Assembly (NCBI RefSeq): GCF_002532075.1 | Contig: NZ_LYXE01000134.1 | Span: 1-34,715 of the forward strand | Source: Candidatus Chloroploca asiatica | GTDB lineage: Bacteria > Chloroflexota > Chloroflexia > Chloroflexales > Chloroflexaceae | Length of the DNA stretch: 34,715 bases | Direction of reading: 5' to 3' | Part shown: piece by piece, positions 1 through 34,715 of the stretch | How the letters are laid out: each line of letters opens with the position of its first letter | How positions within the stretch are numbered: the first letter of the stretch is position 1 | Made by a program: the position numbers and the translations under genes | The notes under the pieces: generated by a model | Told to the model about the DNA's origin: nothing | The model's database searches: none | The model's input: only the letters and a program-made list of their open reading frames with translations

Positions 1-88
1 GGCCACGGTTCCACGCCTGATCAGGGTTGTGGCATCCTGATCAGGGCAGTTGCGTTGATGAGAGCAACGAGGCAGTGGAACAATGGCC
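1..88. repeat. Nested imperfect inverted repeat
   Basis: The outer arms at 1-14 and 75-88 pair with two mismatches (GGCCAcgGTTCCAC against the complement of GTGGAACAATGGCC). Inside, the palindrome CCTGATCAGG occurs twice (17-26 and 36-45), and a GTTGC/GCAAC pair lies at 49-53 and 64-68. The stretch could fold as one large cruciform. It may be the end of an element that continues outside the window. No coding potential was recognised. Confidence 0.45.
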
Positions 89-142
89 GACATGAGGAAC
101 CAGGACAATCCTGGAGCGAAAACAAGTGCTGACGTGACCGCC

Positions 143-358
143 CAGGCTGTTAGACGGGCGGAAGCCCTACACCCGTGCAGGGTGATCAGACGAGCAGAGG
201 CTGTTACACGGGCGGAAGTGGTTTTAAGGGGCGGGGGGCAGGGGGTGAGACGGGCAGAGGCTGTTACACGGGCAAAATCCCTACATCCGGGCAGAGGCTA
301 GGCGACGAGCAAAAGCTATTACACGAGCAAGGGCGGGCGACGAGCAAGGGCTGTTAGG
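143..358. repeat. Degenerate tandem repeat tract, about 27-base unit
   Basis: About five imperfect copies of a unit like GACGGGCAGAGGCTGTTACA followed by CGGGC are visible, near 143-165, 189-215, 247-274, 304-330 and 339-358. Spacing is irregular and copies diverge, so this is not a CRISPR array. Short open frames here simply translate the repeat. The rest of 1-402 holds no recognisable gene. The tract lies just past the truncated end of the Mrr-like gene, which suggests rearranged DNA. Confidence 0.5.
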
Positions 359-402
359 CGCGAAAAACTCTTTACACTTTCTTCAAGCTAGGATTATGTA
401 AA

Positions 403-996
403 CTAGTGATTGCAGAGCCTTATCTTAGGTGTACCAATAATGGCTAAAACCACGCCGTAGCCCATTGCGACCAGGAGATCGACCACCAGGCGCTCGAAGA
501 AGCGTGGCGAGACTTGTTTCACCCGCTCTAGGAGCTCCAGGGCCAGGGTGCTGCGCAGAGTCTGGTAGCTGGCTTCGAGGGCTTCTTCGGGCGAGGCGCT
601 TTCTTCCTCTGTCAGCGGTGTTGCTGCCGGGCCGTTCTCGCTAGGCTGCCGGCCTTTGCTGCGGAAGGCCAGATGTTCAGGGTAGCGCATCAGGTAGGCG
701 ACGGTGATGCGCTCGGGTGGATTCGCCAGGAGTTCGCGCCCGCGCTCGGTGATGTGGAACCAGCCTCGCCGGGGACTCTCTAGCAGCAGCGCTTTGCCGA
801 GATGCGTGCGCGCCCAGCCGACCCGGTTGTCGAATTTGGTCTGGATGCCGCTTGGTAGCATCTCGGCACGCTCTTCCTCGCTCAGGTGGAAGTGCTGCGC
901 TAAGGTGTCGGCAACGTCGCTGACGCGATGCTCGCGGCCATCGGCGGCAAGTTGCAGCATCGGTAGCATCAGGTTTTGGAAATCGGGGATGGTCAT
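403..996 (-). CDS. Mrr-like restriction endonuclease, truncated before the catalytic domain
   Basis: 197 residues. Residues 1-115 match the N-terminal winged-helix domain of Mrr-type endonucleases (HLSEEERAEMLPSG, then a region around GWARTHLGKALLLESPRRG). A linker leads to SPRFFERLVVDLLVAMGYG, which is how the Mrr catalytic PD-(D/E)XK domain normally begins. Right after MGYG the protein leaves the family, adds 16 unrelated residues and stops. The D...QAK nuclease motifs are absent, and no continuation was seen in other frames down to position 1. It can probably still bind DNA but should not cut it. The start lies 9 bases after the stop of the type IIG gene, so the two are probably cotranscribed. 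Intact Mrr proteins cut methylated DNA and are about 300 residues long. I read this copy as a decayed gene. Confidence 0.75.
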   Translation of the reverse strand: MTIPDFQNLMLPMLQLAADGREHRVSDVADTLAQHFHLSEEERAEMLPSGIQTKFDNRVGWARTHLGKALLLESPRRGWFHITERGRELLANPPERITVAYLMRYPEHLAFRSKGRQPSENGPAATPLTEEESASPEEALEASYQTLRSTLALELLERVKQVSPRFFERLVVDLLVAMGYGVVLAIIGTPKIRLCNH

Positions 997-1005
997 AGTA
1001 AAATT

Positions 1006-4000
1006 CTATTTATTTACCGGCATTCGTGGCGGCGCAGTTTCCCACAGTAATGCAACATCCTCTGGCGTCAGGCCGTAAGCAGCGTTGACCAACTCAGCCA
1101 GACGTCGCTCCAGTCCCAGTGCTTCGGCCCGGTGTTGTTGAACAGGCTTAGCTTGTTCAGCGTAGCCGTCGCGCAGTGCCCGTAGTCCTGCTGGCGAGAG
1201 TTTGCCTGAAGCCTTGGGGCGACGCTTCTTAACCTCCTCGATAAACTCTGGTTCACTAAGGGTGGAGAACTCGGCAAGCTTCTGGCCTGGTGTCGCTATA
1301 TCGAACTCGCTACGCAACCAGTCAAGCGTATCGCGCCGCGCTTGCTGCCCAGCTCTGGTAATGGCGATCAGCCGATCCACTGCTGGCGCGACGACCTCGC
1401 GGGTGGCATCATTAGCCGGAGCGATTGGTAACTTCTCGATTAGAAAGCCAGCCGGGTTAAGAGCTTCGTCTTTCATATGCGGCAGATAGCGCCAGTTATG
1501 CCACCACATGAGCGGGGAGTTAAGAACTGCAAGGAGCCAATGGTCAGGGACCGGAATAAAAAACCCTTTATCGTTAGTAAATGCTTGAGACTTATCAATT
1601 CCATATTGTGAGTGGAATTGAATGACTTGATACATTACCTTTGGTTTTTCAAAAGCCTCATAGTACGCACAGGATCGTAGCTCCCACCAATAGTGCCCTT
1701 TGTCCTGACGGGCGCGCAATCGCACCTCCATAGGCTTCATAAAGGCGTAGAGCGAGGGATAGTGCTCGCGGAAAGCGATCTCAGCCGCTTGTTCCGGGGT
1801 ATGACTCCAGGGCCAGAAATTATTTTCGCTGGACTTGAGCACAATCATCCACAGTCCTTGCCACTCGGGCGTCCAGCGTTTAATATCCTGCCCGCGCAGG
1901 TACGGCTTAATGACTTGCTCCGAACGCGGATCTTCTTGCACCAGGCGTGTTTTGGTCGGCGTATCGATCAGGAACGCCTCGTTAAAGCCGGTCTTGATAC
2001 CATAAAAGGGCTTCACCCCAGCATACTCAATCAGCGGTATGCCAGCGCAGCGGATCTTCTCTATAAGCGCATCGGTGCCGGTTTGTTCCAGGCTCCAGGC
2101 ATTGCGACCCAGGCGGTGCTGAGGCACAGGGTGGCTGTAGCGAGCCACGTAGCTGTCCAGGCTCACTAAGCCCAGAGCATCTCGTGGAAAGCTCGTTACT
2201 TGCACCTCGTGATCTTTCAAGTCTGCATCCGCTGAAGGTTTCGTCACCACGATAATCACCGGGAAGACATCGGCACCCTCAAAGATTGGAGCGTGGCCGA
2301 AATCAATGATGCGCTCAATGGTTGCATGGGAGGCGAAGTAAGCCCGTAGCCCCTCGCCATAGCCAGCCCGTAGCCACTTGTTGGTTGTGATATACCCCAG
2401 CCGCCCGCCGTGCCGCAGCAGCTTGACGCCCTGGTGAAAGAAGGAGACAAAGAGATCCGCTGTGCCGCTGTAGGTTTCGGGGTAGGCTCGTTGCAGGTAG
2501 GGTTTGAGTGGGCCGAGTTGTTCCTGGCGTACGTAGGGCGGGTTGCCAATGATCGCGTCAAAGCCGGCCTGTTCCCCCAGTGGGCGACCGTGGCGATCAA
2601 AAAAGACTTCGGGGAATTCGAGATCCCAATGCAAGAAACGTTGCGCTTCGGCCAACGCCCGTACCTGCGCCAGCAGCGGCTCGTAGGCGGGCATGGCAAA
2701 CGCTCCGCTCTCGCGCTTGCTGGCATACGCAAGCAGACTCGGCCAGAGGCTCTGGTCGGGCGCCTGGGCGAAGTCGTCGGCGGTGCGCAGATCGGCCTGC
2801 ACCGCAAAGCGTTCGGTCAATTCGCGCCGGATCAACTCGTACAGGTGCTCTTGCTCTTTGACTTCGGCGACGGTGCGCCCGGCGCTGCCTTCAATCAGCC
2901 ACATCGAGCCGACGGCGCTCGACATCGCCCCGGCAAAGGCCGGGTCTTCGAGCATCGAGAGCTGCCCTGCTTGCGCCGCCGCCACCTCTTTCTTGCTGCG
3001 TTTCGCCTGCTTCACGGGCTTGCTGGCCGCAACCTCGGTCGCCCTGGCCCCCACCAGGGCATTGCCGCAGCGCAGGTGATGGTCAAGGAAGGAGAGCGGG
3101 CGGCCCTTCGCGGCGGTCGCCAGCCAGAGCGAGAGCTTGGCGAGATCGACCGCGAGCGGGTTGAGATCGACACCGTAGATGCAACTCTGCGCCACGCGCC
3201 GCTTCCAATAGACCAGATCAGGCTCCTCACCGGCCTCGGCGGGCGGCTGCACGCCCAGTTCGACGAGGTAGCGTGCGATATACTCCGTCGCCGCCACCGG
3301 AAAATGCCCGCTGCCCATCGCAGGATCGAGGCAATTCACCGCCAGCACCGCCGCAATCTTCGCCTCGTCCGTCGTCTGACCAGCAACCGCCTCCTCCAGC
3401 AGCGGGCGGATGGTCTGCTCGACAATGTACTGCACCACGAAATCGGGCGTGTAGTAGCTGCCGGTGCGGTGACGCTCGCCCTTGTCATTGAAGAGATCAA
3501 GCGTGAAGCCGTCAGACGTGGGCGCAATCGGCTGCAAATGATACTCAAGCAAGCCTTCGTAGATCGTGCCAAGATGTCGCTCGGCCAGATCGCGGTAATC
3601 GATCTGCTCCTTCTCGACGCGGGCGAGCTTATCCAGCGCCCGCTGAAGCTGCGCATCACCAATCGTATAACGCTCAAGAAAGGGATGCCGCTGCGGATCG
3701 AACAGGCCCCCATTGAAGGTCGCAACCTGAAGCGGCGGACTCCCGCCATTGATAATGTGGAAGAGATCGCGCAAGCGCGCCCACGTACGCCCGGTATCAG
3801 CCAGCAGCGTCAGCCCACTATCGAGACGCCGCACCACCTGACGCACCGTCGCCGCAAGACTGTAATCCTCGCGATAGGCCGCACTCGCACGCAACGGCAG
3901 CAACTCACGCGCCTCGGCGTAAAAGATAAAGAGCAACCGATAGAGCACAATCAGGCTATGGCTATAGACCTCGCGCAGCGTCTCAGGCGTCGGTTCCAAC

Positions 4001-4818
4001 CGATTGCCCGGATAATCGAGCAAACCCTGAGCAAGATGGCGGAGCGCATCAAAAACCTGCGCCTTGAGGCTCTCACTCACGCCACGAGCATAGGCACTGC
4101 TCTCGCGGAGCATCGCCTCGAGCGCGAGCGGTTCCGCCGCCGGAGGGTTGAAAGCCTCCCGCCGAAAGAAGGCATAGAAATAGAGGAACGCATCAACATC
4201 ACCGGACTCGGCCAACTGACGCAGATCGACCTCGTAGAAGCGATCCTGCTTATGAACGGTATCCTTATGATAGAGCCGCCAGAAGCGCCCATTGGTCAAG
4301 ATGCCCCAGGCGACTCCGCTATGGCGCATATAAAAAGCGATCTGATCAGCCGGCACTTTATTGATCTCATCGCTCTCGCCGGTACTCGAAACATCCAGCT
4401 TGCGCTCCCAATGCTTCGCATCGCCCACCGCAAACGCCGCACCGAAATCGGCATCCGTCAGCACCCGACCTTTATTAGCATTCAGCGCAGCCTGATCGCA
4501 GTAGAAAACATAATCAGGCTTCTTCGTCCCCTTGGGCGTACGTAGCGCAGCCTGCACCTCAAAGCTATGCCCAAGCGCCAGCAGCACCGGACGCACCAGA
4601 TCATGCTCCGTCTGCGCCTCATTATTCGACGGCGTAAAAGCCGCCAACAGCGCCCGCACCTGCGCCAGCACCGGAATAGCTTCAGCACGTAGCGCCAGCC
4701 AATCCTCACGTTGCGGCAACGTCACATCAAGATAACGATCAGCAAAAAGCTGACGATTGTAGTGGCGCTGAGCCAAGGCCAGCGAGAGTTGCGCTGCTGA
4801 CATAGGGGTAAACATCAT
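1006..4818 (-). CDS. Type IIG-like restriction-modification enzyme (nuclease-methyltransferase fusion)
   Basis: About 1270 residues, the size of single-chain Eco57I-type enzymes. A PD-(D/E)XK-like nuclease comes first: KPDYVFY near residue 100 and VGDAKHW near 130. The adenine-methyltransferase core follows: motif X-like RTGSYYTPDFVVQYI near 450, SAM-binding LDPAMGSGHF near 495, and catalytic NPPYVRQEQL near 760. The C-terminal third, with a TaqI-like region, would read the target sequence. The chosen ATG at 4818 overlaps the upstream stop as ATGA, implying coupled translation. A second Met at 4803 is possible. It would modify N6 of adenine at its site and cut unmodified DNA. The nuclease, methyltransferase and target domains all look intact, so the enzyme may be active. 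A BREX PglX-like role is less likely because no other BREX gene is present. Confidence 0.85.
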   Translation of the reverse strand: MMFTPMSAAQLSLALAQRHYNRQLFADRYLDVTLPQREDWLALRAEAIPVLAQVRALLAAFTPSNNEAQTEHDLVRPVLLALGHSFEVQAALRTPKGTKKPDYVFYCDQAALNANKGRVLTDADFGAAFAVGDAKHWERKLDVSSTGESDEINKVPADQIAFYMRHSGVAWGILTNGRFWRLYHKDTVHKQDRFYEVDLRQLAESGDVDAFLYFYAFFRREAFNPPAAEPLALEAMLRESSAYARGVSESLKAQVFDALRHLAQGLLDYPGNRLEPTPETLREVYSHSLIVLYRLLFIFYAEARELLPLRASAAYREDYSLAATVRQVVRRLDSGLTLLADTGRTWARLRDLFHIINGGSPPLQVATFNGGLFDPQRHPFLERYTIGDAQLQRALDKLARVEKEQIDYRDLAERHLGTIYEGLLEYHLQPIAPTSDGFTLDLFNDKGERHRTGSYYTPDFVVQYIVEQTIRPLLEEAVAGQTTDEAKIAAVLAVNCLDPAMGSGHFPVAATEYIARYLVELGVQPPAEAGEEPDLVYWKRRVAQSCIYGVDLNPLAVDLAKLSLWLATAAKGRPLSFLDHHLRCGNALVGARATEVAASKPVKQAKRSKKEVAAAQAGQLSMLEDPAFAGAMSSAVGSMWLIEGSAGRTVAEVKEQEHLYELIRRELTERFAVQADLRTADDFAQAPDQSLWPSLLAYASKRESGAFAMPAYEPLLAQVRALAEAQRFLHWDLEFPEVFFDRHGRPLGEQAGFDAIIGNPPYVRQEQLGPLKPYLQRAYPETYSGTADLFVSFFHQGVKLLRHGGRLGYITTNKWLRAGYGEGLRAYFASHATIERIIDFGHAPIFEGADVFPVIIVVTKPSADADLKDHEVQVTSFPRDALGLVSLDSYVARYSHPVPQHRLGRNAWSLEQTGTDALIEKIRCAGIPLIEYAGVKPFYGIKTGFNEAFLIDTPTKTRLVQEDPRSEQVIKPYLRGQDIKRWTPEWQGLWMIVLKSSENNFWPWSHTPEQAAEIAFREHYPSLYAFMKPMEVRLRARQDKGHYWWELRSCAYYEAFEKPKVMYQVIQFHSQYGIDKSQAFTNDKGFFIPVPDHWLLAVLNSPLMWWHNWRYLPHMKDEALNPAGFLIEKLPIAPANDATREVVAPAVDRLIAITRAGQQARRDTLDWLRSEFDIATPGQKLAEFSTLSEPEFIEEVKKRRPKASGKLSPAGLRALRDGYAEQAKPVQQHRAEALGLERRLAELVNAAYGLTPEDVALLWETAPPRMPVNK

Positions 4819-6368
4819 GAGTACACCCGCGCCACAGCCCAGACGCGCCACAGGCACACGCCCGCGCTCAGCGCAGTGAGCACACCAAGCGTAGGATAGA
4901 GCGCGGGCACCGCAAAGAGCCAGGGCTTGCCGGCGGTCAACGCCTCGAGCGTCCAGGGTTGTCCATAGTATTCGGTGATCAGCGTAACAAGGCCGTAGGT
5001 ATTGAAGATAAAGAAGAAGAGCACGAGCGCCAACAACATCAGTGTGCTCATACGGCGAGGCAGGAGACCGAGCATGCCAAAGACGAGTAGCCAGATCGTG
5101 GCACCGAGCATGCCAAAGAGGTAGCGCCCTCGCGAAATATAGACATAGTCGCCATAGGGTGGGATTGGATGCACACGCAGCAACAAAGCGGCCGCCCCGA
5201 CCGCGATCAGGCTCAACATCATCCAGATCACCCGGCGCTGCCAGAGCGCCACCTCATCGCGGCGGCGGAAAGCCCGGATAAGCAAGCCAAGGCCCGCGGC
5301 GGCACTGAGCAGCAGAAAGATGATCGTCCAGACCCCGTCGAGCACGATGCGATCCCAGCCATAGGCACCCCAGTGGGTCCGAAACGCAACCTGAAGCGTA
5401 AAAGGATAGAGTTGCGCACTATTTTCCCAATCCATAATCGACAGGAAAAAGGGTTCAAGCCTGAGGCGCAGATACTGCTGATCGAGTTGCAGAAACCAGG
5501 GGCGCAACTCGAACGTCATCCCGGCCTCAGTCTGCGCGATCTGCACTGCGGCCACGAATCCGCCTGTGACAAGGGCCAGCCCAAGCAGCAGCGTCACCCA
5601 ACGCCAAATTCCACGGATCGGCTGGCGTTTCAGCGACCAGAAGAGCGCCAGCACCAGCGGCACCACGCCGAGCACCGCCGTCCGTTTGGCTGCCACCCCA
5701 ATCCCCAGGCTAAGCAACGCCATCAACAACGGCAACGGGCGCAGACCATCGCGAATCAGCAGCGCACAGGCAAGCAACAAGATAGCCCCGGTCGCATTGA
5801 TCAGCACATCGTTATTGACCGTCACCATCAACGAGGCAAACGCCGGCAGCGTGGCATAGATCAACGGCACCGCCACCTGGAGTGACGGCTGATCAGGGGC
5901 CAGCACAACCGCGAGGCGCCAGACCGCCAGCACCGACACCACATAGAGCGCGAGACTCAAGAGACGGGCTGCATAAAGTTGCGTTTCGATGGACTGATCA
6001 AGCGTCTGTTCAATCGGAAGCGCGACAAGTTCATAATAGAAGGGCGGATGAATGCGCTGATTGAAACCAATGAAAGGCACCCCAGGCGAGCGGTAGGTCG
6101 GCTCGCCATCAGGCCCCCAGAAGTCAAAGCGCAGCATCGAATCGGCAATTGGCTGCACAAACTCATTGCGGTAGGTCGCAAGATCACTCGCAGCGCGGAT
6201 CAACGCATGCTCAAAATGGGTCGGCTCATCATAACCCTGCCAGGGCAGCACCAGAAAGAGATAGAGCAAACCGTGGAGCACCGCAAAACTCAACAGACAC
6301 CCAAACGTCACCCAATCAGTTGCCTTGCGGTGGGAAGAAGCAGGAGGATCGGCAGCAATCTGGGTCAT
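4815..6368 (-). CDS. GT-C-fold membrane glycosyltransferase-like protein
   Basis: 517 residues with about ten to twelve hydrophobic helices. The first (around residues 20-42) is followed by WQGYDEPTHFEHA, an acidic motif in the first outer loop typical of GT-C transferases of the ArnT/PMT and DUF2142 type. These use lipid-linked sugars at the membrane. A second loop motif, RIHPPFYYEL, also fits the family. The C-terminal third alternates helices and short loops and ends in a basic tail. The gene starts inside the stop of the small membrane gene (ATGA at 6365-6368) and ends in the same kind of overlap with the restriction gene, so all are one transcript. Substrate and acceptor cannot be told from sequence. 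Confidence 0.7.
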   Translation of the reverse strand: MTQIAADPPASSHRKATDWVTFGCLLSFAVLHGLLYLFLVLPWQGYDEPTHFEHALIRAASDLATYRNEFVQPIADSMLRFDFWGPDGEPTYRSPGVPFIGFNQRIHPPFYYELVALPIEQTLDQSIETQLYAARLLSLALYVVSVLAVWRLAVVLAPDQPSLQVAVPLIYATLPAFASLMVTVNNDVLINATGAILLLACALLIRDGLRPLPLLMALLSLGIGVAAKRTAVLGVVPLVLALFWSLKRQPIRGIWRWVTLLLGLALVTGGFVAAVQIAQTEAGMTFELRPWFLQLDQQYLRLRLEPFFLSIMDWENSAQLYPFTLQVAFRTHWGAYGWDRIVLDGVWTIIFLLLSAAAGLGLLIRAFRRRDEVALWQRRVIWMMLSLIAVGAAALLLRVHPIPPYGDYVYISRGRYLFGMLGATIWLLVFGMLGLLPRRMSTLMLLALVLFFFIFNTYGLVTLITEYYGQPWTLEALTAGKPWLFAVPALYPTLGVLTALSAGVCLWRVWAVARVYS

Positions 6369-6637
6369 CGTCGTCTCCGCAGCCAGCGCATCGTCCAGAG
6401 CGCCAAAAAGAAGACTGACGCCGTAATCGTCAGCCTAATCAACTCAAGCCAGAGCATGTGACGGGCGATCAACATCACCCCAATGAGAAAGAGGGCAAAC
6501 CCGCTGAAAAACCAGGACTCAATTGGTGCAGCGAGGGGAATACGGCGCATATGATCGCCATAACTCAGCGTCGCAAAGAGGATCGCAGCACCACTGATCA
6601 CCACCGCCAACTCAGCGAGATAGGGCCACGCTTCCAT
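6365..6637 (-). CDS. Small membrane protein of unknown function
   Basis: 90 residues, nearly all in three hydrophobic stretches (about 8-25, 41-60 and 64-84), ending in a basic tail MRWLRRRR that should face the cytoplasm. The start at 6637 was chosen because GAGGAG lies seven bases upstream. The open frame runs on to 6766 but without a ribosome site. I do not recognise a family. It overlaps the GT-C-like gene by four bases, so it may be an accessory subunit of that enzyme; this is inference from position only. Confidence 0.6.
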   Translation of the reverse strand: MEAWPYLAELAVVISGAAILFATLSYGDHMRRIPLAAPIESWFFSGFALFLIGVMLIARHMLWLELIRLTITASVFFLALWTMRWLRRRR

Positions 6638-6722
6638 CCCACAACTCCTCACATGCGCCTGAACCACGAACTTCGCACGCACGCATGGTAGCACACACCA
6701 CGCAGAGGACGCAACCAAGAGT

Positions 6723-6897
6723 ACGGGCACGGCTAGGGCGATTGCATCATACGAAACCGGATACAAGAAGACGCTCTATCAGGGCACCCGCAAGGGGTGC
6801 CCGTACACCGGATCCGGCCCCCGGCCGGTAGGGGCACCCCTTGCGGGTGCCCTGGCCTGGTGCATCCACGCAAGATGCAATCGCCCTACGGGCACGG
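6723..6897. mobile_element. MITE-like non-autonomous element with terminal inverted repeats
   Basis: The terminal inverted repeats AGGGCGATTGCATC (6735-6748) and GATGCAATCGCCCT (6874-6887) are perfect over 14 bases. The identical 10-base sequence ACGGGCACGG flanks them on both sides (6723-6732 and 6888-6897), which looks like a target duplication. Between them lies a second, longer inverted repeat and no gene. A related left end recurs at 34610. This element fills most of the gene-free stretch 6638-6977; the remainder, to 6960, is C-rich with a repeated GCCCCCACGCCCCGT motif. Confidence 0.5.
6781..6853. repeat. Long inverted repeat inside the MITE-like element
   Basis: The arms at 6781-6805 and 6829-6853 match at 24 of 25 positions around a 23-base loop. 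Each arm is itself a small palindrome (GGGCACCC, five bases, GGGTGCCC). A cruciform or strong RNA hairpin is expected in either direction. Confidence 0.7.
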
Positions 6898-6977
6898 CGC
6901 CGCCGGGCCCCCACGCCCCGTGCCCCCACGCCCCGTGCCCCCCCCGCTCCAGGAGGCGGGTGAGGGCGAAAAGTCGA

Positions 6978-8645
6978 TCAAGCCGCGATGCCCGGCAATG
7001 CAGGCATCACCTGCCCCACTGCCCGCCGCAGGGCCGCTGGGCGATGGCAAAAGACATGATCCTCTGGAATCATGGCAAAAATATCGAGCCGACTCAACTG
7101 GCGATGCATCGCAGCAGTCGGGCTCACGATGAAGACCTCGCCCCTCGCTTCGACGGCATCTTTGATCGCATTCTCGATCGCCAGCGAAATCGTATCATCC
7201 AGCAGGGGCACATTGCTCAGATCGATCACCACGGCATCATACTCGCTGATGGTTGCGTGCTGACGCGCAATCGCCTTCGAGACCCCAAAGATCATCGGGC
7301 CACTCAGGTAAAAGAGCAAGACCCGTCCATCGGCCTGTTGCAACAGGTTGCGTTCTTCGTCACTCATCTGGATTGCATCATCAGCATCACTAATCGCCTT
7401 CACATGCTCTGACTGCAACGCGCTCAGCCGCTCGATCGTCAGGATATTGGCAATAAAAATCCCCACCCCAACCGCGACAATCAGATCAACAAAGACCGTC
7501 AGCAACAACACGCCATACATAATCACGGTCGTCTGGAATGAGACCCGATGCGCCCGTTTGAGCAAGCTCCAATCGAGGATGTTGAACCCAACATGCATCG
7601 CAATGCCGGCGAGCACAGCAAGCGGGATCTGTTCGGTCAACCTGGCTGCCCCGAACACCACGATGAGCAATAGCAAGGCCCGGATCACTCCGGCAAGCGG
7701 CGTTCTCCCTCCACTCTGGATATTGACCACGGTTCCCATCGTGGCCCCCGCCCCCGGCAACCCCCCAAAGAGACCCGCGAAGAAATTGCCAATGCCCTGA
7801 CCAATCAACTCCTTATCCGAACGATGCTCAGTACGGGTCAGGCTGTCGGCAATCATTGCCGTGAGTGTCGTATCAATGCACCCGAGCATCCCCAGGATAA
7901 GACCATCAATCACCATCGTCGTGATCTGCTCGGGGGTAAAGGTGGGCAAGATCAGCTCGGGCAAGCCAACCGGAATCACCCCGATCCGACGGAGATCTTC
8001 ATTGGCAAAGACCAGCAACGAGACAACCGTTCCCGCAACAAGCGCGATCAACTGAGGGGGCACATAGCGTTTGAAGCGCGCCGGAAAGAGAAAGAGAATT
8101 GCCAGCGTCAAAACACCCAGGATCGTCTCGGTGGGGCGGATATTCGCCACCAGGGTCGGCAGATTTTGCAGCGTCCCCAGCACTCCCCCCGGCGGACTCG
8201 GCTGGCCCATCAGCGGGGCGAGTTGCAGCGTCATCAGGATAATGCCAATGCCCGACATAAAGCCCGAAATGACACTGTAGGGCATCAGCGTAATGTACTT
8301 GCCCAGTTTGAGCAGGCCAAACAGGATCTGAAAGAGCCCTGCAAGCATCACCACCGTAAAGGCCATGGCCATCCCTTGATCGGGATTTTGCGCCAGCATC
8401 GCGACAATGACCGCCGTCATCACCACCGTCATCGGGCCAGTTGGCTCTGAGATGAGCGTTGATGTCCCCCCAAAGAGCGCCGCAAAGAGCCCAACCAGAA
8501 CTGCCCCATACAACCCGGCTGCAGGTCCCGCGCCCGAAGCAACCCCAAACGTCAACGCCAGCGGCAACGAAACAATGGCCGTCGTCACCCCACCGAACAG
8601 GTCCCCGCGAAGGTTATCGAACCGAAAGTGATTGAAGACCTGCAT
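6978..8645 (-). CDS. SulP-family inorganic anion transporter with STAS domain
   Basis: 555 residues. The first 420 or so form the SulP (SLC26-like) membrane domain: it opens with FRFDNLRGDLFGGVTTAIV and has the conserved early segment LYGAVLVGLFAALFGG, then SEPTGPMTVV. About ten or more helices follow. A C-terminal STAS domain (about 435-540) includes VVIDLSNVPLLDDTISLAIE, where this family's regulatory loop sits. Relatives carry sulfate, bicarbonate or other anions in symport with H+ or Na+; the substrate here cannot be fixed. The ATG at 8645 has GGGAGAGGG just upstream. The gene stands alone, with its own promoter candidate and a terminator between it and the next gene upstream. Confidence 0.9.
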   Translation of the reverse strand: MQVFNHFRFDNLRGDLFGGVTTAIVSLPLALTFGVASGAGPAAGLYGAVLVGLFAALFGGTSTLISEPTGPMTVVMTAVIVAMLAQNPDQGMAMAFTVVMLAGLFQILFGLLKLGKYITLMPYSVISGFMSGIGIILMTLQLAPLMGQPSPPGGVLGTLQNLPTLVANIRPTETILGVLTLAILFLFPARFKRYVPPQLIALVAGTVVSLLVFANEDLRRIGVIPVGLPELILPTFTPEQITTMVIDGLILGMLGCIDTTLTAMIADSLTRTEHRSDKELIGQGIGNFFAGLFGGLPGAGATMGTVVNIQSGGRTPLAGVIRALLLLIVVFGAARLTEQIPLAVLAGIAMHVGFNILDWSLLKRAHRVSFQTTVIMYGVLLLTVFVDLIVAVGVGIFIANILTIERLSALQSEHVKAISDADDAIQMSDEERNLLQQADGRVLLFYLSGPMIFGVSKAIARQHATISEYDAVVIDLSNVPLLDDTISLAIENAIKDAVEARGEVFIVSPTAAMHRQLSRLDIFAMIPEDHVFCHRPAALRRAVGQVMPALPGIAA

Positions 8646-8698
8646 ACCCTCTCCCAGGCTACATGCTCCTTGCGCCGCTTTGGAATGCTATTTAATTC

Positions 8699-8720
8699 AC
8701 GACATATATATCGTATTATA
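8699..8720 (-). promoter_or_regulatory. Candidate promoter -10 box and palindromic operator for the SulP gene
   Basis: On the minus strand a perfect TATAAT lies at 8720-8715, about 70 bases ahead of the SulP start. The -35 region is poor. The 16-base near-palindrome ACGACATATATATCGT (8699-8714, two mismatched positions) falls where transcription should begin, so it could be a repressor site. Both readings are inference. Confidence 0.4.
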
Positions 8721-8747
8721 ACACACTATGCAGCCCTGGCGCATAGC

Positions 8748-8784
8748 AAAAAAAAACAAGCCAGCATTGCTGGCTTGTTTTTTT
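8748..8784. terminator. Bidirectional intrinsic terminator
   Basis: The hairpin CAAGCCAGCA, short loop, TGCTGGCTTG spans 8757-8777. It is flanked by nine A's on the left (8748-8756) and seven T's on the right (8778-8784), so it can end transcription on both strands. It lies just past the stop of the adenosine deaminase gene on the minus strand and separates it from the SulP gene. Confidence 0.9.
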
Positions 8785-8807
8785 ACTCTGTGCCACCCTA
8801 TTGGCTG

Positions 8808-9848
8808 TTACACCCCAAGGCGTTGACGGAGCAGCGTGATCTCTTGTTCAACCCGCATCGTGAGCGCCTCCTGGTCAGAGGCGGGCAAGAAGGTCGCCCG
8901 GGCCGCTGTGCTGACTGTACCACACAACTGGTCGAGCGTAAGGCCGAGGTGCGTAAGCGAGCGACGGTACTCTTCGGTCAACGTCGTCGCAAAGAAGGTA
9001 GGATCATCAGAATTGATCGTCACCTGGACGCCCGCAGCAAGCAAAGAGGGCAACGGGTGGCTTGCCCACGTCTTGATGGCACCGGTCAACAGATTGCTAC
9101 TGGGGCAAATATCAAGCACAATGCCCCGTTCGGCCAGCGTCTGCACCAGGAGGGGATCATCAACGCTGCGCACACCATGGCCGACCCGCTGCGCCTCAAG
9201 AAACTCGATCGCGCCCCAGACACTCACCGGCCCGACCACCTCACCGGCGTGGGCCATCACCCCAAGCCCCGCCGCACGGGCAGCCGCAAAGACAGGGGCA
9301 AACGGCTCGGGGGGATGCCCGATCTCATTGCCGCCAATCGACCAGCCGACAACCCCACGGTGCATCAGCGCACAGGCGACTTCGAGTGACTCCCAGGCGC
9401 GTTCGGGGCCATACTGGCGCCCATAATCAAGGGCCAGGCGAAGCACAATATCAGCCTCACGCTCGACCTGGGCAAAGCCCGCCATCGTGCCCTCAATGAC
9501 CTCATAGAGATCCAGCCCACGCAGCAGGTACTGCATCGGTGAAATCATCACCTCGGCATAGCGCACATTCTGCTGGGCAAGATCATGGCCCAACTCATAG
9601 GCTAGTTGTTCAAAATCCTCACCGCTCACGATGGCCCGCGTCATCGCCATAAACACATTGAGGAAATCGCCAAAATCGCGATAGCGAAAGAGAGCGGCGA
9701 CGCCCTCTTCGTCATTGGCGGGCAAGGTGACCCCATTGCGTTCAGCCAGCACTAACAACGTGCGCGGGGTAATCGTCCCCTCCAGGTGAAGATGGAGTTC
9801 CACCTTGGGCATCTGAGTGATAAAGGTCTCAAGCACTGGCGAGAGCAC
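8808..9848 (-). CDS. add: Adenosine deaminase family protein
   Basis: 346 residues of the metal-dependent amidohydrolase superfamily. Zinc-ligand motif ELHLHLEGT is near residue 17, the catalytic motif HAGE near 200, the metal-ligand region RVGHGV near 220, then SSNLLTG and NSDDP near 280. These are the usual adenosine deaminase landmarks in order. The enzyme converts adenosine to inosine and ammonia in the cytoplasm. The NSDDP form is shared with adenine deaminases and aminodeoxyfutalosine deaminases, so the exact substrate is less sure than the family. It starts at a GTG (9848) with GGAAG six bases upstream, follows prfA on the same strand and has its own promoter candidate. Adenine phosphoribosyltransferase lies two kilobases away, so purine salvage genes are loosely grouped. 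Confidence 0.85.
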   Translation of the reverse strand: MLSPVLETFITQMPKVELHLHLEGTITPRTLLVLAERNGVTLPANDEEGVAALFRYRDFGDFLNVFMAMTRAIVSGEDFEQLAYELGHDLAQQNVRYAEVMISPMQYLLRGLDLYEVIEGTMAGFAQVEREADIVLRLALDYGRQYGPERAWESLEVACALMHRGVVGWSIGGNEIGHPPEPFAPVFAAARAAGLGVMAHAGEVVGPVSVWGAIEFLEAQRVGHGVRSVDDPLLVQTLAERGIVLDICPSSNLLTGAIKTWASHPLPSLLAAGVQVTINSDDPTFFATTLTEEYRRSLTHLGLTLDQLCGTVSTAARATFLPASDQEALTMRVEQEITLLRQRLGV

Positions 9849-9887
9849 AATGATCTTCCCTGACTATCTTGCCGATGGTGTGTGAAG

Positions 9888-9917
9888 ATTATAGACTATC
9901 CTCTCAGCAAGCGCCAA
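9888..9917 (-). promoter_or_regulatory. Candidate promoter for the adenosine deaminase gene
   Basis: On the minus strand TTGGCG (9917-9912) and TATAAT (9893-9888) are 18 bases apart. Transcription would start near 9881, about 32 bases before the GTG. The -10 box is perfect; the -35 box is only half matched. Confidence 0.55.
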
Positions 9918-9922
9918 TCGAA

Positions 9923-11005
9923 TCACGCAATGCCGGAAGCCTGGAGGCGTTCGGCATTATCATGCACGATCAGGGCATCAATAATCTTATCGAGGTTGCC
10001 AGCGAGCACACCGGGCAGATTCGAGAAGTTCTGGCCGATCCGATGATCGGTGATGCGATCCTGAGGGAAGTTGTAGGTACGAATCTTCTCGGCGCGTTCA
10101 CCGGTGCCAACCTGGGCAAGGCGTGATGAGCTCAGTTCACGATCCTGCTTCTCTTGTTCACGGGCATAGAGCCGCGCCCGCAACACGGCCATCGCCTTAT
10201 CCCGGTTCTTGATCTGCGAACGGCCATCCTGACATGTCACCACAATCTCATCAGGCGTTCCCGCTCGATACACCAAGCGCACCGCCGAGTCGGTCGTATT
10301 GACCCCCTGGCCGCCGTGACCACCGGCGCGGAAGACATCGAGGCGGATCTCATCTGACTTGATCTCGAATTCGGTTGGTTCGACCTCGGGCAAGACCGCA
10401 ACCGTCGCCGTAGAGGTATGAATACGCCCACGCGCCTCGGTCACAGGCACCCGCTGCACCCGATGCACGCCACCCTCATACTTCATCCGGCTATAGGCCC
10501 CTTCGCCGCGGATCTCGAAGATTACTTCTTTCATCCCACCGGTATCACTTTCGGTGGTACTGTTCACTTCAACTTTCCACCCGCGCAACTCAGCATACCG
10601 CACATACATCCGATAGAGGTCGCCGGCAAAAAGACCAGCCTCATCGCCACCTTCGCCCTGCCGGATCTCCATAATGACATCTTTGGCATCATTCGGATCG
10701 CTCGGCAACAGCAACAAGCGGATCTCCTGGTCGAGCCGGTCAATCGTCGTCTGCTGCTGCTCAATCTCTTCTTGCGCAAGCGCCTTCAATTCAGCATCAT
10801 CGGTCTCATACGCCATCGTCTGAGCCTCATCGAGCGCAGTGACGGCCTGACGATACGCACGATAGGCGGCCACAAGGTCGGTCAAATCGCTCTGCTCACG
10901 CGCATACTGTTGCAAGCGCGGTAAATCAGTCATCACCTCAGGGTTCGCCATCAGGTGATCAAGTTCTTCATAGCGGGCTTCAACAAGTTTCAGCTTATCA
11001 AACAT
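9923..11005 (-). CDS. prfA: Peptide chain release factor 1
   Basis: 360 residues, the normal RF1 length. It recognises UAA and UAG in the ribosomal A site and triggers release of the finished protein. The peptidyl-tRNA hydrolysis motif GGQ is present in FRAGGHGGQGVNTTDSAVRL (near residue 230). The codon-reading loop carries PVT in VQRVPVTEARGRIHTSTA, the RF1 form (PxT) and not the SPF of RF2. The N-terminal coiled region (1-100) is also typical. The ATG at 11005 has AGAGG upstream. rpsU lies immediately upstream on the same strand, separated by a hairpin that may act as a partial terminator. No prmC gene, whose product methylates the GGQ glutamine, is adjacent. Confidence 0.97.
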   Translation of the reverse strand: MFDKLKLVEARYEELDHLMANPEVMTDLPRLQQYAREQSDLTDLVAAYRAYRQAVTALDEAQTMAYETDDAELKALAQEEIEQQQTTIDRLDQEIRLLLLPSDPNDAKDVIMEIRQGEGGDEAGLFAGDLYRMYVRYAELRGWKVEVNSTTESDTGGMKEVIFEIRGEGAYSRMKYEGGVHRVQRVPVTEARGRIHTSTATVAVLPEVEPTEFEIKSDEIRLDVFRAGGHGGQGVNTTDSAVRLVYRAGTPDEIVVTCQDGRSQIKNRDKAMAVLRARLYAREQEKQDRELSSSRLAQVGTGERAEKIRTYNFPQDRITDHRIGQNFSNLPGVLAGNLDKIIDALIVHDNAERLQASGIA

Positions 11006-11030
11006 GCGGTATAACCTCTAAAAAGACACA

Positions 11031-11076
11031 AACGACACGAGAAGAGCGGACAAATGCCCGCTAGCCTCGTGTCGTT
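11031..11076 (-). terminator. Hairpin terminator or attenuator between rpsU and prfA
   Basis: A perfect 11-base stem (AACGACACGAG at 11031-11041, CTCGTGTCGTT at 11066-11076) encloses a second five-base stem (11045-11049 with 11058-11062). On the minus strand it is followed, after a few bases, by CTTTTT. It probably ends most rpsU transcripts, letting some continue into prfA. Confidence 0.65.
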
Positions 11077-11090
11077 GTTGTATGAATTGG

Positions 11091-11282
11091 TTAGAAACCC
11101 TTCGACATCTTCTTGCGCCGATTGCGCTCGGCACGACGACGTTTCTCTTTGCGCTGTTCGCTCTTGGAAACGAAGTGCATCTTCTCGCGATATGTTTTGG
11201 TAATCCGCTCAGAGACCACGCCCTTATTAAAACGGCGGATCAACTGCTCGACAGTTTCACCTTCACGACGTTCTACACGCAT
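11091..11282 (-). CDS. rpsU: Small ribosomal subunit protein S21
   Basis: 63 residues, the usual size. The protein begins MRVERREGETVEQLIRRFNK, a strong match to S21, and ends in a very basic tail rich in KR pairs that contacts 16S rRNA. S21 binds near the 3' end of 16S rRNA and helps initiation on the 30S subunit. The frame is open for another 70 codons upstream, but those residues are unlike any S21, so the ATG at 11282 was chosen. No strong Shine-Dalgarno is present. The leader is long (about 165 bases from the promoter) and contains a long-range inverted repeat, which may control its synthesis. Confidence 0.93.
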   Translation of the reverse strand: MRVERREGETVEQLIRRFNKGVVSERITKTYREKMHFVSKSEQRKEKRRRAERNRRKKMSKGF

Positions 11283-11293
11283 TGCTCTGCATC

Positions 11294-11378
11294 GATCAAT
11301 ATCGTACGACCACCTCAGATGACCTGGACTCTCATATGCGTGGGGCAACGCTTGTTCCAGACACGCCTGATATTGATC
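11294..11378 (-). promoter_or_regulatory. Possible structured rpsU leader closed by a 10-base inverted repeat
   Basis: GATCAATATC (11294-11303) pairs perfectly with GATATTGATC (11369-11378), enclosing 65 bases. The right-hand end lies about 11 bases from the rpsU start. Pairing would bring the start region into a folded domain. The role in control of S21 is inference; no known leader family was matched. Confidence 0.4.
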
Positions 11379-11456
11379 TCGTCTGCTCACCCCCTTTACC
11401 GTGGATTTGGTGTGGCCCCATGCAGCCCTCAGAACAACGACGATACACCGTACAAA

Positions 11457-11485
11457 AGTATAGCCGAGATTCAGACGTTGTGCAA
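11457..11485 (-). promoter_or_regulatory. Sigma-70-type promoter for rpsU
   Basis: On the minus strand TTGCAC (11485-11480) and TATACT (11462-11457) are separated by exactly 17 bases. It lies just after the apt stop codon, so rpsU (and perhaps prfA) is transcribed separately from apt with a leader of roughly 165 bases. Confidence 0.7.
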
Positions 11486-11488
11486 GTC

Positions 11489-12010
11489 TCAATATTGGAT
11501 CAGCGAGTAAACCGGATAGCCCTCAAGTTTGTCGCGTCCATTGAGGAACGCCAACTCGATCACAAAGGCAAGTTCAATAACCCGTGCGCCAGCCTGTTCA
11601 ATCAGTTGCGTGGCCGCACTGATCGTGCCACCCGTCGCCAGCAGATCATCAATGACAATGACCCGTGCCCCTGGCACAAACGCATCACGGTGAATTTCCA
11701 GTTTGCTGGTGCCATATTCCAACGCATACTCGATCTGATAGGTATCAGCCGGCAACTTGCCCGGCTTGCGCACCGGCACCAGGCCTACCTTCAATTCCAG
11801 GGCAAGCGGGGCGCTAAAGATAAATCCCCGTGATTCGATCCCTACCACCGCGTCGATCCCCAAGGGGCGGTACCGGTCAGCCAACGTCGTGATCACCTGC
11901 TGAAACGCCGAGCCATTGCTGATCAGCGTGGTGATATCCTTGAACTGAATGCCCGGAATCGGAAAATCGGGCACATTGCGTACCAGACTCGCAAGATCCA
12001 CGTTTGTCAT
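11489..12010 (-). CDS. apt: Adenine phosphoribosyltransferase
   Basis: 173 residues, the family's usual length. It makes AMP from adenine and PRPP in purine salvage. The PRPP-binding signature VIVIDDLLATGGT lies near residue 120. The N-terminal VPDFPIPGIQFKDITTL and the VVGIESRGFIF segment (near 60) are characteristic of Apt and not of hypoxanthine or xanthine enzymes. The ATG at 12010 has an excellent GAGGAG upstream. A TATAAT-like box (12061-12056) overlaps the stop of the upstream lipoprotein gene, so it may have its own promoter as well as read-through. Confidence 0.96.
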   Translation of the reverse strand: MTNVDLASLVRNVPDFPIPGIQFKDITTLISNGSAFQQVITTLADRYRPLGIDAVVGIESRGFIFSAPLALELKVGLVPVRKPGKLPADTYQIEYALEYGTSKLEIHRDAFVPGARVIVIDDLLATGGTISAATQLIEQAGARVIELAFVIELAFLNGRDKLEGYPVYSLIQY

Positions 12011-12055
12011 CGCTCCTCCTCGCCTAGAGGCAGATATACCATTGAGACCATGCCT

Positions 12056-12061
12056 ATTATA
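12056..12061 (-). promoter_or_regulatory. Possible -10 box for apt
   Basis: A perfect TATAAT on the minus strand sits about 46 bases ahead of the apt start and overlaps the lipoprotein stop region. No good -35 box at 16-18 bases was seen, so this is tentative. Confidence 0.3.
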
Positions 12062-12469
12062 CTAGCGGATGACCACCTCGACGGTAAAACTCCGCACTGG
12101 CATTTCATCTGGCTCAAAGGGGCGCTTGTAGCCAATCGTCAACATGGTTGTCCCCGCACCTTGGGCAGTAAACCGCAGGGTCTCCATCCCACCGGCACCG
12201 GGCATATTCGCGCCCTGGACATACTCAGCCTCGCCCTGTTGCGCGATGATCGCGTCGTCGCCAGCGATGAACTGCCAGGCATAGCCAGTTGAAGGATTGC
12301 TCGGCAGGGTAATCGCAAGCACCTGGCCCACGGCCAGTTCAACCGTCTGACCAACCTCATCTTCGGTCAGTTGCACCTCGGGCAAGGGCGGTTGGGGCTG
12401 GGGTTGAGCACATGCAGCCAGACTCAGCAGCAGAACGATCACGAAAACGAGACGTTGTGTGTGGTGCAT
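12062..12469 (-). CDS. Chagasin-type (I42) peptidase-inhibitor lipoprotein
   Basis: 135 residues. A lipoprotein signal peptide (hydrophobic VFVIVLLLSLAAC, the cysteine being the lipid site near residue 20) is followed by a Q/P-rich linker. The rest matches the chagasin immunoglobulin-like fold: loop motifs NPSTGYAW, GAGGMETLRF and YKRPFEP correspond to the NPTTG, GXGG and RPW loops that plug the active site of papain-like cysteine proteases. It should be anchored outside the membrane. The ATG at 12469 has AAGGAA upstream; the longer open frame is in repeat DNA and was rejected. Its normal target is not evident, as no cysteine protease gene is nearby. It precedes apt on the same strand. Confidence 0.85.
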   Translation of the reverse strand: MHHTQRLVFVIVLLLSLAACAQPQPQPPLPEVQLTEDEVGQTVELAVGQVLAITLPSNPSTGYAWQFIAGDDAIIAQQGEAEYVQGANMPGAGGMETLRFTAQGAGTTMLTIGYKRPFEPDEMPVRSFTVEVVIR

Positions 12470-12511
12470 CAACAATTCCTTTTTAATGCTTAAAACCAAT
12501 ACTTTTCCAAT

Positions 12512-12609
12512 AAGCTCACGCGAAGGCGCGAAGGGTTCGCTCACGTACGCGAAAAACGTTGCGCCTTTGCGCCTTTGCGTCAAAACAATCGCCTTATTGC
12601 AAGGTATTG
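12512..12609 (-). repeat. Dispersed 'GACGCAAAGGCGCAAAG' repeat, copy A
   Basis: About 98 bases on the minus strand, closely similar to copy B at 18524-18614. Both share the core TTGACGCAAAGGCGCAAAGG and the end CGCGTGAGCTT. Copy A begins only a few bases after the stop of the family 4 glycosyltransferase gene and fills the gap before the lipoprotein gene. Confidence 0.75.
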
Positions 12610-12612
12610 TGC

Positions 12613-13749
12613 TTAAAAACCCCTCACGGCGGCTTCATAGGCGGCGAGCGTTCGTTCTGCCGTCGTATGCCACGAAAAAGCCTTGGCACGCCGCAAACCA
12701 CGCTCACGCAGATCCTGGTGCAACGCGCGGTCGTCCAGTAGGGCCATGATCGCCTGCGCAAAGGCCCCGGCATCGTGCGGGTTGACCATCAGACCGGCGT
12801 CACCAACAACCTCGGGGAGGCTTGCACTCGCCGAGGTGATCACCGGGGTGCCACAAGCCATCGCTTCAAGCGGCGGCATCCCAAAGCCCTCATAAATTGA
12901 AGGGAAGACAAAGACGGTCGCAGCAGCATACCAGAGCGGCAGTTCCTCTTCTTCAATATAGCCGACAAACTCCACCAGATCGCGCAACCCAAGCGCCTCG
13001 AGACGCTGAAAGACGGCATCATAGAGCCAGCCCTTGCCACCACCAATCAGCAGCGGAACCTGATGGGTGCGCACCACCTGGGCATACGCCTCAAGCAGGG
13101 TCGTCAGATTTTTGCGTGGCTCAAGCGTACCGACGGTCAAGAGAAAGCGCTCGGGAAGGCCTTTGCGGGCGCGGAAATCAGCGAGCACACCTGGCTCGGG
13201 GGGGCGAAAATGGTCACGGACGGCGTTAGGGGTAACGATAATGCGATCCTCTGGGATACCCAGCAAGCCGACAACTTCGCGTTTGGTATGCTCAGACACC
13301 GCCAGAATCCGTGACGCCCGCTTGGCGCTCAGCCGGGTCGCAAAATCCAGATAAGTACGATTATAGGCCCGAAAGGTTTGAGGAAACCGAATAAAAGCGA
13401 GATCGTGGATCGTGATAACGCTCGGCACCGAGCAAAAGAGCGGGGCCACATTCAAGACCCCATGAAAGAGATCGGCGCGGATCGAACGCAGCAAGAGTGG
13501 GGCGAGCAGTTGTTCCCACGGAATCCGCACGCGCGGATTGATCGTCGGCAGATGGCTAGGGATCACACGAAAGTTGGGAGGCAACCCGAGGGCTGCACTG
13601 GTCAACCCACGGGTTGTATAGACGGTATACCGATTCTGGCGATCAAGGCGACCAAGGTGCAGCAACACCTGTTCAATATAGTGCGAAACCCCGGCGCGCC
13701 GGAAGGAACGGGTATGGGCAAGCAGATGGGCATTGATGGCAATATGCAT
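12613..13749 (-). CDS. Family 4 glycosyltransferase
   Basis: 378 residues, GT-B fold. The N-terminal acceptor domain starts MHIAINAHLL and carries the glycine-containing loop AGVSHYIEQVLLHL. The C-terminal nucleotide-sugar domain has the landmark LLTVGTLEPRKNLTTLLEAY (near 205) and the E-x7-E motif in YEGFGMPPLEAMACGTPVI (near 290). It would transfer a sugar from a nucleotide donor to a lipid or polysaccharide acceptor at the cytoplasmic face. Donor and acceptor are unknown. It lies 30 bases after lepB, with AGGA upstream, and is probably cotranscribed with it. Confidence 0.9.
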   Translation of the reverse strand: MHIAINAHLLAHTRSFRRAGVSHYIEQVLLHLGRLDRQNRYTVYTTRGLTSAALGLPPNFRVIPSHLPTINPRVRIPWEQLLAPLLLRSIRADLFHGVLNVAPLFCSVPSVITIHDLAFIRFPQTFRAYNRTYLDFATRLSAKRASRILAVSEHTKREVVGLLGIPEDRIIVTPNAVRDHFRPPEPGVLADFRARKGLPERFLLTVGTLEPRKNLTTLLEAYAQVVRTHQVPLLIGGGKGWLYDAVFQRLEALGLRDLVEFVGYIEEEELPLWYAAATVFVFPSIYEGFGMPPLEAMACGTPVITSASASLPEVVGDAGLMVNPHDAGAFAQAIMALLDDRALHQDLRERGLRRAKAFSWHTTAERTLAAYEAAVRGF

Positions 13750-13779
13750 AGAATTGATTGTTCCTCGTAGCCCGTCGCG

Positions 13780-14574
13780 CTACGGTTCAAAAGCAAGCTC
13801 GGCTGGCGGTTGATGAGCGTCAGCCAGCGATGCATAGTCATAGTGCGGCACGAGCCCCCACTCGCTCAGCGGATAATAGACAAACCAGGCTTTGCCCACC
13901 ACCCGCTCGAAGGCCAGCGGCCCCCACTCACGTGAATCACTCGAATTCGCCCGATTATCACCCATCACAAAGAGATGCCCTTCGGGCACCACCAGCGGGC
14001 CAGTTTGACAGGCCGAATTAATCATACAGTACGTTGACGCACCACCCAGATAGGGCTGCGCAAGCTCCTGACCATTCACAAAAACCTTGCCATCGCGGAT
14101 CTCCACGCTATCACCAGGCAAGCCGATCACCCGTTTGATATAATCCTTGGCAACATCATTGGGATACTCAAAGACGACAATATCACCACGGCGCGGCTGA
14201 TGAAACGGATAGATAATGCGTTGCGGCAGATCCTCCTGGCCGGGCATCAGGCGTAACGGCGCATTGAGGTCAAAGTGAAAATAGACCAACTTGTTGACAA
14301 GGATATACTGACCACTGTGCATCGTCGGCTCCATGCTACTTCCTTCGATCTTGAAGTTTTGCACCATACCGCGCACAATAAAGAAGATCAACAAAATAAA
14401 GAGGGCTGTTTCCAACAATTCGCGCACAACCCGGCGCACCTGGTTCACACGGAACCCGGGTTGCAGCGGTTCGGCAACGTGCGTCCAGGGCTGATCATCA
14501 CCAGGGGAACGCTCATACTGAACGGAACGAGCAACCTCATCGTGTTGCCCGGGCCGGAGGGGGGTGTCTTCCAT
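13780..14574 (-). CDS. lepB: Signal peptidase I
   Basis: 264 residues. After a 50-residue cytoplasmic tail a single membrane helix (ETALFILLIFFIVRG) leads to the catalytic domain. The nucleophile is the serine of GSSMEPTM; the general-base lysine lies in KDYIKRVIGLPGD; and the box MGDNRANSSDSREWG is also present. It removes signal peptides from exported proteins at the outer face of the membrane. The ATG at 14574 was chosen over an in-frame TTG four codons earlier. The gene is divergent from the AmrS-like gene, sharing a short 80-base region with a TATAAT-like box (14625-14620) for this strand. The family 4 glycosyltransferase gene follows closely. Confidence 0.95.
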   Translation of the reverse strand: MEDTPLRPGQHDEVARSVQYERSPGDDQPWTHVAEPLQPGFRVNQVRRVVRELLETALFILLIFFIVRGMVQNFKIEGSSMEPTMHSGQYILVNKLVYFHFDLNAPLRLMPGQEDLPQRIIYPFHQPRRGDIVVFEYPNDVAKDYIKRVIGLPGDSVEIRDGKVFVNGQELAQPYLGGASTYCMINSACQTGPLVVPEGHLFVMGDNRANSSDSREWGPLAFERVVGKAWFVYYPLSEWGLVPHYDYASLADAHQPPAELAFEP

Positions 14575-14666
14575 GAAGTTTCTCAAATTGGCCCACGAAT
14601 ACCTATGTTACACTGTTCTATTATACGTCATCTCATGAATGCAATGCTAGAGCAACAGGAACTCGC

Positions 14667-15665
14667 ATGACAGACGCGCACGACCTCGCCGATCTCGTCA
14701 TCGCCAGAGAAGAAAAGCGAACGACATGTCAGGCGTGCCAATGGCGTTGCACCCTCGCCCCTGGGGAAACCGGGCGCTGCCAGATGCGCGTCGGGGTCAA
14801 AGGCGGCATCGCCATGCTCAACTACGAACGCATTGCTGGCGCAGCGCTCGGGCCGATTGAAGATTACCGGCTGTGGCACTTTTTCCCTGACACGATGACG
14901 TTGGCGCTAGGCGGATGGGGGTACGCAACCCTGGTAGATCAGGAACGCGGACTGTATAGCGCTCTCCCCGAAGATCCGGCACAGCAGCGGCGGCTTGACC
15001 CCGAACGTGCGGCCAACGTCGCCCTCGAACGGCTCTGTCGAGGGGTCATCTGGGCCTTTGGTGAACCAGCGGTCAACCTTGAATATGTCCGCAACCTCTT
15101 GCAACTCTGCCGGGCGACCAGTCGCTACACGGCGATGGTAACAACCGGAGCCTTCACCATCGAAGCCCTTGATGCGCTCGGACACTACCTTGACGGCATG
15201 AGCCTCGACCTGCGCGGGTTTAGCGACGCGAGCTATGCACGGCTCGGCGGGCTCCCCGCGTGGCGCGAGGTCTTGGACATCGCCGAGCGGGCCCAGCAAC
15301 GCTGGCAATGTCACCTTGAAATAACGACCCGCATCCATCATGGCGTCAACGACAACCCTGACGAACTGGCCGCGCTCATTGACTGGATCCGCGACACCCT
15401 GGGTGCGTCCACCCCCTGGCATATCCTACCTGGCGATACCGGCAGCGCCACGGCAGCCTCAACCATGCGCGCCCGGCGACTCGGCCACGAACGCGGCCTC
15501 TGCCACATCTACGGCGTTGAACCAGACCAAGAGACCCTGTGCCCCCACTGTGCACAAACGCTGATCACCCGCACCAACGACAGCACGCGCATCGTCGGAC
15601 TTGAGGGCACAGCCTGCACCGGATGTGGGCAGGAAACGGGGATCAGACGATCGATTTTCAAGTAA
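14667..15665 (+). CDS. AmrS-like radical-SAM homologue lacking the iron-sulfur cluster cysteines
   Basis: 332 residues. The frame of the AmmeMemoRadiSam radical enzyme (AmrS/PflA-like) is clear. It has an N-terminal cysteine cluster (C21, C24, C28, C38 in CQACQWRC...GRC), the segment LGPIEDYRLWHFFP before the usual cluster loop, TTGAFTIEALDAL, and SLDLRGFSDASYARLGG. At the end come PWHILPGD and a zinc-like pair CPHC...CTGC. In the family the loop after HFFP carries CxxxCxxC; here it reads LALGGWGYATLVDQERG, with no cysteine between 38 and 124. The protein should therefore not bind the catalytic 4Fe-4S cluster and may serve a non-radical role. No AMMECR1 or Memo partner gene is in the window. 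The start was taken at the ATG at 14667. Confidence 0.7.
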   Translation: MTDAHDLADLVIAREEKRTTCQACQWRCTLAPGETGRCQMRVGVKGGIAMLNYERIAGAALGPIEDYRLWHFFPDTMTLALGGWGYATLVDQERGLYSALPEDPAQQRRLDPERAANVALERLCRGVIWAFGEPAVNLEYVRNLLQLCRATSRYTAMVTTGAFTIEALDALGHYLDGMSLDLRGFSDASYARLGGLPAWREVLDIAERAQQRWQCHLEITTRIHHGVNDNPDELAALIDWIRDTLGASTPWHILPGDTGSATAASTMRARRLGHERGLCHIYGVEPDQETLCPHCAQTLITRTNDSTRIVGLEGTACTGCGQETGIRRSIFK

Positions 15666-15690
15666 GCGTGTAGGTCAATCGCCCTGCCGC

Positions 15691-17145
15691 TTACCCCGCT
15701 GGCCGTCCATTGCGGCAGAGGATCACTGTGGTGCGGGTGTCGGTGTGATAGTCGTAGAACTGTTCGTCTAGCTTGAGCACGATCTGGTAGCCTGGGGTGA
15801 GTACCTGGAGGTAGTTTTGGCCTGGTTCAGGACAGCCCAGTGAGCCGTCCGGCCAGACGACTTCGTCGGCAGCGTGCAGGCTGATTGCTGCAAACGAGGC
15901 GCCGGTACGCTTGATGAGATCGGCTTGCGCAAGGGCAATTGCTCGGTCGATGCCACGCGCAAGACCGTCAATGATCACTGGTTGGCGAGCGAGGATTGTT
16001 TCGCTGCCATCAAGCGGCGAGACGGCAAAGACCTCGATGACACCAGGAGTTTCGGTTTCGGGTGGCGTGAATACGAGGCTCGCCACAAAGGGGCCGGGAA
16101 TGTTGAGATCGGGACGCTGCACCGAGGTTCCAACCTGGGCGATGATCGCGCCGCTGGCCGTGCGGAGCCGGAGATCAATGCCCGCCTCAAAGGCTCGCCC
16201 TCGCTCAAAGCCTTGCACAAGTACCGGACTGCTGATGCGCGTCGCCGCCGCAGGCACCGTAATCAACGCTTGCTGTCCCTCGGCAAAGGGTAGCTCGTAA
16301 CGCCAACGGTAGTAGTGCAAGCCGACGTTGCCCATTTCGACCTGAAATTGGGGCGGGTTGCTCGGGGTGTAGGTCAGCAACCGCCGCTCGAAGGGCTGCA
16401 CCATGACGTCACGCTCGACCCCGGCAATTGGGACACGCACCCAGAAGGCGTCAGCAAGAGGATAACCCGCGACATAGAGCCAGTCGAAACGCGGGCTCGC
16501 TTGCACAAAACGCCGCTGCTCGTACACGACTCCGCCTTCGTTGAGGTATGACCAGAAGGCCCGTGGAATGCCATACCCATTGACAACCGCACTGTCAATG
16601 CGTGCCGCCGCAAGGTTGGCGAACTCTGGGGCGGCACGCAAGCCAGCGGGCGTCAAACGCTGTGCGACGGTATCGCCAGGGCCAAGGCGCGGTTGCACCC
16701 GTACATAGGGCTGCAAATCGGCGTAGGTTGGAAAGGTCGCGTTAGGATCGCCCGCCACCGGGATGGTCGCTGGTGCCAACGCCACAAAAGCGCCATTGCC
16801 AACCTGCACCCGCCCATCAATCATGTCACGCACGAGTAACCCGCTCGTGACAAACCAGAGGCTAGCTGGATCACCAAGCGGATCATTGATCTCCATCCGC
16901 CCCTTGTCGAAGTATTGCACCGAGCGAAACTGCTCCGGCCCATCAATATACCACTCCCGCAGCCCTTGCGTGCGCGGAACTGGCCCCCAGAGCCACGAAT
17001 GGCTGCCACGTCCCTGCTGCACCGGGTAATCGTTGCGCTCCCAGATCGTCCTAAAAGCGGGAGGAACAGAGGTCTGGGCCGCAGCACTCAGCGGCAGAAG
17101 GATGGTCAATAGAAGCAAAAGACCGAAGGCATAGCGCATAGCCAT
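15691..17145 (-). CDS. Secreted protein with Gmad2 domain
   Basis: 484 residues with a clear signal peptide (hydrophobic FGLLLLLTILLPLSAAAQ). The first 290 residues form a domain I know only from secreted Chloroflexota proteins, with landmarks HSWLWGP, VQYFDKGRMEIN and TSGLLVRDM. From about 295 to 395 the pattern (ISSPVLVQGFERGRAFEA ... SPLDGSETI) fits the Gmad2 immunoglobulin-like fold. A C-terminal part (about 400-484) carries WPDGSLGCPEPGQNYLQV, seen in other secreted bacterial proteins. Function unknown; an extracellular or wall-associated role is likely. The start has GAGGTG upstream, inside the end of the Lgt-like gene, so it is the last gene of the tlpA operon. A weak stem (15662-15668 with 15688-15694) may end transcription here. 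Confidence 0.7.
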   Translation of the reverse strand: MAMRYAFGLLLLLTILLPLSAAAQTSVPPAFRTIWERNDYPVQQGRGSHSWLWGPVPRTQGLREWYIDGPEQFRSVQYFDKGRMEINDPLGDPASLWFVTSGLLVRDMIDGRVQVGNGAFVALAPATIPVAGDPNATFPTYADLQPYVRVQPRLGPGDTVAQRLTPAGLRAAPEFANLAAARIDSAVVNGYGIPRAFWSYLNEGGVVYEQRRFVQASPRFDWLYVAGYPLADAFWVRVPIAGVERDVMVQPFERRLLTYTPSNPPQFQVEMGNVGLHYYRWRYELPFAEGQQALITVPAAATRISSPVLVQGFERGRAFEAGIDLRLRTASGAIIAQVGTSVQRPDLNIPGPFVASLVFTPPETETPGVIEVFAVSPLDGSETILARQPVIIDGLARGIDRAIALAQADLIKRTGASFAAISLHAADEVVWPDGSLGCPEPGQNYLQVLTPGYQIVLKLDEQFYDYHTDTRTTVILCRNGRPAG

Positions 17146-17148
17146 GGT

Positions 17149-17895
17149 TCACCTCATATAATCGGGATGCAGTTGTATCTTCTTGCCCCACCACCGCATC
17201 GCGCCCAACATTAGGCCCAGGCCGACGATCTGCGCGATCCGTAGGCCAAAAACAGTGAGCAGTGAGTCGCCACGCAGTGACTCAAGCAATAGCATCGTCA
17301 GGCCCTGCAGCCAGAGGTAGACGGCAAAGAGTGCCCCCGGTGCTAGGGAACGTCGGGCAAGTAGCTGAAGTATGCCATAACTTATGAGCGCCGCAAGCAT
17401 CAGATAGATCTGTGTTGGATGGCGCATGGTGCCAAAAAGGGGAATGCCCCAGGGCAATGCCGTGGGCATACCAAAGGCTTCGCCACTCAGCAAGAGACCG
17501 AGGCTGGCAATCGCCTGTACCAGCGGCAAGGTCAGCGCCGCGACATCCGCGATGGGCGCAAGGTCGCACCGTCGCCAACGACACCAGAGCCACACTGCGG
17601 CCATGCCACCGATCAGCGCCCCCGCCCAGGCGAGATCGGCAACCCGTAGCGCGACAAAAAGCCCCGGATTGCGCCCATAGAGATCCCAGTTGAAGAGCCC
17701 ATACCAGAGCCGCCCGCCAAGCAGCGCCCCCGCCAGCAATGGCAGGGTGAGCCGTGAGACCTGATCGACCAGTTCCGCGCCGCCTCGCTGACGCGCAATG
17801 CGTTCGCTCAGGAACATCCCCACCATGATCCCGAGCAGCAGCAGCAGACCGCCACTGCTCAGGTTGAGCGGGCCAAGCGGAATGAGTGGGTACAT
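17149..17895 (-). CDS. Lgt-like membrane protein lacking key catalytic residues
   Basis: 248 residues, about seven hydrophobic helices. It is related to prolipoprotein diacylglyceryl transferase: GALLGGRLWYGLFN (near 57-69), SGEAFG (137-142), HPTQIY (159-164) and LLLESLRGDS are recognisable. In active Lgt the sequence SFHGG carries an essential His, and RxGN before the NGE box carries essential Arg and Asn. Here the matching positions are AWAGA (residue 91 Ala) and SLGL (131 Ser, 134 Leu). Ordinary lipoprotein lipidation is therefore unlikely from this copy, and a normal lgt should exist elsewhere. Its start overlaps the stop of the thioredoxin gene by one base (TAATG), so the two are coupled. 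An alternative is a membrane partner of that redox protein. Confidence 0.65.
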   Translation of the reverse strand: MYPLIPLGPLNLSSGGLLLLLGIMVGMFLSERIARQRGGAELVDQVSRLTLPLLAGALLGGRLWYGLFNWDLYGRNPGLFVALRVADLAWAGALIGGMAAVWLWCRWRRCDLAPIADVAALTLPLVQAIASLGLLLSGEAFGMPTALPWGIPLFGTMRHPTQIYLMLAALISYGILQLLARRSLAPGALFAVYLWLQGLTMLLLESLRGDSLLTVFGLRIAQIVGLGLMLGAMRWWGKKIQLHPDYMR

Positions 17896-18473
17896 TATGG
17901 CGCCTCGGCCAACAATTGTTCGACCGTACCGGCAATGACGCTGCGCGCCAGTGGGCCACGGTAGACGGCGCGAATCACCCCGGCTCGATCCACAAAAAAG
18001 CTTGATGGCATGACCCGTGCCTGATACGCATTGCTCACGGTGCCATCGAGATCAAGCAACGCAGGAAAGGTGAGGCCGCTCGCCTCCATATAGCCCGCAA
18101 CGGTTGCGGCATCCTCGCGCGAATTGACCGCCAGCACGGTGAAGCCCTGGTCACGGTACTGTTCGTACGACGCCTGAATCATCGGCATCTCGGCGCGACA
18201 CGGCGGGCACCAGGTCGCCCAGATGTTGATCAAGACCACCTGGCCGCGCAGGTCAGCGAGTTGCACCGGTTGCCCCGTGAGATCGAGCAGGGTAAAGTCA
18301 GGCGCAGGATGGCCTTCACGGGGTGCGGGTACCGTTGCAACGCTTGCTGCACCAGGCTCGGCCAACGCAACCGGCTGATCAGGGCGCACACGGGTCAGAA
18401 CGATCAACCCAAGACCCACCACCAGCGTGACAAGCATGAGCATATCCCACTGGCTACGACGAAGCATCACCAT
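17895..18473 (-). CDS. TlpA/ResA-type membrane-anchored thiol-disulfide oxidoreductase
   Basis: 192 residues from the ATG chosen at 18473 (an in-frame TTG lies 16 codons upstream). A single N-terminal anchor (MLMLVTLVVGLGLIVL) is followed by a linker and a thioredoxin fold. The active site is WATWCPPCRAEMP (near residue 95), and the cis-proline loop is RVMPSSFFVD. Such proteins face outward and reduce disulfides, for example of apocytochrome c or other exported proteins. The gene is first of three (with the Lgt-like and the secreted protein). The region ahead of it, up to 18597, is repeat DNA with AGAGGAG 14 bases before the ATG. Confidence 0.85.
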   Translation of the reverse strand: MVMLRRSQWDMLMLVTLVVGLGLIVLTRVRPDQPVALAEPGAASVATVPAPREGHPAPDFTLLDLTGQPVQLADLRGQVVLINIWATWCPPCRAEMPMIQASYEQYRDQGFTVLAVNSREDAATVAGYMEASGLTFPALLDLDGTVSNAYQARVMPSSFFVDRAGVIRAVYRGPLARSVIAGTVEQLLAEAP

Positions 18474-18523
18474 ATACTGTCTTACTGCTCCTCTAGGTTC
18501 TCTAGGATCAATAGCATTCAAGG

Positions 18524-18614
18524 AAGCTCACGCGAAGACATGAAGGATTCGTGCCTCTCCACGAAAACCTTTGCGCCTTTGCGTCAAAACAACCACCTTA
18601 TTTGCAAGGCATTG
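18524..18614 (-). repeat. Dispersed 'GACGCAAAGGCGCAAAG' repeat, copy B
   Basis: About 91 bases, nearly the same as copy A at 12512-12609 apart from a short deletion. Its right edge covers the last codons and stop of the HD-GYP gene. It occupies the gap before the thioredoxin gene. Confidence 0.75.
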
Positions 18615-19602
18615 CCTCGAGGACTTGAAAAAAGAGTTCGACCGCCCACGGATCAAAGTGTGTCCCGGCTTGCGCCCGCAAATAGGCCAGAACCTCGTGT
18701 TCGGGCCAACCCCGGCGATAAGGGCGATCAGAACGCAGGGCGTCCCAGACATCGACGACCGCAAAGAGTCGCGCCGCCAGCGGAATAGCATTACCCGCCA
18801 GGCCACGCGGGTAGCCCGTGCCGTCCCACTTTTCGTGGTGGCAATAGGGAATATCGAGGGCTGGTTGAAGGTAAGTGATCGGCGCCAGCATATCATAAGC
18901 ATACTGCGGATGCTGGTGCATAATGGCCCACTCTTCGTCAGTCAATGGCCCTGGTTTGAGCAGAATCGCATCCGGGATGCCAAGTTTGCCAATATCGTGC
19001 AGCAACGCTCCACGCCGAAGCGCGGTCAACTCAGGTTCAGTGGTGCCAGCAGCACGGGCCATACGTATGGTCATCTCGGTCACACGCAACGAGTGGCCCT
19101 CAGTCTCTTTATCGCGCAGATCGAGGGCATGCACCCAGCCTTCGATGGTTGCGTCATAACTCGCGATCAGGTCCTCGTGGGCATGCTGCAGAGCAGCGCG
19201 CTCTTCAAGTAGGCTCCGATAGCGATTGAGCCGGGTAATCGTTTTGACCCGTGCCCGCAACTCAGCCCGTTTGAAGGGTTTGCTAATGAAATCGTCAGCA
19301 CCAGCTTCAAGCCCACGGAGGCGCGACTCTGAGTCATCAAGCGCCGTGACCATCACGACGGGCACTTCGGCCAGATGTGGATCGGTGCGCAGGCGTCGGC
19401 ACACTTCAAATCCATCCATGCCTGGCATCATCACATCAAGCAAGATGACATCGGGCGTCAGGGCAGCAGCTTGCTGCAACGCTTCAGGCCCATCAGCCGC
19501 AAACGCCAGCGTATAGCCCTGCCCATAGAGCAGATCTTCCAGTGTCTCGCGGCCAATCGGGTTATCATCAACAATCAGGACAATGCTCGGTGCTGGCATC
19601 AT
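18598..19602 (-). CDS. HD-GYP response regulator (probable cyclic-di-GMP phosphodiesterase)
   Basis: 334 residues. A receiver domain comes first (IVLIVDD, phosphorylatable Asp in ILLDVMMPGMDGFEV, Lys in FISKPFKRAEL). A short coiled link follows, then an HD-GYP domain from about 150: HSLRVTEM, HDIGKLGIPDAIL, and the signature HHEKWDGTGYPRGL. All metal-binding His and Asp seem present, so cleavage of cyclic-di-GMP is likely, controlled by phosphorylation. The start is one of several close Met codons; 19602 was chosen for its distance to the receiver domain. The gene overlaps the end of the hybrid kinase gene by about 35 bases, so the kinase is its probable partner. The last codons lie in repeat copy B. 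Confidence 0.9.
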   Translation of the reverse strand: MMPAPSIVLIVDDNPIGRETLEDLLYGQGYTLAFAADGPEALQQAAALTPDVILLDVMMPGMDGFEVCRRLRTDPHLAEVPVVMVTALDDSESRLRGLEAGADDFISKPFKRAELRARVKTITRLNRYRSLLEERAALQHAHEDLIASYDATIEGWVHALDLRDKETEGHSLRVTEMTIRMARAAGTTEPELTALRRGALLHDIGKLGIPDAILLKPGPLTDEEWAIMHQHPQYAYDMLAPITYLQPALDIPYCHHEKWDGTGYPRGLAGNAIPLAARLFAVVDVWDALRSDRPYRRGWPEHEVLAYLRAQAGTHFDPWAVELFFQVLEAMPCK

Positions 19603-22600
19603 AGCCCCCATGCGGATGGTCGAGAAGGCTCTCAATTCTGTCAACCAGGCCACGCAGACTCACCGGTTTGGTGAGGTACTCACTTGCCCCTGCTTCCATA
19701 CAACGCTCACGATCACCAGGCATTGCAAGGGCCGTCAACGCAATAATCGGCGTCAGCGCAAACGTAGGATCAGCGCGCAACTGCCGGATCGCCTCAAGCC
19801 CATCGATTTCAGGCATCTGAATATCCATGAGCACGAGATCGGGTGGCGTCTCGGCGGCCAAGGCAAGGGCTTCACGCCCATTACGTGCCACCGAGAGCCG
19901 ATAGCCTTTGTCTTGGAGATAGTCACCAATCGCAACAATATTGACTTCGTTATCTTCGGCCATCAGGATGTGGGTTGCTGATGGGCGTCGTGCTGGTGCT
20001 GAAGCAATGACAACCGCTTCACGTGGTGCTTGGAGCGTATGCACCGCAACACCCAGCGCCCGACGCAGCGTCTCGCGCGAGATAGGCTTCACCAGGTATT
20101 CGGCGGCCCCGGCCGCCAAACCACTCACCCGATCATCAACCACCGAAACAATGATTACTGGTATCGCCTGCAAGATTGGATCAGCCTTCAGTTGGGCCAG
20201 GATCTCCCAGCCTGATTGGTCGGGCATCTGGAGATCGAGGAAGATGACATCAGGATGGAGGTGAGCAACCTGATCAACGGCCCCGATACCCCGACTATAG
20301 ACGACCGCATTGATCTTGAGTTCCTCCAGATACCGGGCGATCTGTTCACCGGCCGTCTCTGAGTCTTCAATCACCAATGCCGAACGGAGCAGTTCGGAAG
20401 CAGGCTCGGTTGCCAGATGGTGCAGCAAGCGTGATGAAACCCTGGGCAGCGGTGGATAAGGCAGCGCGACGGTAAAACAACTCCCCTTGCCGAGTTCACT
20501 CGTCACGCTCACACTGCCCCCGTGCAACTCAACCAGGCGACGCACCAGCGCAAGGCCAAGACCGGTTCCTTCATGCTGACGGCTCAGGCTCGAGTCGAGC
20601 TGGATAAAGGGCTTGAAGAGTTGGTTCGCACCTTCGGGCGCCATCCCAATACCGGTATCCTCAACGGCGAAACGGATCACTCCCTCGTCAGCCAGTGCCT
20701 CAACAAGCAGACTCACCCGGCCCCCTGACGAGGTGAATTTTACCGCATTGCTGAGGAGATTGACAAGGATCTGTTTGAGCCGCTTGGGGTCAGCTTCAAC
20801 CTGGGCTTGTGGTTCATTGATCTGCATCTGCAGCTGAATGTGCTTTTTATTGGCAAGTTCTTTGACAAAGACCATGCTTGCCTCACAGATATCGCTGACC
20901 ATCAGGATTTCAGGCTGCAGATCCATGCGTCCGGCTTCAACTTTCGAGAGATCGAGGATATCGTTGATCAAAGCCAGCAGATGACGCCCACTCGCTTCGA
21001 TATTGCGCAAGGATGCCTGCTGGCGTTCGTTGAGCGGACCACGCAATTGTTCCAGCAAGCCTTCGCTCAAGGCCAGGATTGCATTGAGCGGCGTCCGCAA
21101 CTCGTGGCTCATATTGGCCAGAAACTCATCTTTGGCGCGCACAGCACGGGCAAGTTCCAGGTTGATATGGCTAAGATCCGCCGTACGCTCATCAACCCGC
21201 CGGGCCAACAGATTGCGCTCGTTGATCAGCGCCTCTTCAGCACGCCGTCGCTCAAGCCAGAGAGCAAGGGCATGGGCAATACTATCGAGCATGTTTTGCT
21301 CTTCAGAGATCGGCTGCACGTCTTCAAGATACACGACCTGCAAGCTCCCGATCGCGCCCCTACCCACAAGAATGTCGGCACGAATGCGCGGCAACGCATC
21401 GTCAATGACTGCATCGCCCCTCGAACGATACCTGCATCCATCAAGCTCGATAATTGCCAAGGCGATCTCAGGATACTGCATCGCAGCCACAAGATAGCCA
21501 ATGACCTGACGACAAAGTTCATCAAGGGAGGGGTTCTGGTCAAGCAAGCGCTGCACCTGACGCAAACAGGTCAATTCTTTGAGGCGCTCTTGCAGATCGT
21601 GTTCCATCTGCTTGCGCTGCGTCATATCTTTACCCGTCGCGACAAAGTTGGTGATCACGCCATGCTCATCACGCACCGGGGTGATCGTCTTGGCTTCATA
21701 GATAAGCTGACCATCTTTGCGCCGATTGCGAAACTCGGCCTGAAAGGACTCGCCACTGAGAATCGTGGCCCAGAGATTGGTATAGAAGGCACTGCTCTCC
21801 AGGCCCGATTTGAGAATACGCGGTGTCTGCCCCACGACTTCAGCACAGGTAAACCCGAACTGGCGTTCGAAGGCCGGATTGACATACTGGATGATGCCAT
21901 TGATGTCGGTAATCAACACCATGTCATCCATCTGTTCCACCACCCGTGAGAGACGCACAATTTCGGCGGCTGACCGCCGTGCCTCCGTCACATCACGGAC
22001 GATCGCCACCGCCTCGCGCTCGCTCTGGTTGACGCTCAGCCGCGCTTCAAAGAAGTGAGGCGTATCGCCAAGCAGCAGTTGATATTCAAAGGTCTGCAAC
22101 GCGTCAGTGGCAAAAGCCGTCGTGATCGCTGCCTGCCATTGTTCACCAACCTCTGGAGGCAGCACCTCCCAGAATGTCTTGCTAAGGAAGGCTTCTGGCG
22201 GCACATACAGAAGTTCAGCCGTCCTGGTCGAATAATCAAGAATAATGCCTTCATCGTTCACCCGGAACATGATATCCGGAATCGCCGCAAGCAACACACG
22301 ACTACGCCGCTCACTGGTACGTATCTGCGCTTCCGCTTCGCGGCGTTGCTGCTCCTGGGCCATAAATTCCAGCGCAAAGGCAATGTCAATGGCCATTTCA
22401 TCAAAAAGCTTGAGTTCAGCTTCATCAAAGAAATCGGTCTCAGGCGCATACAGATTCAGCGAACCCTCTACCTTGCCCGCAACAATCAGGGGAAAGACCG
22501 CGAGCGCATCATACCCAAGGCGCAACGCATCCTCGCGCCAGGGGTCCATGCGTGGATCATTGGCGATATCATTGATCACGATATGCTCCCCATGTCGCAG

Positions 22601-24856
22601 AGCGGTCGCCGTAGGCCCACGCCCACGCGGGCTATCGTCAAGCGCGATGCGCAACTTGCCCAGATAATCGCCAATTTCGCCCGCCCAGGCAACCGGTTGC
22701 ACTTCACTTGTCTCCGGATCAAGCAAGCCAATCCAGGCCATGCGAAAGCCCCCCTGGGTAACCGCGATCTGGCAGGCGGTGGTAAAGAGGAGCTGCGGAT
22801 CACGCACGCGCACAATCGTCTCATTCACCTCACTCAGCACGATATAGGCACGATTGAGCTTCTGCAAACGGGCTTCGGCCTGCTTGCGCTCGGTGATATC
22901 CTGCACTGTGCCAATAATTCGTTGCGGTTTATCTTCGGACTGGCTCAAGGAGATAGCTGCTTCAAACCATTGCTCGCGCCCTAGCGAGGGGTTGAGCCGA
23001 TATTCGAGGTTTACGCGCTCTTGGCGCGCCAGCGCCTCGGCCTGCGCCGCAAGCAAGATCGCACGATCATCGGGATGAACCCAGGTGATAAACTCATCAA
23101 AGGAGGGGACCCCAGCCTTGGGATCCCGCCCAAACAGGCGAAACATCTCGTGTGACCAGAAGCCCGTGCCAGTCGCAAGATCAAGATCCCAACTCCCCAG
23201 ATGGGCCACCTCCTGGGCCATCTCAAGGCTCGCCTGACTCTGCGCCAGCAAGAGATCGGTGCGCTGGCGCGACCGTATATAAAGGAGGAAGAGCGTAGCG
23301 GTGAACAGCCCGATCCCAAGGGTAGGCCAGGCCATCCAACCGCGAATAGCAGCCACATACGCCGGGCCAGGCCGAACGACAAACTCCCACGTGCGGCCAT
23401 AGAGCTCGAGACGGTGGGTGGTCACATAGCGGGACGCCTCGAGTTGGGCTGGGCTCACCTCGTCAGCAGGTGCCAAGGTCTGGCTTCCCGAGAGCGACGG
23501 TTGAAAAGCCAGCAACGGCGGCGCTCCTTCCGTCACATCAAAAAGGTAGAATTCAAGATCATGAGGCGTCGTCGCACCAAGTGCCTGTACGACCACCTCT
23601 TCCATCTGGAGAATGAGAAAGACCATCCCTTCAAAAGCCGCCTGACGCTCGGCAAGGGTCTCTATGGGGGTATCAACAGCATAGAGCGGGCTAATGAGCA
23701 AGACATGCAACTCATCATCGGTCGTTGAAATCAGCTTGAGTTGCGGAGTCAGCATTGTCTCACCACGATCACGCGCACGCATAATCGTCGCAGCACGGAC
23801 TTGCTCGGATGCCATATCAAAGCCTAGGGCCGGACGATTGAGCTCAAAAGGCTCAAAAAAGGTCGCCGGAAGATAGAAAGGCCGCTCAGCGACAGGTATC
23901 GGTTGACCGGTGGCATCACGTTCATAAAGCATAGAGGAGGAAAAACCCTCTTCACGCAGCGCTTGCTCAAACGCGGCCCGCTCTTCTTGCGGCACTACGG
24001 GCGACCACGCCATCGTCTGAATACTCGGTGAACGCGCCAATAGAGGGGTGACAAAACGAAGAAACTCAGCGCGATCAACCTCATCTGAGGCGTCATAGAA
24101 GGAGCGCACCGCGAGCAACGAGTAGTCGTGGTCAGACATCGTTGTCTCAACCGCCCGTACCAACTCGACACTATCGGCTTCAAGACGGGCTTGCAACTGA
24201 CGCTCTTCATAGTTGAGCGCAAGCGTAAAAGCAAACAACGCCAACCCGACCATCAGACTTGCCAATGGGCCAACCAGTACTTCCAGGCTCACGCGGTTAT
24301 GCCTGATCCGGCTTGCAACAATGACTGCCGGAACAAGTATCAAGATGCCAACATAGGCACTTATCCACCAGCGTCCAAACAGGATTGGCACCTGCGCCCA
24401 TGGCAACACCCCGGCCACGGCCAGGGCCACTATGCTGGCAGCAGGGGCCACCGCAGCCGTTACCCCATTCAAGAAGAGGCCCCGTACCACCAGTTTCACC
24501 GTGCGCGGCGGCAATGGACTGGCAAACCGGCGCAGCAAAAAGGCCCCGAACAGGGCTTGCATTGTTGCACCAAGCGCGAAGACCAGGGCCAGGACCGGGG
24601 TCATCGCGCCGCCAAGGAGCGAAAGACTGGCGAGAAAACCTCCCGCCAGCACCCCCAGGCTCAACCAGTAGCCGCCGACAACAACGCCGGCCAGCGCCAC
24701 ACCTGCCGCCGGCCACACCGCAACGATCGGATCAAGCGGATCGAGAAAGAAGAGGGTAATACGAAAAACTGCCACATAGACCAGTGCCAGCAGTAAGATG
24801 TTCCCTATAAGCCGCAAACGGCGCGATGGCGAAACAAGCCTGGTTGGATTTTGCAT
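19568..24856 (-). CDS. Hybrid sensor histidine kinase (MASE1-CHASE-PAS-GAF-PAS-PAS-GAF-HisKA-HATPase-REC-REC)
   Basis: About 1762 residues. Order with rough positions: MASE1 membrane domain (15-230) and CHASE extracellular sensor (240-400), then a helix near 508. Next are PAS (545-660), GAF (670-835), PAS (850-960), PAS (965-1085), and a GAF-like region (1095-1200). HisKA is near 1240 (ANMSHELRTPLNA, the phosphorylated His). The ATPase has LVNLLSNAVKF and TGIGMAPEG and EGTGLGLAL. Two receivers follow (FLDLQMPDQSGWE near 1530; LMDIQMPEIDG near 1670), each with the Asp and a KP motif. The domain set suggests an outside ligand via CHASE plus internal redox or light cues via PAS and GAF; none is identified. 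The ATG at 24856 was chosen because the promoter predicts a start near 24912; an in-frame ATG at 24904 would leave almost no leader. Confidence 0.9.
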   Translation of the reverse strand: MQNPTRLVSPSRRLRLIGNILLLALVYVAVFRITLFFLDPLDPIVAVWPAAGVALAGVVVGGYWLSLGVLAGGFLASLSLLGGAMTPVLALVFALGATMQALFGAFLLRRFASPLPPRTVKLVVRGLFLNGVTAAVAPAASIVALAVAGVLPWAQVPILFGRWWISAYVGILILVPAVIVASRIRHNRVSLEVLVGPLASLMVGLALFAFTLALNYEERQLQARLEADSVELVRAVETTMSDHDYSLLAVRSFYDASDEVDRAEFLRFVTPLLARSPSIQTMAWSPVVPQEERAAFEQALREEGFSSSMLYERDATGQPIPVAERPFYLPATFFEPFELNRPALGFDMASEQVRAATIMRARDRGETMLTPQLKLISTTDDELHVLLISPLYAVDTPIETLAERQAAFEGMVFLILQMEEVVVQALGATTPHDLEFYLFDVTEGAPPLLAFQPSLSGSQTLAPADEVSPAQLEASRYVTTHRLELYGRTWEFVVRPGPAYVAAIRGWMAWPTLGIGLFTATLFLLYIRSRQRTDLLLAQSQASLEMAQEVAHLGSWDLDLATGTGFWSHEMFRLFGRDPKAGVPSFDEFITWVHPDDRAILLAAQAEALARQERVNLEYRLNPSLGREQWFEAAISLSQSEDKPQRIIGTVQDITERKQAEARLQKLNRAYIVLSEVNETIVRVRDPQLLFTTACQIAVTQGGFRMAWIGLLDPETSEVQPVAWAGEIGDYLGKLRIALDDSPRGRGPTATALRHGEHIVINDIANDPRMDPWREDALRLGYDALAVFPLIVAGKVEGSLNLYAPETDFFDEAELKLFDEMAIDIAFALEFMAQEQQRREAEAQIRTSERRSRVLLAAIPDIMFRVNDEGIILDYSTRTAELLYVPPEAFLSKTFWEVLPPEVGEQWQAAITTAFATDALQTFEYQLLLGDTPHFFEARLSVNQSEREAVAIVRDVTEARRSAAEIVRLSRVVEQMDDMVLITDINGIIQYVNPAFERQFGFTCAEVVGQTPRILKSGLESSAFYTNLWATILSGESFQAEFRNRRKDGQLIYEAKTITPVRDEHGVITNFVATGKDMTQRKQMEHDLQERLKELTCLRQVQRLLDQNPSLDELCRQVIGYLVAAMQYPEIALAIIELDGCRYRSRGDAVIDDALPRIRADILVGRGAIGSLQVVYLEDVQPISEEQNMLDSIAHALALWLERRRAEEALINERNLLARRVDERTADLSHINLELARAVRAKDEFLANMSHELRTPLNAILALSEGLLEQLRGPLNERQQASLRNIEASGRHLLALINDILDLSKVEAGRMDLQPEILMVSDICEASMVFVKELANKKHIQLQMQINEPQAQVEADPKRLKQILVNLLSNAVKFTSSGGRVSLLVEALADEGVIRFAVEDTGIGMAPEGANQLFKPFIQLDSSLSRQHEGTGLGLALVRRLVELHGGSVSVTSELGKGSCFTVALPYPPLPRVSSRLLHHLATEPASELLRSALVIEDSETAGEQIARYLEELKINAVVYSRGIGAVDQVAHLHPDVIFLDLQMPDQSGWEILAQLKADPILQAIPVIIVSVVDDRVSGLAAGAAEYLVKPISRETLRRALGVAVHTLQAPREAVVIASAPARRPSATHILMAEDNEVNIVAIGDYLQDKGYRLSVARNGREALALAAETPPDLVLMDIQMPEIDGLEAIRQLRADPTFALTPIIALTALAMPGDRERCMEAGASEYLTKPVSLRGLVDRIESLLDHPHGGYDASTEHCPDC

Positions 24857-24919
24857 AGACACTGGTCTCTCAAACGTGATTATGCAGTGTAAGAGGGCAG
24901 CCATGAGACCGGTAATCGT

Positions 24920-24948
24920 ATTGTATCACCCGATAGGGGGACTTTCAA
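24920..24948 (-). promoter_or_regulatory. Sigma-70-type promoter for the kinase/HD-GYP operon
   Basis: On the minus strand TTGAAA (24948-24943) and TACAAT (24925-24920) are separated by exactly 17 bases. The inverted repeat ATCACCCG (24925-24932) and CGGGTGAT (24963-24970) brackets the -35 box, a layout typical of a regulator site. Confidence 0.7.
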
Positions 24949-25089
24949 TGTCCGAACTATGCCGGGTGATCCAAGCCAGCGCTGCGGGCTTCGATACCCG
25001 CACAGGAACGCCTCCTGGGGGCTTCATTCTTATGGTACAATAAAGTATGCACAGGTTTTTTTCGGTTTTTGCAAAGCTTTCATCTGAGC

Positions 25090-25182
25090 TTCTTGGGGCC
25101 TACGACCCCAAGAAACTCGCTTGTACGGCGGTCAGCTTCGCTGACCGCCGTACAAGCATGGGTTTTTAGGGCAACAGCCCTA
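25090..25182 (+). repeat. Three hairpins ahead of the carotenoid oxygenase gene
   Basis: Stem 1: TTCTTGGGG (25090-25098) with CCCCAAGAA (25106-25114). Stem 2: a perfect 17-base pairing of 25120-25136 with 25140-25156 around a three-base loop. Stem 3: TAGGGC (25167-25172) with GCCCTA (25177-25182). No T-run follows stem 2, so it does not look like a simple terminator. The rest of the gene-free stretch 24949-25214 shows only a weak TACAAT at 25036-25041. Confidence 0.6.
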
Positions 25183-25214
25183 GACCGCGCCAGAAGGCGT
25201 AAAAAGGAATATAG

Positions 25215-26717
25215 ATGACAATGACAACCACCCCAACGACCGAGGTACCCTTCGAGAAGATACGCGCAGCCTTTGCACGGGGCTATCAGTCGCAGCGGCA
25301 AGAATTGGCCTATTGGATTGATGAGGTTGAGGGCACCATTCCCCCCGATCTCCACGGGACGTTCTTTCGCAATGGGCCGGGGTTGCTCGATGTGAATGGG
25401 CAGCGGCTGCATCACCCGATTGATGGTGATGGTATGATCTTCTCAATGGCCTTTGCCAATGGGCGCGCCTTTGTGCGCAATCGATTTGTGCGTACCAAAG
25501 GCTTTCTCGAAGAGCAAGAAGCCGGCAAGATCCTCTACCGCAGCCCGTTTGGCACGCAGAAACCTGGCGGGATGCTCGCCAATATCTTTGATCTGCGCCT
25601 CAAGAACTTGGCCAATACCAGTGTCACCTATTGGGGCGGCAAATTGCTTGCTCTGTGGGAGGGTGGCGAACCCCATCGCCTCGATCCTTATACGCTCGAA
25701 ACGCTTGGCCTCGATGACCTGGGCGGCATTCTTAGCCCTGGCAAAGAGTTCGCGGCCCATTACCGCATTGATCCCGATGTCGCCGGCGAGCCGCATCTGG
25801 TCAATTTTGGCAGCCAGATGAAACTCGGTATCGGGTTCCAGGAAGATGCGACGATCATCACGATCTATGAGTTTGACCAGGCAGGCAAGGTGCTCAAGCG
25901 CCACGCGTATCGCATCCCCGGGTTCTCGGTGCTGCACGACATGGCGATTACGCCCAACCACTGCATCTTTTTCCAGACGCCCCTCGACTACAATGCGGTG
26001 CCGTATGTGCTCGGCATTCAGTCGATTGTCCAGTCTTTTCGCCTGAATCCTTCGCGTCCGACCCGGATTGTGGTGCTGCCCCGCGATGCCGAGGGGCCAG
26101 TAAATATCTACGACGCAAAATCAGGCTTTATTTTCCACCTTGCCAATGCTTTTGAAGATGGGACAAAGCTCTGTGTTGATGCCGTTTCGTACGCCGATTT
26201 CCCCCAGATCGAGCCAGGCGAGAACTTTCTTGACCTTGATTATCGGCGGTTTCCCGCTGGCGAACTCTGGCGCTATACCATTGATACCAACACTGGCACC
26301 GTTGACCGTACGTTCCTCTATCCGGGTACCTGCGATTTCCCGACACTCCACCCGCAGAACCAGGGCCGACCGTATCGTTATGTCTACCTTGTAGCGGCCC
26401 CCCCAGGCAAGACACGCTGGGTTGTGCAGACGATCACGAAACTGGATCTCGCCACGGGCGCGACCGATGTATGGAATGCTGCGCCCTACGGGTTCCCGAG
26501 TGAAGCGCTCTTTGTCCCCAGGCCCGATGGGGTGGCGGAAGATGATGGCTGGCTCTTGAGCCTCGTCTACGATGGCGAGCAGCATCGCAGCAGCGTCGTG
26601 ATCCTCGATGCCCGCGACCTTGCTCAGGGGCCGATCGCCCAACTTCATATGAAGCACCACCTACCGCATGGGTTCCATGGCTGCTTTGTGCCCGACTATT
26701 TTGGGCCTGAGGCCTAA
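25215..26717 (+). CDS. Carotenoid oxygenase (carotenoid cleavage dioxygenase family)
   Basis: 500 residues, the normal size of this seven-bladed propeller family. The enzyme uses ferrous iron held by four His and oxygen to split a double bond of a carotenoid (or, in some members, stilbenes or lignin products). The His are seen in AAHYRIDPDVAGEPH (near 177), SVLHDMAI (near 238), FHLANAFEDG (near 305) and HHLPHGFHGCFVP (near 487). The N-terminal GTFFRNGPG and HPIDGDGMI motifs are typical. AAGGAAT lies six bases before the ATG. Its stop overlaps the stop of the acetyltransferase gene on the other strand. Placement near mevalonate genes fits a role in isoprenoid and carotenoid metabolism; the exact substrate is unknown. 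Confidence 0.92.
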   Translation: MTMTTTPTTEVPFEKIRAAFARGYQSQRQELAYWIDEVEGTIPPDLHGTFFRNGPGLLDVNGQRLHHPIDGDGMIFSMAFANGRAFVRNRFVRTKGFLEEQEAGKILYRSPFGTQKPGGMLANIFDLRLKNLANTSVTYWGGKLLALWEGGEPHRLDPYTLETLGLDDLGGILSPGKEFAAHYRIDPDVAGEPHLVNFGSQMKLGIGFQEDATIITIYEFDQAGKVLKRHAYRIPGFSVLHDMAITPNHCIFFQTPLDYNAVPYVLGIQSIVQSFRLNPSRPTRIVVLPRDAEGPVNIYDAKSGFIFHLANAFEDGTKLCVDAVSYADFPQIEPGENFLDLDYRRFPAGELWRYTIDTNTGTVDRTFLYPGTCDFPTLHPQNQGRPYRYVYLVAAPPGKTRWVVQTITKLDLATGATDVWNAAPYGFPSEALFVPRPDGVAEDDGWLLSLVYDGEQHRSSVVILDARDLAQGPIAQLHMKHHLPHGFHGCFVPDYFGPEA

Positions 26718-27265
26718 GCAACCCGTTTCGCCATCAAAATATCAGGTTTGCCAAAGCCATTCGCATCAGGCACAAGGCCCACAATGACGAAACCACACCG
26801 TTGATAAAAGGCGTACGGGTGGTCACGCACGTTGCGTATGGCAGCAATATAGCCAGACACATCAGGATAGAGATCAACGCCCGCCAGCGACGTAAGCCCG
26901 GCCTCATCATCGGTACCAAGAAAGATGGTCGAGCCACCACGCGCCACAACCTGCCGTTCCAGATCATGCACGAGTGCTCGCCCAACGCCTTGGCGCTGGT
27001 GCGAGCGGCGCACCACAAGTGGGTGCAACTCCCACACATGGCCGGGGTACAACTCAAGGGCGCCAATCCAACCCACGAGTTGCCCGGCCTCATCATAAGC
27101 AACCCGGCAGATCTTCGCCGGGTCAAGCGCCTCCTCAACCTCGCTCTGGGCGCTCTGAAGATCCGGCCAGGTCTGTGGCGCAAAATCACGAAACCCTTCG
27201 ACCAGCAGCAGCGCTGCCGCTGTACGGGCCTCGTGGTCACTCGTTTCGAGGGTTATAATGTGCAT
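26714..27265 (-). CDS. AAC(6')-Ii-like GNAT acetyltransferase
   Basis: 183 residues, matching AAC(6')-Ii of Enterococcus in length and in several segments recalled from that protein: WELHPLVVRRSHQRQGVGRAL (acetyl-CoA binding loop), ARGGSTIFLGTDDE, LYPDVSGYIAAI, RDHPYAFYQRCGFVIVG and VPDANGFGKPDI. Such enzymes acetylate the 6' amine of aminoglycosides, though many chromosomal members have another main role. Resistance should not be assumed. The start at 27265 follows GGAAGAAG; 28 extra codons upstream are rejected. It is convergent with the carotenoid oxygenase gene (stops overlap) and divergent from the HMG-CoA reductase gene. Confidence 0.85.
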   Translation of the reverse strand: MHIITLETSDHEARTAAALLLVEGFRDFAPQTWPDLQSAQSEVEEALDPAKICRVAYDEAGQLVGWIGALELYPGHVWELHPLVVRRSHQRQGVGRALVHDLERQVVARGGSTIFLGTDDEAGLTSLAGVDLYPDVSGYIAAIRNVRDHPYAFYQRCGFVIVGLVPDANGFGKPDILMAKRVA

Positions 27266-27540
27266 ATATGTATCTTCTTCCGCTTCAAAAGAATGTCCAA
27301 TGTTTTGCTCGCAAGCAAGTCTAGCAAAAGCAGTCCCGTGCGTGAACAACGTGAAATGCGGTTATAATGGCCTCTTTTTACCATAATTTCAAGCCCATGT
27401 GCCCTGCCTGAAAGCCTGAGAGAGTGGGTTGATAGGTTTTGACAGTTAATCCAAGGCTTGCCGAGGGCCTACCAATGTTACAATAGTCAACGTGAGAGCT
27501 TAGACGACAAAGTTACGATGTGGAGGAAGAGTAGCGTTTT
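27266..27540 (+). promoter_or_regulatory. Intergenic region with weak promoter candidates for mvaA
   Basis: On the plus strand TACAAT (27479-27484) lies 57 bases before the mvaA start, with TTGCCG 15 bases further up (27458-27463), short for a normal spacer. A TATAAT is also at 27363-27368 without a partner. GGAGGAAGAG lies at the end of the leader. No repeat or RNA motif was recognised. The palindrome TTGCT...AGCAA (near 27305-27318) lies near the other gene's start. Confidence 0.35.
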
Positions 27541-28827
27541 ATGGGTACAAAAAATTCACGGCTCCAGGGATTTTATCAATTAAACCCGTTTGAGCGTTTG
27601 CAGATGGTCAAGTCCTTTGACGGCCTGTGCGAAGAAGATCTGCGGGTCTTGCATGGTGGTCATGGTACCCTGACGATCGAGCGTGCTGATAAAATGATCG
27701 AAAATGTGGTTGGCACCTACAACCTGCCGCTTGGCATCGCAACCAATTTTTTGATCAACGGGCGCGACCATTTGATCCCGATGGTTGTTGAGGAGCCGTC
27801 AATTGTTGCAGGCGCAAGCTACGCGGCCAGAATGGTACGCGAGGGCGGCGGGTTTGCCACCAATAGCACCGATCCCGTAATGATCGGGCAAATTCAGATT
27901 GTTGGCGTGGCGGCCCCACAGAGTGCGCGCCACGATATTTTTACCCGCAAAGAAGAGATCCTCGCGATCGCAAATGCCCAGAGCCGCTCGCTCGTTGGGC
28001 TTGGCGGCGGTGCCCTTGATCTCGAGGTCAACCTGCATGCAACGAGCCCGATGGGGCCAATGATGGTTGTTCACTTGCTGGTTGATACCCGCGATGCGAT
28101 GGGTGCCAACGCCATCAACTCGATGTGCGAGGCTGTCGCGCCGCTACTTGAGCAGATTACCGGTGGGCGCGTCTATCTGCGCATTCTGTCGAATCTCAGT
28201 GATCGGCGCCTCGCCCGCGCCCGCTGTGTTGTGCCGACCCGCGCCCTCGAACGCGATGGACTGAGTGGCGAAGAAGTGGCCGAGGGCATTATGTGGGCCT
28301 ATGCCTTTGCCGCCGTTGATCCCTATCGGGCTACCACCCACAACAAGGGCATCCTTAATGGGGTTGACCCGGTGATTGTCGCGACGGGCAATGATTGGCG
28401 GGCCATCGAGGCTGGCGCTCACGCATATGCGTCACGCAGCGGTCAGTACCGCTCGTTGAGTGTGTGGGAGCGCGATGACGAGGGCAATCTTGTTGGCACA
28501 CTCGAAATGCCGATGGCCGTTGGCATTGTCGGCGGTGCCACCAGGGTGCATCCCGCGGCCCAGACCGCACTCAAATTGCTTGGGGTGCAGTCAGCCAACG
28601 AACTGGCCGAGATCTGTGTCGCTGCGGGCCTCGCAAGCAACCTCGCCGCGATGCGTGCCCTCGCCTGCGAAGGGATCAACCGCGGCCACATGGGGCTCCA
28701 CGCGCGCCAGATTGCCATGGCCGCCGGTGCCCACGGCCCCCTCGTTGACGAGATCGTCCGCCGTATGGTCGAAGAACGCAATATCAAACCCGCGCGGGCG
28801 GAAGAGTTGATCGCTGAATTGCGGTAA
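27541..28827 (+). CDS. mvaA: Hydroxymethylglutaryl-CoA reductase, class II
   Basis: 428 residues, the size of class II (Pseudomonas mevalonii-type) enzymes. It reduces HMG-CoA to mevalonate (or, in some bacteria, runs the reverse). Catalytic Glu is in PMVVEEPSIVAGAS, Lys in TTHNKGILNGVDPV, Asp in GNDWRAIEAGAHAYA, and the C-terminal His in NRGHMGLHARQIA. ENVVGTYNLPLGIATNF is the class II substrate loop. This is the committed step toward isoprenoids by the mevalonate route. The gene runs ahead of HMG-CoA synthase on the same strand, 280 bases away. Whether NADH or NADPH is used cannot be seen. A GGAGG-rich stretch lies before the ATG. Confidence 0.95.
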   Translation: MGTKNSRLQGFYQLNPFERLQMVKSFDGLCEEDLRVLHGGHGTLTIERADKMIENVVGTYNLPLGIATNFLINGRDHLIPMVVEEPSIVAGASYAARMVREGGGFATNSTDPVMIGQIQIVGVAAPQSARHDIFTRKEEILAIANAQSRSLVGLGGGALDLEVNLHATSPMGPMMVVHLLVDTRDAMGANAINSMCEAVAPLLEQITGGRVYLRILSNLSDRRLARARCVVPTRALERDGLSGEEVAEGIMWAYAFAAVDPYRATTHNKGILNGVDPVIVATGNDWRAIEAGAHAYASRSGQYRSLSVWERDDEGNLVGTLEMPMAVGIVGGATRVHPAAQTALKLLGVQSANELAEICVAAGLASNLAAMRALACEGINRGHMGLHARQIAMAAGAHGPLVDEIVRRMVEERNIKPARAEELIAELR

Positions 28828-28831
28828 TTTG

Positions 28832-28863
28832 GACGCAAAGACGCAACGGCGCAAAGGGTATTG
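28832..28863 (+). repeat. Dispersed 'GACGCAAAGACGCAACGG' repeat, copy C
   Basis: A 32-base short form of the repeat seen at 12512 and 18524, starting four bases after the mvaA stop and in the same direction as the gene. The core is GACGCAAAGACGCAACGGCG. Confidence 0.6.
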
Positions 28864-28917
28864 AGAACTCATCTGGACGCCAAATGTGTGAAGAATGGCT
28901 GTGCCAGAGGTGCATCA

Positions 28918-28980
28918 GGGAAGGCCACGGCCCGGGGGGGGCCTTCCCGCTTCGGGAGCAACAGCGGGCGAGCCGCCCGC
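28918..28980. repeat. Two GC-rich hairpins between mvaA and mvaS
   Basis: GGGAAGGCC (28918-28926) pairs with GGCCTTCCC (28940-28948), and GCGGGC (28964-28969) with GCCCGC (28975-28980). No T-run follows. They lie within the 280-base gap, which has no gene of its own; the open frame reading into mvaS here is repeat DNA. Confidence 0.6.
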
Positions 28981-29107
28981 GCGCCCGGGGAAACAGCTGA
29001 GGGATGAACGCAGGATCGCCGATGATGACGATGGCTGCATCGCACGTTGGGTGAGGCCTGTGTTTTTTGCTGTGCCAGATATCAAGCTTAGAGAGAAGGA
29101 TCGTCAT

Positions 29108-30157
29108 ATGATGAAACCAGAGCGCCCGGTTGGGCTGATTGGCTACGGGGCGTATGTTCCCCGCTATCGCATTGCTGCGCGTGAGATTGCCCGCATCTGG
29201 ACTGATGGGCAGGGTGGGGTGCCCGTGGATGCCAAGAGTGTGCCAGGGCCTGATGAAGATACCATTACGCTCTCGATCGAGGCCGCGCGCAATGCCCTGG
29301 CCCGTGCCGGGGTTGCGATCGAACAGGTGAGTGCGGTCTGGGTTGGCAGCGAGAGCCATCCGTATAGTGTGAAGCCTTCGGGCACGATCGTGGCCGAAGC
29401 CCTCGGGGCGACGCCATGGGTGAGCGCTGCCGACTTTGAGTTTGCCTGCAAAGCGGGCAGCGAGGCCCTCACCGCAGCGATGGCGCTGGTTGGCAGCGGG
29501 ATGGCCAATTATGCCATGGCAATCGGGGCCGATACCGCGCAGAGCCGCCCCAGCGATGCACTGGAATATACTGCTTCGGCAGGGGCTGGTGCGTTGCTGA
29601 TCGGGCCAGCCGCAGAGGCTGTGGCAACGATTGACGCAACCGTGAGCTATGTGAGCGATACGCCCGACTTCTTCCGGCGCGCCGATCGTCCCTATCCTGT
29701 TCATGGCAATCGCTTTACCGGCGAGCCGGCCTACTTTCATCAGATCCAATCGGCGGCCCAACGCTTGATGAGCGACATGGGTAAGACCGCCAAGGATTTC
29801 ACCTACGCGATCTTCCACCAGCCGAATGCCAAGTTCCCTCAGGCCGTTGCCAAGCGCCTGGGTTTCAGCGATAGTCAGATTGCGCCCGGTTTGCTCAGCC
29901 CACAGATCGGCAATACCTACTCGGGCGCGGCTATGGTCGGCCTGTGTGCAACACTTGACGTTGCCCAACCCGGCGAGACCATCTTTATCACGACCTACGG
30001 CAGCGGCGCTGGCTCTGATGCTTATGCGCTCACCGTCACCGAGCAGATCCTCGAGCGGCGTAACCGCGCCCCACTGACCGAGGCCTACCTCAAACGACAG
30101 GTCTTTATTGACTATGCGGTCTATGCGAAATGGATCGGCAAACTCGTCATGGGGTAA
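29108..30157 (+). CDS. mvaS: Hydroxymethylglutaryl-CoA synthase, archaeal type
   Basis: 349 residues, the length of archaeal HMG-CoA synthases. It joins acetoacetyl-CoA and acetyl-CoA to give HMG-CoA. The three active-site residues look intact: Glu in WVGSESHPYSVKPSG, the nucleophilic Cys in DFEFACKAGSEAL, and His in AIFHQPNAKFPQ. NTYSGAAMVGL and TYGSGAGSDAY are also typical. The ATG at 29108 has AGAAGGA seven bases upstream; the 71 extra codons in the open frame are repeat DNA. In archaea this enzyme works in a complex with a thiolase and a DUF35 protein, and both homologues follow here, though both are degenerate at key residues. Confidence 0.95.
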   Translation: MMKPERPVGLIGYGAYVPRYRIAAREIARIWTDGQGGVPVDAKSVPGPDEDTITLSIEAARNALARAGVAIEQVSAVWVGSESHPYSVKPSGTIVAEALGATPWVSAADFEFACKAGSEALTAAMALVGSGMANYAMAIGADTAQSRPSDALEYTASAGAGALLIGPAAEAVATIDATVSYVSDTPDFFRRADRPYPVHGNRFTGEPAYFHQIQSAAQRLMSDMGKTAKDFTYAIFHQPNAKFPQAVAKRLGFSDSQIAPGLLSPQIGNTYSGAAMVGLCATLDVAQPGETIFITTYGSGAGSDAYALTVTEQILERRNRAPLTEAYLKRQVFIDYAVYAKWIGKLVMG

Positions 30158-30164
30158 TTCTTTT

Positions 30165-30281
30165 GTTTGCCTGGTTTTGGTGGCTGCGCCGCCAAAACCA
30201 GGCAAACGAGGGGTGATGCAAAGTTCGCCTCCGGCGGGAGGGTGTGGGGTGGCTGCGCTGCCAAAACCAGGTAAACGAGGG
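30165..30281. repeat. Long hairpin with a second partial copy between mvaS and the thiolase gene
   Basis: The arms 30165-30184 and 30188-30207 pair over 20 bases with one mismatch and a three-base loop. The right arm and its neighbouring bases recur as a near copy at 30248-30281 (shared core GCCAAAACCAGG). No T-run follows. The structure may protect or pause the transcript inside the operon. Confidence 0.7.
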
Positions 30282-30319
30282 CTACGCTGAAAAGGCTTGT
30301 TAAGCAAATAAGGAGATGT

Positions 30320-31483
30320 ATGCGATCATCATATATTGTGAGTGCTGCGGCAACTGCGGTTGGCGAGCATTATGCACGCAGTCTGAGCGATCTGGCGAGT
30401 GAGGCGGTACGTAGCGCGTTTGCCGCCCTACCCGAGGTAAGTCCCGAGCGAGTCGGGGCGCTTTTTGTCGCGAATGCCATGGGCGAGACCCTGGCAAGCC
30501 AGGGGCAACTGGGGGCGTATCTGGCGCATGCCGTCGGGCTGCGGGGGGTACCTGCGCTGCGTGTTGAGGCCGCCGGCGCGAGTGGCGGTGTTGCGTTGCA
30601 CCAGGCGGCGCAGGCCATTGCGACAGGGCAGTGCGACCTTGTTGTCGTGCTGGGAGCCGAGAAGGCGACCGATCGCCTCGAAGGGGCGCTCGAAACAGCG
30701 CTCGCCCTGCATACCGACGCCGAGGCCGAGGCCATCCACGGGTTGACGCTGACCTCGCAATGGGCGATGCTGATGCGTCGGTATATGCACGAATACAACT
30801 ATGGCCTCGAAGCCTTTGCGCCCTTCCCGGTCAATGCACACGCCAATGCAGCGAAAAATCCGCAGGCGCTCTACCGGTTTGCGATCAACGCCGACAAATA
30901 CCGCAAAGCTGGCATGGTCGCCTCGCCGCTGAATATGCTCGATTGCAGCAGTGTGGCTGATGGGGCCGCCTGTGTCATCCTCGCGGCTGAGTCACTTGCC
31001 CGCGAGTTCCCCGGGCCACTCGTCCGGCTGGCGGGCACAGCGATCGCCACTGATACGCCGTCGCTCGGCGCGCGCCGTAACCCGCTCGATCTTGAGGCAG
31101 CGCGGGCCAGTGCCCACGTTGCGCTTGGACGCGCCCATCTGGGCCTCAGCAGTGTGCAGGTCTTTGAATTGAGTGACCCCCACGGCATTGCTGCCGTGCT
31201 TGCGCTCGAATCAATCGGCTACTACGAACGCGGCGAGGCCCCGCGCCACGCCGCTGACGGGGCCATCGCGCCAACCGGGCGCACGCCACTTGCCACGGCA
31301 GGCGGCTACAAAGCCCGTGGCGACATCGTCGGGGCGAGTGGCGTCTACCAGGTCGTCGAACTGGTGCGCCAGTTGCGTGGCGAAGCAGGCCCCACCCAGG
31401 TCGCCGACGCCCGCGTTGGGTTGGCGCAAACGCTCGGTGGCATTGGGGCAACCGCAGCTACCGCCGTCATCGTCGCTGAGTAA
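30320..31483 (+). CDS. Archaeal-type acetoacetyl-CoA thiolase homologue lacking the catalytic residues
   Basis: 387 residues, full length and clearly of the archaeal/SCP2 thiolase group: MRRYMHEYNYGLEAF, LNMLDCSSVADGAACVIL and GASGVYQVVELVRQLRGEAG are near-diagnostic. Active thiolases have Cys in EAACASGG, His in EVHDxF and His in GHPxGATG. Here these read EAAGASGG (Gly86), ELSDPHG (Ser285) and RGDIVGASG (Asp335). All three are changed, yet the frame is intact, so this looks like a maintained pseudoenzyme and not a decaying gene. In archaea this subunit feeds acetoacetyl-CoA to HMG-CoA synthase through a DUF35 bridge. A structural or acyl-CoA-binding role is inferred here, with acetoacetyl-CoA made by another thiolase. 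AAGGAG precedes the ATG. Confidence 0.8.
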   Translation: MRSSYIVSAAATAVGEHYARSLSDLASEAVRSAFAALPEVSPERVGALFVANAMGETLASQGQLGAYLAHAVGLRGVPALRVEAAGASGGVALHQAAQAIATGQCDLVVVLGAEKATDRLEGALETALALHTDAEAEAIHGLTLTSQWAMLMRRYMHEYNYGLEAFAPFPVNAHANAAKNPQALYRFAINADKYRKAGMVASPLNMLDCSSVADGAACVILAAESLAREFPGPLVRLAGTAIATDTPSLGARRNPLDLEAARASAHVALGRAHLGLSSVQVFELSDPHGIAAVLALESIGYYERGEAPRHAADGAIAPTGRTPLATAGGYKARGDIVGASGVYQVVELVRQLRGEAGPTQVADARVGLAQTLGGIGATAATAVIVAE

Positions 31484-31486
31484 GGA

Positions 31487-31505
31487 TTTGCGCCTTGGCG
31501 TCAAG
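31487..31505 (-). repeat. Dispersed 'GACGCCAAGGCGCAAA' repeat, copy D
   Basis: A 19-base fragment of the same repeat family (TTTGCGCCTTGGCGTCAAG on the plus strand) four bases after the thiolase-homologue stop, here in the direction opposite to the gene. Confidence 0.45.
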
Positions 31506-31608
31506 CTGTACGTTTCGCCCTTCATGCACTACAATGAACCCAAGACCCTCACCCTGACAAGGGGCGGATCTTGCGCTACGTACCCGCGCTTTCTACAGGA
31601 GCCAGACC

Positions 31609-32262
31609 ATGATTCAGGAGATGATCAACGGCAGCGTCGGTGTGCTGAGTCGACCATCAGTGGCGACCTTCGAGGAATATGAGAAGGATAATCTGGGTTG
31701 GGCGCTGATCTACTCGGTGCTCGCCGGGGTGATCAATGCGATCATTAGTGGCATTCAGTTCGCTCTTTTTCCACCAACACCAGTCAATCCGCAAGATTTA
31801 GGTGATGTCCCCCCGGAATTGGCCGAGTTGCTCGGCGGTATGACGACGGGTGCAGCAGCAGCGCCTAATATCTGGGCCTCCGTGATCGGGGCAATCGTCT
31901 TTACGCCACTCATTCTGCTGATTGCCTGGGGCATTACCTTTGCGCTCGGGCGTGCGTTTGGCGGTGATGGCAAGTTTGGTGAACTGGCCTACAATATGTC
32001 GCTCTTTGGGGCACCCATTACGGTAATCGGGAGCGTGTTCGGCCTCATTCCATTTCTTGGTGGCATCGCTGCATTTGCGCTCTTTATCTACAATCTCTAC
32101 CTGACCTATCTCGCAATCCAGGCTGGGATGAACCTGCCAGGCAATAAGGCCCTGTACGTCATTCTAATCCAGTTTGCCATCGGGATCGCCATTGGCCTCT
32201 GCTTTTTCCTTTTCTTTGCCCTCATGATCGCAGCCCTGATCGGCGCGGCTGGTGGGGTCTAG
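31609..32262 (+). CDS. Yip1-domain membrane protein
   Basis: 217 residues with about five hydrophobic helices (near 30-52, 86-112, 122-145, 148-168, 178-210). The pattern of a short N-terminal amphipathic segment (EMINGSVGVLSRPSVATFEEY), then PLILLIAWGITFALGRAFGGDG and ELAYNMSLFGAPI, fits Yip1-like proteins, common but poorly known in bacteria. AGGAG lies seven bases ahead of the ATG. It separates the thiolase homologue from DUF35, which is unusual for that gene set. Its role is unknown; tying the mevalonate proteins to the membrane would be speculation. Confidence 0.75.
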   Translation: MIQEMINGSVGVLSRPSVATFEEYEKDNLGWALIYSVLAGVINAIISGIQFALFPPTPVNPQDLGDVPPELAELLGGMTTGAAAAPNIWASVIGAIVFTPLILLIAWGITFALGRAFGGDGKFGELAYNMSLFGAPITVIGSVFGLIPFLGGIAAFALFIYNLYLTYLAIQAGMNLPGNKALYVILIQFAIGIAIGLCFFLFFALMIAALIGAAGGV

Positions 32263-32289
32263 TTTTTTTACGAGGAGTTATCGATCAAT

Positions 32290-32685
32290 ATGGAAATTGC
32301 TCGTCACTGGCGCCAACGCGCCGCACGCTATCGGTTGCAAGGTCAACGCCATCGTGAAACTGGTGAGGTACGCTTTCCCGCTCAGCCCCCTGCCATCGGC
32401 GAAGATCCGACGGCGTGGGAAGCCGTTGATCTCAGTGGACGCGGCGAACTCTATAGTTTTAGTGTGCTGCGGCAGGGGCCTGATGGCTATGAGGGTCTTG
32501 TCCCTTACCCAGTCGGGATGGTACGCCTTGAAGAAGGCCCGCTCGTCGCGGCCCAGTTGACCGATTGCGCCGAGGCCGATCTTGCAATTGGTCAGCCTGT
32601 TGAGATGGTGACCCGTCAGTTGCTCGATACCGGCGAAGATAATGTGCTCGTCTATGGGTACAAGTTTCGCCCGGTGCTTGTGTAA
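32290..32685 (+). CDS. DUF35 OB-fold protein lacking its zinc ribbon
   Basis: 131 residues. It has the DUF35 layout: an N-terminal helix and RYRLQG, then a ribbon region, then an OB fold ([23 protein letters not shown], and the terminal VYGYKFRP). In the family the ribbon reads C-x2-CG...FPPR...C-x2-C; here it is [20 protein letters not shown]. All four Cys are gone, and the only Cys in the protein is in LTDCAEAD. The archaeal homologue bridges thiolase and HMG-CoA synthase and helps pass acetoacetyl-CoA between them. The OB fold that makes contacts seems kept, so a scaffolding role is likely. A GAGGAG lies 12 bases upstream, somewhat far. rlmN follows after five bases. Confidence 0.8.
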
Positions 32686-32690
32686 GTGCA

Positions 32691-33929
32691 ATGTCAACTG
32701 TTGCCCTCTACAATCTGACCATGATCGAGCTCGAAACCCTGCTACGTGACCTGGGCCAGCCGGCCTTTCGCGCCAAACAGCTCTATCGTCAGCTTTATGT
32801 CAATTTAGCTGACGACGCGATGACGATGACCGATCTGCCGCTCGCCCTGCGCGAGCGGCTCGCTAGCGAGGTGCGCCTGGGCGCGTTGCAGCTTGAGCAG
32901 GTGCAAGCGACTGATCAGGGGCTGACGCGCAAGGCGCTCTTTCGGCTGCACGACGGGGCTGTGCTCGAAACCGTCTTGATGATCTATCCCGATCGCGCAA
33001 CCGTCTGTGTTAGCACGCAGGCTGGTTGCGCGATGGGCTGCGATTTCTGTGCCACCGGCAAGCTCGGTCTGTTACGGAATCTGACGGTGGGGGAGATTGT
33101 CGAACAGGCGCTCTGGGCTTCGCGTGAGTTACGGAAGTGGCAGGCGAGCCTGGTGGCCCCTGATGCAGCCGACAGCCAACTCCAGACACCCCCTGCCACA
33201 AGCCGGGCCAGACAACAAGCCTTGCCCGGCCCCGAGACCACCCGAACCGACGACGCTGGGCAATGGTGGGGCGGCGAAGGCGAGGCCTTTACCGAGCGGG
33301 TCACGCACCAGGTCGCCAGGGTGACCAATCTGGTCTTTATGGGCATGGGCGAACCGTTCGCCAACTATGACCGCTGGTGGGCAGCCGTCGAGCGTCTGCA
33401 CGATCCGCAGGGCTTCAACCTTGGCGCCCGGAGTATGACTGTCTCGACGGTTGGGCTTGTGCCAGGCATCAGGCGCCTCGCCGAGGCATCGTTGCCGATT
33501 AGCCTGGCGATCTCGTTGCATGCGCCCGACGATGCGCTGCGTAGCGCGATGATGCCGATTAACCAGCGGTATCCACTAGTTGAATTGCTTGAGGCAACGC
33601 GTGACTATATCGATCGGACCGGGCGGCGGGTCAGCTTTGAATATGTGCTGCTGCAGGGGCGCAACGACCACCCGCACCAGGCGCTTGCGCTCGCCCGCCT
33701 CCTGCGTGGTCAGGGCGTCAGCAGAGGGTCGCCCTTGCTCTGCCATGTCAACCTGATCCCGTGGAACCCCGTGCCAGGCATGCCACTCGGTCGCTCAGAA
33801 CGCGAACGCGTAACGGCCTTCCAGCAAGTCCTGCTCGACTACGGCATCGCCTGCACCGTCCGCATCGAACGAGGCGTCGCTATCGCCGCAGCCTGTGGGC
33901 AACTCGCAGGCGCCTCAGGCCCAAGCTAA
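32691..33929 (+). CDS. rlmN: Dual-specificity 23S rRNA/tRNA adenine-C2 methyltransferase RlmN
   Basis: 412 residues; usual length is 340-380. A radical-SAM enzyme that methylates C2 of A2503 in 23S rRNA and A37 of some tRNAs. Key parts: the N-terminal RNA-binding part [11 protein letters not shown], the cluster motif [11 protein letters not shown] (near 115), [41 protein letters not shown] and the C-terminal [10 protein letters not shown], whose Cys takes part in the reaction. About 58 extra residues lie near 148-205 (rich in Q, T, P and G), between the WASRELRKW helix and [11 protein letters not shown]; they look like a disordered loop. The start is close to the DUF35 stop, so coupling is likely. 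A second Met ten codons on is possible. Confidence 0.94.
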
Positions 33930-33939
33930 GCGCCAACCC

Positions 33940-34548
33940 TCACGTCGCATCAAAGACCGCACTCACGGCCACCTCAAAGCCAGGCAAGATCAACGAGGTG
34001 GCCTGTTCACCACGAGCAAAGCGCCCATGCGCCACATAGGCCGCCCCCTCAAGCGTCAAGACGGTGATCTGCTCGGCGACCGGATCAACCAGCCAGTACT
34101 CGGCAATGCCAGCCTCGGCGTAATCGACCACCTTGACCACCGTATCACGCTCAGGATCATCGGGACTGACAATTTCGACCACGAGATCAGCGCCAAGCCA
34201 GTACCGATTCTGGCGACGGGGATCATGGGCATCGCGCACAAGGAGAATATCGGGTTCACGATGCTTGCCGGGGCGAATCTGGAGACGCAACGGGGCGACC
34301 AAGACTTTGCCACCGAGGCGATCAACCCATAGCCGGAACCAATCATAGAGCAAGAGCAGCATAACCTGATGCTTATCGGTCGGCATGGGCAGCACCTCAA
34401 TCATTCCATCGGTAAACTCGATCAAATGGCGCGTATGATCACTCAACCTCAGATACTGCTCTTCAGTCCAGAGCCCCTGAAGCGGATGTAGACTGACCTT
34501 GAGGCCATCGTACTCGCGGACTAATGTCAAGTCAGTTGCGCTTGTCAT
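33940..34548 (-). CDS. Uma2-family (DUF820) putative PD-(D/E)XK endonuclease
   Basis: 202 residues. Family landmarks: LSDHTRHLIEFTDGMIEVLP, the nuclease core EPDILLVRDAHD (metal-binding Asp) and ADLVVEIVSPDDP (Glu-x-Val), then KVVDYAEAGIAEYWLVDP. These proteins are very common in Chloroflexota and Cyanobacteria, often in many copies; function is mostly unknown. The start at 34548 was chosen because the open frame beyond runs through a perfect hairpin and MITE-like DNA. It converges with rlmN, ten bases away. Confidence 0.88.
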   Translation of the reverse strand: MTSATDLTLVREYDGLKVSLHPLQGLWTEEQYLRLSDHTRHLIEFTDGMIEVLPMPTDKHQVMLLLLYDWFRLWVDRLGGKVLVAPLRLQIRPGKHREPDILLVRDAHDPRRQNRYWLGADLVVEIVSPDDPERDTVVKVVDYAEAGIAEYWLVDPVAEQITVLTLEGAAYVAHGRFARGEQATSLILPGFEVAVSAVFDAT

Positions 34549-34559
34549 AGTTGCCTTTA

Positions 34560-34602
34560 TTGCTGGTTCAAAAGCCAGCATAGCTGGCTTTTGAACCAGC
34601 AA
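34560..34602. repeat. Perfect 20-base palindrome upstream of the Uma2 gene
   Basis: The arms 34560-34579 and 34583-34602 are perfectly complementary around the three-base loop ATA. It lies 12 bases ahead of the Uma2 start codon. On the minus strand AAT then AAAGG follow it. No T-run, so not a terminator of the usual kind. Confidence 0.8.
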
Positions 34603-34609
34603 AGGAATC

Positions 34610-34715
34610 AGGGCGATTGCATCTTCCGTGTATGCACCCCACCAGGGCACCCGCTACCCACCGAGACGCCAGCCGCCGGTGGGACTGAGACCGCACCGCC
34701 ACCCACCGCACCCAC
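34610..34715. mobile_element. Second MITE-like element, left end only
   Basis: The 14-base terminal repeat AGGGCGATTGCATC (34610-34623) is the same as at 6735, and AGGGCACCCGC (34644-34654) is the same as at 6781. The spacer is 20 bases here against 32 there. The element continues past the window, and the last 60 bases are C-rich. It is less palindromic than the first copy, so it may be degraded. Confidence 0.45.

What the first reader, a model, noticed from the sequence alone, without database searches (positions are those of the whole stretch)
30320..32685. HMG-CoA synthase operon with a catalytically dead thiolase and a ribbon-less DUF35
Seen: the thiolase homologue has Gly86, Ser285 and Asp335 where Cys, His and His are expected, and the DUF35 protein has lost all four ribbon Cys. 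The HMG-CoA synthase upstream keeps its Glu, Cys and His. Known: in archaea the three proteins form a complex that passes acetoacetyl-CoA from thiolase to synthase. Inference: both partners changed together and both frames are intact, so the complex may persist as a scaffold or regulator while a separate thiolase supplies acetoacetyl-CoA. It would be a new variant of this complex.
Basis: partly seen in the sequence, partly recalled or inferred. Interest (0 to 1): 0.78.

Follow-up and report, generated by a model that had tools for sequence, protein, structure and literature searches.

The report
Dead thiolase kept beside HMG-CoA synthase
Many bacteria of the phylum Chloroflexota keep a thiolase that has lost its catalytic residues next to an enzyme of isoprenoid synthesis, which suggests the protein now serves as a structural part of that enzyme.

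Summary
In this Ca. Chloroploca-related genome the thiolase homologue has Gly86, Ser285 and Asp335 for Cys, His and His; the DUF35 protein has none of the four zinc cysteines; the HMG-CoA synthase keeps Glu82, Cys114 and His237. None of 68 full-length orthologues from 67 of 82 genomes of the order has the nucleophilic Cys, and median dN/dS is 0.06-0.13: maintained proteins, not errors or decay. Elsewhere in the phylum, 37 of 52 comparable loci also have a Cys-less thiolase beside an intact synthase, but 35 of those 37 genomes keep a four-Cys DUF35. So the changes were stepwise: the thiolase died first (one large clade, SH-aLRT 94, plus one separate case), the zinc site later. The predicted fold matches the thiolase of the solved archaeal complex (6esq_A, Z 62.4, 1.2 A). 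An ordinary thiolase is found in 64 of 65 Cys-less genomes and 9 of 15 live ones. Best explanation: a pseudoenzyme subunit that holds the complex and completes the synthase's shared CoA site, while a free thiolase supplies acetoacetyl-CoA; the mirror image of PhlACB, whose synthase-like subunit is dead. That the complex still forms was not testable here.

The parts
27541..28827 (+). HMG-CoA reductase, first gene of the mevalonate cluster
   Evidence: TIGR00532 436.5 bits, cut-off 259.95; upstream on the same strand in 51 of 51 loci of the order where HMGR, HMGCS, thiolase and DUF35 were all in the piece
29108..30157 (+). archaeal-type HMG-CoA synthase, catalytic Glu82 (29351), Cys114 (29447), His237 (29816) intact; the ORF opens at 28895 but family homology starts near Met72
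   Evidence: TIGR00748 495.5 bits, cut-off 353.35; 6esq_I E=9e-122; residues
30320..31483 (+). pseudothiolase (SCP2-thiolase-like, type of the archaeal thiolase/HMGCS complex) without catalytic residues
   Evidence: Pfam Thiolase_N and Thiolase_C_1; closest solved folds 7yvy and 6esq_A; below the acetyltransferase equivalog cut-off (NF053570 283.6 of 600)
30575..30577 (+). Gly86 at the position of the nucleophilic Cys
31172..31183 (+). Ser285-Asp-Pro-His288 in place of His-Asp-Ala/Cys-Phe; His288 in 68 of 68 of the order
31322..31324 (+). Asp335 at the position of the GHP-motif His
31609..32262 (+). Yip1-family membrane protein between thiolase and DUF35 in part of the window's family; probably not a core part
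   Evidence: PF04893 57.8 bits; found by tblastn in 26 of 70 pieces of the order, between the two genes in 23 of 26
32290..32685 (+). DUF35 protein, OB fold kept, zinc site lost
   Evidence: PF01796 80.8 bits; 6esq_E E=1.8e-23; model vs 6esq_G TM 0.79
32329..32406 (+). former zinc-ribbon segment ([26 protein letters not shown]), no Cys

Best explanation
The thiolase homologue is an ancient pseudoenzyme subunit of an archaeal-type thiolase/HMG-CoA synthase/DUF35 complex. Shown here: the three catalytic positions (86, 285, 335), and position 371 which is Asn in all live relatives read, are changed, while fold, frame and gene neighbourhood are kept under purifying selection. Inferred: it still binds DUF35 and HMG-CoA synthase and provides its share of the three-subunit CoA site that the synthase was built around, so the synthase cannot do without it. 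Acetoacetyl-CoA then comes from an ordinary free thiolase through solvent rather than by channelling. The zinc ribbon of DUF35, which in a related complex shapes the thiolase-side cleft, became dispensable once that cleft stopped working, and was lost in Chloroflexales.
For: 0 of 68 orthologues of the order has Cys86; the 67 fetched ones cover at least 375 of 387 residues and none of the 68 has a stop. 37 of 52 comparable loci outside the class are Cys-less, with Glu/Cys/His intact in 37 of 37 synthases. Median dN/dS is 0.06-0.13 in seven genera or groups of the order, 0.099 and 0.043 (one pair) in two Cys-less families outside it, and 0.088 and 0.061 (one pair) in two live ones. The Cys-less proteins form one clade of 76 rows (SH-aLRT 94, just under the star mark; trait columns left out), with one further case in G089; a single origin for all is rejected, p-AU 0.004. 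HMGCS-thiolase-DUF35 order on one strand in 66 of 66 pieces of the order that hold all three. The model (pLDDT 96.1) matches 6esq_A with Z 62.4, rmsd 1.2 A over 384 residues, first of 1000 chains aligned. PF02803 at E 1e-20 or better in 64 of 65 Cys-less and 9 of 15 live genomes (Fisher p 1e-4). In 6ESQ, CoA is bound by residues of all three subunits (PMC6392133, passages), and the zinc finger shapes the partner's cleft in Sal-Shy (PMC12329534, passages).
Against: No interaction, complex or activity was measured. Interface and CoA-site residues could not be mapped, because no coordinates were available. The ordinary-thiolase association is not significant by families (3 of 7 live against 1 of 11 dead families have a member that lacks it, p 0.25). 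On the HMGCS tree the dead/live label needs 4 changes, at least 3 forced by starred branches; one clade is not rejected there (p-AU 0.298) but not shown. Outside the class DUF35 is often not beside the thiolase (16 of 37 pieces hold it) and 3 of those 16 have a thiolase over 1 kb from HMGCS. Chloroflexales carry newly fixed residues (His288, Trp148), which could mean a new activity rather than mere scaffolding. One Cys-less genome, G071, shows no ordinary thiolase (a 92% complete draft; 9 of 11 of its genus have a match). L114 (G125) has a ribbon-free DUF35-like protein beside a Cys-bearing thiolase, though without HMGCS, so ribbon loss is not tied to thiolase death in every DUF35 pair.
Confidence: 0.72

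Rival explanations
1. The protein has a new catalytic activity in the thiolase fold (for example a retro-aldol, hydrolytic or acyl-transfer step), as Ltp2 and Sal steroid aldolases do.
For: Thiolase-fold partners of DUF35 without the usual thiolase machinery can be active enzymes (PMC12329534, passages). Chloroflexales have an invariant His288, Asp335 in 64 of 68 and Ser/Thr285 in 64 of 68.
Against: The aldolase motif YDHF or YDCY is absent (Ser/Thr-Asp-Pro-His). Outside Chloroflexales the same positions drift (86: G, D, E, Q; 335: F, N, H, D, Y), so no catalytic set is shared by the Cys-less clade. Position 285 is S, T, C or H and 335 D or N even in Chloroflexales.
Confidence: 0.12
2. A ligand-sensing regulator: the old active site binds acetyl-CoA, acetoacetyl-CoA or CoA without turnover and modulates HMG-CoA synthase.
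For: The motifs round the old site are conserved in a new form in Chloroflexales, and thiolase and synthase share a CoA site in the archaeal complex (PMC12329534, passages).
Against: No direct evidence; drift of positions 86 and 335 in the rest of the clade argues against a conserved pocket there.
Confidence: 0.12
3. The gene is decaying or neutral, or the changes are sequencing errors.
For: Loss of the catalytic residues.
Against: The Cys is missing in 67 separate genomes of the order, no stops, dN/dS 0.06-0.13.
Confidence: 0.01

Closest known systems
Archaeal acetoacetyl-CoA thiolase/DUF35/HMG-CoA synthase complex (PDB 6ESQ, 6ET9, Methanothermococcus thermolithotrophicus)
   Same: All three proteins are homologous by sequence, thiolase and DUF35 also by predicted fold; same three genes together
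   Different: Thiolase Cys/His/His and the DUF35 zinc cysteines are gone, so thiolase-to-synthase channelling cannot start from this subunit by the known mechanism
PhlACB (PDB 5M3K) Friedel-Crafts acylase
   Same: Same three-part architecture with one condensing-enzyme subunit that lacks its key residues: PhlA has Gly115 for Cys and Cys83 for Glu (PMC6392133, passages)
   Different: Mirror image: there the synthase-like subunit lacks the residues and the thiolase-like one is active; here the synthase is intact and the thiolase is not
Ltp2-ChsH2 and Sal-Shy steroid aldolases (PDB 6OK1, 9MYR)
   Same: Thiolase-fold protein without thiolase chemistry, bound to a DUF35 domain
   Different: Their YDHF/YDCY catalytic motif is absent here; the gene lies in a mevalonate cluster
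Live complex thiolases of other Chloroflexota (L181, L185, L188, L191, L193-L195, L204-L211)
   Same: Nearest live relatives read, with the same synthase and DUF35 neighbours
   Different: Cys86, His285, His335, Asn371 in 15 of 15, and four ribbon Cys in 15 of 15

Membership tests
archaeal thiolase/DUF35/HMG-CoA synthase complex | archaeal-type HMG-CoA synthase with Glu/Cys/His | tested here: met
   TIGR00748 495.5 bits over cut-off; residues intact
archaeal thiolase/DUF35/HMG-CoA synthase complex | SCP2-like thiolase subunit of matching fold | tested here: met
   6esq_A Z 62.4, 1.2 A over 384 residues
archaeal thiolase/DUF35/HMG-CoA synthase complex | catalytic Cys, His and His in the thiolase | tested here: not met
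   Gly86, Ser285, Asp335
archaeal thiolase/DUF35/HMG-CoA synthase complex | DUF35 subunit with OB fold | tested here: met
   PF01796 80.8 bits, cut-off 27.1; 6esq_G TM 0.79
archaeal thiolase/DUF35/HMG-CoA synthase complex | four-Cys zinc ribbon in DUF35 | tested here: not met
   0 of 4 zinc Cys
archaeal thiolase/DUF35/HMG-CoA synthase complex | three proteins bind each other and share a CoA site | not testable with these tools
   no multimer prediction or coordinates; gene order kept in 66 of 66 pieces is only indirect
acetyl-CoA C-acetyltransferase (acetoacetyl-CoA thiolase) | equivalog score and catalytic residues | tested here: not met
   NF053570 283.6 of 600 bits; residues missing
Ltp2/Sal thiolase-fold aldolases | YDHF or YDCY motif | tested here: not met
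   positions 285-288 read SDPH; motif taken from PMC12329534
PhlACB acylase | synthase-like subunit without key residues beside an active thiolase-like subunit | tested here: not met
   states are reversed (PMC6392133)

The most novel reading that the evidence does not exclude
In Chloroflexales the former thiolase active site was rebuilt (Ser/Thr285, His288, Asp335, with Trp148, Tyr185 and Phe187 fixed) into a new acyl-CoA-handling or sensing site that controls or feeds HMG-CoA synthase, after an older phase as a pure scaffold that still persists elsewhere in the phylum.
Probability: 0.13. Interest if true: 0.82.

Novelty: new variant of a known kind. Interest (0 to 1): 0.66.

Why it matters
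Substrate channelling is the described benefit of this complex. Here is a natural experiment in which channelling from this subunit should have stopped, yet the subunit has been kept across a large part of a phylum. That separates the structural from the catalytic role of the thiolase and gives graded evolutionary stages: live with zinc; dead with zinc; dead without zinc. It also bears on annotation, because these genes score against thiolase domain models but lack the residues of an acetoacetyl-CoA thiolase.

Tried and rejected
Sequencing error and decay: rejected. Simultaneous loss of thiolase residues and zinc Cys: rejected for the phylum; both are lost in Chloroflexales and, separately, in G089 (L111: Glu86, Ala335, but His285 kept; 0 of 4 zinc Cys). 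Zinc loss only with a dead thiolase: true of the HMGCS sets read, not of all DUF35 pairs, since L114 has a ribbon-free DUF35-like protein beside a Cys-bearing thiolase without HMGCS. Single origin of all Cys-less forms: rejected on the thiolase tree (p-AU 0.004), not rejected on the HMGCS tree (p-AU 0.298; a second test there, without L111, did not finish). Aldolase motif: absent. A Ser/Thr-His-Asp triad: not strict.

Literature: in the listings of searches (titles and abstract starts, mostly the first 10 or 20 of more) I saw no paper on a Cys-less thiolase in Chloroflexota HMG-CoA synthase clusters; only open-access text is covered. The PNAS paper on 6ESQ, the Ltp2 paper and the 2024 paper on the Promineifilum mevalonate pathway are not held, so they are unseen here and might discuss it; statements on 6ESQ come from passages of PMC6392133 and PMC12329534. 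Interface mapping and pocket distances could not be done, as no coordinates are given out.

Rows dropped: L100, L109 and L110 (fragments) were left out of the 68. The 68 come from 67 of the 82 genomes of the order (G003 gives two). Of the other 15, eight gave no match or a weak partial one (G039, G041, G049, G054, G055, G058, G061, G080) and seven only fragments or the paralogue (G001, G018, G020, G025, G028, G063, G072); several weaker matches outside the order were not fetched. Of 61 HMGCS places outside the order, 60 were fetched (not G343). L212, L214, L216, L217 and L219 (divergent sets, Cys present) and L213, L215 and L218 (no thiolase in the piece) were left out of the 52. In one search, 80 of the 99 genomes were used: ten of the order, G035 and eight with weak synthase matches were left out. 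The tree used 37 of the 68 rows of the order.

Full report
What was claimed.

Observation. It holds at the stated codons: Gly86 at 30575, Ser285 at 31172 and Asp335 at 31322 align with Cys, His and His of 6esq_A and 7yvy_A. The DUF35 protein aligns with 6esq_E over nearly its whole length but has none of the four zinc Cys. The synthase, from about 29108, keeps Glu82, Cys114 and His237. The genes run HMG-CoA reductase, HMG-CoA synthase, thiolase homologue, Yip1 protein, DUF35, RlmN. The closest named records are two Candidatus Chloroploca genomes, 96% identical in this protein; NCBI places that genus in the order Chloroflexales.

Setting. The genome (listed as 100% complete) has no DXR match (9 of 14 control genomes ring) and has a mevalonate kinase (TIGR00549 224.9 bits over cut-off), so it probably depends on the mevalonate route. 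It has three ordinary thiolase loci (PF02803). The two read in full carry intact Cys, NEAF, GHP and CxGG motifs (motif names recalled), and one scores 450.5 bits against TIGR01930, cut-off 240.55. Roseiflexus castenholzii, also of the Chloroflexi, has an alternative mevalonate branch (PMC3857490, passages), and a review notes archaeal-type mevalonate genes in some Chloroflexota (PMC13001223, passages).

Chloroflexales. In the class search 101 of 158 genomes matched. I read 68 full-length orthologues, the window included, from 67 of the 82 genomes of the order. Cys86 is absent in 68 of 68 (66 Gly, 1 Thr, 1 gap). Position 285 is Thr 39, Ser 25, Cys 2, His 2. Position 335 is Asp 64, Asn 4. His288 is invariant where live relatives have Phe, and Trp148 is invariant where live relatives have Asn. 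None has a stop, and the 67 fetched cover at least 375 of 387 residues. DUF35 has 0 of 4 zinc Cys in 70 of 70 rows. The synthase residues are intact in every row that has them: 68 of 70 for Glu and Cys, the other two cut by contig ends, and 70 of 70 for His, the reference and L111 included. HMGCS, thiolase and DUF35 lie in that order on one strand in 66 of 66 pieces that hold all three.

Rest of the phylum. An archaeal-type synthase is present in 99 of 400 genomes drawn from the phylum. Of 60 further loci read, 52 have a comparable set: 15 have a live thiolase (Cys, His, His, Asn371 in 15 of 15) and 37 are Cys-less (25 Gly, 8 Asp, 3 Glu, 1 Gln). Of the 37, His285 is kept in 28, His335 in 3 and Asn371 in 8. 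All 52 synthases keep Glu, Cys and His. Live sets have four ribbon Cys in 15 of 15. Cys-less sets have them in 15 of 16 with a local DUF35, the exception being L189 (G369), whose DUF35 is also split across frames. For the other 21 and G369, a whole-genome search found a DUF35 in 21 of 22 genomes (none in G497); 20 show four Cys, and the other is the L189 gene again. In total 35 of 37 Cys-less genomes keep a four-Cys DUF35. So Cys loss is wider than zinc loss, and among HMGCS sets zinc loss is seen only with a dead thiolase: Chloroflexales, G089 (L111) and G369 (L189). One pair without HMGCS does not follow this: L114 has a Cys-bearing thiolase beside a ribbon-free DUF35-like protein.

Ancestry. 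With the trait columns left out, the thiolase tree of 102 rows puts the Cys-less proteins in one clade of 76 rows (SH-aLRT 94), the 37 Chloroflexales rows in one clade (100), and L111 outside. The 76 include two long-branched paralogues without HMGCS neighbours (L106, L108). One clade for all Cys-less rows is rejected, p-AU 0.004; L111 is a long branch, so its place is less sure. The HMGCS tree is less clear: 4 changes, one clade not rejected.

Selection. Median dN/dS (Nei-Gojobori pairs) of the pseudothiolase is 0.061 to 0.131 in seven groups of the order (0.069 in the window's genus), 0.099 and 0.043 (one pair) in two Cys-less families outside it, and 0.088 and 0.061 (one pair) in two live groups. 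This is the pattern of a working protein. DUF35 in the order lies at 0.052 to 0.206.

Structure. The thiolase model has pLDDT 96.1. Foldseek ranks 7yvy first by E-value, with 6esq_A fifth; by structural Z 6esq_A is first: Z 62.4, 1.2 A, 384 residues. The DUF35 model has pLDDT 85.7, with the N-terminal 12 residues mostly below 50, and matches the same complex, TM 0.79, rmsd 3.4, 37% identity. A 2019 paper states that all DUF35 structures known then bind zinc (PMC6996347, passages), so a zinc-free member would be new to that list.

Supply of acetoacetyl-CoA. Of 80 genomes with the synthase, an ordinary thiolase (PF02803, E 1e-20 or better) is found in 64 of 65 Cys-less and 9 of 15 live ones, Fisher p 1e-4. 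By families, 3 of 7 live against 1 of 11 dead families have a member that lacks it, p 0.25, so relatedness may carry part of it. The lone Cys-less exception is a draft genome; 9 of the 11 genomes of its genus have a match, some of them weak extra ones.

Mechanism. In 6ESQ, CoA is bound by residues of all three proteins (PMC6392133, passages), and thiolase and synthase share the site so that acetoacetyl-CoA is not released (PMC12329534, passages). A synthase that evolved to complete its CoA site with thiolase and DUF35 residues would need them as structure even after the thiolase stopped working. In Sal-Shy the DUF35 zinc finger shapes the thiolase-side cleft; once that cleft is idle, the zinc has less to do. 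Both steps are inference. PhlACB is a solved precedent with the roles reversed.

Verdict. A real, old and widespread variant of a known complex, with the likely order of changes now visible.

Noticed in passing
L106 229-1356, L107 439-1566, L108 7402-8529: A second thiolase-like paralogue in some genomes of the window's family has Thr at the nucleophile position (VEAATATGA) but keeps the HDAF and GHP motifs; no HMG-CoA synthase in the fetched pieces. It falls in the Cys-less clade on a long branch.
   Followed up: partly
L007 (G000:C181 near 50370): A MutS-like reading frame appears to carry an intein-like insert; recognised by eye, not tested.
   Followed up: no
window 31609-32262: A Yip1-family membrane protein sits between thiolase and DUF35 in 23 of the 26 loci where it was found, all in the window's family; its link to the complex is unknown.
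   Followed up: partly
window 31430-31432: Position 371, Asn in live relatives, is Cys in 50 of 68 Chloroflexales pseudothiolases, recalling the CxG Cys of ordinary thiolases, but Thr in the window.
   Followed up: no
L189 7450-7950: The DUF35 gene of G369 lacks ribbon Cys, and its N-terminal helix and OB part lie in different frames.
   Followed up: partly
L114 7308-7520: A short ribbon-free DUF35-like protein (OB part only) lies directly after a Cys-bearing thiolase in G125, with no HMG-CoA synthase in the piece.
   Followed up: partly
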